A DNA stretch of 54,360 nt from Gammaproteobacteria bacterium. Lineage in GTDB: Bacteria; Pseudomonadota; Gammaproteobacteria; SZUA-229. Under the pieces are notes generated by a model. The model was not told the origin of the DNA and made no database searches. It saw only the letters and a program-made list of their open reading frames with translations. Position 1 is the stretch's first letter. Every line of letters begins with the position of its first letter. The stretch is from NCBI GenBank assembly GCA_030595325.1, contig JAUVDN010000005.1:1-54360 (forward strand). Direction: 5' to 3'. A program made the translations under genes and the position numbers. Shown piece by piece: positions 1-54,360 of this stretch.

Positions 1-247
1 CTACAGTCTATTTATGAGCAAACCCATTCTTGAAAAGTTTCACCTAGATCATATCTGGAGACAGCATACCTAATTGTCCATTGAGTTAGTTTCCCTGTCT
101 GGGCTATTTCCAATGTCTCCTTTGTCGTTATTTTACTCTAATAAGCATATTCCCCAGATGTCCGTTATGTGGAAACGGAAAATTGGTTATAACCTAATTA
201 TCTGATCTTGTTCAAGATTGCAACAATCAATCATTAATACAAAATAA
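1..247. other. Left-edge intergenic region, no gene seen
   Basis: No convincing reading frame on either strand. One short frame is open from the left edge to a stop near base 71, too short to assign. Two inverted repeats are visible: TCCGTT/AACGGA at 161-179 and ATCTTG-TT-CAAGAT at 205-218. Neither is followed by a T-run on the minus strand, so neither is a clear terminator for the DUF1289 gene that ends at 248. Confidence 0.4.
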
Positions 248-445
248 TTATATATTTTCCTGTTTCGATTTTTTAGCTGCAATCCTTTCCGCTATCCGTT
301 TTTTAGAACTCTTTAGAATTTCTAACTTTTCATTATCTACTGCATCTCCCCAGCGGATAATCTCTTCTACTGTTCTGCCACAGCCCAAACAAATGTCGTT
401 ATCATCTAGACAACAATTTCTAACACACGGCGACGGCACGTTCAT
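248..445 (-). CDS. DUF1289 family small cysteine-rich protein
   Basis: A 65-residue protein whose first half carries the DUF1289 signature: Cys7, Cys11/12, Cys19 and Cys22 in the arrangement CxxxC...CxGCxRT, followed by EEIIRW. The cysteines probably bind a metal, most likely zinc. The C-terminal half is a charged Lys/Arg/Glu helix. The family is widespread in proteobacteria and has no established biochemical role. The gene starts 16 bp downstream of the TRAP-type binding protein on the same strand, so the two are probably co-transcribed. Full length for the family. The family call is firm; function is unknown. Confidence 0.85.
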   Translation of the reverse strand: MNVPSPCVRNCCLDDNDICLGCGRTVEEIIRWGDAVDNEKLEILKSSKKRIAERIAAKKSKQENI

Positions 446-461
446 TGTTTTTTGTCAGAAT

Positions 462-1547
462 TCAACGCACATTATAATAAATTTTTTCTGATATCTCATG
501 CCAGGCAGAGACCTGCTTATAAAATTTATTATACGAGTCATGTATTTTTTGCGCGGCTTTATTTTTAGCCGCTAATTCACTGACAACTTCATTTGATAAT
601 TCTTTAAGTTTTTCTAGCACATCGTCAGGCAGTTTACGCACGTCTACTTTATGCTTATTAACCAACGTATCCAAAGCGGTATTATTTTTAGCTGTGAATT
701 CTAATGACATATCTTGATTTACAACTTTACAAGCATTCTCTACGATAGACTTTAGATCTTTAGGCAAAGCATTAAAGGCCTCTTTATTAATAATTGCTTC
801 TAATGTTGTACCTGGCTCATGCCATCCCGGGTAGTAGTAATATTTTGCTGCTTTGTGCAGCCCAAAAGCCAGATCATTATACGGACCGACCCACTCTGTT
901 GCATCGATGGCACCTGTCTTTAACGAAGTAAACAGTTCACCGCCCGGTAGATTTACCGGCGTACCACCAGCGCGTTTTAACACTTCGCCACCCAAGCCCG
1001 GGATTCGCATTTTTAAACCTTTCAGATCATTAGCGCTATTGATTTCTTTATTAAACCATCCGGCCATCTGCACTGTCGTGTTACCTGCTGCAGCGGGTAT
1101 CACTCCAAATGGTTCGTAAGTCTCACGCCACAGCTCCATACCACCACCGTAATATAACCAGGCGGTCATCTCCTGAGCATTCATGCCAAACGGTACCGTC
1201 GAAAAAAACTGTGCTTCTTCAACTTTGCCTTTCCAGTAATAAGCAGAACCATGCCCTAACTGCGCTGTACCTCGTGATACTGCATCGAATACTTCAAAAG
1301 CTGGGATAAGCTCACCGGCACCATAAACTTTTACTTTGATACGGCCATCAGACATCTCAGTAATTAATTTAGCTAACTGATTTGCACCCGTACCTAATAC
1401 GGGAAAATTTTTGGGCCAGGTAGTTACCATCTTCCATTTTATTTTTGTGTCGGCACTGACAATTGCTGGCGCAGTAACGGCTGAAGCGGCTACCACACCG
1501 ACACTTGCCTGTTTTATAGCTTTATTAATAAAATCACGACGTTTCAT
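462..1547 (-). CDS. TRAP transporter substrate-binding protein (DctP/TakP-like), Tat-exported
   Basis: Periplasmic solute receptor of a TRAP transporter. The N-terminus MKRRDF, then a hydrophobic stretch ending near residue 32 (AIVSAD), is a twin-arginine signal. The mature part has DctP-family landmarks: LKGLKMR around 176-181, whose arginine normally binds the ligand carboxylate, and TGAIDATEWVGP around 211-222. The latter resembles the TakP group that binds 2-oxo acids. The length of 361 residues is normal. No DctQ or DctM membrane subunit is encoded nearby: the left neighbour is DUF1289 and the right neighbour is uvrD, 44 bp upstream on the same strand. The partner permease must be elsewhere, or the protein acts without one. 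The ligand class is inferred from similarity; the TRAP call is strong. Confidence 0.9.
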   Translation of the reverse strand: MKRRDFINKAIKQASVGVVAASAVTAPAIVSADTKIKWKMVTTWPKNFPVLGTGANQLAKLITEMSDGRIKVKVYGAGELIPAFEVFDAVSRGTAQLGHGSAYYWKGKVEEAQFFSTVPFGMNAQEMTAWLYYGGGMELWRETYEPFGVIPAAAGNTTVQMAGWFNKEINSANDLKGLKMRIPGLGGEVLKRAGGTPVNLPGGELFTSLKTGAIDATEWVGPYNDLAFGLHKAAKYYYYPGWHEPGTTLEAIINKEAFNALPKDLKSIVENACKVVNQDMSLEFTAKNNTALDTLVNKHKVDVRKLPDDVLEKLKELSNEVVSELAAKNKAAQKIHDSYNKFYKQVSAWHEISEKIYYNVR

Positions 1548-1591
1548 ACTAGTACCTTACTTACTGATTTGATCTGTTATTTAATTCAAAG

Positions 1592-3868
1592 TTATGCTGG
1601 CGATAGATTGGCATACGCCATAACCAACCACTTGCTACCTTCGTACTCAAAGTTTACCTGGACTCTGGCATGACTGCCGCTGCCTTCAAGATTAGTCACC
1701 ATGCCTTCACCAAACTTTTTATGTACAACACGTTGCCCGACATATACACCGTTTACTGTTTCGGTTGATGCATATGAAGACGTTTTATACTGTGGTGCAG
1801 AAACAGAATGGGAAGCATTATGACTGCCTCTTATCTCATTGAGCAGGTGCTCGGGAATCTCACTGATAAACCGGGATGGTGATGGATATAAATCCTGCCC
1901 ATATAAACGACGGTGTTCTGCCGAACTAACAACCAACTGTTCACGTGCCCGAGTAATACCGACATAACAGAGGCGACGCTCTTCCTCTAACTTACCCTCT
2001 TCTTCTATTGAACGCTGACTAGGAAATAGACCTTCTTCCATTCCAACCATAAACACCATCGGGAACTCTAAACCTTTTGCGCTATGCAGCGTCATCAATT
2101 GCACACAATCATCCCACTCTGCTGCCTGACCTTCCCCTGCTTCTAATGCGGCGTGCGTTAAGAATGCGGTTAGCTCATCCATAGGAACTTCAAGTTCCGC
2201 CTGATCATATTCAAAACTGCGCGCAGCGGTAATTAATTCTTCAATATTTTCGACTCGTGCCTGCGCCTTTTCAGATTTTTCTTTTTCATAATGTTCTATC
2301 AAACCAACATTATGCACAACATGATCGACCTGCTCATATAATTGCATCTCATTACAATCTGCAGCCATGTTTTCGATCAGATCAATAAAACTTTGTAATG
2401 CATTGGATGCACGTGCGGGCAATCCTTTATCCTCGATAATCCGTTTAGACGCTTGCCACATAGGAATATTAAGCTGTTTTGAAAATTCACGAATTTTTTC
2501 AATACTGCGCTCACCGATGCCACGTGTTGGTGTATTAACAACGCGTTCAAAAGAAGCGTCATCGTTTTCATTATCCATTAAGCGCAGATAAGCCAATGCA
2601 TTTTTGATCTCAGCACGTTCAAAGAATCGCATGCCGCCATAGACCCTATAAGGAATGCCTTCGTTGACAAAACGTTCCTCAAAAACACGGGACTGCGCAT
2701 TTGAACGATACAATATAGCGACGTCTGCACGCATATTGCCTAACTCTACAAACTGCTTAATCTTGTCGATTATAAATTTTGCTTCATCACGTTCATCATA
2801 AGCATTGTAAAAAATTATCGGTTCGCCATCCTCACCGCTGCTCCATAATTTCTTACCCATGCGATCTGAATTATTTTCAATCAGTGCATTTGCCGCAGAC
2901 AGTATCGTTGTGGTTGAACGATAATTTTGCTCTAGCCTGATTACCTCTACGGAAGAGTAATCTTTCTGGAAGCGATGGATATTTTCAACTTGCGCACCAC
3001 GCCAGCCATAGATGGCCTGGTCATCATCACCAACGATAAAAACTTTGTTTGATTGTCCCGCTAATAATTGGATAAGGGCATATTGAATCGTATTGGTATC
3101 TTGAAACTCATCGACCAGAATATGCTTAAATCTTTTTTGATAATGCGTCTGCAAGGACTCATTATCTCGAATCAGTTCTAACGTTCGCAGAAGCAACTCA
3201 GCAAAATCAATAACGCCGGCACGTTCACACGCGACTTCATATGCCGTATATATTCTGACCATCTGCTCATAGATAGGGTTGCGAGAGGTATCGATATGCG
3301 AAGGCCGCTTACCCTCGTCTTTGCGCGCATTAATAAACCCTTGCGCCTGTCTTGGCGGCCATTTAGCTTCATCTAGATCTAATGCTTTTAATATCCGGCG
3401 GATCATGCGGTACTGATCATCTGAATCTAGAATCTGAAAACTCTGTGGTAATTTTGCCTCCTTCCAATGATTACGCAGTAATCGGTGAGCAAGGCCATGA
3501 AAGGTGCCGACCCACATGCCAGAGACAGGCAGTGCCTGCAGTTTTTCTACCCGCTCACGCATTTCTGCGGCAGCCTTATTGGTAAACGTTACAGCGAAAA
3601 TATTATAAGGTGAAATACCTTCAACCTGATTCAGCCAGGCTATGCGGTGCACTAATACGCGCGTTTTACCACTACCGGCACCCGCCAAAACCAGCATATG
3701 CCCCAAAGGACCAGTGACTGCCTGACGTTGAGCATCATTTAAATCGTTAAGTATATGTGATACATCTGCTTCAGCTGCATTGTTTATCGTCTGCTGAAAA
3801 ATATTATCAGGGGCTTTGGGCATCGGTTTGTTCGTTACGGGCTGATCTGACATGGGCTGATTTGGCAT
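1592..3868 (-). CDS. uvrD: DNA helicase II, UvrD (superfamily 1A 3'-5' helicase)
   Basis: ATP-dependent 3'-5' helicase for nucleotide excision and mismatch repair. Visible motifs in order are the Q-motif LNDAQRQ (about 43-49), Walker A AGAGSGKT (62-69), Walker B DEFQDT (253-258), motif III QAIYGWRG (284-291), and late motifs TLHSAKGLEF and VGITRARE. The C-terminus has the UvrD Tudor-like domain (VGQRVVHKKFGEG...). Compared with the usual about 720 residues there is a 34-residue Pro/Met-rich N-terminal extension before the conserved DVSHIL segment. Met6 and Met16 are alternative starts. I see no CTG-N10-CAG LexA-type box upstream, so SOS control is not evident. It may be co-transcribed with the TRAP receptor downstream. 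Confidence 0.95.
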   Translation of the reverse strand: MPNQPMSDQPVTNKPMPKAPDNIFQQTINNAAEADVSHILNDLNDAQRQAVTGPLGHMLVLAGAGSGKTRVLVHRIAWLNQVEGISPYNIFAVTFTNKAAAEMRERVEKLQALPVSGMWVGTFHGLAHRLLRNHWKEAKLPQSFQILDSDDQYRMIRRILKALDLDEAKWPPRQAQGFINARKDEGKRPSHIDTSRNPIYEQMVRIYTAYEVACERAGVIDFAELLLRTLELIRDNESLQTHYQKRFKHILVDEFQDTNTIQYALIQLLAGQSNKVFIVGDDDQAIYGWRGAQVENIHRFQKDYSSVEVIRLEQNYRSTTTILSAANALIENNSDRMGKKLWSSGEDGEPIIFYNAYDERDEAKFIIDKIKQFVELGNMRADVAILYRSNAQSRVFEERFVNEGIPYRVYGGMRFFERAEIKNALAYLRLMDNENDDASFERVVNTPTRGIGERSIEKIREFSKQLNIPMWQASKRIIEDKGLPARASNALQSFIDLIENMAADCNEMQLYEQVDHVVHNVGLIEHYEKEKSEKAQARVENIEELITAARSFEYDQAELEVPMDELTAFLTHAALEAGEGQAAEWDDCVQLMTLHSAKGLEFPMVFMVGMEEGLFPSQRSIEEEGKLEEERRLCYVGITRAREQLVVSSAEHRRLYGQDLYPSPSRFISEIPEHLLNEIRGSHNASHSVSAPQYKTSSYASTETVNGVYVGQRVVHKKFGEGMVTNLEGSGSHARVQVNFEYEGSKWLVMAYANLSPA

Positions 3869-4002
3869 ATTTATAATATTTTATTATTATCTTTTACTAT
3901 TACTTCAGGCCTTATTTTTAGACCTTAATAAGGTGTTTTAATGTAACACATCACGCCCATCATGGCTGTATCTGCCTGTCATATTTGATAGCGAGTCACG
4001 CA

Positions 4003-6825
4003 CTAAAAACTGCTTCCTATCCTGAGATAGAACACATCATCACCAATATCATTATCGAAGCCATGCGCATATCCTGCACGGGTGCGCAGGGTCAGGCCAT
4101 AGAAAACATTCACATCGGCTGTCAGCTCTAAACCGGCACTGGAATAATAAGTTTCTGGCAAATCCTGATAAGCACTGCCCGTTTCAGCAAAAACTGTACC
4201 AAACCATTGCATAATGCCTACCGGTGGCGCCATGATGCCCTGCTCTATGCGCTGCAATGGAAAGCGCCACTCACCCGATAATATCTGCGCCCTACGTCCG
4301 CGTAATTCGACTCTGCCTTCTTTATAACCACGCAGCGCATAATTACGTGCATTAAATACTGGTTGGTTATTTGACCCGAAAAATATGCTGACTGCGTCAT
4401 CATTTGAACCTACACCACCCAGTTTAAACAGTCGCGGCTGGCCACTTCCCCAGCCCTGATAAAAACGTAAGGCAATAACATCTTCTCTGCCGACTCGAAT
4501 ATATTGTTTCCAATCCAGCGTATAGACCTGACCGGTAAAATCTGAATTTAACGTATCGCTGTCTTCTGCGACCAATCTTAAATTCATGCCATCATTGAGA
4601 CTTATAGATAAGGGATTCAGGTCAGCAGAATTATATAACCAGGCGACTCCAAGCAAGTGATCTTCAAAATCATCCAAAGGCACAGCACCTACCGCTAATT
4701 CATCATCTTCTGCTTTATCATAAACAACACTGAATAATAGATTAGATTGTTGCTGCAGATAATTATCAGGAAATGCGACAACTGTACTTACGATACTACG
4801 ATTAAACACCCGGTCGACATCATCATTCGAATCAATAATAATTTCATTTAACTTTACTGCGGAAAGATAAAGTCGATCCGCATAGGTATAACTTAACTGT
4901 CCGGCTGGTTTTTCTAATTTAAAATCGTAAGTAGCGGTAAGCGAATAATTATGTATGCCCAGCGCGTCAGCACCTGTTGTTGTTAATCCAAATTCAGATC
5001 GTTGCTCACTGAAAGCCAGTGACGGAAACCACCAACGAGGGTACATATTTGAGAATGCAGAGTAATCACTTTGTTTATGTGCAGAGACGCTATAGTTTAT
5101 AGCCTGCAGATGATTATCTTTTAATGGTGTCGAAGCGATAACCGCAGAATCATTCAACTTGTAAATAGCATAACCTTCTGCGCTATAGCCTACATAGTAA
5201 ACAGCACCATTATCTTTTACCTGACTAGATTGAAAGGCACCGCCTAAAACATTGCTAATTTTAACTATTCTTTCTGTCTTATTACTATAACGGTGAAGAT
5301 TATAAACACCTTCACTTTCCATAGAGAAAATTATATCGCCGCCTGAACTGTATTGCGGGTATGCGGCGATGCTCACGCCAGTAGTTATTTTTTCCCAGAC
5401 TTTTTCAACCAAACTATATTCTTCAATATTCCAACCATCACCTTTTCGCCACACTGATGCCACAATCGATTCACCGTCAGGCGACACATCAATCTGCCCT
5501 ATTATTTGATCTTTATCTGCTTGCCACAGTATCTCCTGCAGCAGGCCCTGACTGTTCAGAAGATGTAATTCAAAATAAGTTTTATCATGATGCACCGCAA
5601 ATATATCTTTTCCATCCGGGTGCCAGCTGGCATAAAGATAACGACCGCATTTGGTTATACGTTTCAACTTATTTAAATTATTATCGACTATATAAATATC
5701 TTTAAATATTGTGTAGTTGTTACAATATTCATCCTGAGCGATTAAAATCCCCGAGACCGCATGCACATCGATATCAGCTGCTCCATTAATCTCCAACTCT
5801 TTGCTATCCCCTGTTGAATCCAACCAAATCAAACTTGCTCGTTTATAACCGTTATTACGCACGTAATAAACCTCATCGCCATGCACTGTCGATATAGCAC
5901 GTACTGAATCGGTCCTGTAAGCATGCTCTGAAATCTGACTGCCAGCTTTTATACCCTTAAATTTTATTTCTTCAATTTTCGGTTGAAATCTGCTTGTTAA
6001 CCACTGCGTGTATTCTTTCCACAAATCACTCATATCCCTATCAAATGAGTTTTCTGCATTTGTGTTAATAAAAAATGGCAGAAGATTATCGCTATAATTC
6101 TCAACCCACTGATACATTTTTTCTTCGCCATATTGCTCCGCCAGAAAAATCATAAAATACACGCCATACAAATAACGCGTGGTACCCGCTGGCCAGGTAC
6201 TTACAGGAAGATTTACATGTGCAATTGGCTGTAGACCATTAGCCAATTCTTCCCTCATCATCGACTTGAACATTGCACTCTGACCCCGGCCAACGCCGCG
6301 ATCAATATAAGTCTCTTTGTAGGTAGCTAACCCTTCTGTGACCCATGCTGGTTGAAACACGTTGGGAAAGAGCAAGAAGAAACGGCCGAATATCTTTCTC
6401 AAGTATTCTGGTGAACCAGAACTCTTATCGAGATGAATGATATGTGTGTATTCATGAATAATTAACGTAGATAACCAGTCATCAAAATCTTCCAGCGTAT
6501 TGACACTGCTAGGCGGCGCTAAAAATAGAACAGTATGATTAAAATAGATTGGTGAAGCGAAACCGTTGGGGCGATCTGTCTCATCACTAATAACGATATG
6601 TGTTTTTTCAACTGGCTGCCAGTTAAGTTCAACCGAAAGTGTTTTATGGGCAACTTCTGCTATTGCGGCAGCTCTTTCGGCAAGCTGCTTATTGCCATCG
6701 GCATAATGAACAAACAGGTGGTCACTTTCTATTGTTTTCCAGTCCAGACCAGGGTCGACAGCGAAAGCCTTATTGCTAAAGAAAACACAACAACAGATAA
6801 AAACGATAAGTTGACGTCTTATCAT
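4003..6825 (-). CDS. Putative outer-membrane metallopeptidase: HExxH domain, TolB-like propeller, C-terminal beta-barrel
   Basis: A 940-residue exported protein that I recognise by architecture only. Residues 1-22 form a Sec signal peptide ending AFA. Residues about 30-280 look like a gluzincin (peptidase MA-like) domain, with HEYTH at 124-128 and a downstream WVTEGLA whose Glu164 would be the third zinc ligand. Residues about 290-600 contain repeated beta-strand segments of TolB/WD-propeller type (DIYIVD, YASWHPDGKDI, QIDVSPDGESI). The last about 300 residues are alternating strands typical of an outer-membrane barrel and end in Phe (YLRIGSSF), a BAM-type C-terminal signal. It starts 22 bp after ubiB and probably shares its transcript. 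Annotation as a Tol translocation protein would be misleading. Substrate unknown. Confidence 0.75.
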   Translation of the reverse strand: MIRRQLIVFICCCVFFSNKAFAVDPGLDWKTIESDHLFVHYADGNKQLAERAAAIAEVAHKTLSVELNWQPVEKTHIVISDETDRPNGFASPIYFNHTVLFLAPPSSVNTLEDFDDWLSTLIIHEYTHIIHLDKSSGSPEYLRKIFGRFFLLFPNVFQPAWVTEGLATYKETYIDRGVGRGQSAMFKSMMREELANGLQPIAHVNLPVSTWPAGTTRYLYGVYFMIFLAEQYGEEKMYQWVENYSDNLLPFFINTNAENSFDRDMSDLWKEYTQWLTSRFQPKIEEIKFKGIKAGSQISEHAYRTDSVRAISTVHGDEVYYVRNNGYKRASLIWLDSTGDSKELEINGAADIDVHAVSGILIAQDEYCNNYTIFKDIYIVDNNLNKLKRITKCGRYLYASWHPDGKDIFAVHHDKTYFELHLLNSQGLLQEILWQADKDQIIGQIDVSPDGESIVASVWRKGDGWNIEEYSLVEKVWEKITTGVSIAAYPQYSSGGDIIFSMESEGVYNLHRYSNKTERIVKISNVLGGAFQSSQVKDNGAVYYVGYSAEGYAIYKLNDSAVIASTPLKDNHLQAINYSVSAHKQSDYSAFSNMYPRWWFPSLAFSEQRSEFGLTTTGADALGIHNYSLTATYDFKLEKPAGQLSYTYADRLYLSAVKLNEIIIDSNDDVDRVFNRSIVSTVVAFPDNYLQQQSNLLFSVVYDKAEDDELAVGAVPLDDFEDHLLGVAWLYNSADLNPLSISLNDGMNLRLVAEDSDTLNSDFTGQVYTLDWKQYIRVGREDVIALRFYQGWGSGQPRLFKLGGVGSNDDAVSIFFGSNNQPVFNARNYALRGYKEGRVELRGRRAQILSGEWRFPLQRIEQGIMAPPVGIMQWFGTVFAETGSAYQDLPETYYSSAGLELTADVNVFYGLTLRTRAGYAHGFDNDIGDDVFYLRIGSSF

Positions 6826-6847
6826 AAACGTCCTTATTGTTTCCTTG

Positions 6848-8506
6848 TTACCTTCTTAAGCCAAAAGCAATAAAAATGAACCCGGTTAACGCGGTCGCCC
6901 AGGACATAGGTGGCGCACCAAATATTGGCGCCACATCTGACAGTGCATAGATAACAGATGCGACAACCAGAATACTGCAGCCAACGATCACTGTTAAGCT
7001 TCGCTGGTGGTTATGATTTATATCTTCTCGTATCTTATGTATTTCACTCACCTGTTTTAGATGATACTCGCCGTCGGCATAGGCTTTTAAACTTTTATAG
7101 ACCAGCCCCGGCATCTCTGGCATTTTTTCTATCAGGTAAGGCAGGTCATCTTTCAAATTGCGCATCATGGCGCCTACGCCGACCTGTTCCTTCATCCAGT
7201 TTTCTAAAAATGGTTTTGCCGTTTTCCATAAATCCAGATCAGGGTATAACTGACGGCCAAGGCCCTCGATGTTTAACAAGGTTTTTTGCAACAAGACAAG
7301 TTGCGGTTGAACTTCCATATTAAACCGGCGAGCGGTCTGAAATAAGCGAAGTAATAACTGACCGAAAGAAATTTCTTTTAACGGTTTTTCAAATATAGGT
7401 TCGCAGACACTTCGTATGGCTGACTCAAATTCATCAACCCGTGTATGTGAAGGCACCCAGCCCGATTCCACGTGCAGCTTTGCAACCTTGTAATAATCAC
7501 GTTGGAAGAAAGCCAGAAAATTTTCTGCTAGATATCGCTTATCTGTCTGACTTAATGTGCCCATGATGCCAAAATCTACCGCAACATATTTTGGACTTGC
7601 AGGTTTCTCTGTATCAACAAAGATGTTGCCCGGGTGCATATCAGCATGGAAAAAATTATGACTGAAGACCTGCGTAAAGAATATTTCAACGCCCAATGCT
7701 GCTAGTCGCTCCATATCCGTTCCCTGTTCTTTCAGGGCATCTATATCGCGGATTGGTGTGCCGTACACTCGCTCCATGACCAGTACATTTTTACGCACGA
7801 AATCCCAATGAATCGCTGGCACATATAAATCGCTGGAACCTTCAAAATTTCTTCTTAACTGACTTGCGTTTGCTGCCTCACGCAGAAGATCTAGTTCATC
7901 CAGAATAGTTTTTTCGTATTCCTTGATGACTTCGACAGGGCGCAGTCGACGAAGCTGCGATGAGTATTTAGCTGCCAGCTCCGCGATAATGTATAACAAA
8001 GAGATATCACGTTTGATAACGGGCATGATATCTGGACGTAAAACTTTGACAATTACATCTTCGCCTGTTTTTAAAACGGCTGCGTGTACTTGCGCAACGG
8101 AGGCCGAAGCCAATGGCACCTCTTCAAATGATTCAAACAGGTTCTCTATCGAATCACCATAAGCTTTTTCAATTATGTCTATCGCTTGCTGACTCGGAAA
8201 TACAGGCACGTTATCCTGCAATCTCTGTAACTCGTCCGCGATGTCATCCGCCAACAAATCTCGTCTGGTCGAAAGCATCTGTCCAAATTTGATAAAAACA
8301 GGACCAAGATCTTCCAGCGCTTCACGCATACGCTCAGCACGTGGTTTACGTTTACGCCGAAACCAGTTCCATGGAAATATATAAATGATAAAACGAAAAG
8401 GTCGAAGCAGGTGAGTTGTAAAAACGATATCATCAAGGCCGTGTAGCATTAACACCCAGTTAATGCGTAACATTCGAATAAATTGTCCCGGCGTCAGTAT
8501 TGGCAT
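6848..8506 (-). CDS. ubiB: UbiB, atypical kinase-like ATPase required for ubiquinone synthesis
   Basis: Member of the ABC1/ADCK/UbiB protein-kinase-like family, which supports the aerobic ubiquinone pathway, probably by mobilising lipid intermediates at the inner membrane. Family landmarks are KFGQ (73-76, the KxGQ motif), an Ala/Ser-rich loop ASASVAQVH (133-141), the VKVLRP lysine at 154, HADMHPGN (287-294) and VDFGIMG (310-316). Two hydrophobic helices lie within the last about 55 residues, as in E. coli UbiB (546 aa; 552 here). It follows ubiJ by 33 bp in the ubiE-ubiJ-ubiB order. Strong call. Confidence 0.96.
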
Positions 8507-8539
8507 TGGTTAATCACATTAATTATAAAATTCAGAATA

Positions 8540-9127
8540 TTATTTTGTCAGTAAATCTATTTTTGCTTGTAAACGATCGACGTCATTTCTTAGCTTATCA
8601 ACTGTCTCATAAAAAATATTTAGTTCAGTCTCTGTAACCACATCCCGACTCTCTTCCTGCAGATATTCACTTACACTCATCGAGATAGATTTAATCGTAT
8701 CCAATCCCCAGCGACTTATATCTTTACCGGATTGATGCAACTGATAAGAGACGCTATCCCCAAATATACTTGCCAATGGCTCTGACCAATCGATGTCCAT
8801 CTGTGAAAAAACATTTTTAAATTGATGGCCTAATCGCGTATCACCGGTTATTTCAACTTCGCCTTTTAACAGCATGTTAGCGGCATTTGAAACCAGGCCC
8901 ATCTTAAATAATGAAATAGGTGTGCCACGTAAAATCGTATCAACAGAACCATCATGCTCAGTACTCACCTGAATACCGCGCGCACCGGGAAACATATAAA
9001 GCTCTCTATTAACACCGGTAATTTCAAGCTTGACTACCTTGCCTTCAAAAACTGCCAGCTTGTTTAATAGCTCAGGATCTAATGCAAGATAACGGTTGAT
9101 GACCGTTTCAAACATCAACATGGGCAA
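8540..9127 (-). CDS. ubiJ: UbiJ, SCP2-domain ubiquinone biosynthesis accessory factor
   Basis: 195 residues with an N-terminal SCP2-like lipid-binding domain (about 10-110, containing ILRGTPISLFKMGLV) and a C-terminal coiled coil (about 155-195). UbiJ with UbiK scaffolds the soluble Ubi complex that hydroxylates and methylates the quinone ring. Length matches E. coli UbiJ (201 aa), and the position between ubiE and ubiB is diagnostic. Sequence conservation in this family is weak, so synteny carries much of the weight. Confidence 0.92.
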   Translation of the reverse strand: MPMLMFETVINRYLALDPELLNKLAVFEGKVVKLEITGVNRELYMFPGARGIQVSTEHDGSVDTILRGTPISLFKMGLVSNAANMLLKGEVEITGDTRLGHQFKNVFSQMDIDWSEPLASIFGDSVSYQLHQSGKDISRWGLDTIKSISMSVSEYLQEESRDVVTETELNIFYETVDKLRNDVDRLQAKIDLLTK

Positions 9128-9175
9128 GTATCATCATTGGTAATAATTAGCATAGGTCACAATGTCATTGCGCCG

Positions 9176-9922
9176 CTATAATTTAAATCCTTTATGCAGC
9201 GCGACGATTCCGCCTGTCATATTATGATAGGTACAGCGTTCAAAGCCTGCTTCGATCATCATCTGCTTTAAGGTTTCCTGATCTGGATGCATACGTATTG
9301 ATTCCGCCAGATAACGATAACTTTCTTCATCATTTGCAATCAGCTTACCCATCTTCGGCAAGATATTAAATGAGTAAAAATCATAAACTTTATCCAGCCC
9401 AGGAACTACAGGTTTAGAAAACTCTAAAATCAATAAACGGCCGCCGGGTTTTAACACTCGATACATCGATTGCAACGCTGCAAGCTGATGCGTTACATTA
9501 CGCAGACCGAAAGCTATAGTGATGCAATGAAAACTGTTATCTTCGAAAGGCAGATCTTCTGCATTCGCTTCAACAAAATCGATGTTGCCAGCATATCCTT
9601 TATCAAGCAGGCGTTTACGCCCCTCTTCCAACATAGAAGCGTTAATATCAGAAATAATAACTTTTCCTGTAGGGCCTACCTGATGTGACATCTGCATGGT
9701 CAAGTCACCGGTACCACCAGCAACATCTAAGGCCATATCTCCCGGCTTCAGCCCGGTGTGCTGCATGGCAATTTTTTTCCATAGTCGATGAATGCCGAAA
9801 GACATGACGTCGTTCATGATGTCATATTTACTGGCTACCGCATCAAATACGCCGCCGACTAATCCTTCTTTGGCATTTTCATCAACCGTCTTGTAACCGA
9901 AATGTGTTTCTTTTTTTGTCAT
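9176..9922 (-). CDS. ubiE: UbiE, demethylmenaquinol/2-methoxy-6-polyprenylbenzoquinol C-methyltransferase
   Basis: SAM-dependent C-methyltransferase of ubiquinone (and menaquinone, where present) synthesis. The N-terminus [20 protein letters not shown] is the family signature. The SAM-binding motif I is DVAGGTGDL (66-74), and IAFGLRNV and [16 protein letters not shown] follow as post-I motifs. 248 residues, against 251 in E. coli. Second of three adjacent ubi genes, 48 bp before ubiJ and 54 bp after the DUF971 gene. Confidence 0.97.
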
Positions 9923-9976
9923 GTTATTTCTTTAAACTAACTGATATATTTGGACAACCGAATTACTAACTTGCTT

Positions 9977-10336
9977 CTAATCTATCTCTCTACGCTTATG
10001 ACCTGCAGCTTTTAAACGGTCTAAATAATCTTGCCATTTTTCTTCATATGTATTGCCAAGCTCATACAGGTAATCCCAGGTATACAGGCCTGTATCATGT
10101 TTGTCATCGAAGACAAATTTCAACGCGTAATTACCCTGCGGCTCTATCGCATCAATAGTAACTTCTTCTTTATTTAATTGCAGAATTTCCTGACCAGGCC
10201 CATGACCGGTTACTTCCGCAGATGGCGAGTACACGCGTAAATATTCACACGGTAATTGATGCACTGCACCATCTTCATACTCCACCTCTAATACTCTACT
10301 TTTCTGATGCAAATTAATGTTTACTGGTTTTGACAT
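9977..10336 (-). CDS. DUF971 family protein (gamma-butyrobetaine hydroxylase N-terminal-like domain)
   Basis: 119-residue single-domain protein with the DUF971 fold: ...LEVEYEDGAVHQLPCEYLRVYSPSAE... at about 16-41, and D(T)GLYTWDYLYELG near 81-93. The same small zinc-binding domain is found at the N-terminus of gamma-butyrobetaine hydroxylases and in some Fe-S-related proteins. A stand-alone copy between hslU and ubiE is common in gammaproteobacteria, but its function is not established. Probably part of the hslV-hslU-DUF971-ubiE string. Confidence 0.88.
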   Translation of the reverse strand: MSKPVNINLHQKSRVLEVEYEDGAVHQLPCEYLRVYSPSAEVTGHGPGQEILQLNKEEVTIDAIEPQGNYALKFVFDDKHDTGLYTWDYLYELGNTYEEKWQDYLDRLKAAGHKRREID

Positions 10337-10416
10337 AATATTTCTCTTTAGTACAGTTCTTAACGTACTGGATTTATATTTTGTATATACATAAAACGCC
10401 TAAAATAAATGCGTCG

Positions 10417-11748
10417 TTACAATATATATCGACTTAAATCTTCATCTCTAACCAATTCGGTCAAACTATTATCTACATAGTCCTCATCAATCGTTATTGA
10501 CTCACCGCTTTTATCCGGCGCTGAAAATGAAATCTCTTCTAACAAACGCTCCATAATAGTGTGCAGTCGACGCGCACCAATATTTTCTGCACTTTCATTT
10601 ACATCAAACGCTGATTTTGCAATCTTCTTCACGCCATCTTCTGTAAACTCAATAGTCAGTCCTTCAGTCTTCATCAACGCTTTGTACTGTACAGTTAATG
10701 CGGCGTCCGGCTCAGTCAATATGCGTTCAAAATCTTCTGCATTCAGTGCCGACAATTCAACACGAATGGGCAATCGTCCCTGCAATTCTGGAATGAGATC
10801 ACTCGGCTTAGTTAAATGAAAAGCGCCAGATGCAATAAATAAAATATGGTCTGTTTTCACCATGCCGTATTTAGTTGTGACCGTACAACCTTCAACCAAT
10901 GGTAGTAAATCACGCTGCACACCCTCACGTGAGACATCAGCGCCACCGCCACTTTCTGCACGTTTGGCTACTTTGTCTATCTCATCGATAAAAACGATGC
11001 CATTTTGCTCGGCGTTTTCAACTGCTTTAGCTTTAATCTCATCTTCTTTAAGCAGTTTTCCCGCTTCTTCATCAAGGATGATTTTGCGCGCTTTATCAAT
11101 TTTTAGCTTACTGACTTTCTTCTTGTCACTTCCCATGTTCTGAAATAGGCCCTGCAACTGGGACGTCATATCTTCCATGCCTGGTGGCGCCATAATCTCC
11201 ACACCTACAGGAGTTGCCGCTACTTCCATCTCAATCTCTTTGTCATCCAATTCGCCATTACGCAGTTTTTCTCTGAATTTCTGCCGCGTGGAACTATCTT
11301 TATCTTCTTCCGGCTCACCAAATTCATTTCTAGCCGGTGGTAATAATGCGTTTAAAATGCGCTCTTCTGCCGCCTGCTCCGCTAAATGTCGGACTTTCGC
11401 CATTTCTTGTTCACGCGTTGTTTTAATCGACATGTCTACAAGATCGCGGATAATGGTATCAACTTCGCGGCCAACATAGCCAACTTCAGTAAACTTAGTC
11501 GCTTCAACCTTTACAAATGGTGCATTGGCCAGGTGCGCCAATCTGCGTGCAATTTCTGTTTTACCCACACCCGTCGGACCAATCATTAAGATATTTTTAG
11601 GGGTGATCTCATTACGTAATTCTTCACCGACCTGCATACGGCGCCAGCGGTTACGTAATGCGATAGCTACTGCACGCTTGGCATCATTCTGGCCAATGAT
11701 GTGCTTATCTAATTCCTGGACTATTTCACGGGGCGTCATTTCAGACAT
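10417..11748 (-). CDS. hslU: HslU, ATPase subunit of the HslVU protease
   Basis: AAA+ unfoldase that feeds substrates to the HslV peptidase in the cytoplasm. Walker A GPTGVGKT spans 57-64, the pore loop GYVGRE is at 90-95, the inserted I-domain covers about 110-240, Walker B FIDEID is at 253-258, and sensor and arginine-finger regions follow (GRLPIRVEL). The C-terminus LSRYIL is the conserved tail that docks into HslV. 443 residues, identical in length to E. coli HslU. It lies 87 bp downstream of hslV. Confidence 0.98.
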
Positions 11749-11835
11749 ATAACTAAAACCTTCTATAAAATTCTTTAAAGTGTTGCTAAAAACTTCGAAA
11801 AGTAACGATATTATTGCTACTGTTTAATATGTTAT

Positions 11836-12369
11836 TTAAATTTCTTCGATAGTGCGTGTTTGATTGGTGTAAATGCAGATATCTCCGGCGATTCCCAGAC
11901 TTTTCTCTACAATATCTCTGGCTGAAAGCTCCGTGCTGTCAAATAGTGCTCTTGCCGCCGACTGCGCATAGGGGCCACCGGAGCCAATAGCCATCAGATC
12001 ATCATAAGCATCGATAACATCACCGGTGCCAGAGACTAACAATGAGGCTTCAGCGTCAGCAACGATCAACATGGCTTCAAGTTTGCGTAACATTCGGTCT
12101 GTGCGCCAATCTTTTGCCAGCTCTACGGCTGCGCGTTTCAATTGTCCACTATGACGCTCCAGCATGGACTCAAAACGCTCCAGCAGAGTAAACGCATCTG
12201 CAGTAGCGCCAGCAAAACCAACAATTACCTTGTCACCATATATTTTTCTAACTTTAGTTGCGTTACCTTTCATCACAGTATTGCCCAAAGTTACCTGGCC
12301 ATCACCGCCAACAACGACTTTCCCCTCGCGACGAACTGTCAGGATGGTTGTACCGTGAAATGTTTCCAC
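11836..12369 (-). CDS. hslV: HslV, threonine peptidase subunit of HslVU (GTG start proposed)
   Basis: Proteasome-like N-terminal threonine hydrolase. The ORF track starts at an ATG at 12429 with no ribosome-binding site. I choose the in-frame GTG at 12369: it has GGAG six bases upstream and yields [14 protein letters not shown], matching HslV proteins that keep a short pre-sequence before the catalytic Thr-Thr. This gives 177 residues, the normal size, instead of 197. Core motifs are [32 protein letters not shown] and IGSGGPYA. Upstream of hslU in the standard hslVU order. Confidence 0.93.
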
Positions 12370-12429
12370 ATCTAGCTCCAATTTTTGTGCTTTATCCAAA
12401 CCTGCTGAAGATATAATGCAGGCCTGCAT

Positions 12430-12793
12430 TTAAAAACGTGAATTTTACACTATGACGAGGCCCACTCATACCATGGGCTATTTATGGATACATTGATCTA
12501 ATTCTGAATGAGTTTGAGCTACCGCCAACAGATTGGCGTATATTGTCAAATGATTATTGCTGGGTTCGCTAATCTACTAGTGGTGAGTTGCTTCATAGTG
12601 GCGACTCATCGACGGTTGGTATTATTGGCCGTTATTTTGGCAAGTGGTGGAGCATGATAGGTTCGACCTTTCATCGCTTGCCAATCTTTTTATCCTCTTT
12701 GGCAGCCAGTGTTGCAGCGCTCTCTTCTTAATTAGCAAAAATTGCTGGCTAGCTATTTGATGACAAGTTTTTCAGCTACGCTAACAGCAAAAT
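12430..12793. other. Intergenic region with a long imperfect palindrome
   Basis: 364 bp between yaaA and hslV without a supported gene. An 8-bp perfect inverted repeat (TTGGCAAG at 12637-12644, CTTGCCAA at 12677-12684) encloses a nested hairpin around GGTTCGACC. On the plus strand it is followed by TCTTTTT. A 49-codon hydrophobic plus-strand frame starts at 12508 but has no ribosome-binding site. The hslVU promoter must lie here, but I cannot place a heat-shock consensus with confidence. Confidence 0.4.
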
Positions 12794-13567
12794 TTAGGGC
12801 TGTGGCCGCTCAAAGGTCCACTGCTTGTCATCAGACAGGTCCTTATCAAATTTATAGCCGCCTAATTTAAACTTCTTAAGGTCTTCAACTTTTTCGATAC
12901 GGTTACGGATAATATAATCCGCCATCATACCGCGAGCCCGTTTGGCAAATATCGCAACCACGCGTGTTTTGCCGGCTTTGGTCTCTTTAAAGGTTATGTT
13001 TAATAAACGACCTTCGAGCAACTTTGGTTTTACTGATTTAAAGTATTCGTTAGAGGCCAGATTAATCAGCACCGCTTCTTTTTGTTTTTTAAGTTCTTTG
13101 TTGATGCTTTTAGTAATACGATCATCCCAGAACTGATACAAATTATCACCACGATCATTCTTTAATTTAGTTTTCATCTCTAAACGGTATGGCTGTATTA
13201 AATCCATGGGGCGCAGGCAACCGTACAACCCGGACAAGATTCTTAGATGATCTTGCGCATAGGCGTAATCGTCTTCATTAAATGACTCGAGCTCGAAGCC
13301 ACCATAGACATCACCTTTAAATGCAAAAATAGCCTGCTTTGCATTCTTGGTCGTAAATGGCGTGCTGAATGATTTAAAGCGATCAACATTTAAATTCGCA
13401 ATGTTCTCGCTGATTGTCATCATCTCCTGCAATTTTTTACTGTTTATTTTTTTTAACTCTTTTATCAACAACTCGGAATCTTTCAGATCGGCCGGTTTAC
13501 TGTATTTTTTTGATAGACTCTCTTCTTCAAAGTCCTGACCTTTTGATGGCGATAGTGTAATTAACAT
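12794..13567 (-). CDS. yaaA: YaaA peroxide-stress protein (UPF0246/DUF328)
   Basis: 257-residue protein starting MLITLSPSKGQDF, the diagnostic N-terminus of YaaA. Other conserved blocks are YGCLRPMDLIQPYRLEM, LINLASNEYFK and FAKRARGMMADYII, the last containing the KRARG motif. In E. coli YaaA is OxyR-induced, lowers free intracellular iron during peroxide stress and binds DNA. Stand-alone gene between xerC and hslV; full length. Confidence 0.95.
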   Translation of the reverse strand: MLITLSPSKGQDFEEESLSKKYSKPADLKDSELLIKELKKINSKKLQEMMTISENIANLNVDRFKSFSTPFTTKNAKQAIFAFKGDVYGGFELESFNEDDYAYAQDHLRILSGLYGCLRPMDLIQPYRLEMKTKLKNDRGDNLYQFWDDRITKSINKELKKQKEAVLINLASNEYFKSVKPKLLEGRLLNITFKETKAGKTRVVAIFAKRARGMMADYIIRNRIEKVEDLKKFKLGGYKFDKDLSDDKQWTFERPQP

Positions 13568-13832
13568 TATTTATAGTGTTGTTTTGTAGCTGTTTAGTTA
13601 CTTTCATTATAATACACAGCGTAGCAACTGAGTATTACAATTATTGGCATTGTGCTTACTTCTGATTACGACCAAAAACGAACATCAAGAAAAGACTTTT
13701 ATCCACAGATGAACGCAGATAAAAAATTGGTGCTATCAACTGTGCCTAGGGCACGTTGAGTCTCTTCTCCCTATGGAAGAGGGGGAATATTGAACGCTCA
13801 TGTCTTCTTTTACTCAACAAGGGAGCTAAATA

Positions 13833-14753
13833 TTATTTCTTTCTTGCTCTTGGATGGGCATTATCATAAACACCGGCAAGGTGCTGGAAATCTAGGTGAG
13901 TGTATATCTGTGTGGTGCTAAGATTGGCATGCCCTAATAACTCTTGTACTGCGCGCAGATCTTTCGACGACTCGAGAATATGCGATGCAAACGAATGGCG
14001 TAACATGTGAGGATATACGTGCATGTTCAAACCCTGTTTTAGTGCCATATTTTTTAACCGTTTTTGAATGCTGCTGTTACTCAAGCGCGTGCCGCGATTA
14101 CTGACAAATAAAGACGCCTCATTTTCTTTTGCCATTATTAAACGTTGCTTTATCCAACGCTTAACGGCATCTTTAGCCTTGCTGCCAAAAGGTAAACGGC
14201 GTTGTTTTTGACCTTTACCTGTAACCTGTATGCTTTGCTGCTGCCAATCAATATCTTGTAAATTTAATCCACTCAGTTCTGACAAACGCAAGCCACAGGC
14301 ATACATCAGCTCCATCATCGCCACATCTCGAATACTTAATTCATTTTCAGCTGACTCGCCTTTTTTAATCTTTAAAAGCTGATCTATTTCATCGACATTT
14401 AATGTTTGTGGTAAACGTTTAGCAGCTTTTGGCGCCGGGATACCCACGGCAGGGTTTTGCGTTGCACGATTAAAACGTAAAAGATAATTAAATAAACTGC
14501 GAATCGTTGACAGCCATCGCTGTAAACTTTTTCCTGACAAACCCTGGCGGTGCAACGTTGCAACACAGCGTCTTATCTCGGCCTGTTTTATCTCATCCCA
14601 TTGAATAAACTGTTCTTCATCAAGACTACAGCACTGCATAAAGTGCTTGATGTCTCGCTGATAAGCCAGCACAGTATGAGAAGAATAGCGTCTCTCTGAT
14701 TGCAGATAACTAAAGAATTTTTGCAAATCATCCTTTAAAGTTACTGCGGACAC
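13833..14753 (-). CDS. xerC: XerC tyrosine recombinase (chromosome dimer resolution)
   Basis: Site-specific recombinase acting with XerD at dif. It has an N-terminal SAM-like DNA-binding domain (about 5-105) and a catalytic domain with Arg156 (GLRLSEL), Lys180 (TGKGQ), His249-x-x-Arg252 (HMLRHS), His275 (LGHANLSTT) and Tyr284 as nucleophile. 306 residues is typical. XerC rather than XerD is chosen because it follows DUF484 by 4 bp in the dapF-DUF484-xerC order seen in E. coli and Pseudomonas. Confidence 0.96.
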   Translation of the reverse strand: MSAVTLKDDLQKFFSYLQSERRYSSHTVLAYQRDIKHFMQCCSLDEEQFIQWDEIKQAEIRRCVATLHRQGLSGKSLQRWLSTIRSLFNYLLRFNRATQNPAVGIPAPKAAKRLPQTLNVDEIDQLLKIKKGESAENELSIRDVAMMELMYACGLRLSELSGLNLQDIDWQQQSIQVTGKGQKQRRLPFGSKAKDAVKRWIKQRLIMAKENEASLFVSNRGTRLSNSSIQKRLKNMALKQGLNMHVYPHMLRHSFASHILESSKDLRAVQELLGHANLSTTQIYTHLDFQHLAGVYDNAHPRARKK

Positions 14754-14757
14754 TTTA

Positions 14758-15519
14758 TTAACCCTCCAGATGAACGGCTAACGAAGCACTAATCAACTCT
14801 CCAATCTGTGAGAGAAATTCAGTACCCATCGTTGAATTAAAACGCTCTGCATTATCTGCGCCCAAGCCTATAAGGCCCAGATTAGCACCCGCGACTAAAG
14901 GAATAATTGCAACTGACTTAATCGTTGCAGCCTTCTCATCAAAGAGATAAACCTTTTGCTCATCTGTTGATTTGCCGCACACGGTATTTTTATGTTCCAG
15001 CATGGTTTTAAATGCTTTCAAGGCTTCGTCACCTGTATTGACGAATAGCCCCGCTGACTGCTCGATCTTTTTCTCATCGGAACTAAACAATTTAATCACT
15101 GCATAATCCGCAGACATTTCATCTCGAAAAGCATCTAATACTATAGTGATTACGTCATCAATATCGTGTGTACTTAACAGGTCAATCGCCAGACGATGAC
15201 GGATTTCAGCAAGGCGTTCATTGTCTCGTGCAACGTCCATCAGTTCCAGTAAACGATTTTCCTGTGTTTGTTTTTGCTGGCGCAGAACATCTACCTGCCG
15301 CTCAATCAAAGAAACTGCACCGCCAGTTTGATGCTTTACTTCAAGCACAGCTAATAGTTCTGGGTGACGGTTTAGAAAATCTGGATTTTCACGTAACAAG
15401 CCGATCAACTGTAAATCGGTTGCTAATTGCTGTTCTCTTTCTGTAGCCACATCATCGCTGCTTTCTTTTTTTAATGTATCTTCTGCTGTTTTTATTTTGC
15501 TCACAATTTTTTTACTCAC
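14758..15519 (-). CDS. DUF484 (YigA-like) GAF-domain protein
   Basis: 253-residue DUF484 protein. An N-terminal helical region (LLRENPDFLNRHPELLAVLEV around 43-63) and a coiled coil rich in Gln and Arg (about 74-115) precede a GAF-like domain (about 125-250). The block NPDFLNRHPELL is the family hallmark. Role unknown. It sits 44 bp after dapF and 4 bp before xerC, the position of yigA in E. coli, and is probably translationally coupled to xerC. Confidence 0.92.
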   Translation of the reverse strand: MSKKIVSKIKTAEDTLKKESSDDVATEREQQLATDLQLIGLLRENPDFLNRHPELLAVLEVKHQTGGAVSLIERQVDVLRQQKQTQENRLLELMDVARDNERLAEIRHRLAIDLLSTHDIDDVITIVLDAFRDEMSADYAVIKLFSSDEKKIEQSAGLFVNTGDEALKAFKTMLEHKNTVCGKSTDEQKVYLFDEKAATIKSVAIIPLVAGANLGLIGLGADNAERFNSTMGTEFLSQIGELISASLAVHLEG

Positions 15520-15563
15520 CTTGCTTCATTTAACTGTTTGATTCAATCATTTAATTTAACCGC

Positions 15564-16400
15564 TTAATCTAAAACTAACTGACCCTGAAAAACTGTTGTT
15601 GCCGGCCCCGTCATTATTAATGTCTGGCCCTCTCCTTGCCACTGTATCGATAAATCACCACCATTTAGATGTGCCGTAACATGCTCATTCAGCAATCCCT
15701 GCATTCTTGCAACGGCAACCGCTGCACAAGCCCCAGTGCCACATGCCTGCGTCTCACCAACACCACGCTCAAATACCCGTAAACGAATTTCATCACGATT
15801 AATAATTTGCATAAAACCGGCATTTACCCGGTTTGGAAATTGTTGATGAGATTCGATGGCTTTACCTAATATTTCGATATCAACTTCACTCAAATCATCG
15901 ACCTGCAATACTGCATGAGGATTTCCCATCGATACTGTACCTATAGCATAATCAGCGCCGTTCACCGTTAGATTATACGATTCTGCCCGATTTTCTGTTA
16001 AAAAAGGCAGACTTTCTGGACGAAAATCAGGGATGCCCATATCCACGGCCACCTGATCGCCCAGCACCTGTAACTCGATTAATCCATTTGCCGTTTCTAC
16101 AGATATAGTTTCATTGCTGGTTAACCCTTGTTGCCGCACAAAAAGCGCAAAACAGCGTGCGCCATTGCCGCATTGTTCAACTTCACCACCATCACAATTA
16201 AATATACGGTAACGAAACTCGGCTTCAGCCATGGTTGGCTTTTCGACCAGCAACAGCTGGTCGCAACCAACACCGAAGTGACGGTCGGCTATCTGCTTTA
16301 TTTGACGGGCGCTTAAATCGATGGCCTGAGAAATTGCGTTAATAACAACAAAATCATTACCCAAACCATGCATCTTTGTAAATTTTATCTCTTGTGACAC
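15564..16400 (-). CDS. dapF: DapF, diaminopimelate epimerase
   Basis: Converts LL- to meso-diaminopimelate for lysine and peptidoglycan synthesis through a two-cysteine racemase mechanism. The N-terminus contains KFTKMHGLGNDFVV. The active-site cysteines are Cys77 (EQCGNGAR) and Cys220 (TQACGTGACA), corresponding to Cys73 and Cys217 in E. coli. 278 residues. First gene of the dapF-DUF484-xerC operon. In many relatives lysA lies immediately upstream; here it is about 2.9 kb away. Confidence 0.97.
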   Translation of the reverse strand: MSQEIKFTKMHGLGNDFVVINAISQAIDLSARQIKQIADRHFGVGCDQLLLVEKPTMAEAEFRYRIFNCDGGEVEQCGNGARCFALFVRQQGLTSNETISVETANGLIELQVLGDQVAVDMGIPDFRPESLPFLTENRAESYNLTVNGADYAIGTVSMGNPHAVLQVDDLSEVDIEILGKAIESHQQFPNRVNAGFMQIINRDEIRLRVFERGVGETQACGTGACAAVAVARMQGLLNEHVTAHLNGGDLSIQWQGEGQTLIMTGPATTVFQGQLVLD

Positions 16401-16519
16401 CGAATTCCACCCACTTAAAACAACGCCTTAGCTAATAATTTCAGCATAGTTGCCATCGTTGTTAATTGCAAACTTATGCCCCGTTTATTATTGCAAATAG
16501 TATACATCATGTTAATATC

Positions 16520-16531
16520 AGACATACGTCT
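16520..16531. promoter_or_regulatory. Candidate operator upstream of the peroxiredoxin-like gene
   Basis: Near-palindrome AGACATACGTCT (AGAC-N4-GTCT) ending 4 bp before the AGGAG ribosome-binding site. The AGAC-N4-GTCT form resembles TetR-family operators such as that of NemR. The site lies between a weak -35/-10 pair (TTGCAA, TAATAT) and the start codon, so it could act as a roadblock. Inference only. Confidence 0.3.
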
Positions 16532-16546
16532 AACTAGGAGAATGTC

Positions 16547-17200
16547 ATGACAAAGTCATTGCTGGCTGATCAAATTAAAGATTTTCAGGATGGTTTTATA
16601 CCAAACGTACCAGAAGAAACAATGAGTCTATTAATGAGCGAACTACAAACGCTAATTGCATCGGGCCTTGCTGAAAAAGCACTCAGTAAAGGAGATGATT
16701 TTCCTGCTTTTACACTACCCAATGCTAACAATAAAGCATTAATATTTAATGACCTGATCAATAAAGGACCACTGGTCATTAGTTTTTATCGGGGCGCCTG
16801 GTGCCCATACTGCAACCTGGAACTTAATGCACTACAGCAACGACAGTCGGATATTACCGCCGCAGGTGGTCAGCTTATTGCTATATCGCCACAAGTACCG
16901 AATAAATCGTCTGATCAGGTTAGCAAATCACAATTAACGTTTGAAGTATTGAGCGATGCCGGCAATAAACTTGCAAAACAGTGTGGACTGGTATTTACAC
17001 TGCCCGAATTATTAAGACCCGTTTATGAAGCATGGCAACTGGACATTCCTGGACATAATGCCGATAACAGTTTTGAACTGCCCATGCCGGCAACTTACAT
17101 CATCGGCACAGATGGCATCGTTCATCATGCTTTTGTTGATATGGATTACACCAGACGACTGGAGCCGGACGTTATTATTGAACAGTTAACATTACTTTAG
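16547..17200 (+). CDS. Peroxiredoxin-like (AhpC/TSA family) protein
   Basis: Thioredoxin-fold peroxidase-like protein of 217 residues. Residues 1-45 are helical, and the AhpC/TSA domain starts near 46 (KGDDFPAFTLPN). The active site is RGAWCPYC, with Cys86 and Cys89 in a CxxC arrangement instead of the usual peroxiredoxin PxxxTxxC, as in the AhpC/TSA subgroup often annotated peroxiredoxin-like. No signal peptide, so cytoplasmic. Start is supported by AGGAG at 16536-16540. It is divergent from dapF and convergent with the rhodanese gene across a shared terminator. Likely thiol-dependent reduction of peroxides or disulfides; substrate unknown. Confidence 0.88.
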   Translation: MTKSLLADQIKDFQDGFIPNVPEETMSLLMSELQTLIASGLAEKALSKGDDFPAFTLPNANNKALIFNDLINKGPLVISFYRGAWCPYCNLELNALQQRQSDITAAGGQLIAISPQVPNKSSDQVSKSQLTFEVLSDAGNKLAKQCGLVFTLPELLRPVYEAWQLDIPGHNADNSFELPMPATYIIGTDGIVHHAFVDMDYTRRLEPDVIIEQLTLL

Positions 17201-17462
17201 CTAACTAGGCCGAAGGGCTTTCTGGCTCCTTGTGTCAGACTCTCCGTCCTGTGCATACGCCGCTCTTCCATCCATGGCACTGCGTCATACCGTACATCCA
17301 TGGACATAACCGCACTGCCGTCCCTGGCTCTTTGCGGAATACCGCCCATCCATAGACATACGCGCACCGACATCCATGTCTCCTTGCGCTATACCGTACA
17401 TCCATAGACATATGCGCACCGCCATCCATGGCTCTTTGCGCTATACCGTACATCCTGTACAT
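17201..17462. repeat. 52-bp intergenic tandem repeat, about 3.5 clear copies plus degenerate copies
   Basis: Three consecutive 52-bp units start at 17289, 17341 and 17393, each beginning ACCG(T/C)(A/C)CATCCAT and ending TTGCG(C/G)(T/A)AT. A partial copy lies at 17445-17462 and a more diverged copy covers about 17240-17288. Units contain small palindromes such as CCATGG and GTACATCCTGTAC. Because 52 is not a multiple of three, the 89-codon minus-strand ORF over it changes frame in each copy, which argues against coding. Lies between convergent genes just before their terminator. Confidence 0.9.
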
Positions 17463-17495
17463 AAAAAAAGCCGCTTCGTTTGAAGCGGCTTTATC
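17463..17495. terminator. Bidirectional rho-independent terminator
   Basis: Perfect 11-bp stem AAAGCCGCTTC/GAAGCGGCTTT with loop GTTT. An A-run (17463-17469) lies on the left and a TTTAT tail on the right. It can terminate the plus-strand peroxiredoxin-like transcript and, through the A-run read as U, the minus-strand rhodanese transcript that ends at 17540. Confidence 0.92.
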
Positions 17496-17539
17496 ACCAA
17501 GCAAATAGCATTTTTCCTAAATACTACATGATCAAACTA

Positions 17540-18190
17540 TTACTTACCTGGAACCGTTGATAGACCAAGAATTTCCCAGTCTTGCATACCGCCACGGTAC
17601 CATTTAATTTTATGTGCTGGGTAACCAAGCTTCAACAAGTTTTTAATGTTGTTAGGTGACTGACCACACCACATACCATTACAGAACATAACCAGTGTTT
17701 TTGCTTTAGAGAAGTTCAACAGACCTTCACTTTCTGTAACATCAAACTCATCTTCAAGAATTTCTAGAATAGAAACTGGATCTGCACCTTTAGCAGGATT
17801 CAGTTTTGTCCATGGCAGATTTACTGCACCAGGAATCGTACCTTTCTTCACCCAGTCTGGAGTACGTGAATCAATCACCAAAATTGAAGAATCACCCGCT
17901 GACATTTTAGCAACGTAATCGATTACTTCGCGTTCAGCGATAGTTTCAACACCTGGCGCTAATATCGCAGGTTGAATACAGAATGGTGGACAAGGGCGTG
18001 ACGTTTTTGCAAATGCAGGGTTAACGGTATTCTTGTTATCCTGGTTACGCGTGATTTTTACATCTTTACCATCGTGTTTAACGGTTACGTCTATTACGCC
18101 TTTTGTTATGCCAACAGGCTTGCCAGCGCTTACACTTGCCGAGAATACTAAACTAGCTGCAAAGGCAGCGACTAAAATTTTTGCTTTCAT
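17540..18190 (-). CDS. Exported rhodanese-like sulfurtransferase domain protein
   Basis: 216 residues with a Sec signal peptide (about 1-22, FSASVSA|GK) and a single rhodanese domain (about 83-213). The active-site loop reads CNGMWCGQS, with Cys170 in the catalytic position and a second Cys175. The loop is longer than the canonical CxxGxRS and lacks the usual arginine. Two more cysteines lie upstream (RPCPPFC, 67 and 71). Acts in the periplasm, perhaps as a sulfane-sulfur carrier, plausible beside soeABC elsewhere in the window; substrate unproven. Ribosome-binding site GAGGAG 9 bp upstream. Ends at the shared bidirectional terminator. Confidence 0.88.
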   Translation of the reverse strand: MKAKILVAAFAASLVFSASVSAGKPVGITKGVIDVTVKHDGKDVKITRNQDNKNTVNPAFAKTSRPCPPFCIQPAILAPGVETIAEREVIDYVAKMSAGDSSILVIDSRTPDWVKKGTIPGAVNLPWTKLNPAKGADPVSILEILEDEFDVTESEGLLNFSKAKTLVMFCNGMWCGQSPNNIKNLLKLGYPAHKIKWYRGGMQDWEILGLSTVPGK

Positions 18191-18270
18191 CTTATTTGAC
18201 TCCTCAAATTCCCTTAGCGGGTTAACTTATTTTTCAGGTTATATTTATTATTTACATCAACTTACTTTTT

Positions 18271-18316
18271 CTAATTATTACTACTAATTATTACTACTAA
18301 CTATTACTACTAACTA
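18271..18316. repeat. 13-bp tandem repeat upstream of the rhodanese gene
   Basis: CTAATTATTACTA occurs twice exactly (18271-18283, 18284-18296), then once with one change (CTAACTATTACTA, 18297-18309), then as a partial copy. It lies 81-126 bp upstream of the rhodanese start codon, between it and the small acidic peptide gene. Copy-number change here could alter promoter or transcript spacing. Confidence 0.85.
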
Positions 18317-18360
18317 GACACAAAAAACAACATTTTAAATAATCCAAAAACCAGCATGGA

Positions 18361-18528
18361 TTATTCGCAATCAGGCTCTTCTTCCTCTTCTTCGGTTTTT
18401 TTGTCTCCATCTTCAGCTTCGCTAAAAATACTGCAAGATGTAGGCTCAAAACTATCTACTGCAGCGAAAGCTGGGCTGTAAAAACCGATGGCTAACAAAA
18501 GGAAAACAATCTTATTTAACAACTGCAT
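18361..18528 (-). CDS. Small secreted acidic peptide, 55 aa (not in ORF track)
   Basis: Found by eye; below the track length cutoff. It encodes MQLLNKIVFLLLAIGFYSPAFA, a clear Sec signal peptide ending AFA near residue 22. A mature part of about 33 residues follows, with two cysteines (near 32 and 54) and a Glu/Asp-rich tail containing a run of six Glu before PDCE. GGAG lies 7 bp upstream of the ATG. No family recognised. Same strand as the rhodanese downstream (170 bp) and the 2OG oxygenase upstream. The acidic tail could bind metal; function unknown. Confidence 0.75.
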   Translation of the reverse strand: MQLLNKIVFLLLAIGFYSPAFAAVDSFEPTSCSIFSEAEDGDKKTEEEEEEPDCE

Positions 18529-18677
18529 TTCTCGCTCCAATAATCTCTAATAATTTAATTGAGAAAGAGTATCAGAGAACCCGGCTATTAACAGGACATA
18601 ATGTCAGGTTTGGTTAAAAAATCGGCAATTTTTGGCATATCCTGCAAAAAACATGACACCCGCTTATATTTTTACCA

Positions 18678-19298
18678 TTATGAGTTTGTTTTAAATGCTG
18701 CTGGAGTGTGTATGTTTGCAGCAAAAGAGGTGGATAAAAAGCACGCCAGCGTTAATCTCTCACCACTTTCAACTTTTGTCACCTGATGCGGAACACTGCA
18801 ATTATTAACCAGTGCCATATGTGCCGATGGTTTATATTGCTTCTGATCATCCAGCATTTTTTCACCTGACTGAAAGTAGCCGCCGCTGTATTCATTGCTA
18901 AAATGAAATACGATGGTGGCAAAATAATCAGGGCTACTGTCCTGATCTTTGTGCACTCCAATATAGTCACCCTTTTGTAACCTATTGGCCTGGCAACGCC
19001 TTAAACACAAATTATCCGTGCCGGTGAACTGTCGATAAAAACTGCGCATCTTCGAACTCATAACGATAGCTTCCACACTCTCAGAAAAGTCATTCAACGC
19101 TTCTGGAATCTCTACATCATTAATGTATCGACTCACCCAGACGGAATGACTTTCGTTGGCATCACCACCAATTATATGCTCATATTCACTCTTGCTCAGC
19201 AATTCAGTCAACGCATCCCACTCTTTTTTATTTAGCGGGATTTCGTTCTCTTCAAATAACAAGGTTGCTTGCTGTTCGAGGTTAAACTTTTGCATCAT
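18678..19298 (-). CDS. 2-oxoglutarate/Fe(II)-dependent oxygenase (prolyl hydroxylase-like)
   Basis: 206 residues. The double-stranded beta-helix core begins near 105 and carries the iron-binding facial triad His116, Asp118 (GVHKDQD) and His171 (VPHQVTKV), with Arg181 (GERLTL) ten residues later as the 2-oxoglutarate ligand. This spacing fits the 2OG-FeII_Oxy_3/prolyl-4-hydroxylase-like group. The N-terminal about 100 residues are less conserved. No signal peptide. 46 bp downstream of lysA on the same strand, so possibly read from the lptM-lysA transcript. The hydroxylation target is unknown. Confidence 0.85.
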   Translation of the reverse strand: MMQKFNLEQQATLLFEENEIPLNKKEWDALTELLSKSEYEHIIGGDANESHSVWVSRYINDVEIPEALNDFSESVEAIVMSSKMRSFYRQFTGTDNLCLRRCQANRLQKGDYIGVHKDQDSSPDYFATIVFHFSNEYSGGYFQSGEKMLDDQKQYKPSAHMALVNNCSVPHQVTKVESGERLTLACFLSTSFAANIHTPAAFKTNS

Positions 19299-19344
19299 GT
19301 TTAGTCATTGCTTGTTACTTTTCTCTTAGCTAAATTTCTCTGAT

Positions 19345-20595
19345 TTAATCGTCCAGGATTGATTCATTAGCAAACAACTGCTCTACCGTTTCTCGCTGCC
19401 GGACAATTTGATGCCGGTCACCATCAACCATTATCTCGGCAACGCGTGGTCGAGAGTTATAGTTAGAGCTCATGGTAAAACCGTACGCACCTGCTGAGCG
19501 TATAACCAGTAAATCGTCCTGCTCTATAGCCAGTTCACGCTCTTTACCCAGAAAATCGCCGGTTTCACAAATAGGCCCAACCACATCATAAACTTTTGGC
19601 TTTACATCGGTAAACTCTTCTACCGGTTCAATCGCTTGCCATGACTGGTACAGTGCCGGGCGCATCAAGTCATTCATCGCCGCATCGACGATAGCAAAAT
19701 TTTTATCTTCATTATGCTTAAGGTATTGCACGCGTGTTAATAATATCCCGGCATTACCCGCAATCGCCCGTCCCGGCTCAATCAATATTTCAAAGTCTCG
19801 TCCATCCAAACGTTCCAATAAAGCAGCCATTTGCTCTTCCGGCAACGGTGGTGTCTCATTCTGATAACGGATGCCTAATCCACCACCCAGATCCAGATGA
19901 TGCAACTGTATTCCCTGCATCGCCAGTTGATCGACCAATGACAACACACGGTCCAGGGCATCAACGAAAGGCCTGATCTCTGTCAGCTGTGAACCTATAT
20001 GGCAGTCAACGCCCTTCACTATAAGATGCTTTGAGTTTGCAATAATTTGATACACATCAACTGCATCATTAATAGCGATACCGAATTTATTGTCTTTCAG
20101 ACCAGTAGAGATATACGGGTGTGTTTTTGCATCGACGTCAGGATTCACCCGTAGTGAGACTGGTGCCTGCACCCCTTTTTGCTCGGCTACTTGCTCCAGC
20201 AATAAAAGCTCTGCTTGCGACTCGACGTTAAAACACCGAATACCTACGTCTAAAGCACGCGCCATTTCTTCAGCCGTTTTACCCACACCGGAGAAAACAA
20301 TCTTATCAGCACTGCCACCAGCTTTAAGCACACGCTCAAGCTCACCCATAGACACAATATCAAAACCTGAGCCTAGCTTTGCCAAGACATTTAATACGGC
20401 AATATTTGAATTAGCCTTAACGGCGTAACAGACAAGGTGCGACTGGCCGCCCAATGCTGAGTCAAAGGCTTTCCAATGACGCTCTATCGTTGCCCGAGAA
20501 TAGACATAACATGGTGTACCCCATGATTCTATATTTGCGGCAATATCCACATCTTCAGCCCATAACCGGCCATTTTTATAATTAAAAAAATCCAT
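19345..20595 (-). CDS. lysA: LysA, diaminopimelate decarboxylase
   Basis: PLP-dependent enzyme making lysine from meso-diaminopimelate. Lys60 in CYAVKAN is the PLP lysine. HIGSQL (substrate region), DLGGGLGI, EPGRAI and GPICETGDFL (the active-site Cys of the dimer partner) are all present. 416 residues, normal. It starts 2 bp after the stop of lptM, the conserved lptM-lysA pairing. Confidence 0.98.
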   Translation of the reverse strand: MDFFNYKNGRLWAEDVDIAANIESWGTPCYVYSRATIERHWKAFDSALGGQSHLVCYAVKANSNIAVLNVLAKLGSGFDIVSMGELERVLKAGGSADKIVFSGVGKTAEEMARALDVGIRCFNVESQAELLLLEQVAEQKGVQAPVSLRVNPDVDAKTHPYISTGLKDNKFGIAINDAVDVYQIIANSKHLIVKGVDCHIGSQLTEIRPFVDALDRVLSLVDQLAMQGIQLHHLDLGGGLGIRYQNETPPLPEEQMAALLERLDGRDFEILIEPGRAIAGNAGILLTRVQYLKHNEDKNFAIVDAAMNDLMRPALYQSWQAIEPVEEFTDVKPKVYDVVGPICETGDFLGKERELAIEQDDLLVIRSAGAYGFTMSSNYNSRPRVAEIMVDGDRHQIVRQRETVEQLFANESILDD

Positions 20596-20597
20596 AC

Positions 20598-20753
20598 TTA
20601 TTCGCTTTTTGTTTTTTCTACATTGCCTAGTTTTGAGTCTTGTACTTTTTCTTGCGTAGAATTATTACTGCCCGCTTCAGGTAAATATAAATCACCCTGC
20701 ATGCCACAGGCTGATAAGATTAATAAAAATACTACGGTTAATAGCTTCATCAT
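20598..20753 (-). CDS. lptM: LptM (YifL-type) LPS-translocon maturation lipoprotein, 51 aa (not in ORF track)
   Basis: Found by eye. MMKLLTVVFLLILSAC is a lipoprotein signal with lipobox LSAC (Cys16). It is followed directly by GMQGDLYLP, which matches the CGxxGPLYLP signature of YifL/LptM, where the usual Pro is Asp. LptM assists disulfide isomerisation of LptD in the outer-membrane LptDE complex. The rest is a short polar tail. The stop codon is 2 bp upstream of the lysA ATG, the usual linkage. The second Met (20750) is an equally good start. Confidence 0.88.
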   Translation of the reverse strand: MMKLLTVVFLLILSACGMQGDLYLPEAGSNNSTQEKVQDSKLGNVEKTKSE

Positions 20754-20866
20754 GTTGCATCGTTCACTAAAAAATTAACATTAAATTATGCTTGTTAATC
20801 ATATTGACTGATTAATATTGCAATATTCGCTTAAGCTGAAGTTTAAAACAACTAAAAAAGAATCTT

Positions 20867-21541
20867 ATGCCAGAAATCGACTCCACTCTAGACTCTATTA
20901 TTATTGAAACCCATGAGCACCCCGATGCCGCCGTCATCTGGCTGCACGGCCTGGGCGCCGACGGCAACGACTTCGTACCGATAATCGAGCAGCTGCAACT
21001 GCCATCAAATCTTGCTATTCGTTTTATATTTCCCCATGCACCGATGCGGCCGATAACCATTAATGAGGGTTATCAGATGCCCGGCTGGTATGACATAAGC
21101 AGTTTATCTATCGTCGAACAGGAAGATGAGGCCGGCATTAAAGAGTCTTCCGCTATTTTAAAGCAAATCTGTGAACAACAGGTGGCGGATGGCATCGTCG
21201 CCAGTCGCATCGTGCTTGCAGGATTTTCTCAGGGCGGCGCTATCGCCCTGCATTGCGGTTGTCGCTACCCAGATTTGCTCGCTGGCATAATGGCTCTGTC
21301 CACCTATCTTGCCCTGCCCGATAGCCTTGATGATGAAATCAGTCCGCATATGGCAGAAACACCGGTATTTATGGCGCACGGCAGAGAAGATGACGTGGTT
21401 GCTTATGATTATGGCTATGACAGCAAAGAACGACTCGAAGGTTTAGATGTGCCGGTCGTCTGGTATGAGTACGATATGGGTCACTCTGTCTGCCTGGAAG
21501 AAATAAATCATATTCGTCAATGGCTTACCGAGATCTTGTAA
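20867..21541 (+). CDS. Carboxylesterase/acyl-protein-thioesterase-like alpha/beta hydrolase
   Basis: 224-residue member of the phospholipase/carboxylesterase family (Abhydrolase_2). WLHGLGADGNDF forms the oxyanion loop (25-36), and the catalytic triad is Ser121 (GFSQGG), Asp175 (HGREDDVV) and His206 (GHSVC). No signal peptide, so a cytoplasmic esterase active on short acyl or aryl esters; natural substrate unknown. Divergent from lptM-lysA with a 113-bp gap. Confidence 0.92.
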   Translation: MPEIDSTLDSIIIETHEHPDAAVIWLHGLGADGNDFVPIIEQLQLPSNLAIRFIFPHAPMRPITINEGYQMPGWYDISSLSIVEQEDEAGIKESSAILKQICEQQVADGIVASRIVLAGFSQGGAIALHCGCRYPDLLAGIMALSTYLALPDSLDDEISPHMAETPVFMAHGREDDVVAYDYGYDSKERLEGLDVPVVWYEYDMGHSVCLEEINHIRQWLTEIL

Positions 21542-21677
21542 CTTCACTCTTTATCTTTTTAAACATTATTCTTATTAAATCTATTCTTTATTAATCGAAA
21601 CTATTCGCCTTTGTTAGTGAGTTTGGCTATTATCTAATAAGCACATTTAGATTGTCACTAAAAGAGCAGTTTTAAGT

Positions 21678-22034
21678 ATGGACAAAACGGATTTAAAGCT
21701 AAGCATTAATATAACGCCAGCAGAACCACTATGGAAGCTTGCACCTACTCGCGACGAAGACGGCGGACCGGTCAGTGATTTATTGATGATTATCCCAAAA
21801 CTTAAGACCAGACCAGAAGAATATATTAAGGACACTTTAGCCAATATTGAATTTGCACTGAAACAATTTAAAAACGAAATTTTATTTGCCAATGTTGATA
21901 TGAAACTAAATACTTTGTGGGTCTCTTTTAAAGCTGTGCCCGGTGTATATGGCGACATTGTTGACACACTAAGAGCGAACGTACCCGAAGCGGTACTCGT
22001 TGGCGATACACACTCCCGATTACAAAAAGATTAA
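21678..22034 (+). CDS. Conserved-looking unknown protein, 118 aa, upstream of an Hpt gene
   Basis: I do not recognise the family. The protein is soluble, without signal peptide or membrane segment, and has no cysteine. Predicted pattern: N-terminal strand (KLSINITPAE), a polar loop (APTRDEDGGPVSD), strand-helix-strand (LLMIIPKL, YIKDTLANIEFALKQF, ILFANVDMKLNTLWVSFKAVPG) and a final helix-strand (GDIVDTLRANVPEAVLVGDT). The alternation suggests a small alpha/beta domain. It ends 16 bp before the Hpt gene, so the two are probably co-transcribed and may act in one phosphorelay. Function unknown. Confidence 0.75.
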   Translation: MDKTDLKLSINITPAEPLWKLAPTRDEDGGPVSDLLMIIPKLKTRPEEYIKDTLANIEFALKQFKNEILFANVDMKLNTLWVSFKAVPGVYGDIVDTLRANVPEAVLVGDTHSRLQKD

Positions 22035-22050
22035 ACCTTAAGGAATTATA

Positions 22051-22395
22051 ATGTCTCAAGCTGCTATGGATGCCGGCGCATTCGCTGAAATGAAAGAAAT
22101 GATGGGCGACTCTCTGCATGAAATAATTAATATGTGCCTGCAGAGCTTACCTGAACAACTAAGCGCCATCGAAGATGCTATCGAACAGAACAATGCCGAA
22201 ACATTATTCAATGTCTCACATAAAATGAAAAGCGCCTGTGGCAGCATTGGTGCTTTTGGCCTTGCTGAAAAAGTGGAAACCATCGAAATTATTGGTCGTG
22301 ACGGCAATACACAAGTATCTGCTAAGGCCATCGATGATCTTCGCAGTGCAACACAACAGGTAATTACTTTTCTAAATACAGAAGCTAATAACTAA
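22051..22395 (+). CDS. Stand-alone histidine phosphotransfer (Hpt) domain protein
   Basis: 114-residue four-helix Hpt protein. The phosphoacceptor is His57 in SHKMKSACGSIGA, matching the Hpt consensus HxxKGxxxxxG, with Ser in place of Gly. It would shuttle phosphate between a hybrid kinase and a response regulator. No hybrid kinase is encoded nearby: the AlgZ/AlgR pair 2.7 kb away does not normally need an Hpt. The Hpt call is secure; partners are unknown. Confidence 0.9.
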   Translation: MSQAAMDAGAFAEMKEMMGDSLHEIINMCLQSLPEQLSAIEDAIEQNNAETLFNVSHKMKSACGSIGAFGLAEKVETIEIIGRDGNTQVSAKAIDDLRSATQQVITFLNTEANN

Positions 22396-22484
22396 ACACC
22401 TATTTTAGTTATAGCCATATGAAGTGAGGCTGTTACGCTCTCTACGGAAAGAGGCGGAAAACGACTAAGTAAAAAAACAACACT

Positions 22485-23483
22485 CTAATTTAAAGAGTTT
22501 CGGTATTCAACCGGTGACTTACCTGTCCATTTTTTAAAAGCACGAGAAAAAGCGCTCTGCTCAGAAAAGCCTATTAAAAAAGCAATATCGCTCATGCGGT
22601 TCATCGGATTTTCAATATACTGCTTGGCAACCATCTCACGCACGCTATCTAACAGATATCTAAACGTGGTTTTGTGTTCTTTTAAACGTCGCTGCATACT
22701 ACGTTCACTTAAGTTCAATTCGCTTGCAACAAGTTTGTCGGTAACCTGACCGTCGGGTAGATTATCCAAAATAATTGTTTGTACCTGCTGCACAATATCA
22801 CCTTTCTTAATTTCAACAAGGTAACGCATTAAGCTTTCATCGTGCATTAATGCTATCTGCTTATTTGCTGATGACAGCTCTTTATCTGCATCTGCTCGAG
22901 CAATGATTAAACTGTCTACTTCCGCATCAAAATTTACCGGGCAACGAAAAAAATCAGTTATTGTTTCAGCATCATCTGGTTTTGACCTGGCGATGTTAAC
23001 CTCTGTGGGTATAAGCTCCTCACCAAAATTAAACCGGCACATGTGCATTAAAACAGCAATAATCAAGGTATGTTGTTGTGGCTGCACTCTTACTTCATCA
23101 ACGATAGATACACTTAACTTTAAGCCTGCTGGTGTATCTTCTAATTTAGTATCAAGACCTTGCGAAATTGCATGGATGTAACGATCTATCCTGCTCATTG
23201 CGCGCCGTAATGTAGAGCTTACCAACCAGGCATAACCAACAGCACCCAGCATTGACGGATGCCAAAATTCAACCATCTTTACACCAAAGGTCGGATCTTT
23301 AATAACAGCAGTCGCTTCCGCCCAAAGACGATCAATACAATTGATATCAACACGCGCCTGTGGATTAAACCTTAGTTCAGGATCGATACCCGCCTTTTTA
23401 TATATCGGTTCCGGGTCAATATTACAGTGCTGCAGATACTTCCACATCAAACCTGTTATCGGTGCAAAACTTGTTAATTGCAT
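22485..23483 (-). CDS. AraC-family transcriptional regulator (Arabinose_bd-type N-terminus)
   Basis: 332 residues. The N-terminal about 200 residues resemble the Arabinose_bd (OruR/ArgR-like) sensor domain, with FWHPSMLGAVGYAWLVSSTLRRAM near 68-91. The C-terminal about 95 residues form the double helix-turn-helix AraC domain (VASELNLSERSMQRRLKEH and MSDIAFLIGFSEQSAFSRAFKKWTG). Targets unknown. Convergent with the Hpt gene, and followed upstream on the same strand by argH with a 56-bp gap, so it may share the argH direction but need not be related. Confidence 0.9.
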   Translation of the reverse strand: MQLTSFAPITGLMWKYLQHCNIDPEPIYKKAGIDPELRFNPQARVDINCIDRLWAEATAVIKDPTFGVKMVEFWHPSMLGAVGYAWLVSSTLRRAMSRIDRYIHAISQGLDTKLEDTPAGLKLSVSIVDEVRVQPQQHTLIIAVLMHMCRFNFGEELIPTEVNIARSKPDDAETITDFFRCPVNFDAEVDSLIIARADADKELSSANKQIALMHDESLMRYLVEIKKGDIVQQVQTIILDNLPDGQVTDKLVASELNLSERSMQRRLKEHKTTFRYLLDSVREMVAKQYIENPMNRMSDIAFLIGFSEQSAFSRAFKKWTGKSPVEYRNSLN

Positions 23484-23539
23484 ATTCTCTACCGTCTCGC
23501 CAATTAATTTTACGTCTTACTATAATATGAATTTTTGAC

Positions 23540-24940
23540 TTAGTTGTACGTGCCTTCTTTACGTGCGAGAGCTATTGCCTTTCGCACTTGCTCGGGTGCT
23601 GTGCCACCGACATGGTTGCGTGACTCAACTGAACCTTCCAGTGTTAACACATCAAAAACATCTTTATCAATTTTGTCTGAAAACTGCTGTAACTGTTCAA
23701 GCGTTAATTCACTTAGGTCCTTACCGGTCTCAACGCCCATAGCAACGGCTTTTCCAACAACTTCATGAGCATCACGAAACGGCAGGTCCTTACACACTAG
23801 GTAATCAGCAAGATCAGTTGCTGTCGAGAAACCCTGTTTTGCTGCTTTATACATATTGTCGCTCTTACAGATTATAGCCGGCACCATATCCGCAAATGCA
23901 CGTAAACAACCTAACACCGTGTCCACGGTATCAAACAAAGGCTCTTTGTCTTCTTGATTATCTTTGTTATACGCTAACGGTTGTGACTTCATCAAGGTTA
24001 ATAAGCTCACCAGGTTGCCGTTCACACGACCCGTCTTACCGCGCACCAGTTCCGGCACGTCCGGGTTTTTCTTCTGAGGCATAATTGATGAACCGGTACA
24101 AAAACGGTCTGGCAGCTCGATAAAATCAAACTGTGCCGAAGACCACATCACCAACTCTTCAGACATACGTGACATATGTGTTAACAACAATGCAGACGCC
24201 GAACAAAATTCGATGGCAAAATCACGGTCGCTCACCGAGTCCAACGAGTTTTGTGTCGGTGCGCTAAAACCAAGTTCCTTCGCGGTAAATTCCCGATCAA
24301 TCGGATAGCTGGTGCCAGCTAAAGCGGCGGCCCCTAATGGTGAGATATTCATCCGCTTCTGACAGTCGATAAAGCGTGACGCATCACGCTTTAACATTTC
24401 AAACCAAGCCATTATGTGATGCCCGAACGTCACCGGTTGAGCCACTTGCAGGTGAGTGAATCCCGGCATGATAGTCGCCGCTTCACGTTCGGCTATATCC
24501 AGCATGCCTTGCTGCAAACGTTTAATTTCAGCACAGATAAAATCGATTTGTTCGCGCAGATATAAGCGGATGTCGGTTGCCACCTGGTCATTCCTGGAGC
24601 GCCCTGTGTGTAGCCGTTTGCCGGCATCACCGATCAATTCGGTCAAACGCGCTTCTATATTCATATGCACATCTTCACGAGCGATTGACCAGACAAAATT
24701 TCCTTCAGCTATCTCCTGCTCGATTGTATCCAGCCCGACTAAAATAGCCACTAAGTCATTCTTGTCTAATATCGAAATTTTATTAAGCATTTTTGCGTGC
24801 GCTCGTGAGCCCGCGATATCCTGCTTATACATACGCTGATCAAACTGAACAGATGCGGTGAACGCTTCCACGAAAGCATCGGTCTGTTCAGTAAAACGGC
24901 CACCCCAGGCGGTATTAGTTTGTTCTTTTTTATTACTCAT
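23540..24940 (-). CDS. argH: ArgH, argininosuccinate lyase
   Basis: Last step of arginine synthesis: argininosuccinate to arginine and fumarate. [13 protein letters not shown] (111-123), the TH pair at 162-163 ([10 protein letters not shown]), and the signature [12 protein letters not shown] with catalytic Ser near 285. 466 residues, normal. Divergent from algZ, which is the arrangement seen in Pseudomonas (argH next to algZ/fimS and algR). Confidence 0.98.
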
Positions 24941-25088
24941 ATTTCTTCTGTGATTTATTTATTTATTATTTTAATAACAGCGCTACCACTGGATACTCCG
25001 CAGTATATCAAACACTGCCAAAGTGATGTTTTTATCAAAAACCCGGCGCTCAGCTTGCTTTCTTCATGCTCTCGTCTATTTTATGTAA

Positions 25089-26150
25089 ATGGCTGAAAAC
25101 ATTGCGAATAATAACGCAAATCATGATGGCGAGACAACACTGTCTTTATTGCCTAATTTTTGTGATGTACGCAATATATTTTTTGTTGTTCTGTTTACTG
25201 AAATTCTGGCCATTATCTTTGCCATGGCGGCTTCATCCAACAGTGTTCAGTTCTGGGATTATCTGGCGTTAGCCTCACTTCTGATGCTGTGGATAGCTTT
25301 ATTAAACAGCGCTCTACTGTGTACATTACGTAGCTGGCTCAATAAATTAAAGCCAACACCGTGCATGATGCTGTCATATAGTTTGATGCTAGGCGTCAGC
25401 TTACTGGTCATTTCACTGGCAAACCTGGCAAGTTCATACTTTTACCTTGATCAGGGTCGCTATGATCTAAACAGCTTATTTTTTATTCGAGTGATGACAA
25501 TTAGTGCCGTCATCTACTTTCTTTTACTGCGGTATTTTTATATTCAGCGCCAGTGGCGAATTAATCTTGCTGCTCAAAGCCGGGCAGAAATACAAGCCCT
25601 GCGTGCACGAATACGGCCACACTTTCTATTCAATAGCATGAACACTATCGCCAGTCTTATCGGCATCTCGCCTGAAAAAGCTGAAAAAGCCATCGAAGAT
25701 CTATCTGACTTATTTCGCGCCAGCCTAAGTGAAAAAAATATGAGCCTGCTTGGTGAAGAAATTGAGCTCACAGAAAGTTACCTTGCTATCGAGTCCCTAC
25801 GGCTTGGAGACCGGTTGCAGATTGAATGGAAAACCGACCAAAACCTGCTAAATGAGGAGGTTCCCGCACTATGTATTCAGCCATTAGCAGAAAATGCCAT
25901 TTATCATGGGATAGAACCACTGCCAGAAGGTGGAAAAATAGTGATTTCTGCTCTACAAATAGATAACAGGCTGATGATTTCTGTTGCTAACCCTCTAATG
26001 CCCGAAATTCAGAAAGCAAAGAAGGGGAATCAGATGGCGCAGGATAATATAAAGCAGCGCTTGAGACTCGTTTATGGCGACAAAGGCGAGTTTTCAATAA
26101 ATGAAACCAAAGAAAATTACACCGTTACTCTTTCGATCCCTTTGACATAA
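25089..26150 (+). CDS. algZ: AlgZ/FimS-type LytS-family sensor histidine kinase
   Basis: Membrane-bound sensor of 353 residues. Four transmembrane helices lie at about 28-48, 58-80, 97-118 and 132-150, with no large periplasmic domain. Next is a His_kinase (LytS-type) domain with phosphoacceptor His178 in RIRPHFLFNSMNTI, then an HATPase region (PALCIQPLAENAIYHGIEPLPEGGKI; N-box ENAIYHG). AlgZ pairs with AlgR to control surface functions (alginate, type IV pili) in Pseudomonas; targets here are unknown. 34 bp before algR. Confidence 0.93.
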   Translation: MAENIANNNANHDGETTLSLLPNFCDVRNIFFVVLFTEILAIIFAMAASSNSVQFWDYLALASLLMLWIALLNSALLCTLRSWLNKLKPTPCMMLSYSLMLGVSLLVISLANLASSYFYLDQGRYDLNSLFFIRVMTISAVIYFLLLRYFYIQRQWRINLAAQSRAEIQALRARIRPHFLFNSMNTIASLIGISPEKAEKAIEDLSDLFRASLSEKNMSLLGEEIELTESYLAIESLRLGDRLQIEWKTDQNLLNEEVPALCIQPLAENAIYHGIEPLPEGGKIVISALQIDNRLMISVANPLMPEIQKAKKGNQMAQDNIKQRLRLVYGDKGEFSINETKENYTVTLSIPLT

Positions 26151-26184
26151 TTTCTTTGGGACATGATCTCTTTGGAAAGCAAAA

Positions 26185-26913
26185 ATGAACGTTTTAATAG
26201 TTGATGATGAACAGCTTGCCCGACAACGCTTAAGAAAACTAATAACTGAATCAGATGGTTATCAGATTATTGGTGAAGCTGAGTCCGGTGAAGACGCACT
26301 TAGAAAAACGCAGGCGGGCCATCCGGATGTGGTATTAATGGATATCCGCATGCCAGGGATGGACGGCATCGAAGCCGCCAGTTATATCAATCGAATGGAC
26401 AAACCACCTGCGATCATATTTACCACCGCTTATAGTGAGCACGCTCTAAAAGCCTTCGAAACACACGCCATCGATTATTTATTAAAACCAATTAAACAAA
26501 GCCGGCTTGCTGCGGCCCTGGACGCGGCCAAACGCATGAATAAGGCCCAACTGACTAAACTAAGGGAAGATGAAACCATAGGCTCCAGACAAAAAATCTG
26601 TGTAAAAAGTCGTGGTTCTCTCGAGCTCGTTCCTGTGGAAGACATTCTTTACTTTAAAGCCGACCAAAAATATGTCACTCTGCGCACCGCTGATCAGGAG
26701 TACCTGATTGAGGAATCGCTCAAAATTCTTGAACAGGAATTTGCACGACAGTTCATCCGTATTCACCGCAATGCATTGATTGCTCTTGATATGATGCATG
26801 GCCTGATAAAAAATAACGAAGGTCATACCTGTGTCAGCTTTAGTGAAATCGATGATCTATTAGAAATAAGCCGGCGCCATCTACCAGAAATTCGTAAAAA
26901 GTTGCGCTCTTAA
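26185..26913 (+). CDS. algR: AlgR-type response regulator with LytTR DNA-binding domain
   Basis: 242 residues. The receiver domain (1-120) has Asp7-Asp8, phosphoacceptor Asp53 (LMDIRMPGMDG), the switch Thr near 80 and Lys101 (LLKPI). The LytTR domain (about 135-240) contains VPVEDILYFKADQKYVTLRT and FIRIHRNALIAL. LytTR proteins bind 9-bp direct repeats. Cognate regulator of the adjacent AlgZ. Followed by hemD after 62 bp, as algR precedes the hem genes in Pseudomonas. Confidence 0.95.
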   Translation: MNVLIVDDEQLARQRLRKLITESDGYQIIGEAESGEDALRKTQAGHPDVVLMDIRMPGMDGIEAASYINRMDKPPAIIFTTAYSEHALKAFETHAIDYLLKPIKQSRLAAALDAAKRMNKAQLTKLREDETIGSRQKICVKSRGSLELVPVEDILYFKADQKYVTLRTADQEYLIEESLKILEQEFARQFIRIHRNALIALDMMHGLIKNNEGHTCVSFSEIDDLLEISRRHLPEIRKKLRS

Positions 26914-26975
26914 TCAAAGCGGTAATAGTCACAAAATAATAACCGACCTTAGATAAAATAATTGCGGCCGGAAAG

Positions 26976-27752
26976 ATGCACCAAATGAATAAGGTAAATT
27001 CACTATCAAATAAAACCATTCTTATCACTCGTCCCGATGGTCGAGAGATACACTTACGTGAATTAATCCAGCAAGCAGGTGGCAACAGTCTGCATTACCC
27101 TGTTATCAATATTCTGCCGCCGACCGATCTCGATATCAACCAGCTCAATCAGTTTCGCGATCAATTACATAGTTTCACTATGGCCATCTACATCAGCCCG
27201 ACGGCCGTGGAACAAAGTCAGCATTACTTTCCCGTTTTACCAGAGCATTTCACCATCGTTTCTATTGGCAACAAAACAACGGACACATTAAAACGACAGA
27301 ATATTTTTGTCGATATCGAAGCCGCCAGCAATGACACCGAGTCTCTGTTAATGGATCCTGCATTTCAAATGCCGGAAATAAAAGGACAGCGTATATTAAT
27401 ATTTAGAGGACTAGGGGGTAACGCATTGCTGGGCGATACTCTGGTCAGGCGTGGCGCGCAAGTTCGATACATCGAAACCTATCAAAGAAAAATGCCCCCG
27501 CACCCGCCTCTAACTGAAGCTCAAATTAAAACGCTCGATGCGATTGCCATCAGCAGCAATGAAGGCCTTAACAACCTGATTACCTTGATGGAAGACCCTT
27601 CTTTATTAATAAATATTCCACTCGTTGTACCATCAAAGCGTGCCCACACTCTGGCCAGAGAACACGGGTTTAAAACGATTATTCGTGCAATAAATGCAAC
27701 AGATGAAGAAACCGTTGCCGCACTCTCTCATTTCTGGTCTACAACGCTGTAA
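26976..27752 (+). CDS. hemD: HemD, uroporphyrinogen-III synthase
   Basis: Cyclises hydroxymethylbilane to uroporphyrinogen III in heme, siroheme and cobalamin synthesis. Two-domain HemD fold: ILITRPDGREIHLRELIQQAGG near the start, AIYISPTAVEQ (about 69-79), ILIFRGLGGNALLGDTLVRRGAQVRYIETYQR (about 138-169) and AIAISSNEGLNNL. 258 residues. M4 (26985) is an alternative start with better ribosome-binding spacing. HemD normally follows hemC, which is absent here; hemY follows. Confidence 0.93.
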   Translation: MHQMNKVNSLSNKTILITRPDGREIHLRELIQQAGGNSLHYPVINILPPTDLDINQLNQFRDQLHSFTMAIYISPTAVEQSQHYFPVLPEHFTIVSIGNKTTDTLKRQNIFVDIEAASNDTESLLMDPAFQMPEIKGQRILIFRGLGGNALLGDTLVRRGAQVRYIETYQRKMPPHPPLTEAQIKTLDAIAISSNEGLNNLITLMEDPSLLINIPLVVPSKRAHTLAREHGFKTIIRAINATDEETVAALSHFWSTTL

Positions 27753-27840
27753 CTCTAGCCATACTCTTTACTATAATTATTGCCGTAGATGCGATAATCT
27801 ATACGCATTAATCAAATGTAAATTAAATCTGGTGAATAAA

Positions 27841-29106
27841 ATGAATCGTCTGTTATATGTATTGCTGATCTCTGCATTAACTATTCTCGGCTTTACTATG
27901 TTTCAACATAAAGACCTGGGGTTTATAAGTTTTAGTTTTGCCGATTTTACATTTGAAACTAATCTTATTGTTTTCATCTCAGCCGCTTTATCGACTTTAT
28001 TTGTCATTCTGCTTTTAAATAAATCATTACAGCTTATAAAAAATACTTTTATTTATTTTGGCGAAAAACGAACAAAGCGACTTGCCGAAAAAGCCCGCTT
28101 ATCATTATCACAAGGACTAATAGAATACGCAGAAGGACGTTTTGAACAAGCTGAAAAAATATTATTACAGCAGATAAAATATAGCGACAATCGCCTATTA
28201 TCCTATCTATCAGCAGCGCGTGCGGCACAACAACTTGGCGCACATGAACGACGTGACGATTATTTGCGCAAAGCTCACCTCGAAGCACCGGCTGCTGACG
28301 TGGCTATCGGTTTAACCAAAGCAGAGCTACAATTGGCACATAACCAAAATGAACAAGCATTAGCAACGCTTACGCAACTCAACAAGCTTTCAAAAAATCA
28401 TACTTATGTTCTAACTCTGCTTGCCAACACATACAGACACTTACAAGACTGGGATAATCTAGAAAAAATTCTTTCAGACCTCAAAAAATTCGGTAAATTA
28501 TCAGCCCCCAGCTTTCTTTCATTTGAGATATCTGTCTGCAACGGTCAGCTGACAAGTCTTTCTAAAAACAGAAACAGTAATGAGCTCATTAAATTCTGGA
28601 AGAATACGCCACACCATCTAAAAGCACTACCAGATATTGTTGAGCATTATGCGCGTCAGCTAATTATCTGTGATGCCGCTGGTGAGGCGGAACAAGTACT
28701 ACGTCTATATCTAAATAAAAACTGGCAAGAAAGCGGCATCATTCTATATTCAGAACTTGATGTCATGATTGATAACAAGCAACTAGAAATGGCTGAAAGA
28801 TGGTTGAAGGATCACCAGCACAATGCCTGGTTATTGCTTGCTCTAGGTAAAATGTGCATGTCACACTCTTTATGGGGCAAGGCTAGAAATTATCTGGAAG
28901 CCAGTATCGCTATTAATCCGATGCCAGAAAATTATTTAAAACTTGCACGGCTGTTAGAAGAGCATATGGTTGAACCCACTGCAGCTCAGGAATATTATCG
29001 CCAGGGTTTACATCTACTGGCCGGTGACTATGGCATGGAAATATTAGAAAAAAATGCTAATGATTTTGAACGTGAAACGCCGCAATTAAAAATAGTAAAA
29101 ATCTAA
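27841..29106 (+). CDS. hemY: HemY, TPR membrane protein of heme biosynthesis (start corrected)
   Basis: The track start (27694) lies inside hemD and adds an unlikely 49-residue leader. The ATG at 27841 gives MNRLLYVLLISALTILGF, the expected first membrane helix, and 421 residues. A second helix lies at about 39-64 (LIVFISAALSTLFVILLLNKS), followed by a HemY-N region and TPR repeats (LIEYAEGRFEQAEKILLQ, AWLLLALGKMC, ENYLKLARLLEEH). HemY is an inner-membrane protein whose exact role in late heme or protoporphyrin steps is not settled. The usual hemX between hemD and hemY is missing. Its last 4 bp overlap the convergent MOSC gene. Confidence 0.9.
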   Translation: MNRLLYVLLISALTILGFTMFQHKDLGFISFSFADFTFETNLIVFISAALSTLFVILLLNKSLQLIKNTFIYFGEKRTKRLAEKARLSLSQGLIEYAEGRFEQAEKILLQQIKYSDNRLLSYLSAARAAQQLGAHERRDDYLRKAHLEAPAADVAIGLTKAELQLAHNQNEQALATLTQLNKLSKNHTYVLTLLANTYRHLQDWDNLEKILSDLKKFGKLSAPSFLSFEISVCNGQLTSLSKNRNSNELIKFWKNTPHHLKALPDIVEHYARQLIICDAAGEAEQVLRLYLNKNWQESGIILYSELDVMIDNKQLEMAERWLKDHQHNAWLLLALGKMCMSHSLWGKARNYLEASIAINPMPENYLKLARLLEEHMVEPTAAQEYYRQGLHLLAGDYGMEILEKNANDFERETPQLKIVKI

Positions 29107-29585
29107 ACAGCCTTTACTTCATCCAGTAATTTAATAATGCCTGGTTTAATGATACGAGCAGTTATGCCGCCGTGTCCTCTAACAGCGTTATAACCACCTT
29201 CGCCAAATGTTTCTTCCATTCGTGAGCATGGATGACATAAACCTGTCATCTTCAAAATAGCTGAGCCTATTTTAAATTCACGTTCTTTTAATGCTAATAA
29301 ATTTATACCGCTAACCACAATGTTTCGTCTTAACTCAGCCGGTCCAATATTTTTTTTATGCAATAAGGATTGAATGGTTTTAATGTGTTCTGCTTGAATT
29401 AATGTAACACTCCGCTTCCCGCTACGCCCTGCATAATGATCCCCTTCCAAAAAATTTTCTAAAACTACAATCTGATCAACAACTGTTAATACTTTTCTTT
29501 TTTCCGCACGAATACCTATCCATTCAACCCGCCCTTGTTGTGGCAGATTATTCATTAACTGTTTTAAGCTAGGTTTCTCAGACAT
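29103..29585 (-). CDS. MOSC domain protein
   Basis: 160-residue single-domain MOSC (MOCO sulfurase C-terminal-like) protein. Conserved blocks are EWIGIRAEKR near the start, GDHYAGRSGKRSVTLIQ (49-65), LRRNIVVSGINL (85-96) and GLCHPCSRME, with Cys117 and Cys120 as the likely sulfur-carrying residues. Relatives such as YiiM act in molybdenum-cofactor-dependent detoxification. Follows the ferredoxin-FNR reductase by 39 bp on the same strand, which could supply electrons; inference. Confidence 0.9.
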   Translation of the reverse strand: MSEKPSLKQLMNNLPQQGRVEWIGIRAEKRKVLTVVDQIVVLENFLEGDHYAGRSGKRSVTLIQAEHIKTIQSLLHKKNIGPAELRRNIVVSGINLLALKEREFKIGSAILKMTGLCHPCSRMEETFGEGGYNAVRGHGGITARIIKPGIIKLLDEVKAV

Positions 29586-29624
29586 AACGGGGTGGATAAT
29601 TAAACTTATTTAACTACTTTAAAC

Positions 29625-30680
29625 CTAAGCGTCGACATTTGGTTTTTGTATGCCCATGGCTTTTAATGCATCACTCGAATACTCAAACGAGTCAGAATAT
29701 ATCTGAGTCTCCGGCAGGCCTTTTTCATAAAATAAATCCATACCGGCTTTCACCATCGGTGGAGGCCCGCTCAAGTAGACATCAAAATCAGAAAGATCGG
29801 GGTAATGTCTGATTACACTTTCATGTACCATGCCAGTTTCACCCTGCCAGTTGTCTTCATCGGCTGCTTCAGATAAAACCGCGGTATATTTTAGGTTTGA
29901 GTTTTTTTCTAACCATTGCTGGACCATCTCATCCATATACAAATCACTTTTTTCGCGTGCGCCACAAAATAAATGAATAGGCCTGTCTAATTTTATGTAA
30001 AAAGCGTGCTCTAACATGCCTTTTAATGGCGCAAAGCCGGTACCGCCACCCATGAGGATTATTGGGCGCTTACTGTCCTCTCGTAAAAAATAGCTGCCAA
30101 GAGGCCCTTCGATACGCATTAAGGTCTTTTCTTTTAATCCATCAAAGACAAAATCACCAAAATGGCCATCGGGTACATGGCGTATATGAAGCTCGATGTA
30201 AGAGTCATCATGCGGCGCATTAGCAATAGAAAATGCTCGACGTTTACCGTCTTTCAGTAAAAATTCCAGATATTGTCCCGCCATAAACTGTAGTCGTTCA
30301 TTTTCTGGCAATTTTAACTGCAACCGCATTACATCATGCGATAACAGTCCCATTTTCTCAACTCGGCATGGCAGTGTTTTTATCTCTATATCCGTGCTTT
30401 TTACGATTTCTCGAACTTTAATCTGCAGGTCACTAGTCGCGCAAGCCTGACAGAATAGAGTTTTTCCGGCTTCATGCTCTTTTTTCGCCTGCGCCCGCAA
30501 TGCGTCCGTATCGTAGCTGACTTCTCCATCAAGTACATCTCCGGCACATTTTCCACAGGCGCCATTTCGACAACCGTAGGGTAAACCAACGCCTTGTTTA
30601 AGCGCTGCTTCTAATATACTTTCACCTTCTTCGGCGATAAACTCATGCCCGCTTGCTGGCACACTGATTTTAAAACTCAT
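29625..30680 (-). CDS. Ferredoxin-FNR type NAD(P)H flavin oxidoreductase (CDP-6-deoxy-glucoseen reductase-like)
   Basis: 351 residues. The N-terminal plant-type [2Fe-2S] domain has Cys37, Cys42, Cys45 and Cys77 (GCRNGACGKC...FCQAC). The FAD domain has RAFSIAN (148-154), and the NAD(P) domain has GGGTGFAPLKGM (211-222) and a C-terminal YLSGPPPMV. Homologues are widely labelled AscD or CDP-6-deoxy-delta-3,4-glucoseen reductase, but no deoxysugar genes are near. In gammaproteobacteria such genes often lie near ubiD, as here, so reduction of flavin or another redox partner is more likely. Partner unproven. Confidence 0.9.
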   Translation of the reverse strand: MSFKISVPASGHEFIAEEGESILEAALKQGVGLPYGCRNGACGKCAGDVLDGEVSYDTDALRAQAKKEHEAGKTLFCQACATSDLQIKVREIVKSTDIEIKTLPCRVEKMGLLSHDVMRLQLKLPENERLQFMAGQYLEFLLKDGKRRAFSIANAPHDDSYIELHIRHVPDGHFGDFVFDGLKEKTLMRIEGPLGSYFLREDSKRPIILMGGGTGFAPLKGMLEHAFYIKLDRPIHLFCGAREKSDLYMDEMVQQWLEKNSNLKYTAVLSEAADEDNWQGETGMVHESVIRHYPDLSDFDVYLSGPPPMVKAGMDLFYEKGLPETQIYSDSFEYSSDALKAMGIQKPNVDA

Positions 30681-30784
30681 GTAAAATGACTCTGGATAAT
30701 GTCTAATTTAGCGCAATAACCAGCGCTTCGGGCATTGTCTCTTATTTTTCTCTGAAAAGAAAACAACAATTAATAAGGACTTAT

Positions 30785-31045
30785 ATGGCTCGCTTAAAAG
30801 TATACAGCACAGGAATCTGCCCCATCTGTGATAAAACCAAATCACTACTAATAAAATGGGGAATTTCATATGAAGAGGTGCGTGTTGATCAGGATCAGGA
30901 TGGCTTACGCGAATTTTCACAAATCACCAACGGCGCACGTACTGTTCCTCAAATTACCATCGATGATAAATGGATCGGTGGTTTTACTGAATTAACCGAG
31001 TTACACATGGAAGACGAGCTCGATCACTTAATGCAACAAGATTAA
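30785..31045 (+). CDS. grxC: Glutaredoxin, GrxC-type
   Basis: 86-residue dithiol glutaredoxin with active site CPIC (Cys12, Cys15; most GrxC have CPYC), the cis-Pro motif TVPQI (54-58) and GGFTEL (66-71) for glutathione binding. Reduces disulfides and glutathione mixed disulfides in the cytoplasm. Followed 17 bp later by a small membrane protein on the same strand. The exact class symbol is less sure than the family. Confidence 0.9.
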   Translation: MARLKVYSTGICPICDKTKSLLIKWGISYEEVRVDQDQDGLREFSQITNGARTVPQITIDDKWIGGFTELTELHMEDELDHLMQQD

Positions 31046-31062
31046 TAAAATTTAGGAATATT

Positions 31063-31341
31063 ATGAACGAATCAAACAATACCACCGTAAAAATGCCTCT
31101 CTGGGTTCTGTTGGCTTTTTCCAGCATACAAAAACGTAAACATGCAATCATCCTTATCTGGGCAAGCATCCTCTTTACGCTTTATTGCCTACCGTTAGTT
31201 AAATTCACCAATAATGAATTAGTAACCACATTATTTATGATAGATGACTGGAGCTGGCTCGCTATGATGATACCTATCTGCATCTGGTACATTCTTAGTC
31301 TTAGATGGATGGATAAAAATGATGCATGGGAAGCAACTTAA
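31063..31341 (+). CDS. Small membrane protein, unknown, 92 aa
   Basis: Two hydrophobic helices (about 29-48, HAIILIWASILFTLYCLPLV, and 64-82, WSWLAMMIPICIWYILSL) joined by a short polar loop. The N-terminus is cytoplasmic-looking and the C-terminus charged. AGGA lies 6 bp upstream of the ATG. Family not recognised. 17 bp after glutaredoxin, so probably the same transcript. Confidence 0.75.
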   Translation: MNESNNTTVKMPLWVLLAFSSIQKRKHAIILIWASILFTLYCLPLVKFTNNELVTTLFMIDDWSWLAMMIPICIWYILSLRWMDKNDAWEAT

Positions 31342-31357
31342 ATACTAATCTTTTATC

Positions 31358-31582
31358 TTGTCACAGGATGCGCTGGACTCTAATTATTTTTACGGTGGAG
31401 ACACTTATTTAGATTGTGATTTAACCAGTATAAAAAGAGGGAATTACCATGCAGGTCTTACTTACAGTTATGCAATAAATTTAAATCACATTATAAGATT
31501 TTTAGCACATAAAGGTGTTACTACACGTTTAGGTAGCGACTCTAATATCTACTGTGTTGGCTGGTCTTATCGATGGAAATAA
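31358..31582 (+). pseudogene. C-terminal remnant of an outer-membrane transporter (phenol-degradation meta-pathway type)
   Basis: The frame has no ATG; the track uses a TTG at 31358. The encoded stretch contains GLTYSYAINLNHIIRF, then VTTRLGSDSNIYCVGWSYRWK, which looks like the last two or three strands of an outer-membrane transporter (Phenol_MetA_deg family), whose members commonly end ...GxxYRW/F. Nothing upstream in any frame encodes the rest; the 92-aa membrane protein ends 16 bp before. I read it as a decayed gene fragment. A small independent gene is possible but lacks a signal peptide. Confidence 0.55.
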
Positions 31583-31598
31583 AAGTTTTAAATGAATA

Positions 31599-32180
31599 TT
31601 AATTCGACTTCTTAACAAACTTTGTCAATATAACAATACGTTGACCTTCAATTTTTCCTTCTATATGCTCAGGATTATCATCTACTAAAGAGATTCCGCG
31701 TACAGCTGTTCCACGCTTCGCAGTAAAGTTTGCACCTTTAACGCTCAAGTCTTTAATTAATGTCACGCTATCACCTGCTACGAGTACGGCACCATTGCTG
31801 TCCAGATGCTTTACCTCTCTCTCTGAATTCTGATCTTCACCTGTTGCCTTCGCCCAGGCTAAAGTCTCATCATCAAGATATAACATTTCTAATAAATCTT
31901 GTGGCCAACCTTCATCCTTCAAACGCGTAAGCATACGCCAGGCTAATATTTGTACCGCTGGCGTCTGGCTCCACATACTGTCATTTAAACAACGCCAGTG
32001 ATTAACATCCATTATTTCGGGGTTTTCAATTTGATTTCTACAGTTGCCACATAACAAAACACTGTCATCCACTGTAGCTTTAGATTCTGGTGGCACTTCA
32101 TATACTGTTAGTTTGTCTGCTGCACTACAAAGTTCACATTTTGAATCACTGCGCACATTTAAAGATTCTTCAACTGACAT
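31599..32180 (-). CDS. PhnA/YjdM-like zinc-ribbon protein
   Basis: 193 residues. An N-terminal zinc ribbon with Cys15, Cys18, Cys44 and Cys47 (KCELC...LCGNC) is followed by a middle helical part (about 60-110) and a C-terminal PhnA domain (about 120-193; NGAVLVAGDSVTLIKDLSVKG, SH3-like). The family is often called alkylphosphonate utilisation protein because phnA lies near phn genes in E. coli, but that role is not supported, and no phosphonate genes are here. 48 bp after ubiD. Function unknown. Confidence 0.88.
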   Translation of the reverse strand: MSVEESLNVRSDSKCELCSAADKLTVYEVPPESKATVDDSVLLCGNCRNQIENPEIMDVNHWRCLNDSMWSQTPAVQILAWRMLTRLKDEGWPQDLLEMLYLDDETLAWAKATGEDQNSEREVKHLDSNGAVLVAGDSVTLIKDLSVKGANFTAKRGTAVRGISLVDDNPEHIEGKIEGQRIVILTKFVKKSN

Positions 32181-32228
32181 GTATTTACTCTTAACTTTCT
32201 ATATCTAAAATTTAAATATATTTATTAT

Positions 32229-33701
32229 TTAAATTCCCAGCTCATTCCAGATTTCATCGATACGAGTTTTTATTTCTTCGTCCATCTTTATCGGTACGCC
32301 CCATTCTCTATCGGTTTCACCCGGCAACTTATTGGTTGCGTCAATACCAACTTTAGAACCTAAACCAGAAACTGGTGATGCAAAATCTAAATAATCAATA
32401 GGTGTGTTTTCTACCATCGTAAAATCACGTGCAGGATCAACGCGGGTACTCATTGCCCAGATAACATCTTGCCAGTCCCGAGTATTAACGTCATCATCCA
32501 CAACGATAACAAATTTGGTATACATGAATTGTCGCAAGTATGACCAGACCCCCATCATTACGCGTTTAGCGTGTCCTGGATATTGTTTTTTCATACTGAC
32601 AACCGCTACGCGATAGGAGCATCCTTCAGGCGGCAGATAAAAATCAATTATTTCAGGAAACTGTTTCTGTAATATTGGTATAAAAACTTCGTTTAACGCA
32701 ACGCCTAATATCGCCGGTTCATCCGGAGGTCTTCCTGTATAAGTACTGTGATAAATAGGATCTTTACGATGTGTGATGCGCTCGATAGTAAAAACCGGAA
32801 ACATCTCTGTTTCATTGTAATACCCGGTGTGATCACCATAAGGTCCTTCTTCAGCTACTTCGTCAGGGTAAATGTAACCTTCCAAAATATATTCAGCTGA
32901 TGCCGGTACCTGTAACTCTTCCAGACCTTCTAAAGCACATTTTACAACTTCAGTTTTACTGCCGCGTAATAAACCAGCAAAACCATACTCAGATAAAGAA
33001 TCGGGGACTGGAGTAACAGCTGCCAATATTGTTGCCGGGTCTGCACCTAAAGCAACGGCTATTGGAAACGGTTTACCGGGGTGATGTTCTTGCCATTCTT
33101 TAAAATCTAACGCACCACCACGTTGCGCCAACCAACGCATAATGACTTTATTTTTAGCGATAACCTGCTGTCGATAAATACCTAAATTCTGGCGTTCTTT
33201 TTCAGGGCCTTTTGTTACTACTAATCCCCAGGTAATTAACGGCGCAACATCTCCTGGCCAACATGTTTGTATCGGAATATTATTGAGATCAACTTGTTCT
33301 TTTTCAAATACGATTTGTTGGCATGGCGCTTTCTTAATTTCTTTAGGCGCCATGTTTAATACCTGTTTAAAAATAGGCATTTTTTCCCAGGCATCTTTTA
33401 AACCTTTGGGCGGATCAGGTTCTTTTAAAAAAGCGAGTAACTTTCCAACTTCACGAAGTGCTTCAATAGAATCTTCACCCATGCCCATCGCTACGCGTTC
33501 AGTTGTTCCAAAAAGATTAGCTAAAATAGGAACTGAAGAATTTTTTACATTTTCGAATAATAACGCGGGACCTTGCTGTCTTAAGGTGCGGTCACATATT
33601 TCAGTAATTTCAAGATAGGGATCAACCTCAACGCTAATACGTTTTAACAGGTTTTTCTTTTCCAACTGTTCAATAAAATCGCGAAGATCGTTATATTTCA
33701 T
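32229..33701 (-). CDS. ubiD: UbiD, 4-hydroxy-3-polyprenylbenzoate decarboxylase (prenylated-FMN dependent)
   Basis: Decarboxylates the polyprenylated hydroxybenzoate in ubiquinone synthesis using prenylated FMN made by Ubi[21 protein letters not shown] is the conserved start. The cofactor/metal region [26 protein letters not shown] with its catalytic Glu, and [17 protein letters not shown] are all present. 490 residues, normal. ubiX is not in the window. Same strand as the PhnA-like gene downstream. Confidence 0.97.
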
Positions 33702-33791
33702 TTTAGTGTTAGTTTATCTACATGGATGCAGGAACAACTTTTTGCATGAAGAGAATATGTTAAAAAATGAGTTTTTAAAACAATAAAGTTT

Positions 33792-36218
<2,427 letters not shown>

Positions 36219-36234
36219 TTATTTGAACTACCGC

Positions 36235-36260
36235 ATTATATCAGGTCTTTCAACCTGATA
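36235..36260 (-). promoter_or_regulatory. gyrB promoter overlapping an 8-bp inverted repeat
   Basis: On the minus strand TGATATAAT (36243 to 36235) is an extended -10 element. It overlaps one arm of a perfect inverted repeat, TATCAGGT-N6-ACCTGATA (36239-36260), ending 33 bp upstream of the gyrB ATG. No good -35 is present, as is usual for extended -10 promoters. The repeat could be an operator or a topology-sensitive cruciform. Confidence 0.55.
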
Positions 36261-36308
36261 AGCAAAACTACACTAATAATCCAGCAATAATTTACCTGCC
36301 TCGATAAA

Positions 36309-37388
36309 TTACTCAAGTTCAGTTAATTCACCATGTTCCACGTGGAACACTTTTTTATTGTGCCAGGATGATAAGTCTATTTGATGTTTTTCAATTGCTG
36401 TTAAAAATAATTGAATATTCATTTTTGAAAGCACTGATAATATTTTATTGCGGTGTGTTGAATCTAGTTCAGCAGCCAGATCGTCGTATAACAAGACACA
36501 AGATTTATTGCTGGCTTCAGTAAACTGCATAGCTTGAGAGAGACGCATCAATGCAACCAGAGTTTTTTGCTGACCTCTGGATATACATGTTTGAGCAGAT
36601 TGACCATTAACTTTAATGGTAATTTCAGCTCTATGCGGTCCGTAATAGGTGTAACCTTTCAGCCGTTCTTTTTGTATATTTTCCTCAAGTAAATCACCTA
36701 AGTCTTTATCTGCAGGCCAGCCACGTCTATATTCAATTGAAACTATGTCATTTTCAAAGAATTGATTAGTTAACAAAGTTAGATAAACAGAGAGCTTAGT
36801 AAAGTATTGTTCACGTAGCTGATCAATATAATGCGCTGTATTATTTATTTCTTTATTCCATAGCTGACAGATATCAACCTTTTGTTTAGATTTCAAAGCG
36901 GCATTACGCTGCATTAATGCTTTTTTAAAGCGTTGCCAGGCTTGAAAAAAACCATGTTCCACGTGGAACACTCCCCAATCAAGAAACTGACGTCTTTGAG
37001 AAGGACTTCCAGTAATTAATTTATAACTATCAGGATGAATAGCTAATACTGGAAATTGAGCAGCGATATCAGACACGCGTTTTACTGGTTGTTTATTAAC
37101 TCGAATTTCAGATTTATTACGGCTACGACGTATACCGAAGGGAATTTGTAAATTATCAAATGTTTCAATATTAGCGACAAGCTGTAAATATGGGCTTTGT
37201 CTTAATATCAGATCAGATATATGTTGTGTACGAAATGAACGGACATGACTGAGATAATAGATTGCTTCAAGTAAACTGGTTTTACCTGAGGCATTATCAC
37301 CTAGAATCAAATTAACACCTGAAACAGGGGTTAATTGAGTATCTTGAAGATTTCTAAAATTTTTTATTTGAAGTTGCGCTAATCTCAT
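36309..37388 (-). CDS. recF: RecF, recombination mediator ATPase
   Basis: ABC/SMC-like ATPase that helps load RecA at gaps. Walker A LGDNASGKTS (29-38), an ABC signature-like CISRGQQKTLVALMRLSQA, and Walker B CVLLYDDLAAELD near the C-terminus. 359 residues, normal. Lies 32 bp after dnaN and 102 bp before gyrB on the same strand. Confidence 0.98.
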   Translation of the reverse strand: MRLAQLQIKNFRNLQDTQLTPVSGVNLILGDNASGKTSLLEAIYYLSHVRSFRTQHISDLILRQSPYLQLVANIETFDNLQIPFGIRRSRNKSEIRVNKQPVKRVSDIAAQFPVLAIHPDSYKLITGSPSQRRQFLDWGVFHVEHGFFQAWQRFKKALMQRNAALKSKQKVDICQLWNKEINNTAHYIDQLREQYFTKLSVYLTLLTNQFFENDIVSIEYRRGWPADKDLGDLLEENIQKERLKGYTYYGPHRAEITIKVNGQSAQTCISRGQQKTLVALMRLSQAMQFTEASNKSCVLLYDDLAAELDSTHRNKILSVLSKMNIQLFLTAIEKHQIDLSSWHNKKVFHVEHGELTELE

Positions 37389-37420
37389 GACAAAGTCGCA
37401 GTCTCAAAAAAGATAAAAAA

Positions 37421-38521
37421 CTATAAACGCATCGGCATAATGACGTATTTACAATCAGTCTGGTCAGGATAGGTCAATAAAAAACTGCTATTAGAATCAC
37501 GTAATGATGCTTGCACCATATCAGAGTTAGTAACGTTAAGTACATCCAACATGTAGTTAACATTAAAACCTATTTCAATATCATCACCTGCATAGACGAC
37601 TTCCTGTTCAACATCAGCCTCTTCCTGGTCTGGATTTTGTGCTTGAAGTTTTATTAGATTATTTTCTAAAATTAAACGAATGCCGCGATATTTTTCATTT
37701 GATAAAATAGATGCTCTAATCAATGCTTGGCGTAATTGGTCTCTATCAGCAGTGATTATATTGCCACCTTCTTCTGGCATAACTCTATTGTAATCAGGAA
37801 AACGACCATCAATTAATTTTGAAGTAAACCTGATTTCATTGAATTCAGCCTGCAAATGATTGCTGCCAAGAATAATTTTTACGGTTTCATCTGTGTCATT
37901 GAGTAGACGGATAAGCTCTAATACGCCTTTACGTGGCAGTATAACTTGCTTGATATCTGGAATATCGGCATTGGTTTCTTTTTCACAATAAGCTAATCGA
38001 TGTCCGTCAGTTGCTACTGCTCGTAAATTGTTGGCACTGACCTCTAACATTAATCCGTTTAAATAGTAGCGAACATCCTGTTGTGCCATTGCAAAGGCTG
38101 TTTTATCAATTAAATCATGTAGTGTATGTTGCGTGATCTCAAATTCATAAACACTGTTTATTTCATCTAAAGCAGGAAAATCATTCGCCGGTAAAGTAGC
38201 TAGTGTAAAACGGCTTCTACCTGATTGGACTAGAGCTTTATTATCTTTTACAGAAAAGTTAATTATTGCTTCATTAGGTAGTGATTTACATATATCAAGA
38301 AGTTTACGTGCAGGTACTGTTATTTCTCCTATTTCATCAACAACCATTGATATTTGACTGACTAATTCAATTTCTAAATCAGTCGCAGTCAAAGTTAAAG
38401 TATTATCTGTTGCTCTTAATAAAACATTAGATAATGCTGGCATGGTTTGCCGTTTTTCTACTGCACCTATTATTTGTTGAAGAGGATTGAGTAATGTTTC
38501 CTTTTCGATTTGAAGTTTCAT
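37421..38521 (-). CDS. dnaN: DnaN, DNA polymerase III sliding clamp
   Basis: Beta clamp, 366 residues with the three tandem clamp domains. Conserved pieces include PALSNVLLRA, PARKLLDICKSLP, ATDGHRLAY, ISGxFPDY in the form LIDGRFPDYNRVMP, and the C-terminal VIMPMRL. Starts 249 bp after dnaA across the presumed origin. E. coli dnaN is also 366 residues. Confidence 0.99.
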   Translation of the reverse strand: MKLQIEKETLLNPLQQIIGAVEKRQTMPALSNVLLRATDNTLTLTATDLEIELVSQISMVVDEIGEITVPARKLLDICKSLPNEAIINFSVKDNKALVQSGRSRFTLATLPANDFPALDEINSVYEFEITQHTLHDLIDKTAFAMAQQDVRYYLNGLMLEVSANNLRAVATDGHRLAYCEKETNADIPDIKQVILPRKGVLELIRLLNDTDETVKIILGSNHLQAEFNEIRFTSKLIDGRFPDYNRVMPEEGGNIITADRDQLRQALIRASILSNEKYRGIRLILENNLIKLQAQNPDQEEADVEQEVVYAGDDIEIGFNVNYMLDVLNVTNSDMVQASLRDSNSSFLLTYPDQTDCKYVIMPMRL

Positions 38522-38770
38522 GCCATGCCCTATATATATTTATTATCTTTTATATATCTATATTATTGTTATTATTAGTATCACTTTTTTATGTGGATAA
38601 GTCTAATAAAGTTTTACTTATCAAGTAGTTAACGCGTTAAAATAAAACGGTAAAAGTCTTAGTATCATCTATTTTATCTGTAGACGAATTGTGGATAAGT
38701 TTTTTAGTTATTATTGTTTACAGTTTGTACATTATAATTTAACAAGTTATACACAGCTTTTTCTTTATTT
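38522..38770. other. oriC: Candidate replication origin (dnaA-dnaN intergenic region)
   Basis: Very AT-rich 249-bp gap. It holds DnaA boxes TGTGGATAA at 38592-38600 and 38690-38698 and TTATACACA at 38747-38755. An almost pure A/T tract (about 38530-38580) next to dnaN could be the unwinding element. A perfect 12-bp palindrome TTAACGCGTTAA sits at 38629-38640. No GATC site, so SeqA/Dam control as in E. coli is unlikely. The dnaA-rpmH gap (40130-40398) is the alternative or second part of the origin, but has only one box. Confidence 0.7.
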
Positions 38771-40129
38771 TTAGTTGCTCAAAATTCGAATCATATTTTT
38801 ATAATCTTCATAGATTTTGTTATCAGATTCTCTTAATTCTGCAATTTTTTTACAGCCGTGTATTACTGTTGTATGGTCTCTGCCGCCAAATGCAGCGCCT
38901 ATTTCAGGCAGGCTATGATTTGTTAATTCTTTAGATAGCGCCATTGCCAGTTGTCTTGGACGAGTTATAGAGCGGCTACGACGATTAGAATGTAAATCTG
39001 AAGTACGTATTTTGTAATATTCAGCGACTGTTTTTTGAATATTATCTATGGTAATAGTGCGTTCTTGTATGGCAATTAAATCACGTAATGCTTCTTTGGC
39101 AAACTCGAGGGTAATCGGTGAAGCAGTAAAGTTTGCGGTCGCTAATACTCGTCTGAAAGCACCTTCTAGCTCACGAATATTGGAACGAATTCTTTTTGCA
39201 ATGAAGAAAGCTACTTCACTGGGTAAATCAATACCGGCTTCTTCAGCTTTCTTTTGCAGAATGGCTACCCTTGTTTCCAGTTCAGGGGGATCTATACAGA
39301 CCGGTAATCCCCAGCCAAAACGTGATTTTAATCGCTCTTCCAGGCCTTCCACTTCTTTTGGGTAGCGGTCACAGGTTAAAATAATCTGACTGCCACCTTC
39401 CAATAAAGCATTGAAAGTGTGAAAAAATTCTTCTTGTGAGCGTTCCTTGCCGGCAAAAAACTGAATATCATCGACTAAAATAGCATCCAGAGAGCGGTAG
39501 TGCTGTTTAAAAGCATCAATAGCGTTGTGTTGTAATGCTTTTACCATGTGGCTAACAAAACGCTCAGAATGGATGTAGGTTATGCGAGCTCCCGGATTTT
39601 TTTGTAGCATCATATTACCCACAGCATGCATCAGATGGGTTTTACCTAAACCGACACCACCATAAAAAAACAAAGGGTTATATGATGAACCAGGGTTTTC
39701 AGACACCTGGATAGAGGCCGCTTTTGCTAATTGATTAGATTTACCTTCAACAAAGTTATCAAAGGTAAAAAGCGGATTAATGTTGTGTTCTACAAAAGAT
39801 TGTTCAGCCTGAACTTTATTATTGCTTAAAAAAGCTTCTGTTCTTGGTCGTTCTAGAGGGGCAGCATTCTTAACAGGTGTTTTGTTTTGACTGCCAATTT
39901 CGATATTTAATTGAACAGATTGTTCAGCATCAATATCAAGTAAAATAGATTGAATTTTCTCATGAAAATTCTTTTTTACCCAGTCTTGAACAAAGCGATT
40001 AGGCGCTAAAAGTTTTATTTGATTGTTTTCTTCGATCACCTGAAGAGGTCTGATCCAGGTATTAAGTTGTTGATCTGTAAGCTCTAGTTCTAATCGTTGT
40101 AAGCAATTGGACCACATCGTTTTGCTCAC
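38771..40129 (-). CDS. dnaA: DnaA, replication initiator
   Basis: 452 residues. Domain I (1-80, [24 protein letters not shown]), a linker (about 85-115), and AAA+ domain III with Walker A GGVGLGKT (157-164), Walker B ILVDDIQF and sensor motifs. Domain IV ends with the DnaA signature [12 protein letters not shown] and [15 protein letters not shown]. Transcribed leftward into dnaN-recF-gyrB; divergent from rpmH. Confidence 0.99.
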
Positions 40130-40202
40130 TCAGATTAACCTCTCACATAGCTGATGAATCACTACAATACGGTGAATGATTCGAATTTATTGGGGGATTG
40201 AT

Positions 40203-40232
40203 TCTATACTGGATGCCCATACTTATCCACAA
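40203..40232 (-). promoter_or_regulatory. dnaA promoter with a DnaA box over the -35 region
   Basis: Minus strand TTGTGG (40232-40227), 18-bp spacer, TATAGA (40208-40203). The -35 overlaps the consensus DnaA box TTATCCACA at 40223-40231 (read on plus). A box in this position would let DnaA repress its own gene, as known for E. coli dnaA. Confidence 0.6.
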
Positions 40233-40327
40233 GCGAACGGTAATATAGTCCTTATAATTTAGGCAAAGCGCGCTAAATGTTTAAAAACAACCAATTAAAA
40301 TAACTGTAGAAAAGGGGATAAATAGTT

Positions 40328-40356
40328 TTGACTAAAGTGTTGATTATACGTAAAAT
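40328..40356 (+). promoter_or_regulatory. rpmH promoter (sigma-70 type)
   Basis: TTGACT (40328-40333), exactly 17 bp, TAAAAT (40351-40356), ending 42 bp before the rpmH ATG. Close to consensus and correctly placed for the rpmH-rnpA-yidD-yidC transcript. Confidence 0.75.
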
Positions 40357-40398
40357 GCCCGGCTCGCTTAAACATTGATATTATTAGGTTTTATAGTC

Positions 40399-40533
40399 AT
40401 GAAAAGAACATTTCAACCAAGCTGTCTAAAACGTGCCAGATCTCATGGTTTTCGTGCGCGTAGTCGTACTGTTGGCGGTCGTAAAGTATTAAAGGCCCGC
40501 CGTGCAAAAGGTCGTCATAGCTTAACCGTATAG
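40399..40533 (+). CDS. rpmH: RpmH, ribosomal protein L34 (not in ORF track)
   Basis: Found by eye; 44 residues. [20 protein letters not shown] followed by [19 protein letters not shown] is the L34 pattern; Cys9 replaces the usual Asn. Very basic large-subunit protein. Upstream of rnpA in the universal order. Confidence 0.98.
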
Positions 40534-40665
40534 CCTAATCTTTCATTATTAGTGCTTTTTTAAAGAGTTCTGATGTTTAGTTTTTAGGATAAGTTTAGGG
40601 CCAGCTGTAAAAAATTTCTGGCTCAGTTTAAATCCTAGAATTTTACATTAGCTCTGGTGCATGTA

Positions 40666-41022
40666 ATGCAACTGCCTAAACATGCCAAGTTGTTAAAAGC
40701 CGCAGACTATAATCGCGTTTTTGACAAACCTGCCCGCTCCTCGGATCGGTATTTTACCGTTCTAGCTCGACCAAACAATATGCAAAATTCACGTTTGGGT
40801 ATGGCGTTCTCAAAGAAAAAAGTAAAGCTTGCTGTCGCGCGAAATCGATTAAAAAGAATTTCACGTGAAAGCTTTAGACTTACACAGTTATCAGAAGAGA
40901 AAATTAATGCTGATTATATTGTGTTAGCTGGTGGGCAATGTGCAGTAGCGACCAATCAGCAGTTATTTCATTCATTGGAAAAACACTGGCAACAACTAAA
41001 TATAAAATGCGAAGAATTATAA
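40666..41022 (+). CDS. rnpA: RnpA, protein component of ribonuclease P
   Basis: Binds RNase P RNA to mature tRNA 5' ends. Contains RLGMAFSKKKVKLAVARNRLKRISRESFR, with the RNR motif (AVARNRLKR) that contacts RNA, and the N-terminal LLKAADYNRVFD. The track uses a GTG at 40657; I prefer the ATG at 40666 (118 residues, like the 119 of E. coli), although both are possible. Its 3' end overlaps yidD by 16 bp. Confidence 0.95.
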   Translation: MQLPKHAKLLKAADYNRVFDKPARSSDRYFTVLARPNNMQNSRLGMAFSKKKVKLAVARNRLKRISRESFRLTQLSEEKINADYIVLAGGQCAVATNQQLFHSLEKHWQQLNIKCEEL

Positions 41023-41246
41023 TTTTTATTATTCGTGGCTATCAGTATTTAATTAGTCCCTTTATGGCGCCTAGCTGTCGCTATACACCAAGCTGTTCAA
41101 ATTATGCTATCGAAGCATTCCAGCGGTTCGGTTTTTTTCGTGGTTTTATATTGGCAACACGCCGTATTATCACATGTCATCCATGGGGGCAGTGTGGTCA
41201 TGATCCTGTACCAACCTCTTTTACATTAAAAAGAACAATTAAATAA
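41007..41246 (+). CDS. yidD: YidD, membrane protein insertion efficiency factor
   Basis: 79 residues from ATG 41007 (MRRIIIFIIRGYQYLISPF); the longer track start lies in rnpA and is not supported. Family motif PSCRYTPSCSNYAIEAFQRFG and the Cys-containing CHPWGQCGHDPVP. A small amphipathic inner-membrane-associated protein that helps YidC-dependent insertion. Overlaps rnpA by 16 bp and precedes yidC by 24 bp. Confidence 0.95.
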   Translation: MRRIIIFIIRGYQYLISPFMAPSCRYTPSCSNYAIEAFQRFGFFRGFILATRRIITCHPWGQCGHDPVPTSFTLKRTIK

Positions 41247-41270
41247 TAATTATTTTGGAACAAAAGCATA

Positions 41271-42911
41271 ATGGGTAATCATCGCGTACTTTTATATTTC
41301 ACACTGTTTTTCATTATCTATATGATATGGGCGCAGTGGCAAATAGAATATGGTCCAAAACCTGTGCCTGTCGCTGAACAAACGCAGCAAAGCAACGGTG
41401 GCTTATTAAGCAGCGAAGATATTCCGCTGGCGGTTACTAGTGAAAATGGCAAACAGTCAATTTCCCCAGTTATTGATGATGTTGCTGTTAGTGAAAAAAT
41501 TACAGTAATTACAGACATTCTGGAAATAGAAATTGATACCAAAGGCGGTGATGTAAGTCGAGTTGTATTACGTGACTATTCTGTAACTGCTGAAGCACCA
41601 GAAGAAAAACTTGTTTTACTTACAGATGCAAAAGTTAACTACCAGGTGGCTCAATCAGGCCTTGTATCAGTAAATAAAGGAGCGGCGCCTTCACATAATG
41701 CTATTTATAAAAGTGAGAGAAGCGAATACCGCTTAGCAGAAGGCACAGACATCATCGAAGTCCCTCTCTATTGGGAAAATAATGACGGCGTAAAAGTCAA
41801 AAAAGTTTTAACGTTTAAACGTGACGATTATGTGATCGATGTAAATTATTACATTACAGCAGGCGAGCAGAATTGGAGCGGCAGTGATTACATGCAGATA
41901 ACGCGTTCGCGTCCAGTAGAAGCAAATAGTAATGCCTTTATTCGAACCTATACTGGTGGCGTTGTATATAATGAAGAAATCAAATATGAAAAATATGATT
42001 TTGATGATATCGCCGATGAAAATTTAAACTATCAATTAAATGATGGTTGGTTTGCCATGATTCAGCACTACTTTTTAGCTGCCTGGATACCTGAATCTGG
42101 AAAAGATAATTTATATTTCAGCCGCTATAATCGAAATATTGATCATTATACGGTTGGCGCGCGTACATCAGCAATATCAATTGATGCGGGTCAAGAGGGT
42201 GAGATTACTTCGCGTTTAGTTGTTGGTCCTAAATTACAATATAGACTTGAAGAAACAGAACCAGGTTTAGACTTAACCGTTGACTATGGCATTCTCACCA
42301 TATTTGCTAAACCATTATTTTGGTTGTTAAACGCGTTTAATGATATTTTTGATAACTGGGGCTGGGCAATTATATTTTTGACGATAACAGTTAAAGCTAT
42401 TTTCTATAAGTTATCAGAGATGAGCTACAAATCGATGGCAAAAATGCGCAAAGTTGCTCCGCGCATTAAAAAGATGAAGGAACAATTTGGTGATGATCGT
42501 CAGGCGATGAGCAAGGCGATGATGGAGATGTATAAACGGGAAAAAATTAACCCGATGGGTGGTTGTTTTCCTATCCTTGTACAGATGCCGGTATTTATAT
42601 CTCTGTACTGGGTACTGCTCGAAAGTGTCGAGATGCGTCACGCACCATTTATTCTTTGGTTAACGAACCTTACAGAAAAAGACCCATATTTTGTATTGCC
42701 TGTATTAATGGGTATCTCAATGTTTATCCAGCAGAAATTGAACCCTGCACCGATAGATCCTATTCAGCAAAAAGTATTTCAGATACTGCCTTTTGCTTTT
42801 ACCATCATGTTTGCCTTCTTCCCATCGGGTCTAGTGCTCTACTGGGTAGTTAATAATATACTGTCGATAGCGCAGCAATACGTTATAACCAAGCGCATAG
42901 AGAATAGTTAA
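41271..42911 (+). CDS. yidC: YidC, membrane protein insertase
   Basis: Inner-membrane insertase of the YidC/Oxa1/Alb3 family, 546 residues. N-terminal anchor (about 5-22, VLLYFTLFFIIYMIW), a periplasmic beta-sandwich domain (about 60-340), then the conserved membrane core from about 355 (WGWAIIFLTITVKAIFYKLSEMSYKSMAKM). The core includes the cytoplasmic KINPMGGCFPILVQMPVFISLYWVL region and final helices. Size matches E. coli (548). Confidence 0.98.
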   Translation: MGNHRVLLYFTLFFIIYMIWAQWQIEYGPKPVPVAEQTQQSNGGLLSSEDIPLAVTSENGKQSISPVIDDVAVSEKITVITDILEIEIDTKGGDVSRVVLRDYSVTAEAPEEKLVLLTDAKVNYQVAQSGLVSVNKGAAPSHNAIYKSERSEYRLAEGTDIIEVPLYWENNDGVKVKKVLTFKRDDYVIDVNYYITAGEQNWSGSDYMQITRSRPVEANSNAFIRTYTGGVVYNEEIKYEKYDFDDIADENLNYQLNDGWFAMIQHYFLAAWIPESGKDNLYFSRYNRNIDHYTVGARTSAISIDAGQEGEITSRLVVGPKLQYRLEETEPGLDLTVDYGILTIFAKPLFWLLNAFNDIFDNWGWAIIFLTITVKAIFYKLSEMSYKSMAKMRKVAPRIKKMKEQFGDDRQAMSKAMMEMYKREKINPMGGCFPILVQMPVFISLYWVLLESVEMRHAPFILWLTNLTEKDPYFVLPVLMGISMFIQQKLNPAPIDPIQQKVFQILPFAFTIMFAFFPSGLVLYWVVNNILSIAQQYVITKRIENS

Positions 42912-42931
42912 AGTAGATTAACTTATAGAAA

Positions 42932-44272
42932 ATGAATAACGATACCATCGCTGCCATTGCCACTCCTTCTGGTCAGGGTGGCGTTGGTATTATTCGTATC
43001 TCTGGCCCACAATCTGCGGGTATCGCTGAAAAAATTTCAGGTCTGTGCCCTGCTCCTCGTTTTGCTCATTACGGAGCATTTATCGATACAAATAAAGATA
43101 TTATTGATAGTGGCTTAACGCTCTATTTTAAAAAACCATTTTCATTTACAGGCGAAGATGTTGTCGAGTTACATGCGCACGGCGGCCCTGTTGTATTAGA
43201 TATATTACTAAAAGAAATTTTACAGTACGATGTTCGCCCTGCACGCGCTGGTGAGTTTAGCGAGCGCGCATTCTTAAATGATAAGATAGATCTTACACAA
43301 GCTGAAGCGATAGCTGATTTAATAGCCGCGGACAGTGAACAGGCTGCGCGTGCAGCAACGCGTTCTTTACAGGGCGAGTTTTCAAATGTTATTCATCAGT
43401 TAGTCGAAGAATTAACACAGTTACGTATTTATGTGGAGTCGGCTCTGGACTTCCCGGAAGAAGAGATCGATTTTCTTGCCGACGATGCTATTGCTAGTAA
43501 GCTCTACTCTGTACGAGAAAAACTATCTACGGTAAAAAAATCAGCTCAGCAAGGCCGCCTGTTAAAAGAAGGTATGACAGTAGTTATTGCAGGGAAACCA
43601 AATGCGGGTAAATCTAGCTTGCTAAATCAGTTGGCAGGACAGGAGTCAGCAATTGTTACAGAGATAGCCGGAACAACGCGAGATATATTGCGAGAGCATA
43701 TACAGATAGATGGCCTACCCTTGCACATAATAGATACAGCCGGTTTGCGCGATAGCGATGATGTCATTGAGCAGGAAGGTGTTAAACGTGCAAAAAAGAT
43801 GATCGAAAAAGCGGATCGTGTATTGTTTGTTGTCGATATTAATGATGATAGAGCTGATAGTGAAAAAGTTTTATTAGAGTGTGTGCCCAAAGATATAGGG
43901 GTTACCACTATCTATAATAAAATAGATAAAAAAGAACAGAGTGCGAAAATTGCTGAAGATGGAAATGCTATCTATCTTTCAGCCAAGAGCGGATCCGGTA
44001 TAGATTTGCTTCGCCAACATTTAAAAAGCTGTATGGGATATAAACAAAAAAATGAAGGACAGTTTATTGCGCGCCGCCGCCACTTAGATGCCATTGATGT
44101 CGCCGAACAAAACCTGCATACGGCAGATATTAATTTACATGAGTTAAAAGCAGGTGAATTATTAGCTGAAGAATTAAAATTTGCCCAGCAAGCTTTATCT
44201 TCAATTACGGGTGAATTTAGCAGTGATGATCTGTTAGGCCGTATATTTACGGATTTTTGTATCGGTAAATAA
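42932..44272 (+). CDS. mnmE: MnmE (TrmE), tRNA-modification GTPase
   Basis: Works with MnmG to modify U34 of certain tRNAs (cmnm5U). The N-terminal folate-binding domain starts [22 protein letters not shown]. The helical domain is interrupted by a G domain with G1 [15 protein letters not shown]2 TTRDI, G3 DTAGLR and G4 NKID. The C-terminus FCIGK carries the essential Cys. 446 residues. 20 bp after yidC. Confidence 0.98.
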
Positions 44273-44301
44273 TTTGTTGGTAAAAGTATGATTATCAGCT
44301 G

Positions 44302-45120
44302 TTATAGCTGGGACACAAAATTCTCTAATACAGACCAGAATACCATCGTGTGACTGATTTCAGAGTGGCCCTCATTATCAAACCAGTGTTTCATTTTGGG
44401 TTTATTCGCTTTTTCAAATAATTCCTCACCATGCCAGAATGCTATAACCGGATCATCCCGGCTATGAGTAATGAAAAAAGGTGTATTGATATGGTCAATC
44501 TTGTCGATACTGGCAAACTTATCAAAAGGAACCAATGAGTAGGTAGTTTTAACTCTAAACGCAGTTGTAAAAGGGCTTTCAACGATTAAAGCCGCCACAG
44601 GGTTATTAAAGGCCAGATCAGTGGCGATAGCCGCGCCCAGTGAGTGACCATATGAAATAATATGCTTGGGCTTAAATTTTCGCTCTTTTACAAGGTAGTT
44701 ATATACGGCCTGTACATCGTTATAAACTTGCTGTTCAGAGGCTCTCCCCTCACTTAAGCCATATCCGCTGTAGTCATAAATTATTATAGAGTAACCATGT
44801 TTATAAAAGTTATTCTTCAAATGTGTTAATTGACCAATATCAATAGCATTACCGTGACTATATAGAACGGTGTAGTTGGCGTTAGGGTTAATTAATAAAT
44901 TCGCAACGACAGTTTGCGTACTGCCCAGTTGGTTACTATTATCAGAAGTGATATAAATCAGATTATCGGCGGGGGAGTAACTAGTGGCGGGTGGTAAAAA
45001 TATGAGATCGTCACTATATAATAGCCCTACCCCGATTAAGAACAAATAAATGGGCGAGAGAATAAAAATAAGCTTTAAAAACAGCTTTTTAATAAAAAGA
45101 AATGTACGATTGGCTACCAT
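44302..45120 (-). CDS. Membrane-anchored alpha/beta hydrolase (ABHD17/BEM46-like)
   Basis: 272 residues with an N-terminal hydrophobic anchor (about 13-34). Hydrolase core: oxyanion motif SHGNAIDIGQL (88-98), DYSGYGLSEG (116-125), nucleophile Ser160 in YGHSLGAA, Asp223 (SRDDPVI) and His252 (EGHSE). Resembles the serine aminopeptidase S33/BEM46 group; the substrate is unknown. Convergent with mnmE (29-bp gap) and divergent from purU. Confidence 0.88.
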   Translation of the reverse strand: MVANRTFLFIKKLFLKLIFILSPIYLFLIGVGLLYSDDLIFLPPATSYSPADNLIYITSDNSNQLGSTQTVVANLLINPNANYTVLYSHGNAIDIGQLTHLKNNFYKHGYSIIIYDYSGYGLSEGRASEQQVYNDVQAVYNYLVKERKFKPKHIISYGHSLGAAIATDLAFNNPVAALIVESPFTTAFRVKTTYSLVPFDKFASIDKIDHINTPFFITHSRDDPVIAFWHGEELFEKANKPKMKHWFDNEGHSEISHTMVFWSVLENFVSQL

Positions 45121-45186
45121 TAGATAATAATTATAGTGATGGTTTACCCTCTTTAGACGTTTTAAAACAACATAAGTTAAATAATA

Positions 45187-46056
45187 ATGACAGATTCAAC
45201 AAAAAACGCGGCTATCTTGCTAATTCATTGTCCGGATAAGCCCGGCATTGTCGTTGCGATTACAGACTTTATACATAATAACAGTGGTAATATTTTGTAT
45301 TTGGATCAGCACGTAGACAGTGAGCGTGGCGTATTCTTTATGCGCATAGAATGGGATTTAGAGAATTTTGCTATTAAGCGTGAAAAAATAGCGGAATATT
45401 TCGAAACATTGGTTGGTTCGCGTTATGAGATGACCTCGCAGTTACACTTTTCTGAGACTAAGTTGCGCATGGCGTTATTCGTTTCGAAAATGTCGCATTG
45501 TTTTTATGATTTATTGGCGCGTTACGAGTGTGGTGAATTAAATGTTGAAATACCAATTATCATCAGCAACCATACAGACCTACAGCACGCAGCAGAACGC
45601 CTGGGCATAGAATTTCACTGCATATCAATTACCAAAGAGAATAAAAAACAGCAGGAAGAAAAACAAAAGGTATTATTACAGCAGCATAAAATCGATTTTG
45701 TTGTACTGGCTCGTTACATGCAGGTTTTAAGTGATGATTTTGTAAGAGACTATCCGCAAAAGATTATTAATATACACCATTCGTTCCTGCCAGCTTTTCC
45801 TGGTGGCCGTCCTTATCACAGTGCTTATGAAAGAGGCGTTAAGATTATCGGTGCAACCAGCCATTATGTAACGGCTGAACTAGACGCTGGTCCAATCATC
45901 GAGCAGGATGTTGTTCATGTCAGCCATAAAGATTCTGTAGAAGATATGGTGAGAATAGGAAGAGACCTAGAAAAAATAGTACTCGCACGTGCGGTTAGGC
46001 ATCATGTGCACCACGACCTGCTGGTCTACGAAAATCGCACAGTGGTGTTTGAATAA
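45187..46056 (+). CDS. purU: PurU, formyltetrahydrofolate deformylase
   Basis: Hydrolyses 10-formyl-THF to formate and THF, balancing one-carbon pools. An N-terminal ACT domain (about 9-85; ILLIHCPDKPGIVVAITDFI) is followed by a formyltransferase fold with INIHHSFLPAFPGGRPYHSAYERGVK (catalytic His and loop) and GATSHYVTAELDAGPIIEQD (catalytic Asp). 289 residues against 280 in E. coli. Confidence 0.97.
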   Translation: MTDSTKNAAILLIHCPDKPGIVVAITDFIHNNSGNILYLDQHVDSERGVFFMRIEWDLENFAIKREKIAEYFETLVGSRYEMTSQLHFSETKLRMALFVSKMSHCFYDLLARYECGELNVEIPIIISNHTDLQHAAERLGIEFHCISITKENKKQQEEKQKVLLQQHKIDFVVLARYMQVLSDDFVRDYPQKIINIHHSFLPAFPGGRPYHSAYERGVKIIGATSHYVTAELDAGPIIEQDVVHVSHKDSVEDMVRIGRDLEKIVLARAVRHHVHHDLLVYENRTVVFE

Positions 46057-46124
46057 TTGATATTAAGATGTGTAGTATTTATGAATAATACTATGGCAAA
46101 AATTTATTATAGGAGTGGAATAAT

Positions 46125-46367
46125 ATGACCGATAACTTAAACCAGAAATACGATCATCATAAAAAAATGGCATGGGTTATCTATGCTATAGCCGCAATAG
46201 TTCTTGCTGCTGTACTGGTATTGTTTGTTGCTGGAGACAATGAAGAAAGATTTTTCTACGGGTTAATGACTATAGCAGCAGCTTATGTTTTGAGACCCAA
46301 CGAAAAAATTATGGATAGGAAAATATTAAAGTATACGGGTGTTTCTAAACCTTCTAAGGAAGACTGA
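46125..46367 (+). CDS. Small membrane protein, unknown, 80 aa
   Basis: Hydrophobic helix at about 15-36 (MAWVIYAIAAIVLAAVLVLFVA) and a weaker one at about 43-56 (FFYGLMTIAAAYVL), with charged ends. AGGAG lies 8 bp upstream of the ATG. No family recognised. Follows purU by 68 bp; a functional link is not evident. Confidence 0.7.
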   Translation: MTDNLNQKYDHHKKMAWVIYAIAAIVLAAVLVLFVAGDNEERFFYGLMTIAAAYVLRPNEKIMDRKILKYTGVSKPSKED

Positions 46368-46460
46368 ATATCTATGCCTAAAAATTGTTCAAGCGTACAC
46401 CGTGGCGCTATAACTCGAGCATTAAACACTTAAGGCCAAATAAAACCTATAACGTAAGTC

Positions 46461-47177
46461 TTATTGTTGAACGGTTCTTCTGATTAAGCCTATAAATACC
46501 AGTCCTAAACTTAGCAGGGCCAGAATATTTGGCTCCGGCACATATTCAACATCGTGAGAATACGGGGCGAAACTATTTACTTGAATATCATCTATTGATG
46601 AGGTCATAAGGTCCCACTCACCGCCTGCAACGGTAAATAAATCAAAATGCAGACCGTCAACATCACCAAATAATTCGATGTCACTTATAGAAAACATCTG
46701 TGTATAACCTTTGCCAGTACCTGTCTCACCAGGCTGTACGTCATCTATATCACCAACGATTCCATCAAATTGAAATTCGTAAACTTCATAGTAGGTGTCA
46801 TAAATATTGTGAGGGGCAAGGCTGTTAGTGTCTTCCAGAGGTGGGTTGCCGTAGCCAGAAGTAAAATATGTCGCGCCATCAATAGTGATATTGAACGCGT
46901 CAGATGTAGTATCAGGAGAAGGAACGGCTGCTACAACGAGGTAAGCAAATAAACTGTCAGAATCCCAGGCATAAGAGCCATTACCACCGTCTTCTGAAGT
47001 AGCATTGGCATATGCGTATAGGTCAAAGTTCGGGGATGAGACGTCCCAGGTTTCAGTGGCGTTGTTATAGTACCAGTCATCAGAACCATCGCCAGCAAGT
47101 TGCAACGACGGTATTGCCAGAACAGCAGAACTGAATGTGGCAAGTAATGTTAGTAATAAAGCATTTAAGGTTTTCAC
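46461..47177 (-). CDS. PEP-CTERM sorting-domain surface protein
   Basis: 238 residues with a GTG start and GGAG 8 bp upstream. A Sec signal peptide (about 1-21) is followed by an acidic, Tyr/Asp/Gly-rich beta domain without cysteine. The C-terminal sorting signal is VPEP, then a hydrophobic helix (LALLSLGLVFIGLI) and RR. Such proteins are processed by an exosortase (XrtA/EpsH type), usually along with exopolysaccharide export; no exosortase is in this window. The middle domain is not recognised. A sigma-54 promoter precedes it. Confidence 0.9.
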   Translation of the reverse strand: MKTLNALLLTLLATFSSAVLAIPSLQLAGDGSDDWYYNNATETWDVSSPNFDLYAYANATSEDGGNGSYAWDSDSLFAYLVVAAVPSPDTTSDAFNITIDGATYFTSGYGNPPLEDTNSLAPHNIYDTYYEVYEFQFDGIVGDIDDVQPGETGTGKGYTQMFSISDIELFGDVDGLHFDLFTVAGGEWDLMTSSIDDIQVNSFAPYSHDVEYVPEPNILALLSLGLVFIGLIRRTVQQ

Positions 47178-47216
47178 TTCTATATCTCCAGAGACAATAT
47201 TCTATATATATAAGAT

Positions 47217-47232
47217 AGCAACATTCGTGCCA
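47217..47232 (-). promoter_or_regulatory. Sigma-54 promoter of the PEP-CTERM gene
   Basis: Minus strand reads TGGCACGAATGTTGCT, an exact match to the -24/-12 consensus TGGCACG-N4-TTGCW with the obligatory 10 bp between GG and GC. The start site would fall near 47205, about 28 bp before the GTG start codon. RpoN-dependent expression of PEP-CTERM genes with the PrsK/PrsR system is known in exosortase bacteria. Confidence 0.85.
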
Positions 47233-47348
47233 TAGAGATTGTAATTTATGAGTTATTTACGGAGATAAATAAACTATTGATTTTACACGACATATGCGTG
47301 TTGCTGCTGTGCTCGTGTTTAAAGCATCTTTTACGTTTTATTCAAAAC

Positions 47349-47429
47349 TGTAAATTTTTTTGACAAAAAATGTAAGTTTTTATGCAAATTGCCATGATAA
47401 GGGGGCTTTAGGTGTAAATATAATTTACA
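47349..47429. promoter_or_regulatory. Candidate activator binding sites upstream of the sigma-54 promoter
   Basis: Palindrome TGTAAATATAATTTACA (47413-47429) and a weaker copy TGTAAATTTTTTTGACA (47349-47365) have centres 64 bp apart, about six helical turns. They lie about 137 and 201 bp upstream of the -12 element, typical for NtrC-family enhancers. TGTAAA-N5-TTTACA resembles the TyrR box (N6), whose HTH is of the same Fis type. Binding protein inferred, perhaps PrsR. Confidence 0.45.
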
Positions 47430-47651
47430 ATAAACTGCAGAATATGGTTATTAATTGTTCATCCAATAATCGATATGTATTAAGTCGTTGTTTAAATTAA
47501 GGTTTTAATTTTCGAGAGTTGTTGGTTTTTTTAAAGTAGACTTAAATCTGAGATACAATTTGGTTAACAAGTGACCAGAAGGGTTCATGCTTTCCCTCGC
47601 CCTCTTTAGGTCTACTAAACTAATGCCGAAGTGATGTACCTATGTAATTGT

Positions 47652-48629
47652 TTAAATGGTCTGGTAATAAAGATTCTGTGGATGATTTGCCTGGGCAAAG
47701 AAAAACCAACGCTCAGCAATTAAACCAACATATTGAACGACGAACGCCAGAGCAAATAATATAAACATATTGTTTGCTAAACCACCGGAAAGTAGAGCGA
47801 CTGGCACAGCAAAGACCAGCACTAAAAATATCCATTTAATGCTTTTGAAAAAAGCAGGCTTTGCGCCGTGGAAGTACTCACGGGTATTGAATGAACCGCC
47901 CATAGAGCCCTGTGCTTTTTGTTGTATCTTGGTGTGTCGGATACCAATAGCCGAACTCAGGTTTGATTTGTATTTGATGTTGTTATTTCTTATCAGTGAT
48001 GCGCATCGGGTTATAAAAGCAGTAACCGTTAGTACGATGGCCCAGCCGCCGTAAAAATTAATTAAGTCTGAATTAACATAAGCGGCAAAAGCCGTGCTCA
48101 ACGCAAAACCTGAAGCCATTCCTAATAAAGTGTAATTGACGACGGTTAAGGGTGTTGCCCATTCCTGCAAAAATTTAATGCAAGCATAGATCATCGCGGT
48201 ACAGATAAATAAAGAAAAAGCTAATACGGTATTTATTGCACCGACTAATAAAGACAAATCGACAATGAAATCTTCACTCAGTGAAAACAGTACCGGGTTC
48301 CAACCGTTTATGTGAATCATGGCATAGATAAAAGTCATGCCCATGAAAGATGGCAACACAATAACTTCCCGCGATAACCAGGAGGTTTTCCATTTAGCAG
48401 CAGAACGCCAGGCGCGTTCAGGATGGCCGAGATGGAAAAAAGAAGCGATTAATCCGGTAACTAAAAATACTAGCGCTAACAAACTGCCGTAACCATAAAA
48501 ACCGGGAGAATCCTGCACCGGTAAAACTTTTATAACGGAATACAGCTGGCCGGTGTACAGGGCTAAAAATAAACCCTGACCAACACCGATTAATGTGGTT
48601 AAAAAAATTACTGAAAAAGCAGGATGCAT
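47652..48629 (-). CDS. soeC: SoeC-like membrane anchor (DmsC/NrfD family)
   Basis: 325-residue integral membrane protein with about eight hydrophobic helices. It starts MHPAFSVIFLTTLIGVGQGLFLALY and contains FFHLGHPERAWRSAAKWKTSWLSREV, the conserved DmsC-family block. It would anchor SoeAB to the cytoplasmic side of the inner membrane and pass electrons to quinone. 56 bp downstream of soeB. The family call is firm; the Soe assignment rests on the whole operon. Confidence 0.87.
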   Translation of the reverse strand: MHPAFSVIFLTTLIGVGQGLFLALYTGQLYSVIKVLPVQDSPGFYGYGSLLALVFLVTGLIASFFHLGHPERAWRSAAKWKTSWLSREVIVLPSFMGMTFIYAMIHINGWNPVLFSLSEDFIVDLSLLVGAINTVLAFSLFICTAMIYACIKFLQEWATPLTVVNYTLLGMASGFALSTAFAAYVNSDLINFYGGWAIVLTVTAFITRCASLIRNNNIKYKSNLSSAIGIRHTKIQQKAQGSMGGSFNTREYFHGAKPAFFKSIKWIFLVLVFAVPVALLSGGLANNMFILFALAFVVQYVGLIAERWFFFAQANHPQNLYYQTI

Positions 48630-48685
48630 ATATGTTATCTCTATTTAATTCTAGCGCTTAGTTCTTTGGCTCGACAGTCAACAAC

Positions 48686-49417
48686 TTACCAGCTCATGAT
48701 ATCGTCAAGTGTCTGTTCGTCTTCGCCCGGTCCCGGTAACTGACGTTCTTTATTAAGCGGGTTGTCGACACGGGTAAGCTCATCATGATGGATGGTAATA
48801 TTTGTTTTACGACGTGGCAGATAATGGTTGGCGGGTTTAGTGCCCCACTCCGGCATCAACTGGTAGCCGCCATTGTCACGAATCTGTTCTGAAACAATTG
48901 ACTCTGGATCATTTACATCACCAAATAAGCGCGCACTTGTTGGACAGGCTAAAACACATGCCGGTTTGCGCTCTGCTTCAGGTAAGGTTTCATCGTAGAT
49001 GCGATCAACACATAAGGTGCATTTTTTCATTACCTTCTGATTTTCATCAATCTCGCGCGCACCGTAAGGGCATGCCCACGAGCAATATTTACAACCAATA
49101 CATTTATCGTAATCAACTAAAACAATACCGTCTTCTTCACGTTTGTAACTGGCCCCCGTTGGGCAGACAGGAACACAAGGCGGCTCTTCACAATGTAAAC
49201 AGCTTTTTGGAAAGTGAACGGTTTGTGTGTTGGGGTATTCGCCAACCTCGAATGTCTGTACGCGGTTAAAAAATGTTCCGGTTGGATCTTTATCATACGG
49301 ATTGTAGTCAGACATGAAACCTGCGGTGCCTGAAGTATTCCACTCCTTGCAGCTGGTAACACAGGCGTGACAACCAACGCATACGTTTAAATCGATAACT
49401 AAAGCGAGTTGCTTCAT
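48686..49417 (-). CDS. soeB: SoeB-like four-cluster iron-sulfur subunit
   Basis: 243 residues with four cysteine groups for [4Fe-4S] clusters: CVGCHACVTSC (13-23), CLHCEEPPCVPVCP, CIGCKYCSWACP and CTLC...PACVLACP. This is the DmsB/PsrB-type electron-transfer subunit. No signal peptide, in keeping with a cytoplasmic complex. Between soeA (15-bp gap) and soeC. Confidence 0.9.
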   Translation of the reverse strand: MKQLALVIDLNVCVGCHACVTSCKEWNTSGTAGFMSDYNPYDKDPTGTFFNRVQTFEVGEYPNTQTVHFPKSCLHCEEPPCVPVCPTGASYKREEDGIVLVDYDKCIGCKYCSWACPYGAREIDENQKVMKKCTLCVDRIYDETLPEAERKPACVLACPTSARLFGDVNDPESIVSEQIRDNGGYQLMPEWGTKPANHYLPRRKTNITIHHDELTRVDNPLNKERQLPGPGEDEQTLDDIMSW

Positions 49418-49432
49418 AATTTTTCTTATGCC

Positions 49433-52354
49433 TTACTTATTGGTACGTGTGCCGGCAAAATATTTTAACCAGCGGCCATTCATAAATTTATTGCGAGCAG
49501 ACGTGCCCGGTGTTTTTGCGCCCATCTTAAACTGTGGGAAAGTTTCTTCGGGCTCGCCCTCTTCTGCAGGATAAATTTTTACCCGCACATCGTACCAACC
49601 GGCTTGTCCGGTAATAGGGTCAGAGTTAGATAAGTGGTCACCTGCATCACTGGCGGGTAATTCTTCACTAATCAAATGATTCAATAAGAAACCTTTCTGT
49701 GATTCGTTGGCGTTTTTCTTTAGGCCCCAGGTGCCGCGTGCTTTACCGATTGCGTTCCAGGTCCAGACGGTTCCTGGTTCAACCGCTTCAGAATGACGAC
49801 ACATGCAACGTACTTTGCCGTGCATAGATTCTACCCACATCCATTGACCATCAGCGATACCGGCGGCTTCAGCAGTTTTGGTATTTACGTTTAAATAGTT
49901 ATGAGTATGAATCTGACGTAACCAGGCATTTTGTGAATCCCAGGAATGGTACATAGCCATTGGACGTTGGGTGATTGCGTTTAACGGGAACTGACGTAGA
50001 TCGGTTTGCTGTGCTTCCAATGTGTCGGAATAAAACGGCAGTGGATCAAAATGTGTATTGATACGATCGCGAAGGTGATCAGGTGGTTGCTTGCCGTCTG
50101 ACTTTCCTTGCGCGGCTAGACGGAACTTTTGTAACACTTCACTATATATATGTATATTTATTGGTTCCGCATAACGCGTCAGGCTGTGACGTTTTGCCCA
50201 TTCCAGATAACCCTGATTCCAGTTCCGCATGTACTGATAAGATTTAGGCAGCTCATGTTGGTAGACACAATTGTTCTTTTCGTACATCTCCCACTGATTA
50301 GGGTTGGGCTCCCCTTTCATGAATTTTTCACCGCCCTTGCCACGCCAGCCAGCAAGAAAACCGATGCCAGAACCCGGTGCGGTTTCGTAGTTGATGACGA
50401 AGTCAGGGTAGTCGCGGAATTTACGCTCTCCCTGCTCGTTTACAAATGCGGGCAGTTTTAAACGCGACCCCAATTCGATTAATACTTCCTGGAATGGTTT
50501 GCATTCACCCGTTGGTTCAACAACAGGAATACGAACGGAATCGACCGGGCCCTCAAATTCAGAGATAGGTCGGTCTAACATCGACATAACATCGTGACGC
50601 TCCAGATACGTTGTATCGGGTAACACCAAATCAGCAAAGGCGACCATCTCAGATTGGAAGGCATCGCAGACAATAAGGAAAGGAATTTTGTATTCACCCT
50701 TCTCGTCTTTATCGTTGAGCATGTCACGAACACTGGTGGTGTTCATGGTTGAGTTCCACGCCATGTTAGACATGAAAATCATCATGGTATCGATGGGATA
50801 CGGATCGCCGCGCCAGGCATTGGTGATGGCGTTTTGCATTAAACCGTGAACAGATAACGGGTGTTCCCATGAAAAAGCTTTATCTAAGCGTATCGGTTGA
50901 CCGTCATCATCAACAAATAAATCATCAGGATCCGCTGGCCAGCCTAACGGCATACCATTTAGTGGTGTATTGGGTTGTATGTCATCCCAGCCAGTTGGTG
51001 TTTTGGCGCACGGTGGAATCGGCCTTGGAAATGGTGCTTTATGGCGGAAACCACCAGGACGGTCGATGGTACCTAAGATACTCATCAAAATAGACATCGC
51101 ACGGATGGTCTGGAAGCCATTGGAATGTGCTGCCAGGCCACGCATTGCATGGAACGATACCGGGTTGCCTGTTATATGATCGTGTTCATTGCCCCAGGTG
51201 TCTGTCCATGCGATGGGTAATTCAATTTTTTCATCACGCGCGGTAATACCCATCTCATAAGCAAGGCGCTTGATAGTTTCGGCTGGAATGCCGGTAATTT
51301 CTGATGCCCACTCCGGCGTGTAATCTTTAACGCGGTCGACCAGTAACTGAAAAGCGGGTTTTACTGGGGTGCCATCATCAAGCTTAAACTCACCTAACAG
51401 GTATGGGTCTGAGCCATTAGTGTGCATAGAGATGGGTTTATTTAGCTCACGGTCCCACCACAATTTATTCTGCGAATCAAAGCAGCCTTCTTCTTTTGGT
51501 ACTTCAAAACGTACAAACATACCGTTTTCGGTCGAATTTTCATCCATGTTTACCAGCTCGGCAGAGTTAGTATAATTAATTAGAAAATCACGGTCAAATA
51601 GGCCTTGCTTGATGATTTCATTAATAATGGACAAGAATAAAGCGCCATCAGTTCCTGGTTTAATCGGCACCCACTCATCGGCAATGCCCGCATAACCGCT
51701 GCGTACCGGGTTGATGGCGATAAACTTGCCACCCTTGCGCTTGAAGTCTGCCAGAGCGATTTTCATCGGATTGGAATGGTGATCCTCAGCAGTACCAATC
51801 ATAATGAACAGCTTGGAACGCTCGAGATCCGGGCCGCCAAACTCCCAGAAAGAGCCGCCGATGGTGTAGATCATGCCGGCAGCCATATTTACTGAGCATA
51901 AACCACCGTGAGCTGCGTAATTGGGTGTGCCGTACTGCTTGGAAAACAGACCAGTAAGCGCCTGCATCTGGTCACGACCAGTGAATAGTGCAAACTTTTT
52001 CGGGTCAGTTGCTCGAATGTGAGCAAGACGTTCCTCCATGATGGAAAAAGCTTTTTCCCAGGAAATTTCTACGAAGTCATTGTCGCCACGATTGCTATTG
52101 GGCTTACGCATTAATGGTTTAGTCAAACGAGCCGGTGAGTACTGCTTCATGATTCCGGAAGCACCTTTGGCACAGATAACACCCTTGTTTAACGGGTGAT
52201 CGGGATTGCCCTGAATATAACGAATTTCACCATCACGCAAAGTAACGCGGATACCACAACGACAGGCACACATATAACAGGTTGTGTTTTTGGTCTCTAA
52301 ACGGCTGTTTTCATCAGTTGCCTTAGACGTCGGGTTATGTACCGGCTGAGACAT
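49433..52354 (-). CDS. soeA: SoeA-like molybdopterin catalytic subunit (cytoplasmic sulfite dehydrogenase)
   Basis: 973-residue member of the DMSO reductase (Mo-bis-MGD) superfamily. The N-terminal [4Fe-4S] site has Cys26, Cys29, Cys33 and Cys61 (CYMCACRCG...VICAKG). Cys153 in HGGLCSVNMAAG is the likely Mo ligand. Pterin-binding segments include GGKFIAINPVRSG and the C-terminal dinucleotide domain (about 830-973). There is no twin-arginine signal, which distinguishes SoeA from exported Psr/Phs/Ttr relatives. SoeABC oxidises sulfite to sulfate in the cytoplasm and donates electrons to quinone. No sulfur genes adjoin to confirm it; polysulfide or thiosulfate reductase activity cannot be fully excluded. 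Confidence 0.85.
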   Translation of the reverse strand: MSQPVHNPTSKATDENSRLETKNTTCYMCACRCGIRVTLRDGEIRYIQGNPDHPLNKGVICAKGASGIMKQYSPARLTKPLMRKPNSNRGDNDFVEISWEKAFSIMEERLAHIRATDPKKFALFTGRDQMQALTGLFSKQYGTPNYAAHGGLCSVNMAAGMIYTIGGSFWEFGGPDLERSKLFIMIGTAEDHHSNPMKIALADFKRKGGKFIAINPVRSGYAGIADEWVPIKPGTDGALFLSIINEIIKQGLFDRDFLINYTNSAELVNMDENSTENGMFVRFEVPKEEGCFDSQNKLWWDRELNKPISMHTNGSDPYLLGEFKLDDGTPVKPAFQLLVDRVKDYTPEWASEITGIPAETIKRLAYEMGITARDEKIELPIAWTDTWGNEHDHITGNPVSFHAMRGLAAHSNGFQTIRAMSILMSILGTIDRPGGFRHKAPFPRPIPPCAKTPTGWDDIQPNTPLNGMPLGWPADPDDLFVDDDGQPIRLDKAFSWEHPLSVHGLMQNAITNAWRGDPYPIDTMMIFMSNMAWNSTMNTTSVRDMLNDKDEKGEYKIPFLIVCDAFQSEMVAFADLVLPDTTYLERHDVMSMLDRPISEFEGPVDSVRIPVVEPTGECKPFQEVLIELGSRLKLPAFVNEQGERKFRDYPDFVINYETAPGSGIGFLAGWRGKGGEKFMKGEPNPNQWEMYEKNNCVYQHELPKSYQYMRNWNQGYLEWAKRHSLTRYAEPINIHIYSEVLQKFRLAAQGKSDGKQPPDHLRDRINTHFDPLPFYSDTLEAQQTDLRQFPLNAITQRPMAMYHSWDSQNAWLRQIHTHNYLNVNTKTAEAAGIADGQWMWVESMHGKVRCMCRHSEAVEPGTVWTWNAIGKARGTWGLKKNANESQKGFLLNHLISEELPASDAGDHLSNSDPITGQAGWYDVRVKIYPAEEGEPEETFPQFKMGAKTPGTSARNKFMNGRWLKYFAGTRTNK

Positions 52355-52939
52355 AGTTTTTATCCTTAAATCAATGGATGTGGTTAAGCGGTATGAATAT
52401 CAAAGGTTTACTGTACGCCAAGCCATACGCTTTGGCTAATAAGCATTCTTAAAGCAGTCATAAAATATTACTACATTCTAATATAAAAATATTTTATGGG
52501 CGTTCATGCTCACTGTAAACAAAGCGATACACCTGTAAGTCATTTGGGATATATTAGTTTTTTGCATCTTTTAATTGAAAATTTAGCTTTATTATCAACG
52601 TGTTACATGGAAGTGCGAATCAGGCTTTTTCAGGCTGTGCGTAATAAAAGTAGCTATAATTTTTTGTGTTTTGTCGGGTTTGTTAACACTATATTGATGA
52701 AAAATTTGAAATAAGCACTGAAAGTGTATGATTTTCTTTACATATTAGAAAATTAGAAACTATTTAAATAAAAATATCTTATTGATAGTTATTAGAATTA
52801 ATATAATGGTACGGTTTTTGCTAGACATGATAAATATTGAGAGATTTTCATTTTAGGGACGAAAATAATCATTTTGTCTCTGAATTATTAAATGAAATCA
52901 TTTTTCATTTAAAAACTATAAATGTATAGGGAAGCAAAA
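52355..52939. other. Divergent intergenic region between soeA and the TSP3 lipoprotein gene
   Basis: 585 bp with no supported gene. It contains an inverted repeat GCCAA-N10-TTGGC (52417-52436), 63-82 bp before the soeA ATG, a possible operator. A sigma-54 promoter lies at 52807-52822. In the leader of the lipoprotein there are two hairpins: GGGACGAAA pairing with TTTTGTCTC (about 52856-52883), and AAATGAA/TTCATTT (about 52890-52912). The 72-codon plus frame at 52496 is not convincing. Confidence 0.5.
52807..52822 (+). promoter_or_regulatory. Sigma-54 promoter of the TSP3 lipoprotein gene
   Basis: TGGTACGGTTTTTGCT matches TGGCACG-N4-TTGCW at every fixed position except C to T at one site. The spacing of GG to GC is the required 10 bp. 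The predicted start near 52834 leaves a leader of about 105 nt with two small hairpins before the ATG at 52940. Confidence 0.75.
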
Positions 52940-54360
52940 ATGAACAAAGCTGTTACTGTAAAATTATTTTTATCACTATTTATATTTTCAACATTAACAG
53001 CGTGTGGCGGCGGAGGTTCTGACCCAGCTCCTACACCAGCCCCGACCCCGACCCCTGAAACAACAAATGTTAGCGGCGGTGGCGTAAAAGGTCCTTTGGC
53101 CAATGCCGTTGTTACGGTTTATGCATTTGATGCCGCTAAACCGGGATTCAAAGGCGTGGTTGCAGCAACTGCAACGACTAGCGCAACGGCTGCGATTACC
53201 GGTTTAGCTCTGCCGTTTCCTGTTACGCCTCCGTACATCATGGAATTCACCAGTACACCTGGAACAACCACTGATATCACGACCGGCGAATTCCCGGTTA
53301 TCACAACAATGCGTACAGTGATCACACAGTCATTGCTTAATGGTGGTGGACAGATATACGCAACACCATTAACAACCATGGCTGTTGATATCGCAGAATC
53401 TAATGCTGGTGTTGGTGCATCCGTCTCACAATTTAAAGCAGCTTTAACGTCTGCTGCAGCACAGGTGGTTTCAGCTGTTGGGTTTGGCATGTCAGGTGAA
53501 ATTGACATTTTTGATACCCCACCATTAGTGGATGGTGATGCGGCAGATCTTAGTGATGTGGCAGCATATCGTACAGCAGTAGAAGCATTAACTGCGATTG
53601 TTTTTGAGATGGAAGCAGAAGCTGGAAGTGGCAGTGTTGATGGTATGTTCGCAGAATTAACATCGGACCTTTCTGATGGAACGGTTGATGGTATGGTCGA
53701 TGGCGTTAAATCAGTCGTCTATTCACTAAACAGCCTGACAGAATTTGCGCAAGATCCAACGTTATTATATATACCTAATACATCCATCCCGATTACAACC
53801 ATAGCCGTTGAACTGGCAACTGAAGCGGCGGCCAATCCAGCAGTAAATGTAGACACAACCGCTCTAACCGATGGCTCTATTGATGCAGTTATAAATGATG
53901 CTATAACTCCAGCTGAACCAGACCCAGATTTAGATAGCGATACAATATTTAATTCAGTTGATAACTGCCCGGTTGATGCTAATACCGATCAACTTAATAC
54001 AGACGGTGACACTGAAGGTGATGTTTGTGATGCTGATGACGATAACGATGGTACACCAGATGGTAGTGATGCCTTCCCGTTGGATGCAGCAGAAGACACT
54101 GATACCGATGCAGATACCGTGGGTGATAATGCCGATAACTGCCCGGTTAATGCCAATACCGATCAGCTTAATACGGATGGTGATAGTGAAGGTAATGTGT
54201 GTGATACCGACGACGATAATGACGGTGTTGCAGACGGTTCAGATAACGCATCGCTGGATCCAAATAGTTGTAGTGATACCGATGCCGATACCTGTGATGA
54301 TTGCAGTGTAGGTAGTGATGATTTTGGTCCGTTATCAGATCAGTTAATTGGTAATGATGG
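52940..54360 (+). CDS. Lipoprotein with thrombospondin type 3 repeats (3' end beyond window; not in ORF track)
   Basis: Open from ATG 52940 to the right edge (473 codons visible, no stop), so the ORF tool lists only shadows here. Residues 1-22 are a lipoprotein signal with lipobox LTAC (Cys22), then GGGG and a Pro/Thr linker. Residues about 45-325 are an Ala/Thr/Val-rich domain, partly resembling carboxypeptidase-regulatory-like folds (GGGVKGPLANAVVTVYAFD), not otherwise recognised. From about 330 on come Asp-rich TSP type 3 calcium-binding repeats (DNCPxxANTDQLNTDGD, CDxDDDNDG), with a 58-residue period. Probably a long surface-displayed calcium-binding protein under sigma-54 control. Confidence 0.88.
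   Translation, partial: MNKAVTVKLFLSLFIFSTLTACGGGGSDPAPTPAPTPTPETTNVSGGGVKGPLANAVVTVYAFDAAKPGFKGVVAATATTSATAAITGLALPFPVTPPYIMEFTSTPGTTTDITTGEFPVITTMRTVITQSLLNGGGQIYATPLTTMAVDIAESNAGVGASVSQFKAALTSAAAQVVSAVGFGMSGEIDIFDTPPLVDGDAADLSDVAAYRTAVEALTAIVFEMEAEAGSGSVDGMFAELTSDLSDGTVDGMVDGVKSVVYSLNSLTEFAQDPTLLYIPNTSIPITTIAVELATEAAANPAVNVDTTALTDGSIDAVINDAITPAEPDPDLDSDTIFNSVDNCPVDANTDQLNTDGDTEGDVCDADDDNDGTPDGSDAFPLDAAEDTDTDADTVGDNADNCPVNANTDQLNTDGDSEGNVCDTDDDNDGVADGSDNASLDPNSCSDTDADTCDDCSVGSDDFGPLSDQLIGND
53960..54250 (+). repeat. 174-bp coding repeat (TSP3 units)
   Basis: GATAACTGCCCGGTT begins at 53960 and again, nearly identical, at 54134, giving a 174-bp (58-codon) period. The second copy continues to about 54250 with mostly synonymous differences. 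Such repeats can expand or contract by recombination and may continue past the window edge. Confidence 0.8.

Follow-up and report, generated by a model that had tools for sequence, protein, structure and literature searches.

A predicted sigma-54 promoter of the PEP-CTERM-box type upstream of a choice-of-anchor N protein gene in an uncultured gammaproteobacterium

A PEP-CTERM gene and the DNA in front of it

The window, i.e., the whole 54,360-nt stretch of DNA analysed here, contains a gene for a PEP-CTERM protein, flanked by a DMSO-reductase-like operon on one side and purU on the other; in the host assembly, no EPS locus is linked to it. The gene forms a unit of its own, and the intergenic gap of 474 nt upstream of it carries both of the motifs discussed below (Table 1). 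Of its neighbours, the operon (47652-52354, minus strand) encodes molybdopterin, FeS and anchor proteins, and its alpha subunit scores far below every NCBIfam equivalog cut-off.

The product has the signal peptide, C-terminal PEP motif, transmembrane stretch and basic tail that define this protein class. The first-pass annotation had already called it a PEP-CTERM protein, and profile searches bear this out: TIGR02595 (PEP-CTERM) matches with 18.7 bits (cut-off 16) and NF038141 (choice-of-anchor N) with 90.8 bits (cut-off 40) over the full profile length, while Pfam PF07589, at 20.3, stays slightly below its cut-off of 20.7. A structure model of low confidence (mean pLDDT 61) shows the expected succession of N-terminal helix, beta-rich middle and C-terminal helix, and a fold search with it gave no match at E <= 0.001. 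Probably, this is a cell-surface (biofilm-matrix) protein.

Table 1. Features of the PEP-CTERM gene and its upstream region
Feature	Position	Strand	Basis or remark
Choice-of-anchor N / PEP-CTERM protein, 238 aa, GTG start	46461..47177	minus	
PEP-CTERM sorting signal VPEP...LALLSLGLVFIGLIRR, residues 213-234	46476..46541	minus	
Choice-of-anchor N domain, residues 21-211	46545..47117	minus	profile match; beta-rich in low-confidence model
N-terminal signal peptide, residues 1-21, predicted cleavage after ...VLA	47115..47177	minus	by eye; model helix 2-16
GGAG, probable ribosome-binding site	47186..47189	minus	direct reading
Predicted transcription start (+1)	47206	minus	from GC placed at -13/-12
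Sigma-54 promoter element TGGCACGAATGTTGCT (-24/-12), motif 2 of the PEP-CTERM box	47217..47232	minus	conserved in orthologues
Activator-binding motif 1, proximal copy TGTCAAAAAAATTTACA	47349..47365	minus	predicted; 116 nt to promoter element; matches PMC1569441 motif
Motif 1, second copy TGTAAATTATATTTACA, near-palindrome	47413..47429	minus	predicted; 180 nt to promoter element

The promoter element, read 5' to 3' from 47232 to 47217, has the 10-nt distance between GG and GC that is typical of -24/-12 promoters, and presents the TGGCAC-N5-TTGC core with a gene downstream. It had been proposed in the first-pass annotation as TGGCACG-N4-TTGCT on the minus strand, fitting the -24/-12 consensus and lying about 40 bp before the GTG; sequence, strand and coordinates are exact, and the gap to the start codon measures 39 nt. 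The start of transcription suggested there, about 47205, is close to the one predicted here from the position of the GC.

How much weight can such a site bear? Loose sigma-54 matches (up to two mismatches) number 8 in the window against 8.6 expected from shuffles, so that a loose match alone carries no meaning. The stricter pattern TGGCAY-N5-TTGCW occurs only once in the whole window, at this element; when the 474-nt intergenic stretch was resampled 20,000 times under a Markov-1 model, it appeared in 0.055% of the cases. For the exact form TGGCACGN4TTGCW there is a single match in the window and a total of four in the 2.3-Mb assembly (reversed-pattern control, 0); of the three that lie elsewhere, one or more fall within coding sequence.

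The upstream half of this arrangement had escaped the first-pass annotation. It consists of two 17-nt copies of TGT(C/A)A-N6-TTTACA, which occurs nowhere else in the window. None of the 20,000 Markov-1 resampled sequences contained two copies; the pattern was worded after the orthologues had been viewed, but its key features (17 nt, 3' TTTACA, sometimes repeated) had been published beforehand (PMC1569441). Within the ~201 kb of host genome examined, motif 1 and motif 2 co-occur only upstream of the PEP-CTERM gene, and the sole other motif 1 match lies within coding sequence.

This combination of motif 1 and a sigma-54 motif 2 was described for this protein class as the "PEP-CTERM box" (Haft et al. 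2006, PMC1569441). In that description, motif 1 is 17 nt long, ends in TTTACA and is sometimes repeated; the spacer between the motifs averages 62.8 nt (range 32-92), motif 2 lies 23-221 nt from the start codon, and the phylogenetic profile makes the motif PrsR-specific. The window gene agrees in its motif 1, present twice, in the sigma-54 motif 2 downstream of it, in being a single-gene unit behind a long intergenic region, and in its distance to the start codon. However, its spacer of 116 nt exceeds the published range, and all four orthologues deviate alike (116, 128, 117 and 116 nt). Other boxes in the family have spacers of 62-85 nt; as the search behind them was restricted to 55-85 nt, the contrast with 116-128 nt is partly built in. 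The published range being descriptive, the long spacer is treated here as a variant of the box. A spacer of 116-128 nt requires no new mechanism, since distances of 80-160 nt are common for sigma-54 activators. A practical point is that the activator site can sit ~120 nt from the promoter, and genes of this kind escape any box search restricted to 32-92 nt.

The same architecture in relatives

Orthologues with 50-53% identity occur in three genomes of the family (G044, G030 and G043). Each has TGGCAY-N5-TTGCW upstream and TGTCA-N6-TTTACA farther up, and when the four orthologous upstream regions are aligned the longest invariant runs are TGTCA..A....TTTACA and TGGCA...A..TTGC. A more distant homologue from Methylobacter has two motif 1 copies plus TGGCATTACCTTTGC, and no box precedes a homologue from Paucibacter (28% identity).

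The surroundings of these orthologues are informative. In G043 the gene is divergent from prsK, which is followed by prsR, xrtA and prsT (717.9, 692.7, 238.7 and 624.9 bits, respectively), with epsB2 and a chain-length gene in the same cluster; all score above their NCBIfam cut-offs. In G030 it is likewise divergent from prsK-prsR, at which point the contig ends, and in G044 it is located elsewhere in the genome than the PrsK and exosortase genes. PrsK, PrsR and an exosortase are present in all three genomes. The window gene shares its two motifs with these orthologues, but differs in its position and in that an XrtA/PrsK/PrsR/PrsT locus is not in the host assembly.

Across 54 family genomes, the combined pattern of motif 1 and motif 2 (spacer 55-85) gave 12 matches in 9 genomes (reversed control, 0), mostly upstream of PEP-CTERM or VPLPA-CTERM genes. 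A search of 17 further genomes of the genus did not turn up the window gene, which counts against the preferred explanation. Among named relatives, a single-protein query gave no match and an alignment query found 6.

In two relatives, an extra motif 1 copy, TGTCACTATTATTTACA, occurs on the prsK side of the intergenic region (L123, ~8100; L124, ~3250), and might reflect PrsR feedback on prsK-prsR. A possible orphan box is seen in G028 (L083; 95% complete), upstream of a VPVPA-type gene in a genome where PrsK above threshold and an exosortase were not found.

With regard to known systems, the statement in the first-pass annotation that RpoN with PrsK/PrsR controls PEP-CTERM genes in some exosortase bacteria agrees with the literature (Haft 2006, PMC1569441; PMC9850573; PMC9012009). 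In Aquincola tertiaricarbonis, pepA is RpoN-dependent, with a mapped transcript start and a TGGCAC -24 element (PMC9850573); for Zoogloea resiniphila, PMC9012009 reports that PrsK-PrsR and RpoN are needed. The window gene resembles these pepA genes in the TGGCAC -24 element, the upstream enhancer-like motif and the PEP-CTERM product, but its ectodomain is choice-of-anchor N, not PepA, and its control is predicted from sequence. Given the published control in both organisms, it belongs to an already known system, and is a further example of one published in 2006 and supported experimentally since. It widens the range of matrix proteins under RpoN/PrsK-PrsR control to include the choice-of-anchor N group and an uncultured family of gammaproteobacteria.

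The predicted partner genes and the host assembly

The host assembly is a MAG of 2.3 Mb, 82.8% complete. From the promoter, an exosortase, PrsK and PrsR had been predicted elsewhere in the genome, and absence of rpoN had been named as the finding that would overturn the proposal. Searches of this 82.8%-complete assembly returned no exosortase, no PrsK above cut-off, no true PrsR, no XrtA-type EpsB and no rpoN, and direct protein queries with PrsT and XrtA gave no match. The proposed RpoN/PrsR-type control is nevertheless well supported by sequence comparison (motif 1 twice, a conserved architecture, orthologues beside prsK-prsR), while the genes that it predicted were not found in this assembly.

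Three candidates came close and were rejected. The enhancer-binding protein of C92 has TIGR02915 as its best match, at 335.7 bits against a PrsR cut-off of 502.6, in a locus with GspE/GspF-like, secretin-like and other pilus or secretion-type proteins (ORFs read by eye). The C107 kinase matches PrsK with 82.8 bits in its C-terminal part only, and such sub-cut-off matches also occur in 13 of 14 control genomes. The EpsB-like protein of C100, considered as a remnant of an XrtA locus, is of the WcaJ type (TIGR03023, 470.5, over cut-off; TIGR03013 below cut-off).

For rpoN, the family gives a clear frame: the gene is present in 50 of 54 genomes, and in all 22 of the good ones. In a congeneric genome it is flanked by KdsC, HPF, PtsN and RapZ, and since the same protein query found none of kdsC, hpf, ptsN and rapZ in the host assembly, the whole locus is missing from it. 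Moreover, the assembly encodes five sigma-54 activators, which need rpoN. On this genomic evidence, the missing rpoN is very probably an assembly gap.

The case of the XrtA/Prs locus is less simple. Exosortase occurs in 25 and PrsK in 26 of the 54 family genomes, i.e., in only about half, so that a real absence from the host is conceivable; the conserved box, in turn, argues for their presence. A gap is favoured here too, and the host genes would lie in the unassembled part of the genome.

The assembly, although exosortase-negative, encodes at least three VPVPA/VPLPA-type (TIGR03370-like) proteins (L035 on C85, 5917-6568; L036 on C80; L037 on C88). The usual partner of VPLPA signals is XrtD rather than XrtA. 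Among these PEP/VPLPA-CTERM genes, the one on C85 has TGGCATGCATCATGCT at -68 without motif 1, and those on C80 and C88 have no convincing box.

Control of the gene and alternative readings

The gene is, with good probability, controlled by a PEP-CTERM box of Haft's type, via sigma-54 and a PrsR-type activator. In this mechanism, sigma-54 RNA polymerase would wait at TGGCACGAATGTTGCT while PrsK phosphorylates the activator, which would bind one or both TGT(C/A)A-N6-TTTACA sites, 116 and 180 nt upstream, loop over and open the promoter. Transcription would begin near 47206 and yield the exported protein, whose C-terminal PEP signal exosortase A would cut, delivering it to the exopolysaccharide matrix.

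Could the promoter depend on sigma-54 in a host that has truly lost XrtA, PrsK and PrsR, the gene being a recent relic or driven by another enhancer-binding protein? This is unlikely, despite the three negative XrtA/Prs searches and the distance of the gene from any EPS locus. Five other sigma-54 activators are at hand (the NtrC-like C93, the PAS-type C98 or C37, the orphan C7 and the C92 protein of the pilus locus), and G028 suggests that boxes can outlive the system, or that the locus can be missed. Against loss stand the PrsR-specificity of the motif in Haft's profile (PMC1569441), the intactness of both motif islands, which would soon decay in a relic, and the PrsK- and exosortase-positive genomes of all three close orthologues; the missing kdsC...rpoN-hpf-ptsN-rapZ locus, moreover, indicates that gaps of such size occur. 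The narrower version, in which the three genes are lost and the intact long-spacer box is now driven by another enhancer-binding protein, is improbable; if true, it would mean that a PEP-CTERM regulon operates in a host that lacks the matching exosortase system. Least credible, and very improbable, is that a sigma-70-type promoter transcribes the gene and the TGGCAC-N5-TTGC sequence is inert: loose matches are indeed as frequent as in shuffled sequence, but the exact site is unique in the window, orthologues and an outgroup keep it together with a second motif, and no sigma-70-like promoter was found upstream of the gene on the minus strand.

Control by sigma-54 and a PrsR-type activator thus remains the preferred reading of this gene, and other sigma-54-related features of the genome may be recorded beside it. 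Another exact TGGCACG-N4-TTGCT (L040 on C79, 7383-7368, minus strand) lies upstream of a gene for a MauG-like di-heme protein, a second candidate sigma-54 unit. In the window, TGGTACGGTTTTTGCT (52807-52822, plus strand), with one mismatch, is found past the molybdopterin oxidoreductase operon, 99 nt before a long ORF that encodes a probable lipoprotein. L039 (C37) and L042 (C98) encode two PAS-type sigma-54 activators that resemble each other and lack a receiver domain, and the gene of the former is divergent from one for a small exported protein with TGGTATGTTTGTTGC upstream.
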